From assembly GCA_947500385.1 (NCBI GenBank), contig CANMSA010000003.1:1-64000 (forward strand): a stretch of 64,000 bases of DNA, read 5' to 3'. This DNA is from an uncultured Flavobacteriaceae bacterium (GTDB lineage: Bacteria > Bacteroidota > Bacteroidia > Flavobacteriales > Flavobacteriaceae). A program made the translations under genes and the position numbers. This document shows positions 1 through 64,000 of this stretch, piece by piece (within the stretch, counting starts at the first letter, position 1; the number at the start of each line of letters is the position of its first letter). Below the pieces are notes generated by a model. It made no database searches, was not told the DNA's origin, and was given only the letters and a program-made list of their open reading frames with translations.

Positions 1-4
1 CAAA

Positions 5-32
5 AAACCTTAGAAGCTAGCTTCTAAGGTTT
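5..32 (-). terminator. Rho-independent terminator downstream of the Cu/Zn SOD gene
   Basis: A perfect 28-base inverted repeat is centred between positions 18 and 19 (arms read AACCTTAGAA / TTCTAAGGTT around GCTAGC). On the minus strand it is followed by a T run (the A run at 2-7). It lies about 60 bases past the stop of the minus-strand SOD gene, which is where its transcript should end. Confidence 0.8.
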
Positions 33-90
33 AATCTTAATTCTTTAAAAACTGTCAACCTATTTTAGGACGACTCAGAATTGATTTTGG

Positions 91-678
91 TTACTGAATA
101 ATCCCCGTGCAACTTACTCTTGCGCCAGCGGCACCACTCGGCTGGGATTCGAAATCATCTACACCTTGATGCACGATAACCGCTTTTCCGACAATATTTT
201 TATTGGGGTCGTCACAACCAATACACCACTGGTCGGTCGTAAACTCCTTGGTGGCATTTCCTTCGGCATCTGCAATAAAATTACCTATATCACCTTTATG
301 ATACCCTTCGGCCGCTCCCCATTTACCGTGGGGTTCCGAGGTAGGGTTCCAATGTCCTCCTGTCGATTTGCCGTCCGCAGAGGAACAGTCGGCCTTGTCA
401 TGAATGTGAATGGCATGTTCACCTTCCGTAAGTCCGGTTAGCACGGCGATCATTTTTACTTCCCCGTTTTCTTCGGTAAAACTTACTTCGCCTTTTACAG
501 TGCTCTCACTTTTAGGTTCCATGGTAAACTTGATACTCTCTACAGCTATTTCCTCTTTCATTTCCTCAACGGCTGTTTCCGCCTCTTCAGCTGCTTCTTG
601 GGCTTCTTTTTTGACTTCCTTGCAGTTGTAAAACGTCCCTACTGCCAATGCGAGCGCTACTAGTTTTATTTTTTTCAT
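91..678 (-). CDS. sodC: Cu/Zn superoxide dismutase, lipoprotein
   Basis: This enzyme dismutates superoxide to peroxide and oxygen in the periplasm or at the outer membrane. The N-terminus is a lipoprotein signal with lipobox Cys19 (FYNC). Residues 20-48 are a Glu/Lys/Ala-rich helix, probably a tether. The SOD domain then carries every expected ligand: His91 and His93 (HIHD), His109 (GGHWNP), His117, His127, Asp130 and His170 (VHQG), plus the disulfide pair Cys98/Cys190 and the substrate-guiding Arg187. A second Cys pair, Cys152-x-x-Cys155, sits in the loop before the last ligand. The ATG at 678 gives a clean signal peptide. It appears to be a single gene with its own terminator at 5-32. The family is certain; the exact membrane location is inferred. 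Confidence 0.95.
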   Translation of the reverse strand: MKKIKLVALALAVGTFYNCKEVKKEAQEAAEEAETAVEEMKEEIAVESIKFTMEPKSESTVKGEVSFTEENGEVKMIAVLTGLTEGEHAIHIHDKADCSSADGKSTGGHWNPTSEPHGKWGAAEGYHKGDIGNFIADAEGNATKEFTTDQWCIGCDDPNKNIVGKAVIVHQGVDDFESQPSGAAGARVSCTGIIQ

Positions 679-746
679 TTTCGGGTTTTTAAGTTATTCA
701 GCTTTAAAGTTACACATTATTTTGCGGCAATTGAATGCAATGTTCT

Positions 747-1229
747 TCAAAATACCTTCAGTAACTCCATGTTGTCCCGAATACCTTTTTTTAGATTTTC
801 ACACAGTAAGAGCGACTTGTCGATTCGGGTTTGGGATACTTTGTATCTTGAAATCATATAGATGATTCCTCTTTTTTTGCCATCTGTAAACGATTCGAAA
901 ATTTGAAATGCCTCGATGTCACTTAAAAAAACGGCTTCCAATTCTTCCGAAATTTCAACACCATACTTAGAATCGTCCTCAAAAAACTGGAGCTGAAAGT
1001 AATCATTTGGAAATATGCCCAAAGCCTTTTGATTACTCTTGCCAAACATCATATAATGCGTTTCACCGCGTTTTTGGATGGCGGCATGCAAGTTGATTTT
1101 TTTTCCTTCAAAATGTGCTTCGACCCGAACCCTTTTTTGCTTCTTCTTTAAAAAGGGTGCAATGATCTTCTCGGGTAATATGATGCCGTATCCTGCGCTT
1201 AAGGACACTTCAAAAAGGGGACTTTTCAT
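747..1229 (-). CDS. YdeI/OmpD-associated (DUF1905-type) family protein
   Basis: This 160-residue cytosolic protein has no signal peptide. The N-terminal half (about 1-90, with VRVEAHFEGKKI and GETHYMMFGKS) resembles the DUF1905 small barrel. The C-terminal half (about 95-155, with SDIEAFQIFESFTDGKKRG and YMISRYKVSQTRIDK) matches the YdeI/OmpD-associated helical module, whose members usually carry a similar 'Yxxxa....R' region. The biochemical role of the family is unknown. Its ATG overlaps the stop of the upstream hydrolase-OsmC gene by four bases (ATGA, 1226-1229), so the two are almost certainly translationally coupled. A second member of the same broad family lies at 17250-17831. Confidence 0.75.
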   Translation of the reverse strand: MKSPLFEVSLSAGYGIILPEKIIAPFLKKKQKRVRVEAHFEGKKINLHAAIQKRGETHYMMFGKSNQKALGIFPNDYFQLQFFEDDSKYGVEISEELEAVFLSDIEAFQIFESFTDGKKRGIIYMISRYKVSQTRIDKSLLLCENLKKGIRDNMELLKVF

Positions 1230-2443
1230 GAGCTCACCAATTCTGTTAGTACCTGTGTTTCGCTATGTAGGGTGCGATGAACCGGACATTTGTCGGCGAT
1301 TTCCAAAATGCGTTTTACTTGCGAGTCGTCCAAACTTCCGGTAAGTTTAATGGCTCTATGAAACGTATCGATTTTCGCATTCGGGGATTCGCAATCCTCA
1401 CAATCGGCCGCATGTGATTTTCCGTAGGAAGTATGTACTTCAATGTTTTCCAATGGCCATCCTTTGCGACGTACATACATCTGTACCGTCATTACGGTAC
1501 AGGCCGATAGACCGGCAGATACCAACTCATATGGCGACGGTCCGTAGTCATTGCCTCCAAATTCTATGGGCTCATCAGCCACCATATAGTGGTTGCCTAC
1601 CTTCATGGCAGTGGTAAAACCATCTTCCTGGTCCAAACTCGCAACTACCTGATGTTGGGACTTTAATTCGGTCTGTTTGGGAATAGCTACATATCGTTGC
1701 GCCCAGCCGGCAATAACGCTGCCCGCATAGATCGAATCTTTTTTGTTCGTTAGTAGGTGATCTGCCCCGTCTAGCGATACAAAGCTCTTCGGGTGATGCG
1801 CCGCAACGTATATTTGTTCGGCATTTTTAATGCCTACCGTATCGTCTTGAGGGGAATGTAAAATTAGCAACGGCTTGCGAAGTCTTTTGATGGTTTCCGG
1901 AAGCGATTTTGATCTTAAATCCTCTAAAAACTGTTTTTTGATAGTGAAATCCCGCCCACTTAGATTGACTGTCGCCTTGCCGGTTTTTTCAATTTCTGCA
2001 AGGCCGCTCTTTAGAAGATGTTGCACATGGCTAGGGTCTGAAGGGGCGCCAACGGTGGCCAAGGCCTGTACGGAGGCTATTTTTTCGGCAGCAAATACAA
2101 CGGCGGCTCCTCCCAATGAATGCCCGACCAATAAGGTGGGCGCTGCATAGTTTTCTGATAGGAACCGGGCTGCGGCCACTAGGTCTTCCACGTTTCCCGA
2201 AAAATTAGAATCCGCGAAATCGCCTTCACTTTCCCCGAGACCGGTAAAATCGAACCGAAGCACACCGAAACCATTCGATGTAAGGGCTTTGCTAATGTTG
2301 CGCACCGCTGTCAAGTTCTTATTACACGTAAAACAATGGGCAAAGATGGCAAAATTATGTGGTCGCTTGTTCGCGGGCAACGCGATACGACCAACCAAAC
2401 TATGCCCTTCTTGGTTGTAAAAGGTTACTTTTTCAAGACTCAT
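1226..2443 (-). CDS. Alpha/beta hydrolase fused to OsmC-type peroxidase domain
   Basis: This 405-residue protein has two domains. Residues 1-255 are an alpha/beta hydrolase with nucleophile Ser109 in GHSLGG, an acid at Asp200 or 201 (HSPQDD) and His229 (GADHLL). Residues 270-405 are an OsmC/Ohr-like domain with the two redox cysteines Cys315 (LSACTVMTVQ) and Cys386 (ADKCPVHRTL), the pair that reduces organic hydroperoxides in this family. There is no signal peptide, so it is cytosolic. The fusion is a known bacterial architecture. The hydrolase may release or handle the lipid-derived substrate, which is inference. It is coupled by a four-base overlap to the YdeI-like gene downstream. Confidence 0.92.
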   Translation of the reverse strand: MSLEKVTFYNQEGHSLVGRIALPANKRPHNFAIFAHCFTCNKNLTAVRNISKALTSNGFGVLRFDFTGLGESEGDFADSNFSGNVEDLVAAARFLSENYAAPTLLVGHSLGGAAVVFAAEKIASVQALATVGAPSDPSHVQHLLKSGLAEIEKTGKATVNLSGRDFTIKKQFLEDLRSKSLPETIKRLRKPLLILHSPQDDTVGIKNAEQIYVAAHHPKSFVSLDGADHLLTNKKDSIYAGSVIAGWAQRYVAIPKQTELKSQHQVVASLDQEDGFTTAMKVGNHYMVADEPIEFGGNDYGPSPYELVSAGLSACTVMTVQMYVRRKGWPLENIEVHTSYGKSHAADCEDCESPNAKIDTFHRAIKLTGSLDDSQVKRILEIADKCPVHRTLHSETQVLTELVSS

Positions 2444-2585
2444 ATTGTTTTCTTTTGATCGTATGAATATACGCTTAATAGTTTTCTCTACGGGAACGCT
2501 ACCTAGGTCGTATAAAAGAACGTTTCATTTCAATTTTTGGTAAGCAAGCCGTGCACTTCAGAATTGTATAAGCCATTTTGAACCG

Positions 2586-3266
2586 CTACTTTTTACGGAA
2601 GTCGGGATTGTAAAAAACGGCTACCTGCAAACGATCAAAATTTGCGTTGTTGAAATGATTTTTTAAATAACCCGATTGTACACTTAAATTATCCGTTATA
2701 TTCAGACCTACTGCCGCATACAAGCGATTTTGTCCAAAAACATTGTTTTGCAGGTTTAAGAAAACTTCATCATAAAAGTTTAAAAAGAACGTATCGGTCA
2801 GCGGCAGGGTCACTTGTAACCGATACCGGACTCTATGCTGCACATCGGTACCTCCATTGGAACCAAAGTCAAGAAAACGTTGTTCCAAACGATAGCGATG
2901 CTCAAAGCCGAGTTCCCAAACCTTATTTTTTAAGATAAACTGTTCAAAGAGACGATGTTCTTTAATGTTTTCCTCCTCCGGGAATTCTTCAAATGCGCTA
3001 TCCGTATCAATAAAACCATATCCGAAAGTACCAATGGCATTCGGATTGATATGATAATTGAGCCCCGTACGCAACAACAACTGATTGAAATTTTTACCTG
3101 CCTCGTAGTAGCGCAACTGGCCTTCGGCATGTATGCTTAATTTATTGGTCATGCGAAGGGTACTAAAAATCATATGCCAAGAACCCAATTCGTCTTCTCC
3201 GGAATCTTGGGCGGTTAATCCTAGTGCAAAAAATACCAGGAACATGCTTGTTATAACTCTTTTCAT
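2586..3266 (-). CDS. DUF2490 family outer-membrane-type protein
   Basis: The protein has 226 residues and a signal peptide ending near LGLTAQ (about 1-20). The body is rich in alternating hydrophobic/aromatic strands (LRYYEAGKNFNQLLLRTGLNYH, EHRYRLEQRF, HRVRYRLQVTLPL) and ends in aromatic strands typical of outer-membrane barrels. The pattern FEHRYRLEQRF and the length match DUF2490, a Bacteroidota family of unknown function. It starts 16 bases after the S9 peptidase stop, so the two are probably in one transcript. Confidence 0.82.
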   Translation of the reverse strand: MKRVITSMFLVFFALGLTAQDSGEDELGSWHMIFSTLRMTNKLSIHAEGQLRYYEAGKNFNQLLLRTGLNYHINPNAIGTFGYGFIDTDSAFEEFPEEENIKEHRLFEQFILKNKVWELGFEHRYRLEQRFLDFGSNGGTDVQHRVRYRLQVTLPLTDTFFLNFYDEVFLNLQNNVFGQNRLYAAVGLNITDNLSVQSGYLKNHFNNANFDRLQVAVFYNPDFRKK

Positions 3267-3282
3267 ATATGCTGTGCGACGT

Positions 3283-5235
3283 TTAGGGTTTGGTATCTGG
3301 ATCAGTGGTCATCGACTGCCCATCTTGTATTGGTTGGCCTTTATCACCTTTTAGATGCACTTCTAAAAAAGCTAAAATTCTGCTATATGCTTCAATTTGG
3401 TTTTCCTTTTTAACGAAGCCATGGCCCTCATCCTCGAAAAGCACGTATTCTACGGGAACACCATTGGCCTTTACGCCAGCGACGATTTCATCGGACTCTA
3501 CTTGGAGTACCCTAGGGTCTTTGGAGCCTTGGAGTACAATTAATGGTTTTGTTACCTTATCCGTGTGAAATAGAGGAGAGATGGCTCGTAACCGCACTGA
3601 ATCGGCGCTATTTGGATCTCCAAGCTCTAAATATAAAGCCTCTTTTTGTGCTTCCCACCATGGCGGAATACTTCGTAGGGTACGAATCCAGTTGGTAACA
3701 CCAAAAAGATTGACCCCTACATCAAATTCTTCCGGAGTATAGGTCAACGCGGCCATGGTCATGTACCCACCGTATGAACCTCCTATGATACCGATTTTTT
3801 CAAGGTCTATTTCTTTTTGTTGCGCAAGCCAATTTTTACCTTCTACACAGTCTTTAAGGTCTTTATCTCCATGGTTTAAATCGTCCATTTGATAAAAGCT
3901 CTTTCCGTAACCGCTGCTTCCTCTATTATTGACGGCCAATACCGCGTACCCATGGTTCACAATATACTGGATCAAAGAATTGAAATTCTGTTTTGACTGT
4001 CCTCCTGGGCCGCCATGTACCCATACCAAAGCGGGTACTTTATTGGCTTCCGTCGCTTGATGGGGTTTGTAATAAATGGCCGGAATTTCTAGTCCGTCAA
4101 AAGATTTATAACGAATTACCTCCGCCTTCACCAAGTCTTGTCCTTGGATTTCATCGTTCAACACATCGGTCAGCTTTGTTTGTTTTTTGGTCTCTAGATC
4201 ATACACATACAGATTGGATGGTGTATGTGATCCGCCGGCGTAAAACCGCATTGTTTTTTCATCTTCTGAAAAGCCTACATTAGTGATATCCATCCCATCA
4301 AAGGAAGGCAGATCAATGTTCTTTCCGGCGGCTACATCCATGACTTCTATTACATTCTTTGCATCTTCGTTGATATAAGTGACCTGGTACGTGCCATTTT
4401 CCGTAAAATAACTCCCCAAGATATCCCATTCGCGCTGCAATACTTTTTCAATGGTCTTATCGGCAATTTTATAGCGCATCAGCTGTCCGAACTCTCCGCC
4501 ATCATCCGTAGTATAGTAAAAATACTTTCCATCGGGGGAAAAATCTTCAGGACTATTGGCGCTTTGGTGTTGGTTGATTTGGGTGATGGTCTTATCCTCC
4601 ATGTTATAAAGAAAAAGATCGGCATCATTTGTATTGATCGGTTTGATCAACGGCAGGTATTTTTTGTCTTTTGAAAGACCTCCAAGGAAATACCCATCCT
4701 CATTCTGGTATCTTAATGTGGCAGAGAAGTTTTCAAGATCCATCTCGTACAAATCGGTATAACGGTCGTCTCGCTTGTTAGAGGAGAAAAGAAAGCTATT
4801 TTTATCTTTTGTCCAGCCATAAAAACTCGCTCTTTTGCCTTCATACGGCGTTAGGTCTTTGTGTGAACCATCTAGGTCTCTTAGATAAATGTGATAAATT
4901 TCATCTCCGTTCCCGTCCATTCTAAAAAGCATGCGCTCGTCTCTCGGGAAGTAAGAAATCCCAAAAACCGAAGAACTATCGGACGCTGTAATCGGTATCA
5001 TCTCTCCTCCTGTGGCTGCCACGGTATACATATTATAGATTCCGGAACGGTTGCTAGAAATCAACAATTTAGACTTATCGGGCGAAAAACTACCACCTCC
5101 TATGGCTTCGTTGTTCATCATTTGGTCAATCGTATAGGTCTTCATGGTTTCAGCAATGCTGGGCGCTGCTGGCGCCTCTTTCTCCTTGCATCCCAAAGCA
5201 AGGGCAATCATACAAACTCCAATATATTTCTTCAT
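3283..5235 (-). CDS. S9 family (prolyl oligopeptidase-type) peptidase, lipoprotein
   Basis: This 650-residue exported serine peptidase starts with a lipoprotein signal (lipobox LALGC, Cys16). Residues about 45-360 hold PD40/WD40-like blades (FSPDKSKLL, FSPDGKYFYY) forming the gating propeller. Residues about 370-630 are the alpha/beta-hydrolase catalytic domain with Ser487 (GGSYGGYMT), Asp573 (GSKDPR) and His605 (EDEGHGF). Family members cleave oligopeptides, often after Pro or as dipeptidyl or acylaminoacyl peptidases; the exact specificity cannot be read here. It lies between the VPS10-type protein (40-base gap) and the DUF2490 gene, all leftward, suggesting an envelope-proteolysis operon. 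Confidence 0.93.
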   Translation of the reverse strand: MKKYIGVCMIALALGCKEKEAPAAPSIAETMKTYTIDQMMNNEAIGGGSFSPDKSKLLISSNRSGIYNMYTVAATGGEMIPITASDSSSVFGISYFPRDERMLFRMDGNGDEIYHIYLRDLDGSHKDLTPYEGKRASFYGWTKDKNSFLFSSNKRDDRYTDLYEMDLENFSATLRYQNEDGYFLGGLSKDKKYLPLIKPINTNDADLFLYNMEDKTITQINQHQSANSPEDFSPDGKYFYYTTDDGGEFGQLMRYKIADKTIEKVLQREWDILGSYFTENGTYQVTYINEDAKNVIEVMDVAAGKNIDLPSFDGMDITNVGFSEDEKTMRFYAGGSHTPSNLYVYDLETKKQTKLTDVLNDEIQGQDLVKAEVIRYKSFDGLEIPAIYYKPHQATEANKVPALVWVHGGPGGQSKQNFNSLIQYIVNHGYAVLAVNNRGSSGYGKSFYQMDDLNHGDKDLKDCVEGKNWLAQQKEIDLEKIGIIGGSYGGYMTMAALTYTPEEFDVGVNLFGVTNWIRTLRSIPPWWEAQKEALYLELGDPNSADSVRLRAISPLFHTDKVTKPLIVLQGSKDPRVLQVESDEIVAGVKANGVPVEYVLFEDEGHGFVKKENQIEAYSRILAFLEVHLKGDKGQPIQDGQSMTTDPDTKP

Positions 5236-5275
5236 AAAACTTTTTTGCGGATTTTTTTCTTTGATGGGTACTTCT

Positions 5276-8200
5276 TTAATTCAAGCCAAAGGTCTTTACC
5301 TCTTTGAACGGGGAAATGGCCACTGCTTCCATCTCTTCCCGATAGGCCTTCCATCTATCAGCGAAGAAGGCATTGGTTTTTGATAAGGCCGTTTGCAGGT
5401 CTTCCTCGGCATATTCCAATAATTTTTTCTCGGTATTCGTAATTCCGTTTGGCCTGGTGGCTCCGTAATACCCTGCATTCCCTACTCGCTGCATTACCGT
5501 GATTTCCGGATTTCGAGTAATGCCTTGGCGTTTGTCTTCTTTACCGATATATAGGGCGACTACTGAATCGATTGCCTTTATGATGGCTTTGGAGGCCTTG
5601 ATTTGGTCTTTGTATTTTTCTTCATCGTCTTCTTTCAGTTCCTTGCTGTACTTTTGAGCCACTTGCTTACTTTCTACCAATTGCTTTACGGCATCTGCAG
5701 CGGTTTGGGTAATGTTTTGAATTTTTTGACCGAAATCGTATGCTTCATCGATTGTATTTTGTGAAATATTCAATCGAGGATCTGTTTTTACTTCAATAGT
5801 TGTTTCGTCCGACACCTTTCCATAGGACACTTTCACTTTATAGGTGCCTGGTTTCACATCCATACCGCCCCGTTCGCGTTTGCTCTTACTGATCTTGCGG
5901 GCCGGACGATCCGGTCCTTTCTCATCCATATTCCAATACACCCTATGAAACCCCGCTTTTTCAGGAGTTTTATATTTTAAGGTGCGAATTAATCGGGCTC
6001 CGTCATAAAAATCAAATTGAATTGAATCTTTCTTTTGTACCCCGGTAAGTTTCGGTTTGTCTTCTGTTGCTTTTTCATCGGTCTTCTCCGACTCTTTTTT
6101 CGCGATGGCCTCTTTCTCATCATCGGTCTTCTTGTCGGTTACTTCTTTCTTTTTCTTTCCTTCTTTTAGGTAATAGGTGATCATTGCACCATACTCCCGA
6201 TTTTCCGCATTATAAAGGGCATCCCCGCCAAACCTGCTCCCCGTCGGTTGCTGGTACGCTGCTTGGTATGCGGCAGGGGAATCGAACAGTTTGATTTCTT
6301 TTTGTAGAATACTCGGATCTTTTGCCAAAGCTCTTAAGGGCCTAATGTCATCCAATACCCAAGCGGCCCTTCCAAAAGTCCCGATGACCAAATCGTGTTC
6401 GCGTGGTTGTATGACCAAGTCTTTCGTAGATACGGTAGGGAAGCCTTCTGTCCATTTTTGCCATTTGGCCCCTGCATTGAATGATACATACAGCCCGTCG
6501 TCGGTTCCGAGGAACAGCAAGTTTGGATTTACAATATCTTCCACGATCGAGAGTACATAGCTTTTTACATCTGAACCATCAACGATACGTTCCCAACTTT
6601 TACCATAATTCTTGGTGCGATAGGCGTAAGGGGTATAGTTGAAACGGCGATAATCATTCGCTACCAACAAGGCTTCTCCTTTATTTTTAGTGGAGGCTTT
6701 TATCTGGGTGATCCAGCTCCCTTTTGGGAGACCCTTGATATTTTGGGTGACTTCTACCCAATCATTTCCACCGGTAGTGGTATAATGAACGCGCCCATCA
6801 TCGGAAGCGGTCCAAAGCATATCTTTCTCCAGCGTTGAAGGCTCTATTACCAATAGGGTGCAGTGGTTTTCGGCTCCTGTGGCATCCATGGTAAGACCAC
6901 CGCTCTCGCTCTGTTTTTGTTTTTCGGGGTCATTGGTGGTTAAATCCGGGGAGATGACCTCCCAGGTAAGCCCTTTGTTGATGCTCTTATGCACAAACTG
7001 ACTTCCGAAGTATACAGTGCCATTGTCAAAAGGATCCTGCCCGATAGCGGCATTCCAGTTAAACCGTAGTTTGGTTTTTGCATCCGGTGGGGTAGGGCGT
7101 ACGATATAGTTATTTCCCGTTTTCCAGTCGTAGCGTGATACAAAACCTTGTTGGCTCATTGCATATCCAAATTGAGAGTCATCTCTATCCGGCACCACGT
7201 CAAAACCATCTCCAAAGGCAATCTCTTGCCAATAGCTGTTGCGTATTCCCTGGGCCCTCCAAACATAGGCGGGGCCGCGCCAAGATCCATTGTCCTGCAT
7301 ACCACCATACACATTGTATGGGTATTCGTTATCTACATTGATGTGGTAGAACTGGGCAACCGGAATATTGCCAATAAACCGCCATGATTTTCCACCATCC
7401 TTGGTGATATTCATACCCCCGTCATTTCCGTCCATCATGAACTGGCCATTCTTCGGGTGGATCCACCACGCATGGTGGTCGGGATGCACCCCATTGTCGA
7501 CCCCGTAGGCAGGCATCAACTGGGTGAAATTCTTTCCCCCATCTTCCGAGACGTTCACATAGGTAAAAACGGAATAGACGCGATTTTCATTTTGAGGGTC
7601 CACGTATATTTCGGAATAGTAAAAGGGGCGGTTGCCAATATCGTTTTTGTCATTTATTTTTTTCCATTTAAAGCCGCCATCCGTCGACCTGTACAACGCA
7701 TTCTTTTTAGCTTCGATCAACGCGTATACCACGTTTGGTTTACCCGGTGCAATTGCCACCCCGATGCGTCCCAGGTTCCCTTTGGGCAAGCCGTCTTCAT
7801 CGCTTAGTTTTTTCCAATTTTCACCACCGTCATGAGTCATATAAAGGCCACTTCCTTTCCCCCCTGATTTAAAGAACCAAGGGTCTCGTTTGTGTTCCCA
7901 CATGGCGGCGATCAATTTGTTGGGATTGGTGGGATCCATTACCAAATCGGCTACTCCCGTGTTATTATTGACAAAAAGTATTTTTTCCCAAGTCTCGCCT
8001 CCATCGGTGGTTTTAAAGACACCTCTTTCCGGGTGCGTTCCCCATGGAGAACCGATGGCGCCTACATAAACGGTATTGGGGTCGGTTGGATCAATTTTGA
8101 TTCGGTGAATATGCCTTGTTTTTTCAAGCCCCATCGCCTTCCAGCTTTTTCCACCGTCTAGGGATTTATAAACTCCATACCCTCCATTGAGGCTATTTCG

Positions 8201-8530
8201 TGGGTTTCCTTCCCCGGTGCCGACCCATAGCACCGATGGGTTGCTTTGCTGTATTGCCACTGCCCCCACGGAGGCTGTTAACTCTTCGTCGAAAATAGGC
8301 TCCCATTTGATACCGCCCGAGACAGATTTCCAGAGGCCGCCCGAAGCGGTACCGACATACATGATATCGGGGTTTGAATGAACGGCGTCGATTGCAGTAA
8401 CCCGCCCGCTCATGCCACCGGGCCCAATATTACGGGGCTTCATATCTTGAACGAGGTCCATGTTAAATTCTTGTGCAAATAAGGGAAGGGATGCTAATAG
8501 CATCAAAGCTGCGAGTAGTTGTTTTTTCAA
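5276..8530 (-). CDS. VPS10/Asp-box beta-propeller exported protein
   Basis: This 1084-residue secreted or periplasmic protein has a signal peptide (about 1-20, ending LPLFAQ). Residues about 40-760 carry many Asp-box (BNR) motifs of the form S/T-x-D-G-G-x-x-W, for example SLDGGKSWK, TTDGGETWE and THDGGENWK, as in sortilin/VPS10 and sialidase-like propellers. A Lys/Glu/Asp-rich low-complexity stretch (about 800-845) interrupts the C-terminal part. A strand-rich segment (about 850-950) and helices with coiled-coil character (about 960-1084) follow. No sialidase catalytic set was identified, so a binding or chaperone-like role is as likely as hydrolysis. The start is TTG at 8530: an in-frame MKKQLL... 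signal begins there and no upstream ATG is close. Confidence 0.85.
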   Translation of the reverse strand: MKKQLLAALMLLASLPLFAQEFNMDLVQDMKPRNIGPGGMSGRVTAIDAVHSNPDIMYVGTASGGLWKSVSGGIKWEPIFDEELTASVGAVAIQQSNPSVLWVGTGEGNPRNSLNGGYGVYKSLDGGKSWKAMGLEKTRHIHRIKIDPTDPNTVYVGAIGSPWGTHPERGVFKTTDGGETWEKILFVNNNTGVADLVMDPTNPNKLIAAMWEHKRDPWFFKSGGKGSGLYMTHDGGENWKKLSDEDGLPKGNLGRIGVAIAPGKPNVVYALIEAKKNALYRSTDGGFKWKKINDKNDIGNRPFYYSEIYVDPQNENRVYSVFTYVNVSEDGGKNFTQLMPAYGVDNGVHPDHHAWWIHPKNGQFMMDGNDGGMNITKDGGKSWRFIGNIPVAQFYHINVDNEYPYNVYGGMQDNGSWRGPAYVWRAQGIRNSYWQEIAFGDGFDVVPDRDDSQFGYAMSQQGFVSRYDWKTGNNYIVRPTPPDAKTKLRFNWNAAIGQDPFDNGTVYFGSQFVHKSINKGLTWEVISPDLTTNDPEKQKQSESGGLTMDATGAENHCTLLVIEPSTLEKDMLWTASDDGRVHYTTTGGNDWVEVTQNIKGLPKGSWITQIKASTKNKGEALLVANDYRRFNYTPYAYRTKNYGKSWERIVDGSDVKSYVLSIVEDIVNPNLLFLGTDDGLYVSFNAGAKWQKWTEGFPTVSTKDLVIQPREHDLVIGTFGRAAWVLDDIRPLRALAKDPSILQKEIKLFDSPAAYQAAYQQPTGSRFGGDALYNAENREYGAMITYYLKEGKKKKEVTDKKTDDEKEAIAKKESEKTDEKATEDKPKLTGVQKKDSIQFDFYDGARLIRTLKYKTPEKAGFHRVYWNMDEKGPDRPARKISKSKRERGGMDVKPGTYKVKVSYGKVSDETTIEVKTDPRLNISQNTIDEAYDFGQKIQNITQTAADAVKQLVESKQVAQKYSKELKEDDEEKYKDQIKASKAIIKAIDSVVALYIGKEDKRQGITRNPEITVMQRVGNAGYYGATRPNGITNTEKKLLEYAEEDLQTALSKTNAFFADRWKAYREEMEAVAISPFKEVKTFGLN

Positions 8531-8943
8531 GTCAGTTCGTTTTTGGGTTGGGAAAAAATCGTAAGGAAAATATAGAAGAAAAATGAACGGTCGGTCGCTT
8601 GGTTTCTTTGTCTCTTCCCAGGTCTTTTCATTTCTTTAATTAGTCAAGCTAAATATACCAAAAACTTTAGCGCAATTTCTTAAAGGCTTGTTAAGGAAAA
8701 CCCAGATCTTGATTTTTGAAACGGGTATTTTCTTTACCTCATAGGGTTTATAGATGCCCAGTGCAAAAAGTCGGAAAAATAGGATTTTAACGTTTCCCAG
8801 GTCAATTGGTTGCCATTACCCATATTAAGGAAGATCGTGGTGCCCAAAACGGGCGAGAATCACCACAATGTATGGGGACCGAACAAATCCGACAGTTAAA
8901 AGGTCGACACCTGTCAAAAGCCCTATATTTAATCCTGCTATTT
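8531..8943. other. 413-base intergenic region without a supported gene
   Basis: This gap lies between the start of the VPS10-type gene and the end of the TPMT-like gene. Short open frames on both strands have no protein-like composition. An AT-rich stretch at about 8640-8700 and TATATTTT on the minus strand (about 8564-8571) could be part of the promoter of the VPS10-type gene, but there is no exact TAnnTTTG. I see no RNA gene or strong hairpin. Confidence 0.4.
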
Positions 8944-9543
8944 TTATCTTTTTCTAAAAATCCCGAACAATTCATTTCCCTGTCGCGGTGCAATGCTATT
9001 ATAGCACCTTTCAAAAAGAACGGGTGCCAACATCGTTTCGAAATAGCTCAAATAAAGTGCTTTGTCGCCCCCAAAAGGCCGTTTTTCCATATCCCCTGTC
9101 AAGGGAATATCAAACCAAACGCCTACCAGTTTCCCGCGGGGTGCTAACAAGTGGGCCATCTGTTGAACGTATGCATTTCTATTCTCGGCGGTAGGTACAA
9201 AGGAGCAGAAGAAGGTCTGTTCTATAATCAAATCATACTGCCCGGAATGCTTAAAAAAATCGGTGAATAGCAGCTGCTTCTTAGGAAAATTTGGATTTCG
9301 TTTTTTGAACTCATATAGCGGAAGTCTTGCAATATCCATTACAAACACATTCCTAAAGCCCTGTTGCCATAAATACTCCGCCTCATAGGCATTGCCCGCT
9401 CCAGGAATCAAAATCTTGATGGTTTTATCCTCTAATTGGTCAAAATACGTTTTCAGGGGCGTAGAGATATGACCAATATCCCAACCGGTTCGTGATTCCC
9501 TATAACGTTGGCTCCAATAGGCTTCTTCTTGTTTGTTCGACAT
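8944..9543 (-). CDS. Thiopurine S-methyltransferase (TPMT) family SAM-dependent methyltransferase
   Basis: This cytosolic protein has 199 residues from the ATG at 9543; the longer frame to 9579 begins with a non-ATG codon and adds an unlikely hydrophobic leader. The N-terminus EAYWSQRYRESRTGWD followed by the SAM-binding motif I (ILIPGAGNAYEAEYL, about 44-58) is the TPMT-family signature. A motif-III-like region (YDLIIEQTFFCSF) and the C-terminal KRPFGGDKALY follow. Bacterial members methylate thiols or chalcogens and small xenobiotics; the substrate here is unknown. It is transcribed divergently from the tricorn-like gene, with a 102-base shared promoter region. Confidence 0.87.
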   Translation of the reverse strand: MSNKQEEAYWSQRYRESRTGWDIGHISTPLKTYFDQLEDKTIKILIPGAGNAYEAEYLWQQGFRNVFVMDIARLPLYEFKKRNPNFPKKQLLFTDFFKHSGQYDLIIEQTFFCSFVPTAENRNAYVQQMAHLLAPRGKLVGVWFDIPLTGDMEKRPFGGDKALYLSYFETMLAPVLFERCYNSIAPRQGNELFGIFRKR

Positions 9544-9645
9544 GTTTAAAAGTAACACAAACACTCTTAAATAAATCAAAAAACCTCCTACTTATTTTGT
9601 CTCTTTCCCTATCTTTCACAGCACTATTAATCTGTACCTGACCGT

Positions 9646-12600
9646 ATGACGACCAAACCTTTTTTTCTGACCCTCGTTCTTTTTTCATTTTTTAGCTATG
9701 CGCAGATAAGCCCAAAATGGGCTCGGTATCCAGCAATATCTCCCGATGGTACCACGATTGCATTTACATACAAAGGAAATTTATTCAGTGTACCGGCCTC
9801 CGGTGGCGATGCAACACAGTTGACCTTTCACGAGGCGCACGACAAGCGAGCAGTATGGAGTAAGGATGGGCAATGGTTGGCTTTTGCCTCTAACCGATAC
9901 GGTAATTTCGATGTTTTTAAGATGGATGCCAAAGGAGGTCCCGCCACAAGGCTTACCTTCCATAGTGCGGATGAAAGACCCTACTCTTTTTCCGCTGACA
10001 ATACGTCGGTGTTGTTTGGAGCGGTTCGACAAGACCATGTACTGCATAGGCAGTACCCTACCGGTAGACAACCAGAACTGTATAGTGTACCGATCAATGG
10101 AGGTCGCGTAAGACAGATTCTGACCGTGCCTGCCGAGGATGTGCAAATAAGTGAGGATGGTACTACCATGGTATATCATGATTTAAAAGGGTATGAGGAC
10201 GAATTTAGAAAGCACCATGTGTCGGCCATTACTCGAGATCTATGGAGTTATGATGTGCAAAATGCTACCCATAAAAAAATTAGTTCTTTTGCCGGAGAGG
10301 ACAGGACCCCGGTGTTCGCTAAAGACCAACAGTCCATTTACTATTTAAGTGAGGAAAGCGGCACCTTCAATATACATAAATTGAGTTTGGCCAGTCCGGC
10401 CAGCAACCAACAGCTCACGAACTTTAAGACACATCCGATGCGATCGCTTAGTATTGGTAATGGAATCATGGCCTTTAGTTACGACGGGGAGTTATATACG
10501 TTTCGCGAAGGAGAAGACCCCAATAAAGTCGCTATTAACATACGCACACAGGCTGCGAGCAATTCAGATAAGTTCGTTTCCGTAAACGGGGGCGTACAGG
10601 AGATGGATGTTTCTCCCGATGGCAAACAGATCGCGTTTATTTCAAGGGGAGAAGTCTTCGTTACCTCGGTAGAAGGCTCCTTGACCAAAAGACTGACCAA
10701 TACTCCTGAGCAAGAGCGGTTTGTGAAGTTTACCCATGACGGAAAGGGAGTAGCCTATGCAAGTGAACGCAACGGAAAATGGGGTATTTACAAAACACAA
10801 AAAGTGCGTAAGGAAGAACCCTTTTTCTTTGCGGCCACCTTGTTAAAGGAAGAAGTTTTGATCCGTAATGAACAGGACAACTACCTACCGGAGTTTTCCC
10901 CCGATGGAAAGTTCATAGCCTTTATTGAGGGGCGCAGAACGCTTAAGGTGATGAATTTGAATACAAAAAAAACAACTACCCTTTTAACCCCGGATGATTT
11001 GTATCATTTCTCGGATGGCGATCAGTATTTTAAATGGAGTCCAGATAGTAAATGGTTGTTGGTAGATTGGGGCGCAACCCTGAGTAACAGTGAAATTTTG
11101 CTATTGGCGGCCGACGGTTCCAAACGAACAAATCTTACCCAGAGTGGATATTACGATATGGCGCCCAAATGGGTGAATGAAGGCAAACAACTTTTATGGT
11201 TTGCAAATAGAGATGGCCTAAAGAGCTATGCCACGAGCGGTAGCAGCGAATTTGATGTGTATAGTATGTTCTTAACGCAAGATAGCTGGGATAAATTTAA
11301 TTTGTCAAAAGAAGAGTACGACTTGATGAAGTTGATAGAAGAAGGCGATAAGGAAGAAGGGGATGATAAAAAGGAAGATGGGAAAGATGCCAAAAAAGGA
11401 AAGAAAAAGGGTGATAAAAAGGACAAGGAGAAAAAAACGGTACCTCCGTTAAAATTTGATTGGGAAGACCTAGAACTACGCAAAAGCAGGTTGACCATTC
11501 ACTCCTCTCGCTTAAGTGATGCGGTTCTTTCGAAAGATGGGGAGAAATTGTATTATTTGGCACGTTTTGAAAAGGATCTCAACCTTTGGGAAACAGAGCT
11601 TCGTACCAAGAACACAAAAATGCTGATTCCCTTAGGCGCCAAGTCGGGAAGTTTGGAATGGGATTCAAAACAAGAAAACCTATTTTTATTAAGTGATGGG
11701 AAGATAGCCAAGGTAGATCTGGCAGCTGCCAAAACGAAACCTGTTAAGATCAAATCAGAAATGGTCTTGGATGCCGATGCAGAACGTAGATACATGTTCG
11801 ATCATATTTGGTTGCGTACCAATGCGATTTTTTACCACTCCAATTTTCACGGAGTCGATTGGAAGGCGATGCGCACCGCCTACGAGGCATATTTACCGCA
11901 TATTGGCAATTCCTTCGAATTTGCCGAAATGACTTCTGAACTTTTAGGGGAATTGAATGTTTCGCACGCCGGTGGCCGTTTTCGGGGTCGCATACCGAAT
12001 GGCGATGCAACAGCTTCCCTGGGCATTTTTATGGATTATGAACACCAAGGAAACGGTATTAAAATTGCAGAAGTTATAAAGGGTGGTCCTTTGGATAAGG
12101 CATCCTTTAAGTTAAAGCCGGGTACTATTATTGAACGGATCGATGGTGAAACAATCACTCCAGACCGGGATGTCGCCAGTTATCTAAATCGGAAAGCGGG
12201 CAATTTTACACTTTTGGATATCGTAGGGGTAAATGGTGGTAAAAAGCAGTTAACCGTAAAACCCATTACGTTGGGTGAAGAAAACGGCCTGTTGTACAGA
12301 CGTTGGGTTCGAAAAAATGAAAAAGAGGTGGCGGAAAAAAGTAACGGTACCCTGGGCTATGTACATATTCCGGGGATGAGCGATGGTCCCTATCGTTCCA
12401 TCTACGAACGAATGATGGGCAAATTTTCCGATAAGAAGGCCGTAATTGTCGATACCCGTTTCAACGGTGGGGGAGATTTAGTGGCCGATTTGGCCATGTT
12501 CTTTACGGGGATTCCTTTTTTATCCTATGAAACCGAAGCGAAAGTGGTGGGAGGGGAGCCCACTTCAAGATGGACCAAACCCACCTTGGCAATGTTCAAC

Positions 12601-12897
12601 GAATCTATGTATAGTGATGGTTCTTGTTTTGCAAGTGGCTATGTAGACCTAAAAATTGGTAAAACCGTGGGTATGCCGGTACCGGGAACATGCAGCTTTG
12701 CAGGATGGGAACGACTGCCGAACGGGGGTGTTTGGGGCGTGGTCCCGGTGAGCGCCAAAAACAAGGCAGGAGAGTGGATGGAAAATAATGAGACCGACCC
12801 GGAAATTCAAGTGAAAAATATGCCGGGCGTTATAGACAAAGGACGCGATGAGCAATTGGAAAGATCTATTTTAGAACTGATGAATGGGTTGGATTAG
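9646..12897 (+). CDS. Tricorn-like protease (PD40 propeller, PDZ, S41 core)
   Basis: This 1083-residue exported protease has a signal peptide (about 1-20, ending FFSYAQ). Repeated PD40 blades (AISPDGTTIAF, VWSKDGQWLAF, EFSPDGKFIAF) fill residues about 25-560 and resume after a Lys/Asp/Glu-rich linker at about 565-603. The C-terminal part has the tricorn core: Ser773-His774 (ELNVSH), a PDZ domain (about 790-870), the NGGG motif, nucleophile Ser990 (YSDGSC) and Glu1049 (NNETDPE), matching the Ser/His/Ser/Glu tetrad of tricorn. Tricorn degrades oligopeptides released by larger proteases; in Bacteroidota such proteins are exported, so a periplasmic peptide-scavenging role is inferred. Confidence 0.92.
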   Translation: MTTKPFFLTLVLFSFFSYAQISPKWARYPAISPDGTTIAFTYKGNLFSVPASGGDATQLTFHEAHDKRAVWSKDGQWLAFASNRYGNFDVFKMDAKGGPATRLTFHSADERPYSFSADNTSVLFGAVRQDHVLHRQYPTGRQPELYSVPINGGRVRQILTVPAEDVQISEDGTTMVYHDLKGYEDEFRKHHVSAITRDLWSYDVQNATHKKISSFAGEDRTPVFAKDQQSIYYLSEESGTFNIHKLSLASPASNQQLTNFKTHPMRSLSIGNGIMAFSYDGELYTFREGEDPNKVAINIRTQAASNSDKFVSVNGGVQEMDVSPDGKQIAFISRGEVFVTSVEGSLTKRLTNTPEQERFVKFTHDGKGVAYASERNGKWGIYKTQKVRKEEPFFFAATLLKEEVLIRNEQDNYLPEFSPDGKFIAFIEGRRTLKVMNLNTKKTTTLLTPDDLYHFSDGDQYFKWSPDSKWLLVDWGATLSNSEILLLAADGSKRTNLTQSGYYDMAPKWVNEGKQLLWFANRDGLKSYATSGSSEFDVYSMFLTQDSWDKFNLSKEEYDLMKLIEEGDKEEGDDKKEDGKDAKKGKKKGDKKDKEKKTVPPLKFDWEDLELRKSRLTIHSSRLSDAVLSKDGEKLYYLARFEKDLNLWETELRTKNTKMLIPLGAKSGSLEWDSKQENLFLLSDGKIAKVDLAAAKTKPVKIKSEMVLDADAERRYMFDHIWLRTNAIFYHSNFHGVDWKAMRTAYEAYLPHIGNSFEFAEMTSELLGELNVSHAGGRFRGRIPNGDATASLGIFMDYEHQGNGIKIAEVIKGGPLDKASFKLKPGTIIERIDGETITPDRDVASYLNRKAGNFTLLDIVGVNGGKKQLTVKPITLGEENGLLYRRWVRKNEKEVAEKSNGTLGYVHIPGMSDGPYRSIYERMMGKFSDKKAVIVDTRFNGGGDLVADLAMFFTGIPFLSYETEAKVVGGEPTSRWTKPTLAMFNESMYSDGSCFASGYVDLKIGKTVGMPVPGTCSFAGWERLPNGGVWGVVPVSAKNKAGEWMENNETDPEIQVKNMPGVIDKGRDEQLERSILELMNGLD

Positions 12898-12919
12898 GAA
12901 GTGATTATTATATGATCCA

Positions 12920-12938
12920 CCAGCCTGTATTTGGCTGG
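12920..12938 (+). terminator. Possible terminator hairpin after the tricorn-like gene
   Basis: A 6-base-pair stem (CCAGCC / GGCTGG) with a 7-base loop begins 22 bases past the stop codon. The following bases (GTTATAG) are not a clear T run, so termination strength is doubtful. Confidence 0.35.
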
Positions 12939-12971
12939 GTTATAGCGCACAGTGTTGCGTATTGGTAGGAA

Positions 12972-13739
12972 TTAAGGATTGATTAGCCTGCGCAGGGCAA
13001 TGAAAACAAAGATCAATAAAGAATACCCGATAAAGAACGGTACGATGTAATTTTGCAGCCCGAAAACAAGCATTAGACCAATGACCAATAATTGAAACCC
13101 AAGCCCGAAGGTAGATATGGCGGTCATTAGCCAATTTGGGAGGTGCTTACTTTCTGCCGCTTTCCGGTCGAGGCGGTAAATAATCTTATCAAAGACGCCA
13201 TAGAGCATACGATACAGCTGATAAAGGAAATCTACGTTGCGTTGTTTTTCACCTTTCATGGCGATGGGCGCTCCTTCTTCAAAAATACGGCTGGTAGTAT
13301 CCCCGTTGTATCGATTTCGTAGAATCACGTAATAATAGTTGTACAAGGTACCCTGTAATTGAAGGCCAAAAAAAGCAAGAATGGTGTAGATTAAAGAACC
13401 ATTCGTAACGTACCAGATGGTCATCAAGATTAAAAGATTAAGAATGATGTCAGATACCGAATCTAGATATCGTCCGGTATGGCTGGGTGTTTTTTTGACC
13501 CGGGCCAATTCCCCGTCGGCTGCATCCAGAATAGACTTTAAAACCAAGAAAAACACGGTTCCCCAATAATACTGATACAATAGGCAAACAATGGCCATTA
13601 AGCCCGCTACCACAAAACCAAGGGTAAGGTGTATGGGTGTGAAGGCGGTTTTTTTTAGTTTTTGAGCAATTAGTTTGGCAATAGGTCTGCCATAATCAGA
13701 AAGATCTAAAAACTGATTTTCCTTTGGTAATTTGGACAT
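12972..13739 (-). CDS. CDP-alcohol phosphatidyltransferase family membrane enzyme
   Basis: This 255-residue integral membrane enzyme moves a phosphatidyl group from CDP-diacylglycerol (or a related CDP-alcohol) to an alcohol in phospholipid synthesis. The full family signature is present and exact: Asp72-x-x-Asp75-Gly76-x-x-Ala79-Arg80-x8-Gly89-x3-Asp93-x3-Asp97. Hydrophobic helices occur at about 38-68, 98-125, 195-220 and 225-250. Which alcohol is used cannot be told. It stands alone, leftward, with a candidate promoter about 75 bases upstream (13813-13840). Confidence 0.92.
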   Translation of the reverse strand: MSKLPKENQFLDLSDYGRPIAKLIAQKLKKTAFTPIHLTLGFVVAGLMAIVCLLYQYYWGTVFFLVLKSILDAADGELARVKKTPSHTGRYLDSVSDIILNLLILMTIWYVTNGSLIYTILAFFGLQLQGTLYNYYYVILRNRYNGDTTSRIFEEGAPIAMKGEKQRNVDFLYQLYRMLYGVFDKIIYRLDRKAAESKHLPNWLMTAISTFGLGFQLLVIGLMLVFGLQNYIVPFFIGYSLLIFVFIALRRLINP

Positions 13740-13812
13740 CTTAAAATAGTGAAGAACAGAAAATCCGAGAACGGGAACACGCTGGCCCGGAGCACTCTCC
13801 CAACACTTAACA

Positions 13813-13840
13813 CAAAGGTAAGTCTAAATTTACAATTTAG
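13813..13840 (-). promoter_or_regulatory. Candidate promoter with adjoining inverted repeat for the CDP-alcohol transferase gene
   Basis: The minus strand has an exact Bacteroidota -7 box, TACCTTTG (13813-13820), 74 bases upstream of the ATG. Three bases further upstream is a 7-bp inverted repeat, CTAAATT-TAC-AATTTAG (13824-13840), where the -33 element would lie. No clear TTG -33 box is present, so the call rests on the -7 match and position. Confidence 0.4.
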
Positions 13841-13894
13841 TAAAAGGGTGATGGGGTTGCTTGATGCTTGAAACCATCGCCCGATTCTTAGACA

Positions 13895-16800
13895 TCAGTG
13901 CCCTAGATGACAACCACAACCGGCACGCACAAAACTTTGAGAGGCCTCATGCCAGGGAAACGCCTGGTTGTATGTATTGTTTTCCCACCAAAATTTGCTG
14001 CGCGGTTTGTCGGTGTTGCCAATTTCGTTCATGGTATCCGTGTCATATAACCTTCCGTTTACCATCGTATATTGTACTGTTTCGGTATTACGAATGTTTT
14101 CCAAAGGGTTCTCGTTCAAAACGATCAAGTCGGCCAATTTTCCTGCTACCAGCGATCCTATTTCCTTACCGGCGCCAATATATTCTGCACCGTTCAATGT
14201 GGCCGCTCGCAGTGCCTCCAGATTCGACAGCCCGCCTTGATGCAACAACCATAGCTCCCAGTGCGCCCCTAATCCTTGTAATTGCCCATGTGCTCCCAAG
14301 TTTACCTTTACTCCTTCTTTTGCCAGGGCAGCAGCCGTTTTTGATACCAGAATATGACCGTTTTCATATTCCTCATCGGGTACCATTGTGCGATGCCTGG
14401 CACGGGCATCTACAATAGAACGTGGTGTATATTTCAATAGTCTTTTATTTTCCCAAACATTGTCTTTTTGATAAAAATAGTACTCCCCGTTCATGCCGCC
14501 ATAGTTGACGATCAGGGTAGGGGTGTAACCCGACTTGCTTGTTTTCCAGAGTTCCATCACATCTTTATACACAGGGGCGACGGGAATATTATGTTCAATG
14601 CCCGTATGGCCGTCCATCAACATGGTCATATTATGATAGAAATTAGACCCTCCTTCGGGCACGACATTGATTCCCAGCTCACGGGCCGCTTGCATTACCT
14701 GCTGCCGTTGATTCCGGCGTGGTTGGTTGTAGCTTTTTATCGATTTGGCTCCAAATGCCTTGGTACGGCGGATGGAAGACCGCGCATCTTCCAAAGAATT
14801 GATTACGGCTTTAAAATCACCTTCCGCACCATATAGGATAATACCGGTAGAGTACAGTCGAGGTCCCACCATCTTTCCGCTTCGAATCATTTCGGAAAGC
14901 GTAAAAATACTTTCGGTATTGGCCGAAGGGTCGTGTGCGGTGGTTACTCCGAAGGCCAGATTGGCATATAACTGCCAGTGCTTTTGCGTGGCCAACCCAT
15001 ATCGGAAACCTCCAATATGGGCATGGGCATCTACCAGTCCTGGCATTATGGTTTTTCCTTCCAAATCATACACCTTCGCTCCCTTTGGAACGGTCACTTC
15101 TGAGGTCTTGCCGACCGCCGAGATTCGGTTGCCATTGACCACTAAGGTGCCTTGTTCAATTACTTGGTCCCCTTCCATGGTTATGATTCGGGCATTGGTA
15201 AATGCTATGGCTCCCTTGGGTTTATCACTGGCAACTTTAAGGTTCATACGCAGGCCAACGGTGTCCATTTTAGCAATGCTATCGGGTGAGTTGGGTAAAA
15301 AAGTAAAACGATCTTTGACCTTATTCGAAAAATAAGTATCCCCTAGCGTCCAAAAAATGGTTTTACTATCTGCGGACCAATGCAGGTTGATGCCCGCATC
15401 TTTTGCAATTTGCGAAACGGGTACGCCTTTTGATTTGTTATCCAGATCCACTTCCTTCCCGGTCATCACCAGAGGGGCGATGTAGGCCTTGTGCAAATGC
15501 GTGAAAGCAATCCATTTGTTATCCGGGCTGGGTACGAGACGATTGGCATATTTTGATTTAATATGGGTTTTTTTGTCTTTCCCGTTTAAATCGATGGAAT
15601 GAAGGCTCTTCGTCAAGCTTCCGAAATAGGTACCCCCGGTTTGAAAGAAGATACGCTTACTGTCTTTCGTAAACATGGGGTATTCCCCCTGCGGTGAAAG
15701 CAGGGTAGGGTTTGTGCCTGTTTTAGACATCAAATAGATACCGGTATTTTTAGCAAAAGTTCTGCCTTGATCAAGATTCCCATTTTCCTTGACATAGGTA
15801 ATCAGGTTTCCGTTCCCTGAAAAACTTGGGGTTCTATAAATCCCTTTTTCTTTGGTTAACCGTGTCGTGGCACCTCCTGCGGAGGATACCGTATGTATGG
15901 CACCCAATTGCTCGTCGTTCCAACTCACAAATACAATGTACTTGCCATCGGGTGAAAAAGCGGGTTCAAATTCCAAATCGGTTCCCTTGGTCAACCTTTT
16001 TGGGGAGCCATTTGGCAGTTTTTTGGTCCATAGTTGCCCCATGGCACTAAAGACAACCGTTTTTCCATCGGGAGCGGTAACGGTTTGTCTAATTACTTTC
16101 GAATCAAACTCATCCGGGGCTACGGGGCTCTCAAAATGTACGCGTTCGGCAATCTTGATATCCGCATCAACAGAGAAGGGAATAGTGGTCACTTGTAGAC
16201 TTGCAATGTCAATAGACTTGATTTTCCCTTCGGCCCAAAAAAGAATGTTAGCATCATTAAGGCCCCAACTAAAGTTCGGGTAGACCCCGAAAATGGCCCA
16301 AGCTTCTTGTTGGTCTTTGTTCAAAGCATCGTACACGGGCCATTCTTCCCCCGTTGTGAGGTCATGAATGAAAAGGACCGATTTCGTACGGACTCTTTTT
16401 ACAAAGGCCATTTTCTTTCCGTCACGTGATATTTGTGGGCGTGCCGCTCCCCCGGGCCCTCCTGTTACCCTGGTGGTTTTGCCGGTTTGAAAATCATATC
16501 GATTGATGACGTAAATCTGTTTATTTGGGTCTTTATTGTACTGAAAAAAACCACCCGGATACATATCTTCGCTGTAGTATAGATAACGTCCGTCGGGAGA
16601 TATCGTCGGTTCGTTTACATCTTGCTGATCGTTTTTACGTTTGGTGATCTGCAGCCCAGAGCCTCCGGTAATATGGTATTGCCAAAGTTCTCCGGCCCCT
16701 ACGGAACGTTGGGAGGTAAAATGTTTTCGGGCAATTAGATAGTTGCCGTCAGGAGCCCATACCGCATTGTTTAGCAGACGAAACTTCTCTTTGGTCAATT

Positions 16801-17191
16801 GTTTGGCATTGCTTCCATCTGCATTCATAGTCCAAATATTATCTCCCCCACCTGCATCGCTAGTAAAGGAAATTTTGGTGCCGTCAGGGCTAAATCGAGG
16901 CTGTACCTCAAAGGGAATACCCGTTCGCAAGGGCTGTGCCTTACCGCCGGTAATGGGCATCGAATAAATATCGCCAAGAAGATCAAAAACAATTGTTTTT
17001 CCGTCAGGGCTCACATCAAGGTTCATCCAAGTACCTTCCTCAGTCGTGAAAGTATGGCTTTGGTAGTGGAAGCCGTCCCCGGGATTTGCAACATCCCAAG
17101 TAGTTTTCTGCTGTTCCGACTTTTTTTCTTGACCCAGTACCGGTATGGCGCTGAGGGCGGTAAGCAAACAGGTGGTTAAAAAGATTCGCAT
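13895..17191 (-). CDS. Exported amidohydrolase with N-terminal PD40 propeller
   Basis: This 1098-residue exported protein has a signal peptide (about 1-20, ending IPVLGQ). Residues about 45-640 contain repeated TolB/PD40 motifs (DVSPDGKTIVF, RFSPDGTKISF, AFSPDGKYIVF). Residues about 660-1070 are an amidohydrolase: the metal motif DAHAHIGG around residues 719-726, later His-containing segments (IEHNIP, LGAHGQLQGLGAHW) and the terminal GKLADLIVLNENPL typical of imidazolonepropionase/prolidase-like members. The reaction is probably hydrolysis of a peptide-like or cyclic amide bond in the periplasm; substrate unknown. It lies downstream of, and on the same strand as, the YdeI-like gene. Confidence 0.9.
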   Translation of the reverse strand: MRIFLTTCLLTALSAIPVLGQEKKSEQQKTTWDVANPGDGFHYQSHTFTTEEGTWMNLDVSPDGKTIVFDLLGDIYSMPITGGKAQPLRTGIPFEVQPRFSPDGTKISFTSDAGGGDNIWTMNADGSNAKQLTKEKFRLLNNAVWAPDGNYLIARKHFTSQRSVGAGELWQYHITGGSGLQITKRKNDQQDVNEPTISPDGRYLYYSEDMYPGGFFQYNKDPNKQIYVINRYDFQTGKTTRVTGGPGGAARPQISRDGKKMAFVKRVRTKSVLFIHDLTTGEEWPVYDALNKDQQEAWAIFGVYPNFSWGLNDANILFWAEGKIKSIDIASLQVTTIPFSVDADIKIAERVHFESPVAPDEFDSKVIRQTVTAPDGKTVVFSAMGQLWTKKLPNGSPKRLTKGTDLEFEPAFSPDGKYIVFVSWNDEQLGAIHTVSSAGGATTRLTKEKGIYRTPSFSGNGNLITYVKENGNLDQGRTFAKNTGIYLMSKTGTNPTLLSPQGEYPMFTKDSKRIFFQTGGTYFGSLTKSLHSIDLNGKDKKTHIKSKYANRLVPSPDNKWIAFTHLHKAYIAPLVMTGKEVDLDNKSKGVPVSQIAKDAGINLHWSADSKTIFWTLGDTYFSNKVKDRFTFLPNSPDSIAKMDTVGLRMNLKVASDKPKGAIAFTNARIITMEGDQVIEQGTLVVNGNRISAVGKTSEVTVPKGAKVYDLEGKTIMPGLVDAHAHIGGFRYGLATQKHWQLYANLAFGVTTAHDPSANTESIFTLSEMIRSGKMVGPRLYSTGIILYGAEGDFKAVINSLEDARSSIRRTKAFGAKSIKSYNQPRRNQRQQVMQAARELGINVVPEGGSNFYHNMTMLMDGHTGIEHNIPVAPVYKDVMELWKTSKSGYTPTLIVNYGGMNGEYYFYQKDNVWENKRLLKYTPRSIVDARARHRTMVPDEEYENGHILVSKTAAALAKEGVKVNLGAHGQLQGLGAHWELWLLHQGGLSNLEALRAATLNGAEYIGAGKEIGSLVAGKLADLIVLNENPLENIRNTETVQYTMVNGRLYDTDTMNEIGNTDKPRSKFWWENNTYNQAFPWHEASQSFVRAGCGCHLGH

Positions 17192-17249
17192 AACATTTCG
17201 TTTTATCGGGTTTTGGTTGGATCAGTTCTTTTTTCCGAGGATTTTTTGA

Positions 17250-17831
17250 TCAGCGCCCGGTTCCAGGACGCGTTTTAATATTTTCTTTTGAGAGCCGCAC
17301 GATCTCTAAAATCCGTTTATTTCGGGTTTCCGGGCGCTTTGCTTGATTGAGCCAATATAGATAACTTTTTCGCTGTCCTCTTGTAAAACTCTTGAAATTT
17401 TTGAAAGCATCGGGCGCTTTATCGAAGGCTACTTTAAGTTCTGATGGAATGATACCTTTTTCAACCGCGTCGAGTGCGGTCCAGGAGCCATCTTTTTTGG
17501 CTGCCTTAATTTTGGCTAATCCGCTTTCATGCATCAGGTTTTCGGCAATTAGATTCTTGATATGATCTTTATTTACCTTGCTCCAAACACTCTTGGGTTT
17601 TCGCGGACAAAAATATTGCCGGCGTTTTCCTTTTCCGAGACTTTTTACCGTACTGTCTATCCATCCATAGCAAATGGCGACCTTCACCGCCTCTTCCCAG
17701 CGCATGCTTTCTTTTTCATGGGAAACTTTATAGAAAATTAAATAAACTCCCTCTTTCTGCGTGTGGTTTTCATGAAGCCACTGTCGAAACTCGATAGCGT
17801 TTTTAAAATAGTATTCCGAAATGTCTGTCAT
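17250..17831 (-). CDS. YdeI/OmpD-associated family protein
   Basis: This 193-residue cytosolic protein has the standard features of the YdeI family: an N-terminal FRQWLHENHTQKEGVYLIFYK, the conserved CYGWIDST and LGKGKRRQYFCPRK (about 65-90), KSVWSKVNKDHIKNL and the C-terminal FKSFTRGQRKSYLYWL with KRPETRNKRI. Function is not established in the family, though some members are linked to stress or peptide resistance. It is divergent from the NUDIX-type regulator and precedes the amidohydrolase gene by 58 bases. Confidence 0.92.
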   Translation of the reverse strand: MTDISEYYFKNAIEFRQWLHENHTQKEGVYLIFYKVSHEKESMRWEEAVKVAICYGWIDSTVKSLGKGKRRQYFCPRKPKSVWSKVNKDHIKNLIAENLMHESGLAKIKAAKKDGSWTALDAVEKGIIPSELKVAFDKAPDAFKNFKSFTRGQRKSYLYWLNQAKRPETRNKRILEIVRLSKENIKTRPGTGR

Positions 17832-17915
17832 CGATACATCTTCCTTTTAGAGCGCTTAAAAATAAGAAAACAACCAGAAGTTCCTATATTTAACACAACA
17901 GAAAAAAGAAGACGC

Positions 17916-18665
17916 TTGGAAGAGGAGCTAGCTGACTTTATTAGGAACGGACACAAACGGTATTTTCAGAATTTGAGTATCGACTGTGTGATTTTTGGCT
18001 ACCATGATAAAGAGTTGAAGATATTATTGGCAAAATGGAAACAGCTTGACGGCTGGGGTGTTCCAGGCGGATTTATTGGGTTAGAGGAGTCGCTGGCCAC
18101 GGCTGCGAACAGGATACTTAAGGAAAAAACTTCACTTGATAACGTGTACCTGGAACAGTTCAAAACGTTTGGCGAAAGCGAATTTAGATTAAAGGAAAAA
18201 GAAGGAATGCCTTGGTTGCCCAAAGATAATTGGTTGCGAAAACGCACCTTCGGTATTGGGTACTATGCCCTGGTCGAATTCTCGAAAGTAGCCATCAAGA
18301 CCGATATTTTTTATGAAGACTACCGGTGGCAAGACGTAGATTCTGTTCCCGAACTGTTGTTTGATCACAATGAAATGATCGAAGAAGCACTTCGTTATTT
18401 GCGGCTAAACCTATACCATAAACCCATTGGGTATGAACTGCTCGAACATAAGTTTACATTGCCGGAGATACAATCGCTTTATGAGACCATTTTGGGGAAA
18501 AAACTGGATCGCAGAAATTTCCCGAAAAAACTTATGAATCTGTCGCTTATCAAAGACACCTCGGAAGTACGTAAAATAGGCCAACATAGATCTCCTAAAC
18601 TCTATGAGTTTAATAAGGAAAAATATGACCAAGCCTTACAAGACGGCATTATTTTAGCGCTGTAG
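17916..18665 (+). CDS. NUDIX-fold transcriptional regulator (NrtR/AraR-like)
   Basis: An N-terminal NUDIX fold (about residues 20-150) is followed by a winged-helix region (FTLPEIQSLYETILGKKLDRRNF), the architecture of NrtR/AraR-type regulators that sense sugar or nucleotide ligands. The Nudix box is degenerate: GGFIGLEESLATAANRILKE keeps G and the first E, but the REUxEE core has become RILKEK, so hydrolysis is unlikely. The start is uncertain. The frame is open back to an ATG at 17763, but that would overlap the 5' end of the divergent YdeI-like gene by 69 bases, so I place the start at TTG 17916. It sits 136 bases before the PQQ sugar dehydrogenase gene, its likely target. Confidence 0.82.
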   Translation: MEEELADFIRNGHKRYFQNLSIDCVIFGYHDKELKILLAKWKQLDGWGVPGGFIGLEESLATAANRILKEKTSLDNVYLEQFKTFGESEFRLKEKEGMPWLPKDNWLRKRTFGIGYYALVEFSKVAIKTDIFYEDYRWQDVDSVPELLFDHNEMIEEALRYLRLNLYHKPIGYELLEHKFTLPEIQSLYETILGKKLDRRNFPKKLMNLSLIKDTSEVRKIGQHRSPKLYEFNKEKYDQALQDGIILAL

Positions 18666-18710
18666 CGTCAAAAGTTATTTTCATTGTGTATATGAAACGC
18701 AATAAAACAC

Positions 18711-18718
18711 TATATTTG
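18711..18718 (+). promoter_or_regulatory. Candidate -7 promoter box for the ThuA/PQQ dehydrogenase gene
   Basis: TATATTTG is an exact TAnnTTTG match 84 bases before the ATG at 18802. A TTG occurs at 18684-18686, but the 24-base spacing is longer than usual. The flanking 136-base gap is where the adjacent NUDIX-type regulator would be expected to bind. Confidence 0.4.
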
Positions 18719-18801
18719 AGTGGCACGGCATTTTATATTCCATAACCTACATTTTAAGATAGCCGAGTATGCTTTATAACAAATCAATTAAAAAACGAAA
18801 G

Positions 18802-21800
18802 ATGAAAAAAGTTGCAATTGCTATTTTAGCCTTATTCCTTTTGGGCTTTGTGGGCTGTGGTGATCAAAAAAGAAAGGGCACTCCAAAGGTGTTGGTCTTT
18901 TCCAAGACAATGGGTTTTAAACATGCGTCCATTCCGGCAGGGGTGGCGGCTCTTCAAAAATTAGGGGCTGAAAATGGGTTTGAAGTGGATACCACAAAAA
19001 ATGCGGATCTCTTTACCGATGAAAATTTAAAACAGTATTCCTCGATCATCTTTTTGAGCACTACCGGCAATGTGCTGGATCATCATCAAGAAGCCGCCTT
19101 TGAACGTTATATTCAAGCGGGCGGTGGTTATGTGGGTATTCACGCCGCGGCCGATACGGAATACGACTGGGGTTGGTATAACAAACTGGCGGGAGCACAA
19201 TTTTTGAGCCATCCTTCGGGAACACCGGAGGCCGACTTCATTATTAAAGATCAAAGTTTTATTGCCACCAAGCATTTTACCGATACCGTATGGCATCGCA
19301 CCGATGAGCTCTACAATTACAAAAAAATCAATCCGGATGTAAATGTCGTAATGACCTTGGACGAAACTACCTATGAAGGTGGAGCGAACGGGGATTTTCA
19401 CCCAATTGCCTGGTATCACCAGTTTGACGGGGGAAGAGCATTTTATACAGGTGGTGGCCATACCGATGAAAGCTATTTGGAAGAAGCGTTCTTGAAACAT
19501 CTTTTGGGCGGTATTCAATACGCAATCGGCGATAACAATCTATTGGATTATGGGAAGGCCACTACACAAATCCCACCGGATATCGACCGGTTTTCAAAAG
19601 TGAGTCTTGTTGAAGGTGGTTTTTTTGAACCTACCGAAATGACCATTTTACCAGACAATGACATTCTAGTAGCGCAGCGTCGAGGTGAAATTATGCTGTA
19701 TAAGGCCGATACCAAAGAACTTTCGGAGGTGGCAAAGCTAGATGTATACCATAAGACCTTAAAGACCCCTGATGTAAATGCCGAAGAAGGTTTGATGGGA
19801 ATTCAAAAGGACCCGAATTTTGCGACCAACCATTGGGTGTATGTCTATTATGCGCCAACGGGGGACAAAGACGTGAATCGCCTTTCGCGGTTCAAATTCC
19901 AGAATGATACCTTTGATATGGATTCGGAACAGGTGATACTCGATGTGGATTCGCAACGAGAGATTTGTTGCCATACGGGTGGTTCCATTGCCTTTGGTCC
20001 TGATGACTTACTGTATGTTTCTACGGGAGATAACTCTACTCCTTTTAACGAAAAGAACGTACGATACGTGAATAATGGATATGCACCCTTGAATGATATT
20101 CCTGGACACCAACAGTACGATGCACGACGTTCATCGGGCAACACCAATGACCTACGCGGTAAAATATTGCGAATTAAGGTGAACGAAGACGGTAGCTATA
20201 CCATTCCAAAGGGAAATCTTTTTCCGGAAGGAACCGAAAAAACAAGACCGGAAATTTATACGATGGGCCATCGCAACCCGTATCGTATTTCGGTAGATCC
20301 TAAGAAAGGGTATGTGTATTGGGGCGATGTAGGGCCAGATGCGAGAGCCGACAGCTTGGGAACCCGCGGTCCACGGGGGTATGATGAAATGAATCAGGCA
20401 CGAAGTGCAGGAAATTTTGGATGGCCCCTTTTTATAGGAAACAACATCCCTTACAACGATTATGATTATGAAACAGGTGTCAGCGGAGAGGCTTTTGACC
20501 CTGAAAAGCCCATCAATGATTCGAGGAACAATACAGGTTTGCGGGAGTTACCTCCTGCCCAGCCAGCGTATGTATTTTATCCGTATGCCGATACGGGAGA
20601 CTTCCCCCAGGTAGGGGCCGGCGGTAGAAACGCCATGGCGGGCCCAACCTATTATTCTGATATGTATCCGAATGGGGGCGGACTTCCCGCCTATTATGAC
20701 GGAAAAGTCATTATTTATGAATGGATGCGTGGTTGGATGATGGCGGTTACCCTGTTTGAGGATGGTAGCTTTAATAAGATGGAACCCTTCGCATCCGATA
20801 TTGAGGTAAGCAACTTGATCGATATGGAGATGGGCCCCGATGGCCGTATGTATCTACTAGAGTATGGTGCAGGCTGGTTCGCACAGAATGAGGATTCCGG
20901 TTTGGGATATGTGGAGTTTAATGGTGGTAATCGTGCCCCTGTTATCGATGCGATGATTGTTGACAAGACCTCAGGGAAGTTACCATTGACGGTCACGGCG
21001 ACCGTTGACGCTATGGATCGTGAGGGCGATGCCATCACCTACTTCTGGGATTTGGGTAATGGTGAGACCAAGGAGACCAAAGAGCCTAAAATCACCTATA
21101 CCTACTCCGACGCGGGGGATTATAAAGTAGCGGTCGAGGTAAAGGATGACAAAGGAGCGGCCATCAAAAGTGCTGCTACCGCAGTTGTTGCAGGGAACGC
21201 ACGCCCTGAAATCAATATCGATTTGAGTGGAGGGAATTCTTCTTTTTTTATAGCAGGTACGCCAGTGAACTACCAGGTTTCCGTCACGGACCCCGACGGG
21301 AACGGCACCATCGACGAAAGCAACGTTTTTGTTTCGGTCGATTATATGGAAGGGATGGATGAGGTAAACATGTCTTTAGGACATCAGCAAGTCTCCGCTG
21401 CCGTGACCGGGAAGGCGTTGACCCAGTCGATGGACTGTAAAACCTGCCACAAGGAAGCAGACGCTTCCATCGGACCGACATACTTGGCAATTGCCGAGAA
21501 ATACAAAGATGATAAAGGTGCGTTGGCTTACCTTCAGAAAAAGATAGTGGAAGGAGGAACCGGTGTATGGGGCGAGGTAATGATGCCGGCACATCCAAAC
21601 GTAACAAGCGACGAATCACGGCAGATCGCGTTGTACATTCAATCGTTGGTCGATACGGGGGCTAAGAAAAAATCATTGCCCTTGGTCGGAAGCATCACGC
21701 CGAATCCTACCCCAACGGATAATGTAATGGTACTTACGGCTAGCTATACCGATGGCGGTGCGGCAGGCACGATTCCTTTGACAGGGACCCATTCGGTTAC

Positions 21801-22209
21801 TTTACGCGGTAGTACCGTTCCGTTTACCGGGAACAACAAGGCCCAGGGTTTTATGCCGATAGAATTTGGGGGCATGAAATTACTTATTGTTCCTTCCGAA
21901 GGAGGGTGGTTTGTTATAGACGATATCGATTTAAAAGGGGTAAGTTCGGTAATGGTAACAGCCGGATGGCAGGAAGCACCCAAAGTTGGTTTTAGCTTGG
22001 AAATACATAAAAATGCCCCTGACGGCCCGTTGTTGGGTACGGGGAGCATGACCGCTCCTGTGCCGGGGCAACCAGGTGGTATGGTCATGATACCCATAGA
22101 TATTCCCATTGCAGAAAAAGTTGAAGAACTCTATTTTGTGTATCAACCGGTAGCAGGGGAGGTGCTCGGACAAGTAGCCTTGATAAGCGTAAAGTTTAAC
22201 GGACAATAA
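18802..22209 (+). CDS. ThuA / PQQ sugar dehydrogenase / PKD / cytochrome c multidomain lipoprotein
   Basis: This 1135-residue lipoprotein starts at ATG 18802 (MKKVAIAIL, lipobox GFVGC); the frame extends 11 codons further without a signal-like start. The domains in order are: ThuA (about 25-245, with GGYVGIHAAADTEYDWGWYN); a soluble glucose/sorbosone dehydrogenase propeller (about 260-690, with HTGGSIAFGPDDLLYVSTGD and YTMGHRNPYRI); a PKD domain (about 710-790) and a second Ig-like segment; a c-type cytochrome with haem motif Cys879-Lys-Thr-Cys882-His883 and a Met region at 926-928; and a C-terminal CBM6-like beta-sandwich. It probably oxidises a sugar with PQQ and passes electrons to its own haem. 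The substrate is unknown. Confidence 0.9.
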   Translation: MKKVAIAILALFLLGFVGCGDQKRKGTPKVLVFSKTMGFKHASIPAGVAALQKLGAENGFEVDTTKNADLFTDENLKQYSSIIFLSTTGNVLDHHQEAAFERYIQAGGGYVGIHAAADTEYDWGWYNKLAGAQFLSHPSGTPEADFIIKDQSFIATKHFTDTVWHRTDELYNYKKINPDVNVVMTLDETTYEGGANGDFHPIAWYHQFDGGRAFYTGGGHTDESYLEEAFLKHLLGGIQYAIGDNNLLDYGKATTQIPPDIDRFSKVSLVEGGFFEPTEMTILPDNDILVAQRRGEIMLYKADTKELSEVAKLDVYHKTLKTPDVNAEEGLMGIQKDPNFATNHWVYVYYAPTGDKDVNRLSRFKFQNDTFDMDSEQVILDVDSQREICCHTGGSIAFGPDDLLYVSTGDNSTPFNEKNVRYVNNGYAPLNDIPGHQQYDARRSSGNTNDLRGKILRIKVNEDGSYTIPKGNLFPEGTEKTRPEIYTMGHRNPYRISVDPKKGYVYWGDVGPDARADSLGTRGPRGYDEMNQARSAGNFGWPLFIGNNIPYNDYDYETGVSGEAFDPEKPINDSRNNTGLRELPPAQPAYVFYPYADTGDFPQVGAGGRNAMAGPTYYSDMYPNGGGLPAYYDGKVIIYEWMRGWMMAVTLFEDGSFNKMEPFASDIEVSNLIDMEMGPDGRMYLLEYGAGWFAQNEDSGLGYVEFNGGNRAPVIDAMIVDKTSGKLPLTVTATVDAMDREGDAITYFWDLGNGETKETKEPKITYTYSDAGDYKVAVEVKDDKGAAIKSAATAVVAGNARPEINIDLSGGNSSFFIAGTPVNYQVSVTDPDGNGTIDESNVFVSVDYMEGMDEVNMSLGHQQVSAAVTGKALTQSMDCKTCHKEADASIGPTYLAIAEKYKDDKGALAYLQKKIVEGGTGVWGEVMMPAHPNVTSDESRQIALYIQSLVDTGAKKKSLPLVGSITPNPTPTDNVMVLTASYTDGGAAGTIPLTGTHSVTLRGSTVPFTGNNKAQGFMPIEFGGMKLLIVPSEGGWFVIDDIDLKGVSSVMVTAGWQEAPKVGFSLEIHKNAPDGPLLGTGSMTAPVPGQPGGMVMIPIDIPIAEKVEELYFVYQPVAGEVLGQVALISVKFNGQ

Positions 22210-22238
22210 ATAGGAACAAGGTCTCACAAACCGGATTA

Positions 22239-22264
22239 AAAGGCCCTTACTAGGGCCTTTTTGT
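22239..22264 (+). terminator. Bidirectional Rho-independent terminator
   Basis: The stem AAGGCCCT / AGGGCCTT has a 4-base loop and is followed by T's on the plus strand; the minus strand also reads into TTTT. It lies 30 bases past the sugar dehydrogenase stop and just past the stop of the convergent MBL-fold gene, so it can serve both. Confidence 0.85.
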
Positions 22265-22266
22265 TT

Positions 22267-23097
22267 CTATAGCGCACTTTTTAGTTCTTCCGCTACCTTT
22301 TCGGCCGCTAGCCCGACCATGAATTGACAGCCATATTCTGGATATTTATGTAGCATGGCAGTTTCAAATGATTTCTTTGATGCCTCCGTTAGGGTGGCCG
22401 TGCCCTCGGTATGCTCTAGCAAGGTAGCGCAATAGTCAAGCAAATATGCCGTTTGTGCTCCAATGGCATCATACCCGCATGGCCCCCCGTGGCCTATGTA
22501 GTATGTATCATATTTTTTTAATACCGGCGCATATTTTTGTAGATTTCCCAACCACCTTAGGATACTTCCATCCGCCATGTAAGTGTGGTTGTTGTGATAT
22601 AAGAAGTCCCCAAGGAAAGCCGCAGGGGTACTCCCTTCGAGCAGCCAAAAAGAATTGGCATCACAATCCCCACCACTGCCGATATCCAATACGGTAAATT
22701 GTAGGCCGCCAAAGGTAACGACTTCGTTGTGCCCAACTATTTTATTGGGATATATCCATTTCGGAATCCATTCATCGCCGAACATTCCCGACCATTGCCG
22801 GTGTTTGGCCTCTTCGGTAGCTGCCATCAGCCTTTTAACGGAAGCCGTTGCGTATACGGGAATGCTGCCATCAGGATTTAAGGTGAATGTTCCTGCAATA
22901 TGATCCGGATGTCCATGTGTCAACAGTATACCGGCAATTGGTTTGTTCAGACGATCGGCAAGGGCCTTTAAGGCTTTGCTGTCGCTTACAGTAAGTGTAG
23001 TGTCAACGATGACAAGATCGTTTGCTCCTTCAACGATAAAGGCATTTACCATAAGCATGGGTTCTTTTGAGGTAAAAACGTGGATCTTTGTTTTCAT
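22267..23097 (-). CDS. MBL-fold metallo-hydrolase
   Basis: This 276-residue cytosolic metallo-beta-lactamase-fold enzyme has the metal motif THGHPDH (about residues 59-65). A metal-binding GGDCDANSF replaces the usual GHTPG-type segment, and GDFLYH and IGHGGP supply the later metal ligands. Such proteins hydrolyse thioesters, lactones or similar bonds; no subfamily-specific motif identifies the substrate. It is the last gene of the leftward block and is bounded by the shared terminator at 22239-22264. A 208-base gap without a convincing gene separates it from the next gene upstream. Confidence 0.88.
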   Translation of the reverse strand: MKTKIHVFTSKEPMLMVNAFIVEGANDLVIVDTTLTVSDSKALKALADRLNKPIAGILLTHGHPDHIAGTFTLNPDGSIPVYATASVKRLMAATEEAKHRQWSGMFGDEWIPKWIYPNKIVGHNEVVTFGGLQFTVLDIGSGGDCDANSFWLLEGSTPAAFLGDFLYHNNHTYMADGSILRWLGNLQKYAPVLKKYDTYYIGHGGPCGYDAIGAQTAYLLDYCATLLEHTEGTATLTEASKKSFETAMLHKYPEYGCQFMVGLAAEKVAEELKSAL

Positions 23098-23305
23098 TAC
23101 GTACTAATTTAGATTCTCCTAAATGTAGTCACGGCAAAGGTGTCCGGCGTCAATGCTTATCAGGGTTTACAGTCTTATGACGTATTTCGATTGGAATGTG
23201 CACTACGTTTAGAGGGATTTCTTAAAAAACAGGACGGGAGAGAGGCATCTGAGATCCATGCCAAATATAAGTTAATAGAAGATTCAAGGGTCAAGCAGGA
23301 AACGC

Positions 23306-23665
23306 TTAGCGTTGGTTGGTTTCCATTTTTTTGAACTCATTGTAGATCAGCTGTTTTTCCTGAATGGTAAACTCCTTGGTCTCGAACCAGTCGTTCGCAG
23401 CGATTTTTTCATTTTCGATTTGCGCTTTTCGTATCGCTTTTAGGGAAACCAAATGCCAATGGGTCCCTTTTTTTCGGCTTACGGAATATCCTACATCTTC
23501 CATGATATATGACACTCTCGGTTGGTTGTACAACCGAATGCCGTTCTTTAAAATGGCGAGTGTTTTGGTAAGGGCAACCACCTCGGAAAAAGAATAACGT
23601 GCAAAATCGGTAAAACCATCTTGCGTTACATTGTATAACTTATCGCCGACTTCTAGATTTCTCAT
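23306..23665 (-). CDS. Hypothetical protein, 119 aa
   Basis: I do not recognise a named family. The 119-residue protein is soluble, charged and without a signal peptide. The N-terminal MRNLEVGDKLYN followed by FARYSFSEVVALTKTLAILKNG resembles a short beta-rich domain, and the C-terminus is helical (WFETKEFTIQEKQLIYNEFKK). Normal codon use, an ATG start and a conserved-looking composition support a real gene. It is a single gene between the small-multidrug-type membrane protein and the MBL-fold gene. Confidence 0.65.
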   Translation of the reverse strand: MRNLEVGDKLYNVTQDGFTDFARYSFSEVVALTKTLAILKNGIRLYNQPRVSYIMEDVGYSVSRKKGTHWHLVSLKAIRKAQIENEKIAANDWFETKEFTIQEKQLIYNEFKKMETNQR

Positions 23666-23741
23666 AGGGACTAAAAGCAGACTAAATTAAGTGTAGTTTT
23701 TGAAGTGGAAAAAGAAGTAGGTTGTGAGTTATCAACAAAAA

Positions 23742-24200
23742 TTAAGCCATTCCTTTCATGGCAAATAAGGTCATTACCCAAACGATCACCGATGAGAAAA
23801 AGATACCAACGGTATTGGCGATAAAGGCCTTTTGTTTTTCTATTTTAAATAGATAACTGGCAATACTTCCCGCATAGACGCCCGTACCCGGTAAAGGAAT
23901 CATTACAAAGAAAATGAGCCCCCAAAAGCCATACTTTTTAATTTTATCCCCTGATCCGGTCTTTGCTTTTCGTGCAACATAGAGTGCCGCCTTTTTATAG
24001 AAATTCCACCTCAGAAGATATTTGTTCACACTTTCTAAAAAGAACGACATAATCGGGAAAACCAACACATTCGCTCCGAAACAAATCAAAAATACCATGT
24101 AGATGTTCAAACCTTTCCACATACCAAACGGAATGCCCACCTTGGCCTCGCCAAAAGGAGAAATACTCCATAAAAATGCAAAAAAGAAATCTTGGATCAA
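23742..24200 (-). CDS. Putative small multi-drug export family membrane protein (COG2426)
   Basis: This 152-residue integral membrane protein has hydrophobic helices at about 3-20, 30-56, 92-115 and 122-150. The N-terminal FLWSISPFGEAKVGIPFG and the central FFVMIPLPGTGVYAGSIAS are the hallmark segments of the 'small multi-drug export' family; the family name is historical and the transported substrate is unproven. The start is TTG at 24200: a stop codon lies five codons upstream and no ATG precedes the conserved N-terminus. A 212-base gap upstream holds no evident gene. Confidence 0.8.
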   Translation of the reverse strand: MIQDFFFAFLWSISPFGEAKVGIPFGMWKGLNIYMVFLICFGANVLVFPIMSFFLESVNKYLLRWNFYKKAALYVARKAKTGSGDKIKKYGFWGLIFFVMIPLPGTGVYAGSIASYLFKIEKQKAFIANTVGIFFSSVIVWVMTLFAMKGMA

Positions 24201-24412
24201 AGCAGCTTTTTTTTAGAACGCTAAACTAACGCTCAAAAAAAGAATTACGTGCTTTCCAACACCAAAATAATCGTTAAAAAAACAGGAAATTGCAGCTCGT
24301 CCGATTTTTTGGGACTTTATAGATACCACCTATGCGCCATAGATTACGGATAGGGGAGAACAACCGGGTTATAAACTAGCGATACGATGTAAAGAAATGG
24401 AAAATAAGAAGC

Positions 24413-25345
24413 TTACTTTTTCTTCTTTTCAACGACCATTGCCGGTTGGTTTGGTAGATCATATTGAAAGAGATCGTTCCTTGCATAATGACCGGTTACA
24501 TCAAAGTCAAGTTTACTTTTGCTTATTTCATCCAAATCTAGTTCTGCCGCTACCAAACCGGCTTTTCCGGATAAGGGTCCGGCTATGATTTTGCCCAAAG
24601 GCGAAACAATAACGCTGCCACCCGGACAAAAGTCCTCTGGATCCGACGCGGCCAAAGACCGATAAGCCTTAGGATACATCGATTTGGTATAATATTGATT
24701 ACAACCAAGTACAAAACAACGCCCTTCCAACGCTATATGTTGCATAGTCGACGTCCATTCATCCCTAGAGTCCGCCGTAGGGGCAATATAGAGTTCCACG
24801 CCCTTTCGGTACATCGCCATTCGTGCCAAAGGCATATAGTTTTCCCAACAGATGAGTCCGCCTAATTTCCCGATTCTAGTGTCGCAGGTCACCATTGATG
24901 CTGCCCCTGCCTCTGCCCAAACAATACGTTCGGTACCGGTAGGTTTTATTTTGCGATGTACTGCCAATAACCCATCGGAAGGCGAAATATAGAGCATGGA
25001 ACAGAAAAGACTACCATGTTCTTCCCTTTTTTCGGTAACTCCTATGACCAGATATACATTTTGGGTACGGGCCAGTTTTTCAAGCCTTTTCAATTCAGGC
25101 CCTTCCAGTGAAAAGCTATGCTTCCGATAAGTGGCGTATAATTCCCTCCCTTCATCTGTTCTGCTCCCCACCTTGGCACCAAAATCAAACCCTCGTGGAT
25201 AGCCCGGTATGAAAGATTCCGGAAATACGAGCAATTCGCAGCCTTCCTGTACATACTTTTTGGTGAGCGCTTCTATCTTATCCAAGGTCTTTGGTTTGTC
25301 AAAGAACACCGGACTATCTTGCACGAGACCTACTTTTACTTTCAT
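24413..25345 (-). CDS. Nitrilase (carbon-nitrogen hydrolase family)
   Basis: This 310-residue cytosolic enzyme has the Glu-Lys-Cys triad: Glu43 (FPESFIPGYPRG), Lys132 (HRKIKPTGTER) and Cys166 (LICWENYMPLARM). The CWENYMPL segment is characteristic of true nitrilases (branch 1), which convert a nitrile directly to the carboxylic acid and ammonia, rather than of amidases. The substrate cannot be read from sequence. It follows the VOC gene by 29 bases in a leftward run and is probably cotranscribed. Confidence 0.92.
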   Translation of the reverse strand: MKVKVGLVQDSPVFFDKPKTLDKIEALTKKYVQEGCELLVFPESFIPGYPRGFDFGAKVGSRTDEGRELYATYRKHSFSLEGPELKRLEKLARTQNVYLVIGVTEKREEHGSLFCSMLYISPSDGLLAVHRKIKPTGTERIVWAEAGAASMVTCDTRIGKLGGLICWENYMPLARMAMYRKGVELYIAPTADSRDEWTSTMQHIALEGRCFVLGCNQYYTKSMYPKAYRSLAASDPEDFCPGGSVIVSPLGKIIAGPLSGKAGLVAAELDLDEISKSKLDFDVTGHYARNDLFQYDLPNQPAMVVEKKKK

Positions 25346-25374
25346 TTATTAGTGTATTTTGCAGATGGCTTTCT

Positions 25375-25755
25375 TCATTCTGAAATCCTCCAAGGTGGGT
25401 TTAGCCGATTTTCACCTCCATAAAAAAGAATGAGTTGATTGCCGTCAAGGTCTTTTAACCTTGCCTCGCGCCAACCCCAACTTTTGTCGGTCGGTAGTTC
25501 ATCGAACACTACTCCCGCATCGACTAGAGCGGCCACCTGTTTGTCTAAGCCCTCGCACTCAAAATATACATATACCCCGTCACCACTCGGTAGCTTTTCG
25601 GTTTGATGAATAGAGAAGGTAGCAGCTCCTACAGGGCATTCAAAACGGGCATAATGGGGCAACGCCCTTACAATGAGTTTTAAACCCAATTGCTCATAAA
25701 AAGGAACCGCCTTTTCGAGATCCAAAGAAGGAACGGTAACTTGATTTAGATTCAT
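25375..25755 (-). CDS. VOC (glyoxalase/bleomycin-resistance-like) family protein
   Basis: This 126-residue protein has a paired beta-alpha-beta-beta-beta fold: MNLNQVTVPSLDLEKAVPFY at the start, YVYFECEGLDKQVAALVDAG in the middle, and WGWREARLKDLDGNQLILFYG at the end. The terminal D-x-DGN-x-L-x-L/F motif is typical of the VOC superfamily. Function is not determined. It sits between the nitrilase and the M1 peptidase, 28 bases from the latter. Confidence 0.9.
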   Translation of the reverse strand: MNLNQVTVPSLDLEKAVPFYEQLGLKLIVRALPHYARFECPVGAATFSIHQTEKLPSGDGVYVYFECEGLDKQVAALVDAGVVFDELPTDKSWGWREARLKDLDGNQLILFYGGENRLNPPWRISE

Positions 25756-25783
25756 TGAAATAGGGATTTAACGTTCGCAGCAG

Positions 25784-27427
25784 CTATTGTAACTGCAGTA
25801 CCTGCACATAAAAATTTCGATCTACCTGAAAAGTCTCCAGATTTTCTGTTATCTCGAGCTTTTGCCATTTTGCCGAGGGGGTAATTTGATGGGTGTTCCC
25901 TGCAATACTGATAGCTATTGGCATAGCAAAGTTGTCTACAACATTTGTATAACGGTAGGTAAGGGTATCCCCTTGTACCTTGTACTGTAATAGGGGAATT
26001 TCCCGGGTTCGCAGGTATTGATCAAATATCAAGGATAAATCTATTCCTGATTGTTCGGAGATATAGTTTTCAATTTCAGCTGTGGTGACGGTGCTGTGAT
26101 AAAACTCGGTGTTCAAACCTCGCAAGATACCGCGCCATTTCTCGTCATCCCCAATTAACTGGCGTATGGTATGCAACAGGTTGGCGCCTTTGTAATACAT
26201 ATCACTACTCCCTTCACTATTTACATTATACGTCCCTATCACCGGTCGATCATTTTGAATGTTGCCCCGTGTTCCGATGACATAGTCGGCAGCGGCTTCC
26301 TTGCCATAATAATAATCTAGAAACAAATTTTCAGAATAAGCGGTGAACCCTTCATGTACCCACATATCGGCAGCATCTTTATAGGTGATGTTATTTGCAA
26401 ACCACTCATGGCCCGCTTCGTGAATAATGATAAAATCAAATTTTAAACCCCAACCGGTTCCTGATAGGTCATTTCCTAAATACCCTTTCTTAAACTGATT
26501 CCCGTAGGTAACCGAACTTTGATGTTCCATTCCCAAATAGGGTACCTGAACAAGCTTAAAGCTATCCTCATAAAAAGGGTAGGGGCCAAACCAATGTTCA
26601 AAAGCCTTCATCATTTTTGGGGCGTCCTTAAATTGTTCCTTCGCCTTTTCCAAATCATCGCGCAGCACATAGTAATCCATATCTAACGGCCCTTTTTCCC
26701 CATCGTATTTTTCACCAAAGTGCACGTAGTCACCAATGTTCACATTCACTCCGTAATTGTTAATGGGGTTGGCTACAAACCATTCATACATTTTGTAGCC
26801 CCCGTATTCGTACTCATGCGAGTCGCGTAGCCTGCCGTTGGCCACGGCCATTAAATCTTTTGGAACATCTATAGCGATGCGCATACTATCTACCTCGTCA
26901 TACATATGATCCTTGTTGGGCCACCATACACTAGCACCTAGACCCTGACAAGAAGTTGCGACAAAATGCTTGCCATTGGTATCTTTTTTCCAAGAAAAAC
27001 CGCCGTCCCATGGTGCGCGAACGGCCTCTTTGGGTTTTCCGGCATATTGTATGTACAGTTCGTTGTATTCGCCCGGCACCTGTTTCTTTTTGAGATTTAT
27101 AAAATAGGCGGGTCCTATGTGATGGTAATCCAATGGCTCCTTATCTTGTGAAATACCGGTTATTTCCAAGGGTTCTTGCAAATCTATTTGTAGTACATCG
27201 TGCGCTTTTAAGACTTTGTAACGAACGATGTTATAACCGGCTATATACTTTTTATCCGGTTGTACTTTGATGTTAAGGTCATAGTAGTTCAAATCCCACC
27301 ACGCACGTTCAGGGGTAATGCTCCCGCGCAAGGTGTCTTGTTTTGTAAACTGCTGTGCATGAACGGAAAGATACCCGAACATTAGGCCAATAAGAAAAAC
27401 ATATTTTTGTATTTTTTTTTGTTCCAT
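25784..27427 (-). CDS. M1 family zinc metallopeptidase, exported
   Basis: This 547-residue aminopeptidase-like enzyme has a signal peptide (about 1-24, ending LSVHAQ). The zinc site is complete: HEAGH (about 337-341) followed 18 residues on by the third ligand Glu in WVHEGF. The exopeptidase-type motif is YLGMEHQS, a variant of GAMEN. M1 enzymes remove N-terminal residues from peptides; the signal peptide places it in the periplasm. It lacks the large C-terminal helical domain of PepN-type members, so it is of the short M1 type. Neighbours include an M28 peptidase, consistent with joint peptide breakdown. Confidence 0.93.
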   Translation of the reverse strand: MEQKKIQKYVFLIGLMFGYLSVHAQQFTKQDTLRGSITPERAWWDLNYYDLNIKVQPDKKYIAGYNIVRYKVLKAHDVLQIDLQEPLEITGISQDKEPLDYHHIGPAYFINLKKKQVPGEYNELYIQYAGKPKEAVRAPWDGGFSWKKDTNGKHFVATSCQGLGASVWWPNKDHMYDEVDSMRIAIDVPKDLMAVANGRLRDSHEYEYGGYKMYEWFVANPINNYGVNVNIGDYVHFGEKYDGEKGPLDMDYYVLRDDLEKAKEQFKDAPKMMKAFEHWFGPYPFYEDSFKLVQVPYLGMEHQSSVTYGNQFKKGYLGNDLSGTGWGLKFDFIIIHEAGHEWFANNITYKDAADMWVHEGFTAYSENLFLDYYYGKEAAADYVIGTRGNIQNDRPVIGTYNVNSEGSSDMYYKGANLLHTIRQLIGDDEKWRGILRGLNTEFYHSTVTTAEIENYISEQSGIDLSLIFDQYLRTREIPLLQYKVQGDTLTYRYTNVVDNFAMPIAISIAGNTHQITPSAKWQKLEITENLETFQVDRNFYVQVLQLQ

Positions 27428-27443
27428 ATCGATTAAATAGGTG

Positions 27444-27974
27444 TTAATCTTCTAAAGGTTCCGGGGCAAGACTTTTACTTTTTATCAGCCAACTTTCTTC
27501 ATACAAGGATTTATAAGTGATATGAATTTGTGCTTGGTCGTCAAAAAATAGTTGATGCAAATCTTCACCGGTACTTGTAGAATTGTTTACCTCGAAAAGC
27601 ATGATTTCTTCCCCCGGCGAAATAAGGAGGCCGGGATGAATATCGGAAAAGGTTATTTGCCGAATACTATCAATTTCGTCTGCCTTACGCTTTAAAAAGG
27701 TAGAGGGTGATTCATCAAAAATCTTTCCATTGAAAGAAATATAGACTTCGTCTACAAATGCAGGCCCCACGCCTTTGTTCTCTACAATGATCTGTAAATT
27801 GGGCGATCCAACGCGATAGGTGCCAATATTCAAATAGGGCATGGCAGCGGCATACTGCTGCTTTCGTATCAAATTGGTTTGATAAATAAAGACCATTAGG
27901 GTGCCCAAACTTAAAAGAATGGCAAACAGGCCTATCGCCCGATCTGTGCTAAACTTAAAACGCTTTTTTTTCAT
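27444..27974 (-). CDS. Hypothetical membrane-anchored protein, 176 aa
   Basis: The family is not recognised. A basic N-terminus (MKKKRFKFSTDR) is followed by one transmembrane helix (about 13-33, IGLFAILLSLGTLMVFIYQT), then a soluble domain of about 140 residues predicted to be beta-rich (LQIIVENKGVGPAFVDEVYISF). The helix orientation suggests a periplasmic domain. It lies 5 bases after the M28 peptidase and 16 before the M1 peptidase gene, so it is in their operon and may act with them; that is inference only. Confidence 0.75.
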   Translation of the reverse strand: MKKKRFKFSTDRAIGLFAILLSLGTLMVFIYQTNLIRKQQYAAAMPYLNIGTYRVGSPNLQIIVENKGVGPAFVDEVYISFNGKIFDESPSTFLKRKADEIDSIRQITFSDIHPGLLISPGEEIMLFEVNNSTSTGEDLHQLFFDDQAQIHITYKSLYEESWLIKSKSLAPEPLED

Positions 27975-27979
27975 AAGAC

Positions 27980-29311
27980 CTACCTGAAAATGCCATTGGG
28001 AAATACGACCGGACTTTCAAAACCGTCTTTCCCCACCGCCGCTACTCCGAAAAAGTAGTTATCAATAACGATACCATTTAGGGTATACTCGGTTACATCC
28101 CCTACGTACCTGCTGTGATCCCAAGTGGGCGATGTAGTATCGCGCCAATAAATTTTATAGCCAATCGCCCCTGCTACGGCACTCCACTGAAATTTGGCCG
28201 ACGGCTCAACAATTCCGCCTATCTTGACTTCTACCGGGGAAGGTGGCGCCCAAGCGATAGAAGCTAGGTTGATCGCATTTACAGCGGTGAGCTTTTTTGC
28301 ATACTCAAAATCAACATGTTCCAGTACATCCCCATAGGCGATGCCATTTTCCGTGCGGATATCCTGATGTTGTTGGGTATAGTTTTCATGGGCTTCCATA
28401 ATACGAATTCCCGCAAAACCCGCATCATTGAACGGACGGTGGTGCCCCCCTCTCCCAAACCGATCAAGCCTGTAGATAAGCATGGGGTTCATTTCTGGCA
28501 TATACCTGCGCACATTCTTATGAACGTATCGTGCCAATTGCCGGGAAATACCATCGACCTCCCCTCCGTAAAAACGTCTTGATCGCCGCTCTCTTTCCGT
28601 TTCAGTGGGAGGTACGGGTTCTGAAAAAATTCTAAAATCCACATTGCTGACCACCCCGTCTACTCCGGTGATGTTGCCGATCATATCGTTGTTAAGGATT
28701 CCTATGATTTCCCATCCTTGCTCCTTTGCATGGGCGGCAAGCCCTTTCCCGCCATAGAGTCCCTGCTCTTCACCAGAGAGGCCTACGAATAGGATGCTGT
28801 TTTCAAAGTCATATTTGGAAAGCACCCTGGCGGCCTCCAAGGTTCCGGCCATGCCGCTGGCATTGTCATTGGCCCCGGGAGCATCGGAAGTGAAATTATT
28901 GGGGTCGCTCACCCGCGAATCAATATCTCCGCTCATAATAATATAGCGATTCGGGTATTTGGTTCCACGCTTCACAGCCAATACATTTACAACCCAAACA
29001 TCATTGACAATACGATCGTTATCCCCTTTCGGGACCAGATTTTTTTGAAACGAAACTTCCAAACAGCTTCCGCAGTCGATAGAGGTTTTTTCAAACTCCG
29101 ATTTGATCCATCTGCGTGCCGCTCCGATACCGCGCGTCTGCGATACCGTATCGCTTAAGGTATGGCGGGTACCAAAATTGGCCAAGGTAGCAACGTCACT
29201 TTCGATCCGTTCCGCCGAAACCGCATCGATAATTTCATAGATACGCGCATTGCTCTGGGCACCGACAATCGCGCAACCAAGGAATGCCCAAAAAAATAAC
29301 CCCTTTTTCAT
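27980..29311 (-). CDS. M28 family metallopeptidase with C-terminal FN3-like domain, exported
   Basis: This 443-residue protein has a signal peptide (about 1-18, ending AIVGAQ). The M28 co-catalytic zinc fold covers about 60-350: PGANDNASG (bridging Asp), LSGEEQGLYG (catalytic and ligand Glu pair), ILNNDMIG (Asp ligand) and a late His region (EAHENYTQQHQD). At the first metal position, where the family usually has G-H-Y-D-S, this protein has S-G-D-I-D-S, so the His is replaced by Asp. A fibronectin-III-like domain occupies about 355-443. The likely role is periplasmic aminopeptidase. Upstream and downstream spacing is under 20 bases. Confidence 0.9.
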   Translation of the reverse strand: MKKGLFFWAFLGCAIVGAQSNARIYEIIDAVSAERIESDVATLANFGTRHTLSDTVSQTRGIGAARRWIKSEFEKTSIDCGSCLEVSFQKNLVPKGDNDRIVNDVWVVNVLAVKRGTKYPNRYIIMSGDIDSRVSDPNNFTSDAPGANDNASGMAGTLEAARVLSKYDFENSILFVGLSGEEQGLYGGKGLAAHAKEQGWEIIGILNNDMIGNITGVDGVVSNVDFRIFSEPVPPTETERERRSRRFYGGEVDGISRQLARYVHKNVRRYMPEMNPMLIYRLDRFGRGGHHRPFNDAGFAGIRIMEAHENYTQQHQDIRTENGIAYGDVLEHVDFEYAKKLTAVNAINLASIAWAPPSPVEVKIGGIVEPSAKFQWSAVAGAIGYKIYWRDTTSPTWDHSRYVGDVTEYTLNGIVIDNYFFGVAAVGKDGFESPVVFPNGIFR

Positions 29312-29330
29312 AATTCGATATTAGATACTC

Positions 29331-29840
29331 TTATTTATTTCCAATCAATTCAACAAAAACGCCATCGGGATCTTGCAACAATACAAACTGGCGACCATCT
29401 CGAATGGTGAGTCCTGGTTCGCTTAATACCGTGACACCTGCTTTTTTAACCCGTTCCAAGATAGGGGCCATCGATTTTACAAAGATGGTCATGTAGCGCA
29501 TTCTGTTTTGATCTTGAATCACCTGCTCTTTACCAATAGTCTCTTTGCCAAAGGCGACCATCTTAAATTCGGAAGCGGCTTCATTGTCTTCGAGCTTCAG
29601 CACTTTCACATCAAAAGGAACACCTCCCGAAAGGCCTGATTTTTTGGCAAAGACTGAATCTACGGGAAATCCTCCGGTTTCTTGCATTCCTATAATGTCC
29701 TTATAGAATGCCAGGGAGGCATTCATATCAGATACGATCAACCCGATTGAAATGGTAGGTCTGTCAAAATTGGAGGTTGTGTTTTGGGCGAATAGGAATG
29801 CTCCAAAAAATAGGCATATTAAAATCGTGTATTTTTTCAT
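29331..29840 (-). CDS. Exported VOC family protein
   Basis: This 169-residue protein has a signal peptide (about 1-18, ending AFLFAQ), unusual because most VOC proteins are cytosolic. The body has the VOC pattern: ISIGLIVSDMNASLAFYKDIIG at the start and REFVLLQDPDGVFVELIG-like sequence at the end (here GRQFVLLQDPDGVFVELIGN). The ligand is unknown. It starts the short-spaced set with the M28 and M1 peptidases (19-base gap). Confidence 0.88.
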   Translation of the reverse strand: MKKYTILICLFFGAFLFAQNTTSNFDRPTISIGLIVSDMNASLAFYKDIIGMQETGGFPVDSVFAKKSGLSGGVPFDVKVLKLEDNEAASEFKMVAFGKETIGKEQVIQDQNRMRYMTIFVKSMAPILERVKKAGVTVLSEPGLTIRDGRQFVLLQDPDGVFVELIGNK

Positions 29841-29876
29841 TGGAATAGAATTTATATCAGTAGTTCGTATACAGAT

Positions 29877-30500
29877 TTAATTGGTTTTATATTTTTTAGC
29901 GAACCATAGGCCATGCGCATAGCATAGTGGCCCAAGCAGGGCATAGACCATTCCGGGCAATGCTATCTTTAACCCTACCTGCAATTTTGCAATCCCTATC
30001 GATAAGAGGGCAAGTAAAAAGTAGATGGCAAAATGCCGCGCGTAGAACAAGAGGTCGCTGTCATAGCTTGTACTTTTGGTCTTACGGTACGCCCTGTAGT
30101 ACATAGCGGAAAAACAGAGGAAAATCAAAAAGAACCCAAGGCTGTACAACTGAAACAGTTGGGAAAAGTCATTCATGCTCAACCGGTTGAACCCAACCCA
30201 CGAATTAATAAGGGACTTCAATGGGAACACGTAATATAAAATTACAAATAGCAAGATGGCATTGATGCCAATGATCAAAGCGTCTACATAGTCATTTCTC
30301 CTAAAGAAATTGTAATGCACAGACCATAATCCTACTAGGACGAAAAAGCAGACACCAAAGCTCAGAAAGGCTTTGAAATCCAAGTTTAAAACAGAATCCT
30401 GGGAATCTGCTCCCAAAGAGACGACCAATAATGTAGAGGCAAACGCAAATACCGCATCACTAAAGGCTTCAATTCTACTGATGTTATGTGGAAATTTCAT
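29877..30500 (-). CDS. TMEM175 (DUF1211) family membrane protein
   Basis: This 207-residue protein has about six transmembrane helices, counted from the ATG at 30500; the longer frame to 30533 adds a non-signal leader. The first helix carries the family signature RIEAFSDAVFAFASTLLVVSL, where the FSD motif lies in the pore-lining helix of TMEM175-type potassium channels. Bacterial members are small single-repeat forms that assemble as tetramers and leak potassium. Whether it conducts here is inferred from the family only. It lies between the MFS transporter and the VOC gene. Confidence 0.88.
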   Translation of the reverse strand: MKFPHNISRIEAFSDAVFAFASTLLVVSLGADSQDSVLNLDFKAFLSFGVCFFVLVGLWSVHYNFFRRNDYVDALIIGINAILLFVILYYVFPLKSLINSWVGFNRLSMNDFSQLFQLYSLGFFLIFLCFSAMYYRAYRKTKSTSYDSDLLFYARHFAIYFLLALLSIGIAKLQVGLKIALPGMVYALLGPLCYAHGLWFAKKYKTN

Positions 30501-30552
30501 AACGTTTAGACCTCGGTAGAGGATTTGATTCAAGCATACAATGTATTAAAAA

Positions 30553-31716
30553 TTAATGGTTTTTTCGCGTAAGCTGCCACAATCCTACCATGGGACCCAT
30601 CGTTAAGATCAAAAAAACATAAGGTGTATCTATCTTAGGTATTAGAAAAGAAACCAATTGAATACTTACAATGCTTATTGCAAAGCCAATACAATTGACC
30701 AAGGTGAGGGCAGTACCTTTTTGCTCGGTAGGCGCATGGGTGGCCACAAGCGTTGAAAATTGTGGAGAATCGGCGGTGACCGCCATTCCCCATACGCACC
30801 AACAAGCCATGAATATAAACGGATGTAATTGGAATAAGAGCGGAGACACCAAACAAAAAATACCGGATGTAGAGAGACTTACCAAGGCCACTTTTGCACT
30901 CCCAAAGCGTTGCGAGAACAGGCCGCCCAACATACAAGAAATACCGCCCATGGCAATGACGGCAAAGGCCCCCAAAGGAACCGAGAATCCCCCGTCCCTT
31001 AAGCGATTAAATGTCTGCAGGGCCAAGGGGGTAAAGGCCCAAAACGCGTATAGTTCCCACATATGGCCAAAGTAACCGATAGCGGCTTTGCGAAACTCGG
31101 GCGCCTTAAATAATCTGGGCCCGGCGCTTAATTGCAATTTTTTACTGGGCTTTCGAAAAGGCCCGTTCGGTACGAATAGCCACAGGGCGAAACCTCCGAT
31201 GAGCGCTAGGAAAGCGGTGGTCTTCACAACGATGCCATCATTGGCGCCCCAAGCCATGCCCTTCACCAAATACGGGAACGCCGTTCCTAATACCAAGGCT
31301 CCTACCAGATACCCCAAAGCCCTACCCAAGCCTTTTTCATAATAATCAGCTGCTATTTTCATTCCAACGGGATAGATTCCAGCAAGGAAAAAACCGGTAC
31401 CAAAACGGGCGAAAAGCAATTCCCATTTAGAGAGTGTTTCGAAAAGCAATACCAAGTTACTACTTGCTCCTAGAATGGCACATACTAAAAACACGTTTGT
31501 AGGGGAGAAGCGATCGGCTATCATCAAGAAGGCGAATACCAACGTACCGGTAATAAATCCGAATTGAACAGCAGATAGGACGTACCCGATAATTTCCGCT
31601 CCCAATCCCGTTTTTGCGGCCAACTGATCAACAATGGCATTCCCTGCAAACCAAAGAGAGGTGCAGGCAAATTGTGACAATATAATAACCGGTAAAATAT
31701 GAGCTTTTGGTTTCAA
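30553..31716 (-). CDS. MFS transporter
   Basis: This 387-residue integral membrane protein has about twelve hydrophobic helices and the MFS loop pattern between helices 2 and 3 (FLMIADRFSPTNVF). The N-terminal segment SQFACTSLWFAGNAIVDQL and the YYEKGLGRALGYLVGALVLG region resemble putative drug/metabolite exporters. The substrate is unknown. The start is TTG at 31716, directly before MKPKAHILPVII; no ATG lies between the upstream stop and the first helix. It begins 8 bases after the stop of the propeller-NTF2 gene, so the two are one transcript. Confidence 0.88.
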   Translation of the reverse strand: MKPKAHILPVIILSQFACTSLWFAGNAIVDQLAAKTGLGAEIIGYVLSAVQFGFITGTLVFAFLMIADRFSPTNVFLVCAILGASSNLVLLFETLSKWELLFARFGTGFFLAGIYPVGMKIAADYYEKGLGRALGYLVGALVLGTAFPYLVKGMAWGANDGIVVKTTAFLALIGGFALWLFVPNGPFRKPSKKLQLSAGPRLFKAPEFRKAAIGYFGHMWELYAFWAFTPLALQTFNRLRDGGFSVPLGAFAVIAMGGISCMLGGLFSQRFGSAKVALVSLSTSGIFCLVSPLLFQLHPFIFMACWCVWGMAVTADSPQFSTLVATHAPTEQKGTALTLVNCIGFAISIVSIQLVSFLIPKIDTPYVFLILTMGPMVGLWQLTRKNH

Positions 31717-31724
31717 GGCAAGTG

Positions 31725-33248
31725 CTAACGTACAAAAGTGACTTTGGCGATTTTCCCATCTTTCACCTCGTAGATGGCAACAGCGTTCACATTATTGCCT
31801 CTTATAGTGAGGAATTCTTCGTCTATGACAATGTTTCCTAGCACAATACGCTGGGTGATGGTGCAGTTGAGATCAGGAGTGCTTTCAAAGAAACCCTTGT
31901 ATCCTTGACGAAGCTGCTCACGTCCTTTGGAGCGTAACTTTAAGGGAAAGTCGTAGGTCTCGATAGTTTCGGCATATGTGGCAACAAAACCATCGATATC
32001 TCGCGCGTTATAAACCTCCAACTGTTTGTCTACAATGACAACGGCATCCTCGTTTTTGTGATTTTCTAAAACGAAGGTCATACTCGAAATAAGACCATTG
32101 TTTACCTCATAGATAGCTGCTTGCCGGTGTTCTTGCCCAGCAATCGTTACCTTTTCCTCGTCGATTACCTTGTTTCCGATACTTATTCGTTTTAGCACTT
32201 CCACCTTAACATCGGGGTTTTTATCGTAGAAACGTTGGTAGTTGTTTTTTAGAGCGGTGTTCCCAGTATACAGGGTGTCACCGGGAAAATTCTTCACGAC
32301 CACATTGCTGCTGTAGCAGGCAGCGAACTTTTCCAGGTCACGGGTATTGAAGGCGTCTACCTGTCTTTGTACCACAAGTTCGGGCGATATTTCCGAGACG
32401 AGGGCGAGTTTTGATGCATTGGCATTGGTTTGTAAACGAGAAATTGCCCCTAGGTTTTTATTTTCAAACCGATGAAATATGCTCCAATTTTCATCTTTTT
32501 CAGGATTGAATTGCAATAGGGTATTGCCCCGTGCCATTAATATACTTCCGTTGAGCAGCCAACACATATCTTCTTGTACCGGTGGTATTTTTGTTATCGT
32601 TTCGGTAGCGCCCGTAATAGGGTTCAAAGATTTGATTTCCCAATAGTCATTTTGCTCTTTGCTTACGAAACTTACAAGATTGCTGTTTGGAATTTTATGA
32701 AGCGACCTACCTACGTTTTTCTGATAGGTAAAATGGGTATGGTCCTTTAAGTTTGAAACCACTAAATCCATTCTATTTTCAACCAAGACCGTGGTGACCA
32801 ACACTTCATCATTATACCAAAGATGGTACCCTACTTTTTGATCTTTCAACAGTAACTGGGGTACTCCCGAAGCCATATCATACCGGTAGAGCCGCTGCAA
32901 GCCATTGGTATCCAGTCGAATGGCCGAAACCTCCCTTTTACCGGGGATTTTAAGCGGGGAGTATTCGCTGCCCTGTTTTGTATTACTTCTCCATTCAATT
33001 ACAGCGTCGCGTACATTGTATTGTGCGATATCCGTTTGGCCATTTCTTGTAGCTGAAAATAGCACTTGATTGTCATTGTAAAAAGAAGGTTGATTGTCGT
33101 ACCCCTCATTGTTAGAGATGTTCTTGGCCGGCCCAAGGGTAAGTGCACCTTCCTCTGCGATGATGTCCATAAGGTACACTTCTGTATTCATCTGTGCCTG
33201 TAAGCCTAGGGCGAATAGTCCTAATAGCATTGTTGGTTTGGTATTCAT
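31725..33248 (-). CDS. Exported propeller protein with two tandem NTF2/SnoaL-like domains
   Basis: This 507-residue protein has a signal peptide (about 1-18, ending LGLQAQ). Residues about 25-285 form a PD40/TolB-like propeller (ISNNEGYDNQPSFY, QVLFSATRNGQTDIAQYN). Two successive SnoaL/NTF2-like domains (about 290-395 and 400-507) are clearly homologous to each other: AFNTRDLEKFAACY versus VYNARDIDGFVATY, ISIGNKVIDEEKVTI versus IVLGNIVIDEEFLTI, and AIYEVNNG versus AIYEVKDG. The fold suggests small-molecule binding; no catalytic set is obvious. It lies between the orphan lipoprotein and the MFS transporter with gaps of 6 and 8 bases. Confidence 0.82.
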   Translation of the reverse strand: MNTKPTMLLGLFALGLQAQMNTEVYLMDIIAEEGALTLGPAKNISNNEGYDNQPSFYNDNQVLFSATRNGQTDIAQYNVRDAVIEWRSNTKQGSEYSPLKIPGKREVSAIRLDTNGLQRLYRYDMASGVPQLLLKDQKVGYHLWYNDEVLVTTVLVENRMDLVVSNLKDHTHFTYQKNVGRSLHKIPNSNLVSFVSKEQNDYWEIKSLNPITGATETITKIPPVQEDMCWLLNGSILMARGNTLLQFNPEKDENWSIFHRFENKNLGAISRLQTNANASKLALVSEISPELVVQRQVDAFNTRDLEKFAACYSSNVVVKNFPGDTLYTGNTALKNNYQRFYDKNPDVKVEVLKRISIGNKVIDEEKVTIAGQEHRQAAIYEVNNGLISSMTFVLENHKNEDAVVIVDKQLEVYNARDIDGFVATYAETIETYDFPLKLRSKGREQLRQGYKGFFESTPDLNCTITQRIVLGNIVIDEEFLTIRGNNVNAVAIYEVKDGKIAKVTFVR

Positions 33249-33254
33249 GGGCAG

Positions 33255-34088
33255 CTAATTTAGAGGGGGAGGGTTGTCTTTCAATTGCGTTTCTGTTAGT
33301 GTATGGGCGTGAAAAGTCTGCCATTCCGAGGTAAGATAACGAAAGCGTCCTATAAAAATATCCCCATTGGTTTTCCATTGATCCCATTGTACGGTGGTAT
33401 TTTCCCAATAATCAGCTCCTGCGCTCATCATAAGTCTTGCCTCCGATCGGTCATCGGGTTCGTTGCTATCATTTACAATCAACCGAGATTCTAAGGAGGC
33501 CCATATGCCAGCTATATCATCCGGATCGATTACGACACGCCCTGTATTGTCCCAAAAATGGAAGTTATACCCTTCGATCAAGGTAGACGAAATACCGCCA
33601 CCATTGCCATTTTCATCCCGAATATCGGCAGGTATGTTCGTATCGTTTTGAAAATCTTCGGCGTAGTTGGCACCGCTTATATCGGAAGAGGAAGACCATT
33701 TTTTCCATGAATCATCGGTTTTGCTAAGATACCATAGTTGCAGGTTACGAATTTGAAAACGGGTGTTGGTACTTTCATTGCCCTGTTCATCGGTATACAC
33801 TTGGCCCCAAGGAAGTACGGCGTTCCATCCGTCGGGAGGGGTATTTCCATATCCCACGCGGGGATTGGTACCCCAACCATCGGTGTCCAGTACCCCTTTT
33901 GGTTTTCCTTCATGCGGTTGGGTCATGTCTTCCAGGACCAATTGTAATTCGGTGGATAAAGGGTTTTCCTGTTGTTCACCATCGCTTGGGTCCGGGTTTG
34001 GTGCGCTGTCATCGGAACCACTACAGGCAAAGGCAAGTGCAATTAATAAGAAGGCAATAAAACGGGAACGTATTACTTTTTTTTGCAT
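33255..34088 (-). CDS. Lipoprotein of unknown function, 277 aa
   Basis: No family is recognised. The N-terminus is a lipoprotein signal with lipobox FAC followed by an acidic/Ser linker (SGSDDSAPNPDPSDGEQQ), the arrangement seen in surface-exposed Bacteroidota lipoproteins. The body is rich in Trp, Asp and Asn with strand-like segments (RFQIRNLQLWYLSKTDDSW, GYNFHFWDNTGRVVID), suggesting a beta-sandwich. The start is ATG 34088, three bases after the otsAB stop (a GTG at 34091 is also possible). It is embedded in a tight run otsAB - this gene - propeller/NTF2 - MFS. Confidence 0.75.
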   Translation of the reverse strand: MQKKVIRSRFIAFLLIALAFACSGSDDSAPNPDPSDGEQQENPLSTELQLVLEDMTQPHEGKPKGVLDTDGWGTNPRVGYGNTPPDGWNAVLPWGQVYTDEQGNESTNTRFQIRNLQLWYLSKTDDSWKKWSSSSDISGANYAEDFQNDTNIPADIRDENGNGGGISSTLIEGYNFHFWDNTGRVVIDPDDIAGIWASLESRLIVNDSNEPDDRSEARLMMSAGADYWENTTVQWDQWKTNGDIFIGRFRYLTSEWQTFHAHTLTETQLKDNPPPLN

Positions 34089-34091
34089 CAC

Positions 34092-36299
34092 TTAAGTTAA
34101 AAAAGATTGAAGTAGCTCGCGTACCTGCCCGGTATTTTCCACGAAGTACTTTGCTTGTGTTTTCTGACGGCCAACTTTTACGGTGATTGCACTGTCGGGT
34201 AATTCTTGGAACATAAACTCATCCGTCCAATCATCCCCGATGGCAAATACAAAATCATAGCTATCTTCTCCTAATATACGTACGGAGGCCCTTCCTTTGT
34301 TCACATTGCTGCTTTTTACCTCCATCACCTTATTTCCGTTTAGGACACTTAGATCATCCGTACCAATAAGGCTGGTCAGTACGGTGGTCAATTCAGTGGC
34401 CCGTAAACTTCCGAAATCGGGATCTGTTTTTCGATAATGCCACGCAAGGGAATAATTTTTTTCTTCTATAAAACTTCCGGGAGTCCGGTCAACGAATGAT
34501 TCCAATACAGGGCGGATCTTATCCATCCAATCATTTTTTACATTTTCAAGGAGTCGGAAATCTTCTCCCTTTCGCGATATCCATACGCCATGTTCAACGA
34601 TCATATTGTATTGCTTCGGCAAAAACCACCGTGTAAAGGTGTCTTTGTCACGCCCACTGATCAGATAAAGGTCGGTATCTTCTTGCGCGTGCAAGGCATC
34701 CAGTAGCTTGTACAGTTCCGCATCGGGGCTTGCTTTTTGGGGATCGTTATGAAAACCGGCCAGGGTACCGTCATAATCCAGGAACAACAAACGCTTGCCT
34801 GCATTTTTATAGGTCTGTGAAACTTTCAGCAATAGGGCATCGGTCATTTTGGCCGATACCTTTGCGGCATCGCGATCTTTTTGAGCCTGTAATGACTGCA
34901 TAAAATCGTTGGCCCATTTTTCAACATTGTAGCGTTCCAAACGTTGTTGTAATACCTGGTTTCTTGCTTGTTGTTCTTCTGGGGGCATGGTAATGGCTTC
35001 GTGTAAGGTGTCGGCTATCTGTTCAAAATTATTGGGATTTATGAGCAGGGCTTCATTCATTTCATTGGCCGAGCCTGCCATTTCACTCAGAATAAGCACG
35101 CCAGTTTTATCCGTTCTGGTTGCGATGTACTCTTTAGCGACCAGGTTCATACCATCTCGTAAAGGAGTAAGCCAAGCAATATCACTGGAGGTATAAAGGT
35201 CGATGAGGTTTTCAAAGGGCATCGACCGATAAAAGTACCAAATGGGGGTCCAACTAACGGTCGAAAACTCCCCGTTGATGCGGCCTACGAGCTCGTCGAT
35301 TTCTCTTTTGAGCAGTTTGTATTGCGGTACATTCGACCGGGAAGGTACGGCCAAAATGATCAGGCGTACTTTTTCTTTGTATTGCGGATATTTGTTTAAA
35401 AAGTACTCGAATGCATAAAGCCGTTTGGCAATGCCCTTACTGTAGTCTAACCGGTCAATAGAAAGGAAAAATTTTGCCTCAGGGTCGTTCTTTTTGTGTT
35501 CGTTAAGCCGTTGCTGCAGTTCCGATTGCTGTTTCGCCCCTTTTTGTTCATGTTCTTGTGCTGCTTTGCTGAACTTTTTGTAATCGATTCCCATGGGGAA
35601 AGAATCAACTTTGATGACCCTGTTTTCTTGATAGATTTCGTTAAAACTAACCTCCAATCCCAGAATACGACGTACCGAACTCAGGAAGTGTCGTTCATAG
35701 TCATAGATATGGAACCCTATAAGGTCAGATCCTAGAAGGCCTTCCAGGATTTCGCGACGCCAAGGCAGTGTTCTGAATATTTCAAAGGACGGGAAGGGAA
35801 TGTGCAGAAAAAAACCGATAGAAATCCCAGGTCGCTTCTCACGCACCATTTGCGGCACCAGCATTAACTGGTAATCATGTATCCAGATGGTGTCGTCTTC
35901 ATTCGCTTCTTTTAAAATCGCATCGGCAAATTTTTGGTTGACCGCCTTATAGGTATTCCAACTGGCCAATTCAAACTCGGAATATTCCAAAAAATAGTGG
36001 AATAGGGGCCAAACCGTACGATTGCTAAAACCAAAATAAAAACCTTCAACTTCAGCGGTATTTAAGCGCACTTTTGATGAACCATGTTTCGCTAGGGCTT
36101 TGTCTATTTCAGGCTCGAGTTCTTCTGGAATTTCCTCGTCTGTGAGACCGCTCCACCCGATCCAGAGACTATCGCCTCCCGAATGAACCGATTTCATACC
36201 GGTGGCCAGACCACCCACACTGGGTATCGCGGTGATGTTTCCATTGCTAATTTGCAATTGAACGGGGAGTCTATTTGAGATTATGATAGTTTTACCCAT
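34092..36299 (-). CDS. otsAB: Bifunctional trehalose-6-phosphate synthase / trehalose-6-phosphate phosphatase
   Basis: This 735-residue fusion covers both steps of trehalose synthesis. Residues about 1-480 are a GT20 domain (ISNRLPVQ, NGNITAIPSVGGLATGMK, WIHDYQLMLVPQ, HIPFPSFEIFRTLPWR, DRLDYSKGI, DGMNLVAKEYIA) making trehalose-6-phosphate from UDP-glucose and glucose-6-phosphate. Residues about 500-735 are a HAD phosphatase (LLFLDYDGTLAGF, ISGRDKDTF, NKGRAS, AIGDDWTDEFMF) giving free trehalose. The start is ATG 36299 because the conserved MGKTIIISNR begins there; the frame runs open to 36386. It is cytosolic. It is divergent from a GH15 gene that could hydrolyse the product, with a 103-base shared control region. 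Confidence 0.95.
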   Translation of the reverse strand: MGKTIIISNRLPVQLQISNGNITAIPSVGGLATGMKSVHSGGDSLWIGWSGLTDEEIPEELEPEIDKALAKHGSSKVRLNTAEVEGFYFGFSNRTVWPLFHYFLEYSEFELASWNTYKAVNQKFADAILKEANEDDTIWIHDYQLMLVPQMVREKRPGISIGFFLHIPFPSFEIFRTLPWRREILEGLLGSDLIGFHIYDYERHFLSSVRRILGLEVSFNEIYQENRVIKVDSFPMGIDYKKFSKAAQEHEQKGAKQQSELQQRLNEHKKNDPEAKFFLSIDRLDYSKGIAKRLYAFEYFLNKYPQYKEKVRLIILAVPSRSNVPQYKLLKREIDELVGRINGEFSTVSWTPIWYFYRSMPFENLIDLYTSSDIAWLTPLRDGMNLVAKEYIATRTDKTGVLILSEMAGSANEMNEALLINPNNFEQIADTLHEAITMPPEEQQARNQVLQQRLERYNVEKWANDFMQSLQAQKDRDAAKVSAKMTDALLLKVSQTYKNAGKRLLFLDYDGTLAGFHNDPQKASPDAELYKLLDALHAQEDTDLYLISGRDKDTFTRWFLPKQYNMIVEHGVWISRKGEDFRLLENVKNDWMDKIRPVLESFVDRTPGSFIEEKNYSLAWHYRKTDPDFGSLRATELTTVLTSLIGTDDLSVLNGNKVMEVKSSNVNKGRASVRILGEDSYDFVFAIGDDWTDEFMFQELPDSAITVKVGRQKTQAKYFVENTGQVRELLQSFLT

Positions 36300-36402
36300 A
36301 AAGTGATCGGTTTTGCAACGTATTGCTAATAATTTCTCTAAATTTCGACAAAAACAAGGGTAAAACCAATTGAAAACCTTTTTCAATCAAGATTTTTAGC
36401 GA

Positions 36403-38205
36403 ATGGATAATTTAGACTACGGAATTATAGGAAATTGTAGAAGTGCTGCGCTTATTTCGAAAACAGGAAGTTTGGATTGGTGTTGTTTGCCAGAATTTGA
36501 CTCCTCTTCGGTTTTTGCCAAACTGTTGGATGAAAACATCGGTGGCAGCTTTGAAATTCTTATAGACAACGCTTATACCATTAAACAACGCTATAAGAAA
36601 CATACGGCAGTGCTGATTACTCATTTTTCCGATGGGGAGAATAGCTTTGAAATCAGGGATTTTATGCCACGCTATCGAAAAGAGGGCGGTGGCTATAATT
36701 CTCCCCCCGAGGTAGTGCGTTATTTTAAGCATATTTCCGGAAAGCCTAAATTCAGTTTGAAATACGACCCGAAGCTCGAATATGCTGAAGGGGAAACCAA
36801 GACCTATGTGAAGAAAAACTTTATCGTGAGCCTGAATCAAGGGGAAAAGTTCGACACGCTTTTTCTATACACTTCCTTTAATAAAAATGCGGTGGTCGAG
36901 GGCCGGTCAATAGAACTTGTCAAAGATGGTTACGTATTGGTCGGTTATAATGAAAAGATATTTAAGCCTACGGTGCGCAGCATGTATACAGAATTGGAAC
37001 GGACCAAGGTATACTGGTTGAACTGGAGCAGTAAAACCCCCAATTACAAAAAATATAACACCCAGATAAGTCGTAGCGCCATTACCTTGAAGCTTTTGAG
37101 CTACGATAAAACGGGGGCTGTTTTGGCAGCGGCCACTACCTCTTTGCCCGAAACCATAGGTGAGGTTCGGAATTGGGACTATCGTTTTTGTTGGATCCGC
37201 GATGCCTCCATGGTCATTAAGGTCATTGGCGAGTTAGGACATAAAAATGTAGCACGAAGGTACTTACAGTTTATCGTAGATCTGATTCCCGACAAGGACG
37301 AGAAACTACAGATCATGTACGGTATCAATAAAGAAAAGAAACTGACCGAGGAGACTTTGAGCCATTTGAGCGGGTACAAAGGGTCGAGCCCGGTACGTGT
37401 TGGAAATGCGGCCTACAAACAGAAACAAAATGACATTTATGGTATTTTGATGGATGTTATTTATGAACAATTAGCGAAGTATGCCACAGATGTAGAGAAT
37501 GGGGAAGAATTATGGGGTATAACCAAAGGAATTGTATGGATCGTGAGCAATCATTGGAAAGAGGCCGACAAGGGTATTTGGGAATTCCGTACCGAAGATC
37601 GCCATTTTACTTTTTCAAAAGTATTGTGCTGGGTTGCCGTAGATAGGGCGATCAAGGTAGCGCGAATTCTTCGCAAAACGACCAAACTGGAACGTTGGAC
37701 CCAATTGGAACAGGAAATCAAAAAAGATATTCATGACCACGCCTGGAATGCCAAGGTCAACGCCTTTACACAATCGTATGGATCCAAAGACTTGGATGCT
37801 TCCGTATTGCTGATGGAGTCGTATGGTTTTATACATGCAAAAGAACCGAAGTTCGTGAGTACGGTGAAAGCCATCGAAAAAGAATTGAGCAACGATGGGC
37901 TGTTGTATAGATACAAGAATGAAGACGATTTCGGATTGCCTTCCTCTTCCTTTACGATTTGTACGTTTTGGTTTATCAACAGTCTCTTTAAAATAGGGGA
38001 GGAGGAGAAAGCCATGGCCCATTTTGATCGTTTATTGGGGTATAGCAATCATCTAGGATTGTTCAGTGAGGACATCGATTTCAAGACCAAACGCTTGCTC
38101 GGTAATTTTCCCCAAGCGTACTCGCATTTGGCCTTGATCGAATGTGCCATTAACTTCTCCCGTAAGGAGAGCGATGAAAAGATATTGGAATCGATGGGCT
38201 CCTAA
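36403..38205 (+). CDS. Glycoside hydrolase family 15 protein (trehalase/glucoamylase-like)
   Basis: This 600-residue cytosolic enzyme has an N-terminal DUF5911-like beta domain (LDYGIIGNCRSAALISKTGS at about 4-22, then LDWCCLPEFDSSSVF) and a GH15 (alpha/alpha)6 barrel from about 230. The general-acid region is GIWEFRTEDRHFTFSKVLCW, and the catalytic-base region is FSEDIDFKTKRLLGNFPQAYSH near the end, matching the SEEIDP-x-LGNFPQAFSH pattern (Asp in place of the second Glu). GH15 proteins of this subtype include trehalases. The divergent otsAB gene makes trehalose turnover the best guess. An alternative is release of glucose from short alpha-glucans. Confidence 0.9.
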   Translation: MDNLDYGIIGNCRSAALISKTGSLDWCCLPEFDSSSVFAKLLDENIGGSFEILIDNAYTIKQRYKKHTAVLITHFSDGENSFEIRDFMPRYRKEGGGYNSPPEVVRYFKHISGKPKFSLKYDPKLEYAEGETKTYVKKNFIVSLNQGEKFDTLFLYTSFNKNAVVEGRSIELVKDGYVLVGYNEKIFKPTVRSMYTELERTKVYWLNWSSKTPNYKKYNTQISRSAITLKLLSYDKTGAVLAAATTSLPETIGEVRNWDYRFCWIRDASMVIKVIGELGHKNVARRYLQFIVDLIPDKDEKLQIMYGINKEKKLTEETLSHLSGYKGSSPVRVGNAAYKQKQNDIYGILMDVIYEQLAKYATDVENGEELWGITKGIVWIVSNHWKEADKGIWEFRTEDRHFTFSKVLCWVAVDRAIKVARILRKTTKLERWTQLEQEIKKDIHDHAWNAKVNAFTQSYGSKDLDASVLLMESYGFIHAKEPKFVSTVKAIEKELSNDGLLYRYKNEDDFGLPSSSFTICTFWFINSLFKIGEEEKAMAHFDRLLGYSNHLGLFSEDIDFKTKRLLGNFPQAYSHLALIECAINFSRKESDEKILESMGS

Positions 38206-38277
38206 CCTGCCTTTACAAATTGGTTTGTTGTCGGTTTTATATGATTCCTGACTTTTACTGGTAAACATACCCAGCGG

Positions 38278-40245
38278 TTAATTGAGAGGACACCTAAAGG
38301 TATCGTAAAAATACCCGCACCCCATCCAGGTTCCGCCATTGGATTCAAACGAATAGGCTCTGCTATTGCCAAAGGTTAAATTTTCACATAAGATATCCGG
38401 TATGGGTACCGGACCTACAGTGCTGGTGATTCTAAAGTCCTTGAGATAAACGAGTTCCAATAAAACGCTTGTAGGAATACTTCCAAAGTTGCCTGACAGC
38501 CAGAGTCTCTCTAAATTGGGATGCAACGCCAAGATGTCCTCGGGAATCGTTGCGAACACCGGAAAAGTCCCTGGTAATTCATTACTTGGACAAGCATGTT
38601 CGATAATTATTTCCTTCAAGGTATTCGATGCGTTAACATCCGGGAAATTGGTAAGAGGATTGCCATAGCATACAAATAAAACAAGATCATTAAGTTTGGA
38701 GATATTGGGATGAATGCTGGATACATCGATTTGATTTAACAAAAGTTGTGTTATCCGTTCTTCATTATCAAACACCGCCACCGCAGCTCTTTCATACCCA
38801 AGAGTTGAAGCCACAAGTTCATTTTCGGTTTGGGTTACCTCAAAAGACAAATCCGACAAACTGAGAATATCATAAAATACGTCCAATTGGCTAGTTTCAC
38901 ATTCTTGGGCGATTCCCTCTTCCACCTCAAAACAAAGATCCATCCGGGCATCCTTGTAAAACCACTGCCCCAATCCTATTCCCAGGTTCAAGGTATTGCC
39001 AATAATACCGATGCGACCCAACATCCTGGCATATCGTTCCAATTGTTGGCTATAGCTAAATCCGGAACCACTAACGAACGCCAAGCAGTTTTGTCCAAGG
39101 GTCAGGGCAATACCGAGTACCTCGCCTACGATATTCATACACAATCCAAAGACCTCCCCCAGGGATATTCCCGGGGAAAGGTTTGAAAAGTTGCCATAGC
39201 CCTCCAACACCTCTGGGATAATTCCTAAAAGGCAATTGGTTATGTTGCCGACTTGCAGCCCTGCATCGGCTAATTCGTCCCATGGGATGATTTCGAACAG
39301 AATAGAGGCGGCCCAGGCTGTTAGGTTTTCCCGTAGGGCGGTCTGCGCTTCTTCATCATTTTGTAGGGCTTCAAAATCTTTGGGGCAGCCGGTTCTTATT
39401 TTCAGCTCGAATTGGCCGCCGCCTTCCATGGTAATGGTACTTGCAACCGGATTCAAGGCCGTAGGCAAATTGGTAAATCCTATAGCACTGGAGCCCTGGG
39501 AAAGAATGGAGCCCAAATTGGTAGGGACAAAATTGACCCCTCCCAATATTTTATCCAACCCAATTTTGTTTCCATCCCGGTAAACACCTACCACCGACGC
39601 AAAACTCAACCCGGGATTTAGCACGGTCACCTGGTTATTGATGGTACGATACTCCAGCGGCGCATCGGAAAAGTACCTTTTTATTTTATTGGCTACAGAG
39701 GTATCGCTGTAAAGGCCCGAAACAAGAGTATTAAACCCCGTTGTAAAATCCGTATTTTCAAAATTGATCGGGTAATTGCCGGCAATCAATTCCGTTTCCA
39801 TTTGATCTGCAAGACTTTGAAAAGTGGCTTGTTGTCGTATTAGCAAAGCCAGTTCTCCTTTTAAATCATCAGCGAAATTGAAAAGTGAAAAAGAACCCAT
39901 GACCAAAGAGGTAAGGGTCGATTTACAATCGATTACATTTTCTGTGATACCGGGACCATGGTAGCCTATCAATAGTATGCTGTCATTTTTAGAAACGAAC
40001 GAGCTGTAGTGGTTTTTGTTGGTTTTGGTAACGAAGGCACTCCTACCGCTGAGGTTTTCCGATTCAAAGGGTGTACGTATCGTTAGGTCTTCCAATAAAA
40101 ATTCGGAGTTTTCTGGAATGGCGATAGTCACGCCAATTTTATTCGATACCGCTTTTTCATCGTCATTCGTCACAACGCTGGTTTCGTCTTTGGAACAGGC
40201 GAAAAGAAAAACAAAGAGTAGTGTTAAGAGGTGCAATGGTTTCAT
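38278..40245 (-). CDS. Large lipoprotein of unknown function with LRR-like C-terminus
   Basis: This 655-residue lipoprotein (lipobox LFAC, about residue 17) matches no family I can name. Residues about 40-300 are strand-rich, about 300-450 are hydrophobic/helical with several Cys (TGCPKDF, NITNCLLGI, GQNCLAFVSG), and about 520-620 hold leucine-rich-repeat-like turns (LNDLVLFVCYGNPLTNFP, LHPNLERLWLSGNFGSIP, LVYLKDFRITS). The tail has a Cys-rich close (WMGCGYFYDTFRCPLN). It follows the kelch lipoprotein gene by 78 bases on the same strand, so it may be expressed with it. Surface exposure is inferred from lipoprotein type. Confidence 0.75.
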   Translation of the reverse strand: MKPLHLLTLLFVFLFACSKDETSVVTNDDEKAVSNKIGVTIAIPENSEFLLEDLTIRTPFESENLSGRSAFVTKTNKNHYSSFVSKNDSILLIGYHGPGITENVIDCKSTLTSLVMGSFSLFNFADDLKGELALLIRQQATFQSLADQMETELIAGNYPINFENTDFTTGFNTLVSGLYSDTSVANKIKRYFSDAPLEYRTINNQVTVLNPGLSFASVVGVYRDGNKIGLDKILGGVNFVPTNLGSILSQGSSAIGFTNLPTALNPVASTITMEGGGQFELKIRTGCPKDFEALQNDEEAQTALRENLTAWAASILFEIIPWDELADAGLQVGNITNCLLGIIPEVLEGYGNFSNLSPGISLGEVFGLCMNIVGEVLGIALTLGQNCLAFVSGSGFSYSQQLERYARMLGRIGIIGNTLNLGIGLGQWFYKDARMDLCFEVEEGIAQECETSQLDVFYDILSLSDLSFEVTQTENELVASTLGYERAAVAVFDNEERITQLLLNQIDVSSIHPNISKLNDLVLFVCYGNPLTNFPDVNASNTLKEIIIEHACPSNELPGTFPVFATIPEDILALHPNLERLWLSGNFGSIPTSVLLELVYLKDFRITSTVGPVPIPDILCENLTFGNSRAYSFESNGGTWMGCGYFYDTFRCPLN

Positions 40246-40323
40246 AGTTTTATTTTTAGGTGAGTAGGTATGCCGTTAATACTTGGTATTTAGAGTATGC
40301 TGCAGCTTCTGAGCATGAACATT

Positions 40324-41862
40324 TTATTCTTGAAATTTTGCTGGAGTGATTTTGTAGACATCGTTTACAACGGCCCGTCCACTGCCGCCTGTGGCTCCGC
40401 CAATAATGAAAATGCCATTGTCATAGGGGGTACTGGTGAAGTTCGCTGCCTGAAAACCTGCATTGTCATCGGCCAAGATCCATTCCTGTCCGTCCAGGGA
40501 ATACCAAACTTCTTGAACAGGGGCACCCCCGCTTCTAGTGGCACCGCTAAACAGCCATAGTTTGTTGTCAAAACTGGCGACACTATGTTGCACCCGATAC
40601 CCGAAGGCTGCTTCATTGGTTTCCAACTGCCAATTCTCCCCGTCGGTCGAACTGTAAACCGAGTCATTACCGCCAGCTACTTTCCAGATACGATCCTTAA
40701 AAACAACTGCATCAAAACCATTGCCGGTTCCAAACCCTGCTGTATCCGTAATCAAGGTCCAATTGATGCCATCGTCCGATTTCCATACTTCTTCCCGGCT
40801 AATGGAGTCGGCCGCATTTCGTCCGCCGATCAACCAAAGTTGGTCGTTGTACACCAAGGTGCGATGCCCATAGCGTGGCGCGAAATCGGCGTTTACAGTT
40901 TCTTGCACCCAGGTATTCCCGTCTTCACTGCTCCAGATATCGTTGAGCTCATTACCGGTGTTATAGGCATTATTGCCACCAATGATCCAGATTTTGTCAT
41001 TGAAGATTACCGCACTGTGCCATAAGCGTGGAGTGAACCTGGAACCACCGGTGAGTTCGGTCCAGTCAAAACCATTCTCGGACACCCATACATCATTGTA
41101 ACGATTGCCTCCGAAACTACGTCCCCCACCAATAATGTAAAGTTTGTTTTTAAAGACGATGGTGGCGTGGCTATCACGATCGGCAAAAGGCGGTTCTGTT
41201 TTGGCAGATGTTACTCCTATGGTTTCCAAGGTTCTAAAGGAAAAGGTTTCCGAAGTACTCTTGGCATCTTGGTCGTCTATCGCTTCTACATACCATTCAT
41301 TGATTTGGTCTACGCCCGAAATGCCCAAGTTGAGCTCCTGGTCAGTGATGGCATCGGCAATCAATTGAAAAGCATCGTCCCCCGATTTTACAAAGACATT
41401 ATAGCGTATAGCACCTCCTTCGGCATCAGTTGCCGCTTCCCATGAAAGTGTTGTTTCATCCCCTGTTACCAAGGTGTTGTTTTCAGGTGTCAGCAAAGCA
41501 ACCCTACTGGGGGGCGTGTTTGGTAGGTCACCGATCATGAAACTAAAGTCACTGCTTGTCGATAGGCCTTCTTTATCTTTTGCGGTTATACTACCGTTAT
41601 AAGAAGTGTTGAATTCCAAATCAGTGATTGCATAGCTGGTCGTGATAAGGTTGTTTGTGATCGTTTCGGAATTGACCATGAGGGTATAGGTGACAGGATC
41701 CCCTTCAGGATCTATCGATGCGTTCCAAGAAATGGTCACCGTATTTTCCTGAACTTGGGTTTGCACTGAAAAACTACCTGGTGCTTTGTTCACCGGAACG
41801 GGATCATCCTTGCTACAGCTAAGGATGCAACTTAAAAGAACGAATGCTGCTATTTTTTTCAT
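40324..41862 (-). CDS. Lipoprotein with two FN3-like domains and a kelch propeller
   Basis: This lipoprotein has about 512 residues from ATG 41862 (MKKIAAFVLLSCILSC, lipobox LSC); an ATG three codons upstream at 41871 is an equal alternative. Two fibronectin-III-like domains (about 30-115 and 120-215, with VTISWNASIDPEGDPVTYTL and TTLSWEAATDAEGGAIRYNV) precede a six-bladed kelch/galactose-oxidase-like propeller (about 225-510) with repeated LYIIGGGRSFGGNRYNDVW, IWIIGGNNAYNTGNELNDIW and LWLIGGRNAADSI motifs. It probably binds carbohydrate or protein at the surface. A 16-base palindrome shared with the two-component operon lies 82 bases upstream. Confidence 0.88.
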   Translation of the reverse strand: MKKIAAFVLLSCILSCSKDDPVPVNKAPGSFSVQTQVQENTVTISWNASIDPEGDPVTYTLMVNSETITNNLITTSYAITDLEFNTSYNGSITAKDKEGLSTSSDFSFMIGDLPNTPPSRVALLTPENNTLVTGDETTLSWEAATDAEGGAIRYNVFVKSGDDAFQLIADAITDQELNLGISGVDQINEWYVEAIDDQDAKSTSETFSFRTLETIGVTSAKTEPPFADRDSHATIVFKNKLYIIGGGRSFGGNRYNDVWVSENGFDWTELTGGSRFTPRLWHSAVIFNDKIWIIGGNNAYNTGNELNDIWSSEDGNTWVQETVNADFAPRYGHRTLVYNDQLWLIGGRNAADSISREEVWKSDDGINWTLITDTAGFGTGNGFDAVVFKDRIWKVAGGNDSVYSSTDGENWQLETNEAAFGYRVQHSVASFDNKLWLFSGATRSGGAPVQEVWYSLDGQEWILADDNAGFQAANFTSTPYDNGIFIIGGATGGSGRAVVNDVYKITPAKFQE

Positions 41863-41943
41863 TTGTGACATGGTTTCAAATTATGAAGCCAAGGTCTAAA
41901 ATGATGCTAGTCCGCACATCAGTGTAAAGATGTAATTGTGACA

Positions 41944-41959
41944 CTAGGGTTTACCCTAG
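41944..41959. repeat. 16-base palindromic repeat, copy 1 (CTAGGGTTTACCCTAG)
   Basis: The arms CTAGGG / CCCTAG are separated by TTTA. It lies 13 bases past the response-regulator stop and about 82 bases upstream of the kelch lipoprotein start. An identical copy is at 44620-44635 upstream of the histidine kinase gene. It is a candidate operator for the response regulator. Confidence 0.6.
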
Positions 41960-41972
41960 GTTTTTGAACGGA

Positions 41973-42608
41973 TTAGGCTATAAATCCCATGTTCATGGCA
42001 GCTTTAATGAGGCCAGCTGCATTTTTCACACCGAATTTTTGAAGAAGGTTGGTACGGTGGCTTTCAACGGTCTTGATGCTTACGATTAGCTTTTCGGCCA
42101 TTTCTCCGTTCGTCATGCCGTTCCCGATCAATTGTAGAATCTCCTTTTCACGGCGCGTGAGTTTTGGGATACTCTTTTGGGGGGCTATAACGCCAATGCT
42201 ATCGTTTAGTAAAATTGTTTCGACCGAACGGGGCAGGTAGGTTGCACCGGTAACGACGGTTTGTATGGCTTGTACCAATTCTGCTTTGGATGTATTTTTG
42301 AGCAAATACCCTTTGGCGCCATTCCGAAGCATATTTTTGATAAAGGCCGGTTCTGTATAGTTTGATACTCCGATTACTTTTAATGTTGCCCGTGTCTTTG
42401 CCAAATCGGCACATATTTGAATGCCATTGGCGTTTTTAAGGTTGATATCCAATAGCAGTACATCGGGTACTTGGGTCTCGAAAAAAGCCATGCAATTGGG
42501 GTGATCCGTGAAACCTCCTACAACCGTAATATCCACTTCTTTGGAAAGCATGGTTTCCAAGCCCTCGAGAATCATGGGATGGTCATCTAAAATGCATACG
42601 GTAATCAT
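41973..42608 (-). CDS. NarL/LuxR-type response regulator
   Basis: This 211-residue DNA-binding regulator has a receiver domain at 1-120 with the acidic pair Asp8-Asp9, the phospho-acceptor Asp54 (DVLLLDINL) and Lys104-region GAKGYLLK. A LuxR-type helix-turn-helix is at about 145-208 (LTRREKEILQLIGNGMTNGE, then KTVESHRTNLLQKFGV). It overlaps the kinase stop by four bases (ATGA, 42605-42608), so the pair is translationally coupled and is a cognate two-component system. Palindromes on both sides of the operon are possible binding sites. Confidence 0.95.
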   Translation of the reverse strand: MITVCILDDHPMILEGLETMLSKEVDITVVGGFTDHPNCMAFFETQVPDVLLLDINLKNANGIQICADLAKTRATLKVIGVSNYTEPAFIKNMLRNGAKGYLLKNTSKAELVQAIQTVVTGATYLPRSVETILLNDSIGVIAPQKSIPKLTRREKEILQLIGNGMTNGEMAEKLIVSIKTVESHRTNLLQKFGVKNAAGLIKAAMNMGFIA

Positions 42609-44560
42609 GGGGTGTGGATTGTTATGTTCGGTATTTGAATAGAAAAAGCGGTTCCCTTTTTATTGGAATCAATATCCAATTTTCCTTTTAAAAAAGAAAC
42701 CCTCGAAGCGATATTCTGTAGACCAATGCCTTTTTTTGCATTTTCGGTATCGAAGCCTTTGCCGTCATCTTCTACGGTAATCTCCAACATTTCGGAGGTA
42801 TGGTTCAGCTGTATCAACACTTCCGTGGCTTCTGCATGTTTCACAATATTGTTCAACAGCTCTTGAATGATACGGTAAATAGCGGTTTCCTTCTCGTTAT
42901 CAAAAGCGGGTAGCTTTCCAAAAGTTTGATAATCGATTACCAAGGGATGGGCCGATTGTATTTTGGTACAATATTGCCGTATGGCTTCTAGAAGACTAAA
43001 GTTGTGAAGGGACGGCGGTGCGAGATTGTGGGAGATGCGTCGCACTTGATCAATAGCATTATCGAGCATCCCAATGGCCTGGGTATGCATTTCCGATTCT
43101 TCCCGTGTAAACTTGTTAGAGTACAATGCATCGAACTTATATTTGATGACCGCCAAATCTCCATTGATACCGTCGTGTAAGTCCTGTGCAAGACGAACCC
43201 GTTCTTTTTCCTCGCCCGATACCAAGGCCTCAAGACGAACAATTTCTTGTTGTCTTTCAAGGTTTTCAATTTGCTCTTCTTTGCGTTTTTGCCGTTCCTT
43301 GTTGATCCAAAAAGAGATGCCCAACCCAATGGCCAGAAGCCCTCCTAGGGCCGACCACCAGGCAATTTGCTGCTGTTTTTTGGCAAGGCTTAGTTCCTGT
43401 TCTTGAATTTGTACCTGTTGCTCGGCAATTGCCCGTTCTTTTTTTTCCGTTTCGTATTTTTTTTCTGAATCAATGAGAATACTCCTTTTTTCTTTTAAAA
43501 ATAGAGAATCTTTCACCACGCCCCATCTGTTTAGGAGGGAATAGGATTTTTCGAAATCATTGCTAGACGCTTCCAAAGTTGCCCATGATTTGAGATTATC
43601 CAAACCTAAAACAGGTTCAGGGCTTATTAAATACAAACTATCAAAAGTTTTGAAAAAAGCACGTGCAACTTTTTTATTCCCAAGTTTAACTTCATTCCTA
43701 GCTAGAATACCAGTACTTTCCAGAATAAAATAATGATTATTCATGTTGTGGGCTATGCTATTGGCAGTGATATAACTCTTCTTGGCCGCTTCGAAATCTT
43801 GAACCATTTGGTAGTAGTTCCCCCAAATTATTCTCGTAAGATAACCGTTGCTCGGGGTCTTGTTTTTTAAATATAGAGCGTCCGATTCGCTTAAATATGC
43901 TTTTACTGTCGAAAGTTCCTGTTTATCGAGATATATGCTGGCTAGGTTAATTGTCGCTGCCATTAAAACATCATCACGAGATGCATTTTTACCAGAAACA
44001 TAAGACTTCTTCAAATACTCTAGTCCTTTTTCATTTAATCCGGCATCCATATAAGTACATGCCAAATTATAGTAGCTAAGACATAATTCTTTATCGTTTC
44101 CTTTAAGTAATTCAATGGCCTGAAGATTATTTTCAATAGATTTTTCTCTTTCCAATCGTTTGTAGTAAACCATGGCCAGATTATTATAAGCATTGGCTTT
44201 TACAATTGGATTGTCTTTTTTTTCCAGTTTTAGAACCCTTTTTAAATAGTATTCGGAGGAATCTAGTTGAGACGAATAAAAGAAAGCCAGGCCTAGATTG
44301 GAGTAGGCTTCGCCAATTTTGTAATAATTGTGACGTCCTGAAAAATTCACTGTTTTATGGGAATAGTGTTTGAAAGAATCAACACTTACGGTCTTATACA
44401 GTGCGGTAAGTTCTAACATGCTATTTATTAGCGTCGTATCGGATAAGTCTTGAGAAAGAACTTGCTTAATGCTATCAATTTTTGGTGTTTGGGCATTCCC
44501 TACTAGTGTAAGATAGAAATAACAAACAATTGAAATCTTTGAATATGTTTTTAGTAACAT
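42605..44560 (-). CDS. TPR-containing sensor histidine kinase (HisKA_3 type)
   Basis: This 651-residue protein starts at ATG 44560; the frame extends 5 codons further to a TTG. A signal-like segment (about 5-25, ending LVGNAQ) is followed by TPR repeats (about 50-340: AYSNLGLAFFYSSQLDSSEY, AYNNLAMVYYKRLEREKSIE). Then come a coiled coil (KERAIAEQQVQIQEQELSL), one transmembrane helix (WWSALGGLLAIGLGISFWI), the dimerisation/phospho-acceptor region with His462 (AQDLHDGINGDLAVIK) and an HATPase domain (EDDGKGFD, GIGLQNIASR). The TPRs are predicted periplasmic and would sense a protein or peptide partner. The ligand is unknown. Confidence 0.93.
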   Translation of the reverse strand: MLLKTYSKISIVCYFYLTLVGNAQTPKIDSIKQVLSQDLSDTTLINSMLELTALYKTVSVDSFKHYSHKTVNFSGRHNYYKIGEAYSNLGLAFFYSSQLDSSEYYLKRVLKLEKKDNPIVKANAYNNLAMVYYKRLEREKSIENNLQAIELLKGNDKELCLSYYNLACTYMDAGLNEKGLEYLKKSYVSGKNASRDDVLMAATINLASIYLDKQELSTVKAYLSESDALYLKNKTPSNGYLTRIIWGNYYQMVQDFEAAKKSYITANSIAHNMNNHYFILESTGILARNEVKLGNKKVARAFFKTFDSLYLISPEPVLGLDNLKSWATLEASSNDFEKSYSLLNRWGVVKDSLFLKEKRSILIDSEKKYETEKKERAIAEQQVQIQEQELSLAKKQQQIAWWSALGGLLAIGLGISFWINKERQKRKEEQIENLERQQEIVRLEALVSGEEKERVRLAQDLHDGINGDLAVIKYKFDALYSNKFTREESEMHTQAIGMLDNAIDQVRRISHNLAPPSLHNFSLLEAIRQYCTKIQSAHPLVIDYQTFGKLPAFDNEKETAIYRIIQELLNNIVKHAEATEVLIQLNHTSEMLEITVEDDGKGFDTENAKKGIGLQNIASRVSFLKGKLDIDSNKKGTAFSIQIPNITIHTP

Positions 44561-44619
44561 ACCCAAAAATACCAAATCAAAATTTGATGCTTTTCAGGGG
44601 ATTGCTTGGAAGTAGCAAC

Positions 44620-44635
44620 CTAGGGTTTACCCTAG
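44620..44635. repeat. 16-base palindromic repeat, copy 2 (CTAGGGTTTACCCTAG)
   Basis: This is identical to the copy at 41944-41959. It lies 60 bases upstream of the histidine kinase ATG and includes the stop codon of the preceding decarboxylase gene (44632-44634). It could be an operator of the two-component operon or a weak terminator stem; no T run follows on either strand. Confidence 0.6.
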
Positions 44636-46074
44636 CTTTTGGGATTCGGATAGTCAAATACCCATCCCTTCAATTTGTCCAATAGCTTTCGAAAGTGTGC
44701 TTCGGTGGTAAAGGGGTTCATTACGGTTACCCGTAAATAGTGAACGCCGCGAAGTTTGGTTTGCACAATGTAATATTCCCCCTCTTCGAGCAACGCTCTT
44801 CTCAATCCTGCATTCAAATGGTTCAGCGATGCAAGGTCCAACGCATGGTTTGTATACCGAAAGCAAACAATGTTGGATACGGGGCGCACGGCCAATTCAA
44901 AGTCGGGATGCTTTTCAATAATATCCCCAAAAAGATGTCCCATATCGTATAAATGGGTCACAAATTCATCGAAAATCCCCTTTCCATACACCTTTAACAT
45001 CGTATACCAATGAATACTCATCATATTCTTGGTACACTCAAACGTACGTTTGCCCGAATTATACCAGTCTTCATGATCCTCTTGGGTCAACAGGTAATCG
45101 GCTTTTTGACTGAAGGTGCTGCTCGCATTGGCCCCATCCTTCATTAAAAGGGCAGTTGTAATGGTCGGTAGCATCATCATCTTATGGCCGTCAATGACTA
45201 CGGAGTCTGCTTGATCGATCCCTGCAACGGTGTATCTATATTTTTCAGAGAAGATGGCTGCCCCACCATGGGCACCATCTATATGAAACCATAGCTGATG
45301 TGTTTTGGCAAATTGTCCGATAGCCTCCAAATCATCGTACACGCCAGTTGCCGTGGAAGGGGCGCTTCCGATAATGGCAAAAATTTCAATTCCTTTCGCC
45401 GTACATTCTTCAAAACGCGCTTCCAACAAGGAAATGTCCATCGCATATCCCGCTGTGACCGGAATCTTAACAATGCCCCGTTCACCTAACCCCATGATTC
45501 GTGCAGCCCGATCTACGCAATAATGGGCTTCCGAACTTACCATGATGCCCAAAGGTTTGGTGTGACCTTCCGTCCAAACATCATGGTCTAGTTTTGCCTT
45601 GCGTGCAGCCAGTAATGCCGTTAAATTCGCCAAGGTACCCCCAGAAGTAAGGAAACCTCTTGAGTCGGTATTATACCCTATTTGCTTGCAGAGCATATCG
45701 GTTACCACCCGTTCAATGGCCGAAGGTGCCATGCCCATTTCATAGACCGCCATACCATTGTTCAATAGCGAACTAATAGTGCCCGTTAAGGCCGTAATCG
45801 GTGCCGTAGGGCTAACTTGATGCCCAATGTAATGCGGATGATGCACATAGGTCGTGCGCCTGGTGATTTCAGAAAACAGGGTTTCCTCTTTTCCCGTTTC
45901 CAAGAACTCCTTCCAGAAGCGCAACTCGTCCTCCGGTTCGTTCCAGTGTATGGCGTTTGGGGAGTTGGCTTGCAATTTATCGTCTAAATGCTTGGCCAAT
46001 TCATCGATCAATTGATGGCCACGCATTCTAAAATCCTCTGATGAGTAGGCCTTTTGCAGTAGCGATTTTTCCAT
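44632..46074 (-). CDS. PLP-dependent group II decarboxylase
   Basis: This 480-residue cytosolic enzyme belongs to the aromatic-amino-acid / glutamate / diaminobutyrate decarboxylase family. The PLP site is visible: GFLTSGGTLANLTALLAARK (phosphate binding), HIDGAHGGAAIFSEKYR (Asp pairing with the pyridine N) and VVIDGHKMMMLPT (Schiff-base Lys). Substrate-deciding residues cannot be assigned by eye, so aromatic L-amino acids, 2,4-diaminobutyrate and cysteate-type substrates all remain possible. The stop codon lies inside a palindrome shared with the downstream two-component operon. It is a single gene, divergent from the GH78-like gene. Confidence 0.9.
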   Translation of the reverse strand: MEKSLLQKAYSSEDFRMRGHQLIDELAKHLDDKLQANSPNAIHWNEPEDELRFWKEFLETGKEETLFSEITRRTTYVHHPHYIGHQVSPTAPITALTGTISSLLNNGMAVYEMGMAPSAIERVVTDMLCKQIGYNTDSRGFLTSGGTLANLTALLAARKAKLDHDVWTEGHTKPLGIMVSSEAHYCVDRAARIMGLGERGIVKIPVTAGYAMDISLLEARFEECTAKGIEIFAIIGSAPSTATGVYDDLEAIGQFAKTHQLWFHIDGAHGGAAIFSEKYRYTVAGIDQADSVVIDGHKMMMLPTITTALLMKDGANASSTFSQKADYLLTQEDHEDWYNSGKRTFECTKNMMSIHWYTMLKVYGKGIFDEFVTHLYDMGHLFGDIIEKHPDFELAVRPVSNIVCFRYTNHALDLASLNHLNAGLRRALLEEGEYYIVQTKLRGVHYLRVTVMNPFTTEAHFRKLLDKLKGWVFDYPNPKS

Positions 46075-46209
46075 GCGATAAAAGTAGTAGGTTGAGCCCT
46101 GTAATACAAGTTTTACAAATACTGAATAGAATGGGTCGCTATTTGGTTTTTTTCATCAAATTTTCTTTAAAAGATCTGGCTATCTTTAAATTGGTTGATT
46201 AAATAGTGA

Positions 46210-49026
46210 TTGTATTTGAAACTCCGGTGTTTATTAGTTGTTCTAACTGCCTGCTATCAGGTATTCGCACAAGGCCCTTCAATCGTATGGCTCCATGAAG
46301 GGGGCGGTGATCGAAATGAGTATGTTTTTTTTCAAAAATCGGTACAGATCGACGATGTTTTGAAATCGGCCCAATTGCATCTTTATGCCGACTCGCGTTA
46401 TGCCCTGTATGTAAATGGGAAATACGTCAACTTTGGTCCGGCCCGTTCTTATCATAATCAGCCTTATTATGATACTTATGACCTGTCCGGGTTGCTGGTC
46501 AATGGTGAAAATTGCTTGGTCGTGAAGGTGTTGAGCAATGGGCTGGAAACCTATCAATTATACGATTATCATGGAGGTTTTGCGGCCTGGGGAAGTGTTG
46601 AAACAGCCTCCAAGACCGTTGATTTAAATGCCTTGCAATGGCGTTGTCGTCCTTCAAAAGGCTATGTAAAAAACATGCCACGATTTTCCTTTGCCACAGG
46701 CGCCCTTGAAAATTGGGATGCTTTTAAGGATGTTGGCTGGAACAACTGTGCGGATACCAATACGGTTTGGCAAAAGCCCGTTTTGTTGAATGTTGATAGA
46801 TGGGGCGATTTTAAACCGCGGCCCATTCCGAAGCTAGGGCAGCAAGAAGTTCTTGCTCGTAGAACAAACAGCCCCCTGGCACTTCACCATACCGAAGCGC
46901 TATATTCTTTAAGAATCCCTACCAGTGACACAAATGGGGCTGCATACAATCGATCGCAAAAAGCAATAGGATATACCTGCATCTTCAGTGAAGAGGAAAA
47001 AGTAATCCCAATGGGGCTTTGGTGGGGCGACTACTTTGTGAATGGGGAACGTCTAAAGCCCGATCCAGATTATCCTGAAACCAATTATCGCAGACAATAC
47101 AATGTCAAATTGAAAAAAGGATGGAATTTCTTTGTTGTAAAGTATGGTATTATTTGGGGCTCGTGGGAATTTTATATGGTCTTTCCCAAAAAGGTCGCCG
47201 TTACGGTTTCCCCTGAGCGATCAAAAACGGACAAAAATTGGTTTAAAACCTTTTTACCGGTTTCTAAAGAAGACGTGGATCGCTATAGTTCGCTCGATTT
47301 ACTGAAAACGACGCATTCCATTGAAAATCTATTTTCACGGGAGTTTGCGGTACATCCCAAAAAAGAAACGGCCGACCATCCCGTACGGGACATGGTTTGG
47401 AAACGACCCAATCCGGAAATACGCGTTATGTCCTTAAACAATGGAGTTGATGGGGGCGAATACCTCATTCCCGAGGCTGGCATGGCCCTACGGTACGAAA
47501 TGCCTGAAATACAGCTGGGGCGTTTTTTCGTTGAAGGTACTTTTCCCAAAGGAACTATTGTAGATATTGGCTTTAGCGAAGAGCCGCACCCGAATGGCGG
47601 CCCCTGGTTATACAAACGCTTACAGGTGGCAGCGGGCTTGCGTTTTAGGGCAGATGGCAGCACCAAGCGCTATGAGTCCTTTAAACCCTATGGTGCCAAA
47701 TATCTTCAGCTCCATATTTATGGGGCGAATAAAAAAATACGGATTAAAAAAGTAGGGATGGTACGGCAAGTGTATCCTTTCGAATCGTTGGGAAACTTTC
47801 AATGCAACGATACTATTTTGAACAAAATATATGAAGCCGGTTGGCGAACGCTGCAGCTGTGTTCCGAAGACTCTTATACCGATACTCCCTTTCGCGAACG
47901 CGGACTTTATGCCGGGGATATGTTGCCCGAAGTGGCGATTACGATGGCTATGAATGGTGATATGCGACTGGCAAGGCATTCTTTGTCGGTGTTTCAGGAT
48001 ATGTATCGGGATGAAATGCATGAGGGAAAACAGAACCGACATAACGACTTCCCGCTCATTACCTTGCTGTCGGCAAACTATATATCCGAGTATACTGGAG
48101 ATTTCAAGATCGCCGAAGAATATTATGACAATTATGCTTCGCTTCTACGAGGGCATCTAAACCGAAAAAGCACGTTAGGCTTGGTGCATGCCGATAGGGT
48201 TTTTATCGAATGGACCGATATCAATAAAGAAGATGCTTTTATGACGGCTTTTCAGGCACTGTTGGTCGAAAGTTTAAAAATAACGGCTACTTGGGCAAGT
48301 AAATTGGGAAAGACGTCCGATGCGGATTATTTTGAAAAAGAAGCCGGTTTGCTTATGAATGCCATCAATACCCATTTATGGGATGCCAAAAAAGGGATGT
48401 ATCGAGATGGAATTAAAAAAGGAAAAGAAATACCCCGTTATCACTTGACAAGTAGTATCTGGCCTGCTTTTTTTGATGTGGCGAATACGATGCAGGTGAA
48501 GGCCATTATCGAAAACTTGAAAAGGGAATTGGTAAGCATCGGCAACACCTCAAGAAAACGTAAAATTACCCCTTATAGCGCTTTTTATCTTTTCTCCTTT
48601 TTGTACAAACATGGCGAAACCGCCTTGGCCGATCGTTTTATGAAAGAACATTGGGCGCCCATGGCCCTGCATTCCGATAAACCAACTACCTGGGAGAATT
48701 TTGACATTCTGGGAGACCAAGGTACTTCAAGCCACGCATGGAGCGGTCACCCTACTTATTTTTTGGCTACCACGGTGCTCGGGGTTAACTTAGGATGGTA
48801 TCAAGAAATGGACGCTGAGGAGATTACGATTGCTCCTCAATCGGCGTATCTAGAATGGGCCAAGGGGACGGTGATGCACCCCTTAGGAGCAATCAGTGTC
48901 TCATGGAGGGTAGAAAAAAAGGAGTTGCACCTTACTTATAAGGCACCAAAAGGAATACAGGTACGGGTCGTTCCAAAAGGACGCTTAGGTATGTTACCCC
49001 TACACCTGACCCGAAAAGAAAATTGA
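46210..49026 (+). CDS. GH78-like (alpha-L-rhamnosidase family) exported enzyme
   Basis: This 938-residue exported protein has a signal peptide (about 1-20, ending YQVFAQ). The N-terminal half holds jelly-roll domains (SAQLHLYADSRYALYVNGKY, GWNFFVVKYGIIWGSWEFYM), and the C-terminal half (about 530-900) is an (alpha/alpha)6 barrel typical of GH78. The catalytic-acid region is EDSYTDTPFRERGLYAGDM, a variant of the usual D-C-P-x-R-E-x-x-G-W-x-G-D. A late DQGTSSHAWSGHPTYFL matches the family. Rhamnosidase activity is therefore likely but not certain. The start is TTG at 46210, right after an in-frame TGA (46207-46209); another TTG is at 46216. No ATG precedes the signal peptide. Confidence 0.87.
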   Translation: MYLKLRCLLVVLTACYQVFAQGPSIVWLHEGGGDRNEYVFFQKSVQIDDVLKSAQLHLYADSRYALYVNGKYVNFGPARSYHNQPYYDTYDLSGLLVNGENCLVVKVLSNGLETYQLYDYHGGFAAWGSVETASKTVDLNALQWRCRPSKGYVKNMPRFSFATGALENWDAFKDVGWNNCADTNTVWQKPVLLNVDRWGDFKPRPIPKLGQQEVLARRTNSPLALHHTEALYSLRIPTSDTNGAAYNRSQKAIGYTCIFSEEEKVIPMGLWWGDYFVNGERLKPDPDYPETNYRRQYNVKLKKGWNFFVVKYGIIWGSWEFYMVFPKKVAVTVSPERSKTDKNWFKTFLPVSKEDVDRYSSLDLLKTTHSIENLFSREFAVHPKKETADHPVRDMVWKRPNPEIRVMSLNNGVDGGEYLIPEAGMALRYEMPEIQLGRFFVEGTFPKGTIVDIGFSEEPHPNGGPWLYKRLQVAAGLRFRADGSTKRYESFKPYGAKYLQLHIYGANKKIRIKKVGMVRQVYPFESLGNFQCNDTILNKIYEAGWRTLQLCSEDSYTDTPFRERGLYAGDMLPEVAITMAMNGDMRLARHSLSVFQDMYRDEMHEGKQNRHNDFPLITLLSANYISEYTGDFKIAEEYYDNYASLLRGHLNRKSTLGLVHADRVFIEWTDINKEDAFMTAFQALLVESLKITATWASKLGKTSDADYFEKEAGLLMNAINTHLWDAKKGMYRDGIKKGKEIPRYHLTSSIWPAFFDVANTMQVKAIIENLKRELVSIGNTSRKRKITPYSAFYLFSFLYKHGETALADRFMKEHWAPMALHSDKPTTWENFDILGDQGTSSHAWSGHPTYFLATTVLGVNLGWYQEMDAEEITIAPQSAYLEWAKGTVMHPLGAISVSWRVEKKELHLTYKAPKGIQVRVVPKGRLGMLPLHLTRKEN

Positions 49027-49043
49027 TACGCATCTTTTAGCGC

Positions 49044-49060
49044 GATCGTTTCGAACGATC
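49044..49060. terminator. Hairpin between convergent genes, possible terminator
   Basis: A 7-bp stem (GATCGTT / AACGATC) with a 3-base loop lies between the convergent ends of the GH78-like gene and the 267-residue protein gene. Neither side has a good T run, so its role is uncertain. Confidence 0.35.
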
Positions 49061-49083
49061 AAAACCTTTAAAATCGATCTGCA

Positions 49084-49887
49084 TTATATACCACTTGATG
49101 CATGGAACCTTATAGCGTTCACCATTTCCAAAAGAATGCACTTTTGTTCTTCCGTTAGGTAAAACAAATCAATACTAAGGGCAAATCCATGCATTTCTGT
49201 TACATAAGAACTTATTTTTTTGTTTTCGCCCCCCATCATCTTAAAGGTAGTCTGCTGCACCGCACCACCAAAACTTTCGAGACCTTCATATGCTCGAAAG
49301 GAAATACCGGAAATCTCTTTAAATTTTGGCGTGCCATAATCTGGGTTGTGGAGGTTTTGAAATTGGTTGATGTACCTACCCAGTGATTCTTCCCTTAGAT
49401 TGTGGGCTCTTATAATCAATTGGTAGTCTGGACCAAACATGTCTCTTTTGGACTTTTCCTTGCTGTATTGCTGCCAGTCTTCGATTGATTTGGTCTCCAT
49501 AAAGGATTTGACAACGTCGATTTTTACCAATTCCGGTACAATAACCAGAAGGTCTTGGTCGCTAATAGCGGCAGTACGTTGCGGGGTTGCCGATATAGAA
49601 TCCCGTTCATAAATAGATTTTGTTATATAATCGTATTTCTTATAAGTTGCTTCATGACCTTTAAGAATTGGTATTTTGAATTCGAAAAAGTCATTACAAT
49701 AGATACGGTCATATAGGACGCCATAGTCAAAATACTCCGGTATTTTTTGGTGTTTTTCGGAAACCGCCTCTTTTGTATTAAAAGGACCATAGGTACTATA
49801 GAGCGCATAACCCAGACTGATTAAGAAAAGCAGACTGACTATAGTAATGGGAGTATGTTGGTTTTTACGGGGTGTTTTTTGAAGCAT
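49084..49887 (-). CDS. Hypothetical membrane-anchored protein, 267 aa
   Basis: No family is recognised. One N-terminal transmembrane helix (about 13-32, TPITIVSLLFLISLGYALYS) anchors a soluble domain of about 230 residues. The domain is mixed alpha/beta with a recurring pattern of charged helices (IEDWQQYSKEKSKRDMFG) and ends in LSIDLFYLTEEQKCILLEMV. The ATG start and regular codon use make it a real gene. It is convergent with the GH78-like gene; upstream lies the terminator of the DUF3829-like gene. Confidence 0.7.
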   Translation of the reverse strand: MLQKTPRKNQHTPITIVSLLFLISLGYALYSTYGPFNTKEAVSEKHQKIPEYFDYGVLYDRIYCNDFFEFKIPILKGHEATYKKYDYITKSIYERDSISATPQRTAAISDQDLLVIVPELVKIDVVKSFMETKSIEDWQQYSKEKSKRDMFGPDYQLIIRAHNLREESLGRYINQFQNLHNPDYGTPKFKEISGISFRAYEGLESFGGAVQQTTFKMMGGENKKISSYVTEMHGFALSIDLFYLTEEQKCILLEMVNAIRFHASSGI

Positions 49888-49954
49888 TTGACGCTAGTTT
49901 TTCTATAAGTTACAGGATTTAGACAGGTTCTGAATCCCTGTAAACAGTGAAAAC

Positions 49955-49988
49955 CATAAAAAAGACCACTCTTTTTGGGAGCGGTCTT
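49955..49988 (-). terminator. Rho-independent terminator after the DUF3829-like lipoprotein gene
   Basis: On the minus strand a 10-bp stem (AAGACCGCTC / GAGTGGTCTT, one G-U pair) with a 7-base loop is followed by a run of six T's. It lies 22 bases past the stop of the minus-strand gene at 50011. Confidence 0.85.
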
Positions 49989-50010
49989 GATTGGTTCGGA
50001 CGAAGCAGGG

Positions 50011-51021
50011 TTAATTCAAACTATTGGAAGTATTGATGACTGCCTCGGCCGCTTTGATCACCTTTACATGACTGCTATTCGCAAAGTTGATTCCCATCCT
50101 GCTCACCGTTGATTTCATTTGCGCGTAGTCTTTTGGGTCTTTGATCAAGTCCTTTAAATTACGGCTCTCCCGCACGTAAGTGTCCAAGTTGCTGTACAAG
50201 ATGATGAAGGGCGACGGACGGCTAATGTTCATTTCTTTCTTAACACGCTCTTTATCTTTTGCGAGTGCCTTAAATGCGGTGTAGTGCTCGATCATTTCTG
50301 CTAAATTTTTATCATAGGAGTCCATATCAATTTCTTCGTATGAATCATAGACCGCTGAATATAGGGGTGCGCTGTGTTTTTTAATACTGTTCAACAACAT
50401 TCCCCGCGTATATAGCAATTCGAGGCCTTCTTCCTTATATGCTTGCAGTTCTTCGGTGGATAGTCGTAGGTCTATTTTCTGGATTTCTCCACCCAGTTGT
50501 TCATTGGCCGTTAGGAATTGTTCAAAAGCTTTATTGACCACTGGATATAGTTCTTTAGACTTTTTAAAATCATCTTCTAGATACGATTTGTTTTTGTAGT
50601 AATCGGATAACTGTTCCAAGGGTGTTTGAAGGTCATTGTACGCTTTTACTAGTTGTGGTCCAAGATCATCTAATTCATCTATACTTGGTTTCTCGGCCGT
50701 AAACTTTTCTAAGGTACTGATTACGGAAGTTTCTGGAACCGGGGGAATATGATAGACATCCTGTTCTTTAAAAGGGGTCCCTGTTTCAGGGTTTATAATG
50801 CGTGTAAAAAAAGAATAGGAGTTTTCTACACGTGGGCTTACGGTATTCCAGACACCTACATAGGCATTGTATTTATTGATAAAGGCTGCTTTTGGGTCGG
50901 TGGCATCCATGGCCTCCGTAGTATTTGTAGTGGTTGTGTCATTGGTCTTGGGGGTTTCCTTGCACGATTGTAATGAAACGATGGTCAAGGCTGCAGCTAA
51001 AACTAGGAGGGTGTTTTTCAT
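50011..51021 (-). CDS. DUF3829-like lipoprotein
   Basis: This 336-residue lipoprotein (lipobox SLQSC, Cys20) has a Thr/Asn-rich linker (TNDTTTTNTTEAMD). The remaining 290 residues are almost wholly helical and charged (AFINKYNAYVGVWNTVSPRV, YNDLQTPLEQLSDYYKNKSY, DKNLAEMIEHYTAFKALAKD), in keeping with the DUF3829/YiiG helical domain, whose function is unknown. It is a single gene with its own candidate promoter (51039-51061) and terminator (49955-49988). A surface or periplasmic location is inferred from the signal. Confidence 0.75.
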   Translation of the reverse strand: MKNTLLVLAAALTIVSLQSCKETPKTNDTTTTNTTEAMDATDPKAAFINKYNAYVGVWNTVSPRVENSYSFFTRIINPETGTPFKEQDVYHIPPVPETSVISTLEKFTAEKPSIDELDDLGPQLVKAYNDLQTPLEQLSDYYKNKSYLEDDFKKSKELYPVVNKAFEQFLTANEQLGGEIQKIDLRLSTEELQAYKEEGLELLYTRGMLLNSIKKHSAPLYSAVYDSYEEIDMDSYDKNLAEMIEHYTAFKALAKDKERVKKEMNISRPSPFIILYSNLDTYVRESRNLKDLIKDPKDYAQMKSTVSRMGINFANSSHVKVIKAAEAVINTSNSLN

Positions 51022-51038
51022 TGGTTTTCAATTTTTTG

Positions 51039-51061
51039 ATACCGCAAAGATAGAGCGGTAT
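51039..51061 (-). promoter_or_regulatory. Candidate promoter inside an inverted repeat, DUF3829-like gene
   Basis: The minus strand has an exact -7 box TATCTTTG (51045-51052) about 24 bases before the ATG. It is bracketed by a perfect 7-bp inverted repeat, ATACCGC (51039-51045) and GCGGTAT (51055-51061). A protein bound there would cover the -7 box. No clear -33 TTG is seen. Confidence 0.45.
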
Positions 51062-51108
51062 TCTATGGAAATGCCCCCCATATTCCGTGAAAATGATGTC
51101 TTACGCCT

Positions 51109-51140
51109 AAAAAAAAACCGCCCCATATATGGAGCGGTCT
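51109..51140 (-). terminator. Rho-independent terminator of the beta-oxidation operon
   Basis: On the minus strand an 8-bp stem (ACCGCTCC / GGGGCGGT, one G-U pair) closes a loop of six bases and is followed by nine T's. It lies 37 bases past the stop of the acyl-CoA dehydrogenase gene and should end the operon that starts at the MarR promoter. Confidence 0.85.
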
Positions 51141-51175
51141 TTCCTTCTGTCCCAAAAAAATGGGGTCAATCCGAA

Positions 51176-52987
51176 TTAGTCAAAGGTGTAACCGTTATCT
51201 GCAGCTACCTGATCGGCAATTTGAGTGCGTAAGGCCACTACATTTGGGTTATTGGTGTATTTTGTAAAACGCTTTAGGCCCATTAACATCATGCGTTGTT
51301 CGTCGCCTTCGGCAAAAGATACGATGGCTTCTTTTCCTTTGCGAATAACCGTATCCGTGGCTTGGTACAGATAAAGTTTCGACATCGCTATCTGGGTGGC
51401 CTGCTTTTCTTCACCGAAACGTTTGGCGTTTTTCTCGGTTCGCAAGATGGCAGATTCTACCATATATACTTCGATAAGAATATCGGAGGCGGCCATCATT
51501 AGTTGTTGGTGCTTTTCCAATTCAGGACCAAACTTCTGAACCGCGCTACCAGCGACCATTAAGAACACTTTTTTCAATCTCGATACCAAATCTTTTTCTT
51601 CTGCGAAAAGTTCGGAAAAATCTGGTGAATCAAACGATGGTATTCCCATCAATTCTTCACCTACCGCGGTGGCAGGTCCTAGAAGATCTACATGGCCTTT
51701 CATGGCTTTTTTAACGAGCATTCCCACGGCCAACATTCTGTTAATTTCGTTGGTACCCTCGTATATACGGGCAATACGAGAGTCTCTCCAAGCAGATTCC
51801 ATAGGCGTATCGGCGCTAAAGCCCATTCCTCCAAAAATTTGAATCCCCTCGTCGGTGGTGTCTTGACAATGTTCTGAAACTGCTACTTTAAGAATGGAAC
51901 ATTCAATGGCATATTCTTCCACACCTTTAAGCTCTGCTTCTTGATGTGAATTTCCTTCCGCCTCTCGTATGGCGATGCGATCTTCGATATTTTTTGCAGC
52001 ACGGTAACTGGCCGATTCCCCTACATAGGCATTGGTAGCCATCGTCGCAATTTTTGACTTTATGGCCCCAAAATTCATAATGGGCGTTTTGAACTGAATA
52101 CGCTCATTGGCATACTTAACGGCTTCGGTAATGACGCGGCGCTGCGCATCCAAACAGGCTGCCGCCAATTTAATTCGACCCACGTTCAAGGCGTTCATGG
52201 CTATTTTAAAGCCATTTCCTCGTTCCGATAGCATATTTTCAACAGGCACCTTAGTGTCGCTAAAGAATACCTGACGGGTAGAGGAGGAGTGAATTCCCAA
52301 CTTCTTCTCTTCATCGCCAAGCGTAATTCCATTGCTTGGGTCATTTTCAACGATAAAACCGGTAATATTTTTATCATCCTCTATGCGGGCAAATACAATG
52401 AACATATTGCAGAAACCGGCATTTGAAATCCACATTTTTTGCCCTGAAATCGAGTAGTATTTACCATCTTCGGATAACACCGCCTTCGTTTTACCTGAAT
52501 TGGCATCCGATCCAGCTCCCGGTTCTGTCAAGCAATAGGCACCAAACCACTCGCCAGTAGCCAATTTCGGAACGTACTTAAGCTTTTGCTCCTCGTTTCC
52601 GTACAAGGTAATTGGCATGGTGCCAATTCCGGTATGGGCGCCAAAAGCAGTACTAAAAGATCCCGTTGCTCCGGAAATATAATCGCAAACTAGCATGGTT
52701 GAAACAAAACCCATTCCCAATCCGCCATAGGCTTCGGGCACGGCAATACCTAATAGTCCTAGTTCACCTGCTTTGCGCATGGTTTCTTCAGTAAAACCAT
52801 AGTCCTTGTTCTCAAATCGTTCCCAGTGCGCCCAAAGTTCCCTGTCTACAAATTCCTTGGTGCTTTCCCGCATCATTTGCTGTTCTTCGGAAAGGTCTTC
52901 CAACGTAAATACATCTTCGCATTGCGTTTCTTTAACGAGGAACTGTCCGCCTCTAAGAATGTCTTTTTGTATTGTTTCTGTGCTCAT
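51176..52987 (-). CDS. Acyl-CoA dehydrogenase (long FadE/VLCAD-like form)
   Basis: This 603-residue FAD enzyme catalyses the first step of fatty-acid beta-oxidation, making the trans-2-enoyl-CoA. The acyl-CoA dehydrogenase domains cover about 30-420: YCLTEPGAGSDANS (FAD/substrate loop), GQKMWISNAGF, IFGGMGFSADTP and the catalytic-Glu region IYEGTNEINRMLA. A helical C-terminal extension (about 440-600) makes it longer than the usual 380 residues, as in VLCAD/ACAD9-type enzymes, suggesting long-chain acyl substrates. It is the last gene of the MarR-led operon; an IVS-type cassette separates it from the thiolase gene. Confidence 0.93.
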   Translation of the reverse strand: MSTETIQKDILRGGQFLVKETQCEDVFTLEDLSEEQQMMRESTKEFVDRELWAHWERFENKDYGFTEETMRKAGELGLLGIAVPEAYGGLGMGFVSTMLVCDYISGATGSFSTAFGAHTGIGTMPITLYGNEEQKLKYVPKLATGEWFGAYCLTEPGAGSDANSGKTKAVLSEDGKYYSISGQKMWISNAGFCNMFIVFARIEDDKNITGFIVENDPSNGITLGDEEKKLGIHSSSTRQVFFSDTKVPVENMLSERGNGFKIAMNALNVGRIKLAAACLDAQRRVITEAVKYANERIQFKTPIMNFGAIKSKIATMATNAYVGESASYRAAKNIEDRIAIREAEGNSHQEAELKGVEEYAIECSILKVAVSEHCQDTTDEGIQIFGGMGFSADTPMESAWRDSRIARIYEGTNEINRMLAVGMLVKKAMKGHVDLLGPATAVGEELMGIPSFDSPDFSELFAEEKDLVSRLKKVFLMVAGSAVQKFGPELEKHQQLMMAASDILIEVYMVESAILRTEKNAKRFGEEKQATQIAMSKLYLYQATDTVIRKGKEAIVSFAEGDEQRMMLMGLKRFTKYTNNPNVVALRTQIADQVAADNGYTFD

Positions 52988-53005
52988 TACTGTTTAAATG
53001 TTTAG

Positions 53006-53040
53006 AAAAGAGAAAATAGAAGTAGGAAAAAGGACTTTAG
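53006..53040 (-). repeat. Downstream arm of inverted repeat flanking IVS-type cassette 1
   Basis: In the mRNA this pyrimidine-rich arm starts at the stop codon of the four-helix-bundle gene. It can pair with the upstream arm at 53401-53433: 11 consecutive pairs (AAAAGAGAAAA with its complement) at the base, then blocks of 4, 3, 4 and 3 pairs separated by small bulges, about 25 pairs in all by hand alignment. Confidence 0.65.
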
Positions 53041-53393
53041 TGTAATCCATTTTGAAAACCCATTGTCATTCGTTGCCATTCTTCAATTTTATTCTCCAGT
53101 GTTTTTAATATTTCGTCGTTTATATAATTTCGGTGATGGGCAATTAATAATTGAGTTCCTAGCTCATAGGATGAACTCAAAGAATAATCAATAAAATTTT
53201 TAAAACCTCTATCTGTTCTACCGGAACCCTCGGCAATGTTGCTCGGCATTGAAACGGAACATCTACTCAACTGTGAACTTAAATCGTACCGTTCATGCTT
53301 AGGGAATTCCAATAAAACATCAGAGATGTCATTTGCTATTTCAAGACCCAATTTCCAAATTTTAAGGTTTTTGTAATTGTGTCTTTTGGCCAT
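53037..53393 (-). CDS. Four-helix-bundle protein of the 23S rRNA IVS family (cassette 1)
   Basis: This 118-residue protein belongs to the four-helix-bundle family first seen in intervening sequences of bacterial 23S rRNA (S23/IVS proteins) and related to Avd of diversity-generating elements. Family landmarks are NLKIWKLGLEIANDI near the start, FPKHERYDLSSQLSRCSVSM, the signature PSNIAEGSGR and the later ELGTQLLIA helix. The basic surface fits nucleic-acid binding, but no role is proven. It lies between the thiolase and acyl-CoA dehydrogenase genes, with inverted-repeat arms on both sides, so it would sit in the loop of an mRNA stem. It is a clear but divergent homologue of the protein at 54671-55027. 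Confidence 0.92.
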   Translation of the reverse strand: MAKRHNYKNLKIWKLGLEIANDISDVLLEFPKHERYDLSSQLSRCSVSMPSNIAEGSGRTDRGFKNFIDYSLSSSYELGTQLLIAHHRNYINDEILKTLENKIEEWQRMTMGFQNGLH

Positions 53394-53400
53394 AGTTCTT

Positions 53401-53433
53401 CTATTGTCTTTTGTCTAGCTTCTTTTCTCTTTT
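53401..53433 (-). repeat. Upstream arm of inverted repeat flanking IVS-type cassette 1
   Basis: This purine-rich arm in the mRNA begins at the thiolase stop codon (53432-53434) and ends 7 bases before the ATG of the four-helix-bundle gene. It pairs with 53006-53040. The loop-proximal part contains AAAAGAC, a motif also present in the arm of cassette 2. Confidence 0.65.
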
Positions 53434-54625
53434 AAGAAAGAAATTCAAAAATCCCTGCCGCCCCTTGTCCGGTTCCGACACACATGGTGACCATGCCATA
53501 TTTCCCCTGCATATTTCGCTGTCGCATTTCATCAAAAAGCTGCACGGAGAGTTTTGCACCCGTGCACCCCAAAGGATGCCCCAAGGCGATGGCGCCACCA
53601 TTCACATTTACAATGTCTTGGTTTAGGTTCAATTCTCTCATAACCGCAAGCGACTGGGAAGCAAATGCTTCATTCAATTCAATTAGTTCTATGTCGTCCT
53701 GTTTGAGTCCTGCTTGTTTTAATGCCTTTGGAATAGCCGCTACGGGCCCAATACCCATAATTCTTGGCGGTACCCCTGCCGCGGCATAATTTACCAAGCG
53801 CGCAATGGGTTCTAAATTCAGTTCTTTCACCATCTCTTCGCTCATCACCATTACGAATGCCGCACCGTCGCTCATTTGCGACGAGTTACCGGCCGTAACA
53901 CTGCCACCAGCGGCAAATACAGGACGCAGCTTGTTCAACACTTCCACTGAAGTTCCTTTTCTAGGGCCTTCGTCCTTGGTCACCGTATATTTTTTGGTGG
54001 CTCTCTTTCCGTCGGCATCTATATAGGTCTGTTCTACCTCAATAGGCGCTATTTGCTTTTGAAAACGATCTTCCGCTTGTGCTTTCAGTGCTTTCATGTG
54101 CGAGTTGTAAGCAAACTGATCCTGGTCTTCCCGTGAAACCTTGTACTCATTGGCAACCGCTTCCGCAGTATTTCCCATACCCCAGTAATAGTCCTCATGT
54201 CCAGCGCTTACCAAATCATAATTCAGTTCGGTCTTGTAGCCCGTCATGGGAACGGCGCTCATGCTTTCGGCCCCACCAGCGATAATACAATCGGCCATAC
54301 CTGCTTGAATTTTAGCCGTGGCAATACCGATCGTTTCAATTCCTGAAGAACAAAAACGATTGACGGTAACTCCTGGAACATCCACAATATCAAGCCCCAT
54401 TAAGGAAATCAACCGAGCCATATTCAAGCCTTGAGAACCTTCCGGCATCGCATTTCCAACGATTACGTCATCGATACGCTTCTTATCGAAATCGGGCAGT
54501 TCTTTCATCATATATTCGATGGTTTCGGCCGCTAACTCGTCGGTTCTTTTAAAACGAAATACCCCTTTAGGAGCTTTCCCCACTGCTGTTCTATAACCTT
54601 TTACTATATATGCTGTTTTATTCAT
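53432..54625 (-). CDS. fadA: Acetyl-CoA C-acyltransferase (3-ketoacyl-CoA thiolase)
   Basis: This 397-residue thiolase cleaves 3-ketoacyl-CoA with CoA in the last step of beta-oxidation. The acyl-accepting Cys92 lies in VNRFCSSGIETI, the catalytic His in GHPLGCTGA, and the second active Cys in MCVGTGQGAAGIF near the C-terminus. The NEAFASQ motif is also present. Length and motifs are standard for the family. It lies between IVS-type cassettes 1 and 2, downstream of the FadB-like gene, whose product makes its substrate. Confidence 0.93.
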   Translation of the reverse strand: MNKTAYIVKGYRTAVGKAPKGVFRFKRTDELAAETIEYMMKELPDFDKKRIDDVIVGNAMPEGSQGLNMARLISLMGLDIVDVPGVTVNRFCSSGIETIGIATAKIQAGMADCIIAGGAESMSAVPMTGYKTELNYDLVSAGHEDYYWGMGNTAEAVANEYKVSREDQDQFAYNSHMKALKAQAEDRFQKQIAPIEVEQTYIDADGKRATKKYTVTKDEGPRKGTSVEVLNKLRPVFAAGGSVTAGNSSQMSDGAAFVMVMSEEMVKELNLEPIARLVNYAAAGVPPRIMGIGPVAAIPKALKQAGLKQDDIELIELNEAFASQSLAVMRELNLNQDIVNVNGGAIALGHPLGCTGAKLSVQLFDEMRQRNMQGKYGMVTMCVGTGQGAAGIFEFLS

Positions 54626-54643
54626 AAATGTATTTTTGGATGT

Positions 54644-54672
54644 AAAGACGAAAAGAAGAAAGAATAAAGACT
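54644..54672 (-). repeat. Downstream arm of inverted repeat flanking IVS-type cassette 2
   Basis: This pyrimidine-rich arm in the mRNA begins within the TAG stop of the four-helix-bundle gene (54671-54673). It pairs with 55030-55051 in three blocks of 6, 6 and 8 base pairs (AAAGAC, AAAAGA and TAAAGACT with their complements), with one mismatch and one asymmetric internal loop. Confidence 0.65.
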
Positions 54673-55027
54673 AATTACTTAAACTCCTTCGAAATCGTGA
54701 TATCATTTTTTGTAATTGCTGTATTTTAGTTTCAAAATCTTTATACGAATCTTCTTTAATGTAACCAGCTTTAAAAGCAATAATTAGTTGCGTTTCCCAT
54801 TCAAATGCTGATCCCAGGCTATTTTCTAAAAACCGGCCGAAATGTTTATCTGTACTTTTACTACTTCCCTCGGCAATATTTGAAGGTATAGATACCGCAG
54901 ATCTGTTCATTTGACTACTTAAGCCATACTTCTCAAATTTTGGGAACGTTCTTGTAATTTTATATGAACTTTGAACCAAGGACATCCCCTCTTCCCAAAT
55001 TTTAAGTTTTCTAAAATTATGAGTCAT
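54671..55027 (-). CDS. Four-helix-bundle protein of the 23S rRNA IVS family (cassette 2)
   Basis: This 118-residue homologue of the protein at 53037-53393 has the same length and landmarks: KLKIWEEGMSLVQSSYKI, FPKFEKYGLSSQMNRSAVSI, PSNIAEGSSK and WETQLIIAFKAGYI. Sequence differences are spread over the whole length, so it is not a recent tandem copy. It lies between the FadB-like and thiolase genes and is flanked by its own inverted-repeat arms (55030-55051 and 54644-54672); the start codon follows the upstream arm by two bases. No function is known for the family outside 23S rRNA and DGR settings. Confidence 0.92.
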   Translation of the reverse strand: MTHNFRKLKIWEEGMSLVQSSYKITRTFPKFEKYGLSSQMNRSAVSIPSNIAEGSSKSTDKHFGRFLENSLGSAFEWETQLIIAFKAGYIKEDSYKDFETKIQQLQKMISRFRRSLSN

Positions 55028-55029
55028 TC

Positions 55030-55051
55030 AGTCTTTACTCTTTTTGTCTTT
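55030..55051 (-). repeat. Upstream arm of inverted repeat flanking IVS-type cassette 2
   Basis: This purine-rich arm in the mRNA (AAAGAC...TAAAGACT) ends two bases before the ATG of the four-helix-bundle gene and begins 12 bases past the FadB-like stop. It pairs with 54644-54672 over about 20 base pairs. Confidence 0.65.
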
Positions 55052-55063
55052 CGGTCAAATTCA

Positions 55064-57469
55064 TTAATTACGTAACGGTTTCCCCGTCTTCAACATATGC
55101 TGAATGCGTTCCAATGTTTTCTTTTCACTACAAAGCGATAGGAAGGCTTCGCGTTCCAGATCCAACAAATATTGTTCGTTGACCTGGGTGGGTTCCGATA
55201 AATCGCCCCCGGCCATTACGTAGGCCAATTTGTTGGCAATTTTCTTATCGTGTTCGCTGATGTAGTGACTCGCTTCCATGGAATCGGTCCCGACCAAGAA
55301 CATTCCCAAAGCCTGTTTTCCAAGTACTTTGATGTCTTTTCTTTTAGGTGGTTGGGTGTAGCCCGCTTCTGCCATTAATTTGGCATGTGCTTTTGCGGTC
55401 GCTATCTGGCGATCCTTGTTCACAACAACGATATCTTTGCCTGCTTGTAAGATTCCTAAATCAAAGGCCTCGTAAGCGGAGGTAGATACCTTGGCCATGC
55501 CTATGGTCAGGAAATACTCCTGTAATACGTTTAGTTCAACATCGTTCTTTTTAAAGGTGTCTTGGGCACGCACAGCAAATTCTTTGGAACCACCCCCTCC
55601 TGGAATGACACCCACCCCGAATTCTACCAAACCGATATAGGTCTCGGCCGCGGCCACAACTTTGTCCGCATGGAGCGATAGTTCACAGCCGCCGCCAAGG
55701 GTCATGCCGTGTGGAGCCGATACGGTCGGAATGGAGGAGTAACGCATGCGCATCATGGTATCCTGAAACATTTTGATGGCCATGTTCAACTCATCATACT
55801 CCTGTTCGACGGCCATCATAAAAATCATTCCGATATTGGCACCTACCGAAAAATTGGCCGCCTGGTTGCCTACGACCAACCCTTGATAGTCTTTTTCGGC
55901 CAAGTCGATCGCTTTGTTCAAACCGGCCAGCACATCCCCGCCGATGGTATTCATTTTCGACTGGAATTCAACATTTAGAATGCCATCCCCGATATCCTCG
56001 ATGACCACCCCGCTATTTTTAAATACTTCGTTCGACTTGCGAATGTTGTCAAGGATGATAAACGAATCTTGTCCGGGTATTTTTTCAATGCCTTTTTTAG
56101 GGATATCATAGAAATAGGTCGCCCCGTCTTTTACCGCATAAAATGACTTTTGACCCGAACCCAACATTTCAGCAACCCAAGGGGCCGCTTCGGCATTTTC
56201 GGCCTTCATCATTGCCAACCCTTCTTCTACGCCAATTGCATCCCAAATTTGAAACGGACCATGTTCCCAACCAAAGCCGGCTTTCATAGCATCATCTATC
56301 TTATACAGCTCATCGGTTATTTCCGGGATTCTATGCGATACGTATGCGAACAAGGCTGCAAAGCTTTTTCTGTAGAACGCGCCGGCTTTGTCTTTTCCTC
56401 CCACAAGTACCTTAAACCTGTCAACTACTTTATCGATGGTCTTGGTCAATTCAAGGGTCGCAAACTTGGCGCTTTTCTTTGAACGATAGTCCATCGTATC
56501 CAAATCAAGTGTCAGAATCTCGGTCTTCCCATTGGCTCCTTTCGATTTCTTGTAAAACCCTTGGCCCGACTTGCTGCCCAGCCATTTGTTCTCCATAAGG
56601 GTGTTTATGAAATCGGGCAGTTGGAACAGGGCGTGTTGCTCATCTTCCTTACAGTTTTCGGCAATCCCATTGGCTACATGAACCAAGGTATCCAACCCCA
56701 CTACATCTACGGTTCTAAAAGTGGCGGACTTGGGGCGTCCTATTACGGGACCGGTGAGTTTATCGACTTCCTCTACGGTCATTCCCATGTCTTTGACCAT
56801 ATGAAAGAGACTCTGTATGCTGAAAATCCCGATTCGGTTTCCGATAAAAGCAGGCGTATCCTTGGCAACGACCGACGTTTTTCCTAGGAATTGTTCCCCA
56901 TATCCGTTCAGGAAGTCTAATACCTCCGGGTCGGTTTTGGGGCCTGGTATAATTTCAAACAATTTTAGATAACGCGCCGGATTAAAGAAATGCGTTCCGC
57001 AAAAGTGCTTCTGAAAATCATCGCTACGGCCTTCACTCATGAATTTGATAGGAATACCGGAAGTGTTCGAAGTAATCAAAGTACCCGGTGTTCGGTGTTT
57101 TTCCAAGTTTTCAAAAACCATCTTCTTGATATCCAGTCGCTCTACGACTACTTCAATAATCCAATCGACTTTTGAAACCTTGGCGATGTCATCCTCTAAA
57201 TTGCCGGTAACGATCCGATCGGCAAATTTTTTATGGTAAATAGGGGAGGGCTTGGATTTTAAAGCCGCTGTCAAAGAATCGTTCACCAACCGATTGCGAA
57301 CTATTTTGTCTTCCAAGGTGAGCCCTTTGGCCTGTTCCTTGGCATTTAATTCCCTTGGAACTATATCCAACAATAAAACTTCTACTCCGATATTGGCAAA
57401 ATGACAGGCGATACCGCTTCCCATAATCCCGGAGCCTATAACCGCCACCTTTTTAATATGCTTGTTCAT
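55064..57469 (-). CDS. 3-hydroxyacyl-CoA dehydrogenase / enoyl-CoA hydratase bifunctional enzyme
   Basis: This 801-residue enzyme performs hydration of enoyl-CoA and NAD-dependent oxidation of 3-hydroxyacyl-CoA. The dehydrogenase comes first: Rossmann motif VAVIGSGIMGSGIACHFANI (about 8-27), the active-site region HFFNPARYLKL and GFIGNR-like PAFIGNRIGIF, then C-terminal 3HCDH domains to about 400. The crotonase-fold hydratase follows (about 490-700), with the oxyanion/glutamate region HGMTLGGGCELSLHAD and GVGVIPGGGGSKE. This order is the reverse of E. coli FadB but is usual for this type. It starts 14 bases after the MarR gene stop; IVS-type cassette 2 follows. Confidence 0.93.
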   Translation of the reverse strand: MNKHIKKVAVIGSGIMGSGIACHFANIGVEVLLLDIVPRELNAKEQAKGLTLEDKIVRNRLVNDSLTAALKSKPSPIYHKKFADRIVTGNLEDDIAKVSKVDWIIEVVVERLDIKKMVFENLEKHRTPGTLITSNTSGIPIKFMSEGRSDDFQKHFCGTHFFNPARYLKLFEIIPGPKTDPEVLDFLNGYGEQFLGKTSVVAKDTPAFIGNRIGIFSIQSLFHMVKDMGMTVEEVDKLTGPVIGRPKSATFRTVDVVGLDTLVHVANGIAENCKEDEQHALFQLPDFINTLMENKWLGSKSGQGFYKKSKGANGKTEILTLDLDTMDYRSKKSAKFATLELTKTIDKVVDRFKVLVGGKDKAGAFYRKSFAALFAYVSHRIPEITDELYKIDDAMKAGFGWEHGPFQIWDAIGVEEGLAMMKAENAEAAPWVAEMLGSGQKSFYAVKDGATYFYDIPKKGIEKIPGQDSFIILDNIRKSNEVFKNSGVVIEDIGDGILNVEFQSKMNTIGGDVLAGLNKAIDLAEKDYQGLVVGNQAANFSVGANIGMIFMMAVEQEYDELNMAIKMFQDTMMRMRYSSIPTVSAPHGMTLGGGCELSLHADKVVAAAETYIGLVEFGVGVIPGGGGSKEFAVRAQDTFKKNDVELNVLQEYFLTIGMAKVSTSAYEAFDLGILQAGKDIVVVNKDRQIATAKAHAKLMAEAGYTQPPKRKDIKVLGKQALGMFLVGTDSMEASHYISEHDKKIANKLAYVMAGGDLSEPTQVNEQYLLDLEREAFLSLCSEKKTLERIQHMLKTGKPLRN

Positions 57470-57483
57470 CTAACGTATTAAGA

Positions 57484-57933
57484 TTAATTAGTTGTCTCTG
57501 TGATGTATATCTTTTTTTCAACAACCAGGTTGTTGATTGTTTCCATTACCTCAAAAAAGGAATGTAACTGTTCTTTGCTAATATTGTTTTTGACCACCTC
57601 GTTGAACCTCAATACCACATCTTTCGAATCTTTTCTTTTTTCCAGCCCGAAATCGGTAAGATGAATCAATACCCCTCTCCCGTCTTTCGGATTGGGTTTC
57701 CGCTGAATCAACCCTTTCTCTTCCATGCTTTTGAGGATACGGGAAAGACTAGTAGCTTCCATGCCCATTTTTGGCCCTAGCGCCGTCGAAGGCGTTCCTG
57801 TTTTCGGGTCAATACTTAATAAGGTAAAGCCGACTGCCATGGTGGAACCAAAACCTTTTGCCTCCTCATTATACATTCTGGCAACTGCTTGCCAGGTAGC
57901 CCTAAGGGCATAGTCTATTGTTACTTCCTTCAT
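57484..57933 (-). CDS. MarR family transcriptional regulator
   Basis: This 149-residue winged-helix regulator shows recognition-helix and wing segments in SLSRILKSMEEKGLIQRKPN and DGRGVLIHLTDFGLEKRK, with dimerisation helices at both ends. It is the first gene of the beta-oxidation operon and probably represses it, responding to acyl-CoA or fatty acid; that ligand is inferred from the neighbours. A perfect 30-base palindrome 30 bases upstream overlaps the promoter (57953-57992), the expected site for a homodimer, so autoregulation is likely. Confidence 0.92.
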   Translation of the reverse strand: MKEVTIDYALRATWQAVARMYNEEAKGFGSTMAVGFTLLSIDPKTGTPSTALGPKMGMEATSLSRILKSMEEKGLIQRKPNPKDGRGVLIHLTDFGLEKRKDSKDVVLRFNEVVKNNISKEQLHSFFEVMETINNLVVEKKIYITETTN

Positions 57934-57952
57934 TGTATTGGTTGTGGGAAGT

Positions 57953-57992
57953 CAAATATAGGAAAATTTATTATGCATGCATAATAAATTTT
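57953..57992 (-). promoter_or_regulatory. Promoter and palindromic operator of the marR-fad operon
   Basis: The minus strand has an exact -7 box TATATTTG (57953-57960), 20 bases before the MarR ATG. Two bases upstream lies a perfect 30-base palindrome (57963-57992) centred on TGCA, core TTATGCATGCATAA, covering the region of the -33 element. A MarR dimer bound there would block RNA polymerase. Confidence 0.75.
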
Positions 57993-58088
57993 TGAAAATT
58001 TGATGAAGTGTTTCGGGCGTCGATGTTCGGTGATTTCCCTACCATTCATCCTAAACGTACGGGAGTGATTGTAGGCTAGGAACGGCCG

Positions 58089-58337
58089 TTATTGACCTCT
58101 GCGTTTCACCTCTGCCCTAAATTGTGAGGAAACCAGCGCAGGAAAAATACTCAAGGGCCCCAATATAACCGGTACTATAAAAATTAAACATTCGTTCTTA
58201 TTTCCGTTCGCCACCCCATAAAAATACCATATCAAGACGCCGATCATGGCCAATAGGCCCACAATGCTGATACCCAACAGTACCCCTGCCCTTTTTTTGA
58301 GCTGTGCGGTGGTTTGGTTTTTGAAATTTTCCTGCAT
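58089..58337 (-). CDS. Small membrane protein, 82 aa
   Basis: This 82-residue protein has two hydrophobic helices (about 18-41, GVLLGISIVGLLAMIGVLIWYF, and about 50-70, CLIFIVPVILGPLSIFPALV) and a short basic tail. No family is recognised. The ATG start and the 50-base gap after the fatty-acyl-CoA ligase gene suggest cotranscription with it. Function unknown. Confidence 0.65.
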   Translation of the reverse strand: MQENFKNQTTAQLKKRAGVLLGISIVGLLAMIGVLIWYFYGVANGNKNECLIFIVPVILGPLSIFPALVSSQFRAEVKRRGQ

Positions 58338-58387
58338 GTATCGTTTAGAAGTTGACGGAAAGTTCTTTGGAAAAAGTTATCGAAGCA

Positions 58388-60160
58388 TCAATGACCGTAA
58401 ATAGCGTTGTAAAGATCCAGGTATTTTTCTTTGATGATTTTACGACGCAGTTTCATGGTAGGCGTTAAATGCCCTTCACTGATACTCCATACATCAGGGG
58501 TAAGGCGAAACTGCTTCACCTTTTCCCACTTGGCAAAATCTTGGTTCGCCAAGTCGACCTCTGTCTGAAATTGCTCCAAAACCTTTTCATTCAACACAAT
58601 GTCGGAATTCTCGCTAATGGTAATATTATTGTCTTTGGCCCATTCAAAGAGAAACTCAAAGTCAGGCTGAATAATGGCAGCAGGCATTTTCTCTCCTTCG
58701 CCCACGACCATTAGCTGCTCTATAAAACGGGATTGTTTAAACCGGTTCTCCAACAATTGGGGGGCAACGTATTTTCCTCCGGACGTCTTGAACATTTCTT
58801 TTTTCCGGTCGGTAATTTTAAGAAATCCATCCGAATCGATTTCCCCGATGTCTCCTGTGTGGAAATAGCCATCGATCATCACTTCGGCTGTTTTAGCGGG
58901 ATCTTTATAATAGCCCATCATCACCTGGGGTCCTTTGGCACATATTTCACCGTCTTCCGCAATTTTGATTTCAGTACGTTCCAATAGTTTTCCAACCGTT
59001 CCGATGCGCATGCCACCATTGCGCATATCGTTTACCGAAAGCACCGGTGAGGTTTCGGTAAGACCGTATCCTTCCATCACTCCAAACTCCGCAGCGTTGA
59101 AAATTCGGGCCAAGCGAGGTTGTAGCGCCGCACTTCCCGAGGATATTAATGATAAATTCCCTCCAAGGCCTTCTTTCCATTTGCTGAAAATGAGTTTGCG
59201 GGCAAGTCCCAACTTCTTCTCGTACCACCAGCCGTTTTGCCCATAAGGTTCATATTTCAAACCAATATCTACCGCCCAAAAGAACAGTTTCTTTTTAATT
59301 CCGGTTAGGTCAGATCCTTTCGCAATAATCTTGTCATATACTTTTTCAAGAAGTCTTGGTACCGCGGTCATCACATGAGGGGCGGTCTCCTTAAGATTGT
59401 CACTGATTTTGTCCATTGATTCGGCAAAGTAGATGGTCACTCCGGCATATTGATAGAGATACACCATCATGCGCTCGTAAATATGACATACTGGTAGAAA
59501 ACTTAGACATTTTGCTTTCCCGTAATCGATGGCCAAACGTTTGGCACTTTCGATCGCATTTGAAACCACATTGTTATGCGATAGCATTACCCCCTTGGGC
59601 CTCCCAGTGGTACCAGAGGTATAAATTAAGGTTGCCAAATCTTCCGATTTCACGGCAGCCTTATGATTTTCAACTTCTTCCTGATTGCCGGGGTCCGCCC
59701 CCAACTCGAGTACCTCGCTCCAGTTTTTACAATTCGATAATTGATCGAAAGAATACACTTCTTTTAAAGAAGGTACCTGATCCTGCACCGCTTTGACCTT
59801 ATCGTACACTTCTTGACATGAAACGAAGCAATAGCTAGATTCCGAATGGTTAAGGACATAGGCGTAGTCTTCCTCCGAAATGGTCGGGTAAATAGGGACA
59901 TTTTGTGCCCCGAGTTGCAAAATACCGATATCCATAATATTCCATTCCGTTCTGTTCGTCATCGAAATGAGGGCAATCTTGTCATTTGGTTTCACTCCCA
60001 TGCGCAATAGGGCACGGCTAATACAATTGGCCTTGTCTACATACTCTTGCGTCGAAGTAGCTACCCATTTGCCGTCGTACTTGGTAACCAAGGCTTCTTT
60101 GAGATTGTACTTCTCTAAGGCATAATAGGGAAAATCGAAAAGTCTGGTGATGTTTTGCAT
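58388..60160 (-). CDS. Long-chain fatty acid-CoA ligase (AMP-dependent synthetase)
   Basis: This 590-residue adenylate-forming enzyme activates fatty acids to acyl-CoA, the entry step of the pathway encoded next door. Motifs are the P-loop-like LIYTSGTTGRPKGVMLSHNN (about 180-199), the YGLTETSP motif (about 378), the GYFHTGDIGEIDSDGFLKIT core (about 433-452) and the hinge DRKKEMFKTSGGKYVAPQ. The length and the C-terminal GHLTPTMKLRRKII match the long-chain (FadD15/ACSL-like) group. No membrane segment is needed. It is upstream of the MarR-fad operon but has its own promoter region (60161-60429). Confidence 0.93.
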   Translation of the reverse strand: MQNITRLFDFPYYALEKYNLKEALVTKYDGKWVATSTQEYVDKANCISRALLRMGVKPNDKIALISMTNRTEWNIMDIGILQLGAQNVPIYPTISEEDYAYVLNHSESSYCFVSCQEVYDKVKAVQDQVPSLKEVYSFDQLSNCKNWSEVLELGADPGNQEEVENHKAAVKSEDLATLIYTSGTTGRPKGVMLSHNNVVSNAIESAKRLAIDYGKAKCLSFLPVCHIYERMMVYLYQYAGVTIYFAESMDKISDNLKETAPHVMTAVPRLLEKVYDKIIAKGSDLTGIKKKLFFWAVDIGLKYEPYGQNGWWYEKKLGLARKLIFSKWKEGLGGNLSLISSGSAALQPRLARIFNAAEFGVMEGYGLTETSPVLSVNDMRNGGMRIGTVGKLLERTEIKIAEDGEICAKGPQVMMGYYKDPAKTAEVMIDGYFHTGDIGEIDSDGFLKITDRKKEMFKTSGGKYVAPQLLENRFKQSRFIEQLMVVGEGEKMPAAIIQPDFEFLFEWAKDNNITISENSDIVLNEKVLEQFQTEVDLANQDFAKWEKVKQFRLTPDVWSISEGHLTPTMKLRRKIIKEKYLDLYNAIYGH

Positions 60161-60387
60161 ACTTAGTTTCTGATAGGTTATTGCAAAATAGGAAAAGCAT
60201 ATGGCATTTTAAAGAGAGATTGATAAAAATAATAGGTTGAAACTTTCAATAATGCAATTAAGAATCTGATTCTATGTCGAATGCGTGTTTAAAATGGAAT
60301 AATTCAATCCGTCTACAATAAATCGCCATTCATCGGGTTATAAGAAGGAACTATCTATATGTAGGAAAAATCGTATAAGTTATTGCT

Positions 60388-60395
60388 TAGTTTTG
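60388..60395 (+). promoter_or_regulatory. Candidate -7 promoter box for the T9SS-secreted protein gene
   Basis: TAGTTTTG is an exact TAnnTTTG match 35 bases before the ATG at 60430. The 269-base divergent gap (60161-60429) is AT-rich and holds no other recognisable element. A -33 TTG at normal spacing is not evident. Confidence 0.4.
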
Positions 60396-60429
60396 ACTTT
60401 TGTTAAAACAATACCAAATTCTTATTACC

Positions 60430-63036
60430 ATGAAAAAAACCTACTCTTCACGCTCACGTGCCTTTTTAGTTACGGCGATACTCTACATAACTTTAACGGT
60501 ACCGTCTTTAAAAGTACAGGCGCAATCCGAACCTTTCAATTGCGATTTTAATGCATACCTGTTTCAGTACAATGATATGTATGCCATAGATCTTGCATCG
60601 GGTAGTTCCTACCTGGTGGCCGAAAACCTAACGGAAGGAAACATCAATGCTGCAGCATACAATACCACCGATGGCTACATATGGGGATATTTATCATCGC
60701 CCCAGACATCAATTGTGCGTATCGGAAAGAATTTCCAAACGGACGTTTATACAATTCCCAACCTCCCCAACAATGGGAACAAATATGTTGGGGACATTAG
60801 CAACGATGGTATTTACTATATCCGTGCTGGCGGTTCTGCTTACTACGCGATTGATTTAAACCCCGAATCAAACGACCATCTTGGCTATCTTGGTTCGTAC
60901 ACCTTGAGTAAAAACATAAACATTCACGACTGGGCCTTCAATGCCTTGGACGGAAAATTATACACGGTCGAAAAAAAGACGAATCGCCTATATCGGGTCG
61001 ATGCCGTTACCGGATTGGTTGAAGATATGGGAGAAGTACCCATATTATCCGGCTTGAACTATACCTTTGGTGCCGTTTATTTTGATGTGGAAGGAAATTT
61101 CTACGTGTCGGCCAACCAAACGGGGGCCGTATACATCATCAATAGTGTACAGACTATTGAAACGGAAGGGATACGTTCCAATATTTTTGCTTTTGGCCCT
61201 TCAAGTTCCTTAAATGATGGAGCACGTTGCCCGACCGCTCCGGTACCGCAAGAAGATTGTATCAATGGCGTGGATGACGATGGGGACGGATTGGTCGATT
61301 GCGATGACCCCGCTTGTTCGGGCGTTAGCAATTGCCCTACCTTGAAAACCTCTAGCGCCAATAAGGGTGGCTTGGAAAGCAACGATCGTTTGGCCAGCCT
61401 TATTTCTAAACGCAATTACCAGAGGGCCAAAACAAATTATGAATTTAACCCGCTAACGGCAAAGCAGCTAAAAAAAGGCGCGAACTATAAAAAGACGGGC
61501 AAGTATCCTGCAAACCAAATACCCCTCGTATCCCTAGTACCATTGGGTATTGTCGGAGAAACATCGACGGTTGAATCTTCACCTTCAGATCTGTTGGCGC
61601 TGACCAACGCAAGTGATATCTATTCCGTTGATTATTTGAGGAACGACGAGACCATCAGTGCTTTGATGGTCATAAAAACAGATAACGAGGTCTATGAACA
61701 CAGTAAATTTATTTGTGATCGCTTTTTAGGTGCCGAGCTGCTATCAGTCTCTACCATCAGTATTCGAGAGCATCACTTTATTAAATCAATCATTAAACAA
61801 CCCGACGGTTCCACTGAATTTGCACTGACTTTCTCTGCCCGTCTGGATAACGAAGGGCGATTCATTGTAGAATCGCATTGGAATATCGATGCCTATGCCG
61901 ATAATACCGCCTTTTACAACTTTCAAATATGGTCGAATACGATTGACGACTTGGTACGTTTGGGAGAGGAAATAGTATCATTACTGGAGGTAAACGCCCC
62001 AATAGGCGGCTATGAAAGTTCCAATCCCCCACCTGTTTTTGTAAAGTCTGCACGCTACCAAAAAGGAGGAATTGAACTGCTGATGGTCAACAACAATTTT
62101 AGCGACGAAGTCTATCTAGAAGGGGGCATCAAGAGAACGGAGACCAGCGAAACGGAGCAAGTAACCTATCGAACGGCGATTGACGGGTATATCGCTCCCC
62201 TGAAGGTAACCACAGGAGCGTTGTTCGATTTTGGTTTTAGAATTGAAAATGGGAAGGGCGATACACCTGATGATCTTTTTGTTGCCGATGCACCCTGGGG
62301 GCTCGATGATACTGCGGTTGATACGAACGCCGAAGAGTATCAGGTCGAAATCAATGATGGTCCGTATACCGGGGAAGGATATCGGGTAGAGCGGAATGTA
62401 AGATTGAAAGGAAGCACGGCCGATTATATTGGAGTGTACAGAGCTTTTAGCCCACGTTTCATCCCTGTAGATTTATCGGAATATGGTTCGTTGGTCTTTG
62501 AAGCCAAAGGAACGGGTATGCTAGATGTGAAGGTATTGAAAGGGGACGGTTCAACCTTTGTAAAACAGGTGGGTTTAACCGAAGAAAACCAAACTTTTAG
62601 ACTTAAGGCTACCGACTTTTTATCGGATGCGACCGCGAACATAGATTTTTCCTCAATGAAAGTACTTTCATTTGAGATGCGTTCCAATGACGGTTCTATA
62701 CAAGAAAAAACATTGGCCATAGAAAACATTGAGTTTACCAATCAAGAACCCGGCAAAGCCTTTGTCATAGCAGATACCAAGCGAGCAGTTGTGATGCCAA
62801 ATCCGATGAGAGACACTGCTACTGTGTATTTTTATGGACAGGAACCGGGTACATATACTTTTGATTTGTTTTCTTCCGACGGAAAAATAATCGGTACCCA
62901 TCATTTCTCTGGCAACACGCAGTTAGGGCAGAACGAATTGGTGCTCTCAAGAAAGGGCCTTGGTTCCGGACTCTATTTCTACAAAATAAAAAGTAATAAC
63001 GACCAAACTTGGACCGGTAAAATCTTAGTTCCATAA
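60430..63036 (+). CDS. Secreted protein with T9SS type A sorting domain
   Basis: This 868-residue protein starts at ATG 60430; the frame opens at a TTG ten codons earlier. A signal peptide (about 1-31, ending KVQAQ) is followed by a propeller-like domain (about 35-265, DUF6923-like, with NAYLFQYNDMYAIDLASGS). Then come a Ca-binding-like Asp-rich segment (276-298, DCINGVDDDGDGLVDCDDPA), a long domain with helical and beta parts (about 300-570), a carbohydrate-binding-like beta-sandwich (about 640-780) and the C-terminal sorting domain (about 790-868, VVMPNPMRDTATVYFY to GLGSGLYFYKI). The C-terminus marks it for export by the type IX system. The cargo function is unknown. Confidence 0.88.
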   Translation: MKKTYSSRSRAFLVTAILYITLTVPSLKVQAQSEPFNCDFNAYLFQYNDMYAIDLASGSSYLVAENLTEGNINAAAYNTTDGYIWGYLSSPQTSIVRIGKNFQTDVYTIPNLPNNGNKYVGDISNDGIYYIRAGGSAYYAIDLNPESNDHLGYLGSYTLSKNINIHDWAFNALDGKLYTVEKKTNRLYRVDAVTGLVEDMGEVPILSGLNYTFGAVYFDVEGNFYVSANQTGAVYIINSVQTIETEGIRSNIFAFGPSSSLNDGARCPTAPVPQEDCINGVDDDGDGLVDCDDPACSGVSNCPTLKTSSANKGGLESNDRLASLISKRNYQRAKTNYEFNPLTAKQLKKGANYKKTGKYPANQIPLVSLVPLGIVGETSTVESSPSDLLALTNASDIYSVDYLRNDETISALMVIKTDNEVYEHSKFICDRFLGAELLSVSTISIREHHFIKSIIKQPDGSTEFALTFSARLDNEGRFIVESHWNIDAYADNTAFYNFQIWSNTIDDLVRLGEEIVSLLEVNAPIGGYESSNPPPVFVKSARYQKGGIELLMVNNNFSDEVYLEGGIKRTETSETEQVTYRTAIDGYIAPLKVTTGALFDFGFRIENGKGDTPDDLFVADAPWGLDDTAVDTNAEEYQVEINDGPYTGEGYRVERNVRLKGSTADYIGVYRAFSPRFIPVDLSEYGSLVFEAKGTGMLDVKVLKGDGSTFVKQVGLTEENQTFRLKATDFLSDATANIDFSSMKVLSFEMRSNDGSIQEKTLAIENIEFTNQEPGKAFVIADTKRAVVMPNPMRDTATVYFYGQEPGTYTFDLFSSDGKIIGTHHFSGNTQLGQNELVLSRKGLGSGLYFYKIKSNNDQTWTGKILVP

Positions 63037-63063
63037 GCCTTTCTAAACAACGAAGTCGGCACT

Positions 63064-63516
63064 TTATAGATGCAACTTCATTCCCTCATGGCTTGCTTTA
63101 AAACCAAGTTTTTCATAAAAATCAAGCGCCTCCGGGCGCTTTTTGTCTGTAGTAAGTTGTACCACATGCGCCCCTCTTGATGTTGCTTTCTCTATGGCCC
63201 ATTCAAATAGAAACTGCCCCATTCCTTGACCGCGATATGCTTCATGAACCCTTACGGCTTCTATTTGAGCTCTAATGCCTCCTTGATAGGTGAGATACTG
63301 AAGAAAACTTAGTTGTAGTGTGCCTATTACCGAACCTACCTTATCTTCAAGAACTACCAATTCTTGATTGGGATCAGCGTTTATTTTTTCAAAAGCGTCA
63401 TAATAGCGTGTTGGTAAGGGTTCCTGAAAATCTTCCCGTAATTTACCAAGAGGGTCATTTGCAATCATTTGTACAAGTAAGGGGACATCTTTTCTTTGCG
63501 CTGTTCGAATGATCAT
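63064..63516 (-). CDS. GNAT family N-acetyltransferase
   Basis: This 150-residue acetyltransferase has a GNAT fold: [20 protein letters not shown] at the start, the acetyl-CoA motif [17 protein letters not shown] (about 95-111, R-x-x-G-x-G/A) and the C-terminal [17 protein letters not shown]. The substrate is unknown. Its ATG overlaps the stop of the NudK-type gene by four bases (ATGA, 63513-63516), showing translational coupling. Confidence 0.93.
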
Positions 63517-64000
63517 AGTATTCCTTTTAGTTTCAAGTGCTGTAACAACATAATCGTCTTTCCATCCTTAATTGCTCCTTTTTCAAAAAGTGCATACGCC
63601 TTTTCGAATGGAAGCTCCAAAACTTCGATGTTTTCGGTTTCACCTTTGGCGCCTCCTCCTTCGCTTACCTGCATGGCCTTTGAATATTCGGCGGTAAAAA
63701 AATAGAGTATTTCGGTCACGGAACCAGGAGACATGTAAGCTTGGAAAACGGGTGTTACCTCAGAGATTTGATATCCGGTCTCTTCCTCGGTTTCCCGTTT
63801 GATTGCCTCTTCGGGATGGTCATTATCTAATAAACCGGCACAGGTCTCTATCAACATTCCCGATGCATTCCCGTTAATAAAGGTAGGTAGCCTAAACTGT
63901 TTCGTTAGGATCACGGTTTTTTGTGCGGTATTGTATAAGAGAATAGTGGCCCCGTTTCCGCGGTCGTAGGCTTCTCTTTCGTGTTGCTCCCATTCGCCAT
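63513..64000 (-). CDS. NudK-type GDP-mannose pyrophosphatase (NUDIX), 5' end cut by window
   Basis: The frame is open to the right edge, so the start lies beyond 64000; about 162 codons are visible. NudK-like sequence includes [36 protein letters not shown] (Nudix box with EEETGY following, catalytic residues intact) and [20 protein letters not shown]. The order and wording match the NudK/GDP-mannose hydrolase group of E. coli-type enzymes, which split GDP-mannose to GMP and mannose-1-phosphate. The substrate here is inferred from that match. It is translationally coupled to the GNAT gene. Confidence 0.9.

Follow-up and report, generated by a model that had tools for sequence, protein, structure and literature searches.

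Helix-bundle genes in hairpins between the genes of a flavobacterial fad operon: probable relatives of the 23S rRNA intervening sequences

Why should an operon for fatty-acid oxidation carry, in two of its gaps, a small gene of the family named after the intervening sequences (IVSs) of rRNA? The question is raised by the window, that is, the whole 64,000-nt stretch of DNA analysed here (contig CANMSA010000003.1, assembly GCA_947500385.1, from an uncultured Flavobacteriaceae bacterium), in which two gaps of a marR-fadB-fadA-dehydrogenase operon each hold a PF05635 gene within a cassette of 438 or 444 nt (Table 1). In 37 of 42 operons, the window's own among them (counted by eye), marR is preceded by a palindrome with the core ATGCNNGCAT, and MarR control of the fad operon is plausible. 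No Bacteroidetes-type promoter motif (consensus used: TTTG...TAnnTTTG) was found before gene A or gene B; marR is preceded by a -7 element, and the cassettes are probably read along with the operon.

Table 1. The operon, its two cassettes and neighbouring signals (positions in the window)
Feature	Position	Strand	Basis
marR-type regulator gene, at the head of the operon	57484..57933	-	gene calls and profile matches
fadB-type 3-hydroxyacyl-CoA dehydrogenase / enoyl-CoA hydratase	55064..57469	-	gene calls and profile matches
Cassette A, 438 nt, the entire fadB-fadA gap	54626..55063	-	gap comparison with relatives
Hairpin A 5' arm, starting 6 nt after the fadB stop codon	55031..55057	-	21-bp duplex with 54646-54670; heptamer p 0.35 alone
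Four-helix-bundle gene A, 118 aa, PF05635/TIGR02436	54671..55027	-	profile matches; model pLDDT 97.2; 2GSC TM 0.93
Hairpin A 3' arm, immediately 3' of the gene A stop	54646..54670	-	duplex; heptamer p 0.17
fadA-type thiolase	53432..54625	-	gene calls and profile matches
Cassette B, 444 nt, the entire fadA-acyl-CoA dehydrogenase gap	52988..53431	-	gap comparison with relatives
Hairpin B 5' arm, starting within the fadA stop codon	53405..53434	-	25 bp with 53005-53036; lag-7 repeat p 0.027
Four-helix-bundle gene B, 118 aa, PF05635/TIGR02436	53037..53393	-	gene calls and profile matches
Hairpin B 3' arm, immediately 3' of the gene B stop	53005..53036	-	duplex; lag-7 repeat p 0.006
FadE-type acyl-CoA dehydrogenase, at the end of the operon	51176..52987	-	gene calls and profile matches
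G+C-rich hairpin and T-run 3' of the last gene, likely operon terminator	51113..51142	-	palindrome in gap 51022-51175
Palindrome upstream of marR, core TTATTATGCATGCATAATAAA, probable MarR operator	57952..58003	.	inverted repeat; core in 37/42 operons

The assignment of both cassette proteins to the IVS protein family, made in the initial annotation from the letters and translations, was borne out by profiles and fold. They match PF05635, the rRNA intervening-sequence protein (gene A 1.7e-38, gene B 3.3e-29), as well as TIGR02436, and are 44% identical to each other; the model of the gene A product (pLDDT 97.2) aligned with 2GSC at a TM score of 0.93 and with the Avd structures 4DWL and 8UBE at 0.79. 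PF05635 proteins were present in 160 of 199 family genomes. Where two sequences shared 80% identity or more and their dN/dS was finite, it lay between 0.026 and 0.225 (by a simple counting method; dS was often high), and judged from these ratios the helix-bundle protein is under purifying selection. No mobility function was visible in it and no nuclease family was matched. Such proteins are common in Bacteroidota, where annotation goes no further than 'four helix bundle protein' or 'S23 ribosomal protein'.

Each of the two cassettes sits in a stem, as had been predicted. The inverted repeat of cassette A forms 21 bp (55057-55031 with 54670-54646, -19.5 kcal/mol) and that of cassette B 25 bp (53434-53405 with 53036-53005, -20.2 kcal/mol), and the median stem was 24 bp over the 69 and 55 loci of two comparison sets. 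As single loci, the window's own stems are unexceptional in their pairing. When 90-nt flanks were paired with the arms of other loci, the own pairing ranked, among 98, 8th in its row and 13th in its column for A and 19th and 15th for B; dinucleotide shuffles of one arm gave z < -2 at 54 of 98 loci, the window's two reaching just -1.1 and -0.4. The z-scores for folding of the whole cassettes were weak (A -1.19, with 11 of 100 shuffles equally good; B -2.11, with 2 of 100) and were therefore kept out of the main evidence. Over the 98 loci, own arms paired at -33.4 versus -21.1 for swapped arms, and own-arm pairing was equalled in 0 of 2000 permutations within each type of gap (fadB-fadA, n=31; fadA-dehydrogenase, n=29; other, n=71). 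Such own-arm matching might come from DNA-level copying between the arms. The median distance is 3-5 nt between the upstream stop and the 5' arm, and 2-3 nt between the helix-bundle gene's own stop and the 3' arm. TAG stops were in excess before the cassettes (45/91 and 35/78, versus 49/186). Within the window, Rfam gave no match at its gathering score.

A period of seven bases could be detected in the flanks. Lag 7 was the best one in 57 of 69 and 51 of 55 flank pairs (two sets) versus 8 of 91 control pairs, with z-scores of 26.1 and 30.3 in 82 and 78 flanks (1.1 in the 86 control gaps) and of 18.6 and 21.1 in 71 and 59 flanks from named genomes. The G-rich arm was mostly the 5' one, by 47 to 3 (of 69) and 36 to 1 (of 55), the control giving 24 to 12 (of 91). 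With the four arms of the window pooled, the heptamers were significant (p 0.0015), while cassette A alone was not (p 0.35 and 0.17). In the best-scoring loci of a phylum-wide sample lag 7 gave z 7.8 and 9.4, lag 8 also giving 2.0 and 6.7. Copies on cyanobacterial plasmids showed lag-7 z-scores of 13.3/13.4 (8 loci) and 6.1/5.7 (6 loci); the flanks were unpaired at 2 of 8 tested loci there, and the G-rich polarity followed gene sense in 2 of 3 antisense cases (by eye).

A survey of four-helix-bundle genes, as the initial annotation had suggested, found flanking stems and a sense position inside operons across loci. The genes on both sides were co-directional in 89 of 92 and 75 of 77 cases (two larger sets), against a background of 142/311 genes, or 26/41 small genes. 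Beyond Flavobacteriales, the order of the window, this co-orientation was weaker: 23 of 30 in the phylum-wide sample of best-scoring loci, and 10 of 14 on cyanobacterial plasmids, where 3 loci were antisense to both neighbours. The placement of the cassettes is non-random, and the same gaps of related operons are occupied again, a result by which they pass the placement check set in the initial annotation.

Taken as a whole, we consider it probable that the cassettes are elements of the IVS type whose home is polycistronic mRNA rather than 23S rRNA. As a class, they are long imperfect hairpins with degenerate seven-base repeats as arms, the 5' arm mostly G-rich and the 3' arm its complement, and a loop filled by the helix-bundle gene; the 5' arm begins at the upstream stop codon or a few nt past it, and the 3' arm just past the stop of the helix-bundle gene. 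By analogy with the rRNA IVSs, RNase III probably cleaves the stem; this would free the message for the helix-bundle protein and divide the operon mRNA at a point where the harm is small. The protein has the S23p/Avd fold, and a solved relative is reported to form a pentameric ring; heptamer RNA is its probable ligand, and by binding it the protein would promote the upkeep or spread of the element. The elements would be gained and lost, re-enter the same gaps and move between the gaps of one operon. Since the distribution is patchy, the effect on the host would be tolerated rather than required.

The initial annotation had gone further: the cassettes would be host-serving processing sites giving separate marR-fadB, fadA and dehydrogenase messages and setting their ratios, with the protein binding its own stem. 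The hairpins are indeed in the right places, with arms matching within each locus and in sense placement within operons, the palindrome and the gene order are conserved, and the protein, besides its purifying selection, belongs to a largely fad-specific group (67 of 68 fad-operon proteins form a cluster that excludes the 10 other proteins of the tree, with support 83), which would also be expected from a function tied to the fad operon. However, the gene was found in 20 of 97 fad gaps of relatives, patchily, in 17 genomes. Within the same genus the fadB-fadA gap holds one subfamily in G001, G003, G007 and G008 and another in the window's own genome, while G009 has a bare 139-nt hairpin and G002, G004, G005 and G006 have 3-20 nt. 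The gap is 3-5 nt long in G002, G004, G006, G010 and G034. The fad operon is kept with no PF05635 match in 29 examined genomes (13 + 16, 9 of the 16 being counted as PF05635-free by elimination from the survey table). The gap is also refilled by other subfamilies: gene A shares 38-42% identity with its counterparts in this gap of G008, G007 and G001, whereas the FadB proteins of these genomes are 96-98% identical to the window's own. The same cassette type moreover lies in unrelated operons, in the ruvC-hemW, ffh-folD, sufC-sufD, sufA-sufB and leuC-leuD gaps and others (gene names read from the sequences), and on this comparison the fad operon is one cassette site among several of the same sort. 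Because close relatives lack the cassettes, a needed role in expression ratios is unsupported. The IVS family, the stems and the non-random, recurrent placement stand, and the host-serving model as such is unlikely.

Heptamer hairpins could also be observed in bare form. They occur in fad gaps, where the pooling of 29 gaps of middle length gave a lag-7 z of 11.5, and also in G076, a genome with no PF05635 match (z 5.1 and 4.2); G000 has heptamer arrays that lack the helix-bundle gene, and PMC4679880, which cites earlier work, gives heptamers as the commonest longer simple-repeat class in most genomes examined. These data would suit a model in which the element proper is the hairpin, a simple repeat that arises through replication slippage and template switching and collects between operon genes, and the gene is a passenger landing in the loop; nevertheless, arm polarity tracks the sense of the gene and heptamers lie beside it at most loci, and we regard this model as distinctly doubtful. 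When 400 kb of the own genome were scanned for bare hairpins, most of those obtained had T-runs and resembled terminators (by eye). A REPIN/RAYT-like need of the bare hairpins for the gene in trans was rejected as a rule: the first 51 operons gave 0/25 versus 29/51 gaps (p 2e-7), but 40 new genomes gave 11/32 versus 19/39 (p 0.24), and thus the second set failed to uphold the first.

A role for the protein as a host accessory factor in fatty-acid oxidation, passed on together with the operon and lost many times, with the hairpins as incidental features, is very improbable. The fad proteins do form mostly gap-specific clades and are under purifying selection, but gene A groups with the genes of the other gap, being 72-73% identical to the fadA-dehydrogenase-gap genes of G014 and G015, and the 78-row protein tree holds 5 changes between the two fad gaps (many forks are weak). 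The family is also found in suf, leu, ruvC-hemW, ffh-folD and cas operons, and in all the sets tested the gene has heptamers in its flanks. The inverted repeats, the patchiness and the repeated occupation of one gap could suggest an ordinary insertion sequence or miniature transposon bounded by terminal inverted repeats, but this is scarcely credible in view of a sole gene that is not a transposase, the strong sense orientation and the arm polarity; there is no fixed terminal repeat because the arm sequence varies from locus to locus, and with no conserved terminal inverted repeats or target-site duplication seen (all by eye), insertion sequences and MITEs are disfavoured.

From these results the PF05635 family gains a defined genomic unit, a gene in a heptamer hairpin, mostly in sense, just after a stop codon and between core operon genes, and its function thereby becomes open to direct tests. 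Should the stems be cut, many Bacteroidota operons hold a processing site invisible in current annotation. The unit may also connect rRNA intervening sequences with intergenic heptamer repeats and with Avd-type proteins, three curiosities that have stood apart. We suggest, tentatively, that heptamer hairpins with a loop-borne helix-bundle gene could be one cross-phylum class of RNA elements in the mRNAs of Bacteroidota and Cyanobacteria, a class that would include, as special cases, the 23S rRNA IVSs and some or all of the cyanobacterial heptanucleotide repeats; the ring-shaped protein would bind G-rich heptamers, each subunit perhaps taking up one unit, and drive the processing or spread of its own element. 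No literature tying the family to heptamer hairpins or intercistronic elements was found in a search that covered subscription journals poorly.

Among known systems, REPIN/RAYT consists of dispersed hairpins and a gene flanked by hairpin arms, both of which recur here; in contrast to it, no nuclease family was matched and bare hairpins occur in a genome with no PF05635 match. With the Avd accessory protein of diversity-generating retroelements (4DWL, 8UBE) the cassette protein shares the fold, but gene A is far under the equivalog cut-off (22.2 of the 80 bits required) and gene B gave no match at 0.001. The heptanucleotide repeats of cyanobacteria are known as STRR. Intergenic TAACTGA tandem repeats are described in Beggiatoaceae, Cyanobacteria and Bacteroidetes in the available text of PMC4679880, where the terms 'S23' and 'four-helix' are absent. 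The cassettes resemble the STRR and TAACTGA repeats in their intergenic tandem heptamers and two shared phyla, and differ from them in a unit sequence that varies by locus and in carrying heptamers on both stem arms. Elements of the 23S rRNA IVS kind are excised by RNase III with no ligation of the ends. According to PMC4990558, the 23S IVS of Coxiella burnetii is 428-444 nt long, with a 28-bp stem and tandem heptamers adjoining the ORF; its cutting by RNase III was shown in vitro and its S23p ORF is described as decaying. Unlike 23S rRNA IVSs, the window's cassettes lie outside rRNA, between protein genes (fad); compared with that account of Coxiella, their protein is under purifying selection instead of decaying, and their cutting is presumed from the rRNA IVSs. 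They share with the Coxiella IVS, as far as that account goes, the protein family, a length of about 430-440 nt, a gene in the loop of a stem closed by the flanks, the heptamers and the patchy distribution.

On the minus strand of the window six co-directional genes, one marR regulator, three fatty-acid oxidation enzymes and two helix-bundle genes (A and B), are arranged in the order marR, fadB, A, fadA, B, acyl-CoA dehydrogenase. Gene A occupies the 438-nt fadB-fadA gap (cassette A) and gene B the 444-nt fadA-dehydrogenase gap (cassette B). The initial annotation regarded this as a single MarR-controlled operon, which is a fair reading, since there is a conserved operator-like palindrome ahead of marR and, behind the last gene, a G+C-rich hairpin with a T-run. 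It also placed genes of the rRNA intervening sequence (IVS) family in two intercistronic gaps, and both A and B indeed match PF05635/TIGR02436 (S23p). Since no match to a Bacteroidetes-type promoter motif was detected before A or B, the cassettes are presumably co-transcribed with the operon.

Positions of features (window coordinates, except for the last line)
Feature	Position	Strand	Context	Remark
Helix-bundle gene A	54671-55027	-	fadB-fadA gap	
Helix-bundle gene B	53037-53393	-	fadA-dehydrogenase gap	
Operator-like palindrome, core ATGCNNGCAT	57952-58003		upstream of marR	conserved in 37/42 operons, by eye
(GAGGTTT)n and (AGAGGTT)n arrays (loci L182, L191)	102903-103055, 286365-286516		compared genome G000, contig C3; between co-directional ORFs, directly or 8 nt after stop codon	without helix-bundle gene

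The two proteins are 44% identical. The predicted model of A (mean pLDDT 97.2) matched the S23p structures 2GSC (TM 0.93) and 2RLD first and Avd, the accessory protein of the Bordetella phage retroelement, next. PF05635 was present in 160 of 199 genomes in a sample of Flavobacteriaceae. The protein is conserved by purifying selection: dN/dS, calculated by a simple counting method with often high dS, was 0.026-0.225 for those pairs sharing 80% identity or more that gave a value. In-frame stops were seen by eye in at least 21 rows among the PF05635 matches listed, thus decay of the gene happens too.

A profile made from A and B gave 133 hits in the order of the window, and 98 loci after duplicate removal (order set); these are about half, the better-scoring part, of the 190 PF05635 matches in 60 genomes (summed by hand and rechecked). 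The named set comprised 80 loci from named genomes. Neighbours were assigned by a simple ORF rule (at least 90 aa, no gene caller). Within the order of the window the gene is placed in sense: co-directional ORFs were found on both sides in 89 of the 98 loci, while 3 were otherwise placed and 6 lay at the end of a contig or stretch, with a neighbour missing; the respective numbers in the named set were 75, 2 and 2. As background, 400 kb of the own genome were counted: co-directional neighbours flanked 142 of 311 genes overall and 26 of 41 in the 90-150 aa size class. The p values (1e-26 for the order set and 3e-23 for the named set against all genes, 1e-6 for the order set against small genes), like the other p values given here, overstate the evidence, because the genomes are related and not independent. 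In a phylum-wide sample of best-scoring loci, a few of them from the family of the window, the rule was weaker (23/30). The 89 order-set loci represented 59 distinct contexts. The repeated sites, named by reading the neighbour sequences, were ruvC-hemW, ffh-folD, sufC-sufD, sufA-sufB, leuC-leuD and a thioredoxin-reductase-like gene with ferredoxin; hemD-hemE came from one locus, whose downstream neighbour was common to a second one. In a published table for Flavobacterium columnare (PMC5524665) guanylate kinase, a helix-bundle protein and nicotinate-nucleotide adenylyltransferase are consecutive, which appears to be another intercistronic cassette of this type; the stretch is tabled there under phage elements (table 5).

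In the minimum-energy folds of both cassettes the ends pair and the gene is enclosed; the own-arm duplex has 21 bp in A and 25 bp in B, the comparison sets having a median of 24 bp. The folds were unremarkable when compared with shuffled sequences, as good ones occurring in 11/100 (A) and 2/100 (B). As a class, the stems were tested on the 98 loci by computing the pairing of all combinations of 90-nt upstream flanks and downstream flanks. The mean pairing energy was -33.4 kcal/mol for own arms and -21.1 for swapped arms, and the own partner ranked first in its row in 21 loci and within the top five in 49. Among the 98, cassette A came 8th by row and 13th by column, cassette B 19th and 15th. 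Own arms were favoured also within each gap type (0/2000 permutations in each), in a test restricted to loci, from either set, that lie between co-directional genes and have flank lengths of 15-140 and 15-160 nt: -25.2 vs -14.3 in fadB-fadA gaps (n=31), -22.9 vs -18.2 in fadA-dehydrogenase gaps (n=29) and -28.6 vs -13.2 in other gaps (n=71). Thus the arms match within a locus though neighbouring loci differ. Copying between arms at the DNA level could produce the same matching, which therefore does not prove a role at the RNA level. In the 30 phylum-wide loci the values were -32.3 and -25.3.

The flanks were self-similar at seven bases and its multiples. With single-base shuffles as the null, the lag-7 identity was 0.490 (0.307 expected, z 26.1) in 82 5' flanks and 0.505 (0.305 expected, z 30.3) in 78 3' flanks of the 98 loci, taken at 20 to 130 or 140 nt and reaching a co-directional neighbour; at lag 14 z was 22.5 and 24.4. 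The lag-7 z was 1.1 in 86 gaps between co-directional genes of the own genome. The named set (79 usable loci) gave 18.6 for 71 flanks and 21.1 for 59, and the phylum-wide loci 7.8 and 9.4, with a signal at lag 8 too (2.0 and 6.7). Since seven was the best lag among 4-12 in 57/69 and 51/55 flank pairs (8/91 control gaps), the signal does not originate from a few loci. The arms are also polar: G exceeded C in the 5' and C exceeded G in the 3' flank in 47 of 69 and 36 of 55 pairs, the opposite being found in 3 and 1 (control gaps, 24 vs 12 of 91). In the window the repeat was detected in the arms of cassette B (p 0.027 and 0.006) and in the four arms pooled (p 0.0015); the arms of cassette A alone gave no significant lag-7 repeat (p 0.35 and 0.17). 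For the 5' arm the median distance to the upstream stop was 3 and 5 nt in the two sets, and for the 3' arm that to the stop of the helix-bundle gene was 3 and 2 nt; such closeness is favoured by construction when flanks are short. TAG was over-used as the stop directly before cassettes (45/91 and 35/78 vs 49/186 in the own genome).

Comparison of 51 fadA loci indicated that the gene order is kept wherever neighbours were found. The helix-bundle gene occupied 20 of 97 measurable fad gaps in 17 genomes (11 fadB-fadA, 9 fadA-dehydrogenase), in one of them (G012) with an in-frame stop; neither A nor B found a tblastn match in a further long gap, in G040. The remaining gaps were of 41-400 nt (29) or shorter (47). 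Pooled, the 29 repeat in heptamers (z 11.5). Several of them are clearly bare hairpins, and others are C-rich hairpins lacking the heptamer signal. This second kind, with a C-rich 5' arm and a G-rich or mixed 3' arm, was seen in G009, G027, G080 and G150. In 24 further gene-bearing genomes 9 of 48 fad gaps were occupied. The named set held 28 fadA-dehydrogenase, 21 fadB-fadA and 2 marR-fadB loci and one behind fadA at a contig end, a share which is no measure of enrichment, since similarity to fad-gap proteins was the criterion for choosing the set. In a first sample the bare hairpins appeared to depend strongly on the gene, in the manner of REPIN/RAYT; this failed in a second sample, where 9 of 16 gene-free genomes were so classed by elimination from a table omitting them.

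Gene A is only 38-42% identical to the same-gap gene of three genomes (G008, G007, G001) whose FadB is 96-98% identical to that of the window, and 72-73% identical to other-gap genes of G014 and G015, whose FadB is about 85% identical. The protein trees agree in outline, with mostly gap-specific groups and exceptions. In the tree of 96 of the 98 rows A stands beside fadA-dehydrogenase-gap genes (support 84). In the 78-row tree, where 12 of 75 inner branches are starred and many forks are unsure, A pairs with a fadB-fadA-gap gene (L197), the pair joins 16 other-gap genes (support 87), and 5 changes between the two gaps are found. The ruvC-hemW gap holds a distant subfamily in G020 and another in G000, G003 and G004 (L170 and L002, L142, L143 are loci of the two); the distant one is in G001 and G007 also, judged by one neighbour each. 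Thus the gaps were lost and refilled.

The proposal that the cassettes are mRNA-processing elements setting fad expression ratios stood only in part. Such a role is possible, and the data are explicable without it; the existence of close relatives without cassettes argues against a necessary one.

Outside the phylum 22 plasmid records carried a match, 20 of them cyanobacterial by name; 15 loci were read and 14 tested, the unannotated Gemmatirosa locus being excluded. Ten of the 14 cyanobacterial loci were co-directional, 1 was mixed and 3 were antisense to both neighbours. Several flanks are plain heptamer arrays, e.g. (AGTAGGG)n before and (CCCTACT)n after the gene; the pooled lag-7 z was 13.3/13.4 (8 loci) and 6.1/5.7 (6 loci), and the polarity was 8 vs 0 of 14. 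In two of the 8 plasmid loci tested for pairing the arms did not pair: L278 (-4.3 kcal/mol) and L284 (-4.5 kcal/mol). Three (L279, L282, L360) lie within CRISPR operons, as cas6-gene-cas4 (type I-D) in Pseudanabaena and Anabaena 90 and cas10-gene-cmr3 (type III-B) in Picosynechococcus.

The IVS of Coxiella, as described in PMC4990558, is 428-444 nt long, has a 28-bp stem and a decaying S23p ORF adjoined by tandem GACAGAT heptamers, and is excised by RNase III in vitro; earlier work cited there found the Xanthomonas protein to be a pentameric ring. According to PMC11270868 rRNA insertions of CPR bacteria encode the same protein, its likeness to Avd is remarked in PMC10053308, and the parts seen of PMC11637426 and PMC10910872 name the family only. 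By analogy, RNase III would cut the stem. The protein would presumably bind the heptamers and the element would spread. As a class the cassettes have IVS-type anatomy, sharing with the rRNA IVS the protein family, length, stem, heptamers and patchiness, but they differ in their place, between protein genes. They are therefore termed IVS-type elements of mRNA, most likely what they are, rather than 23S IVS.
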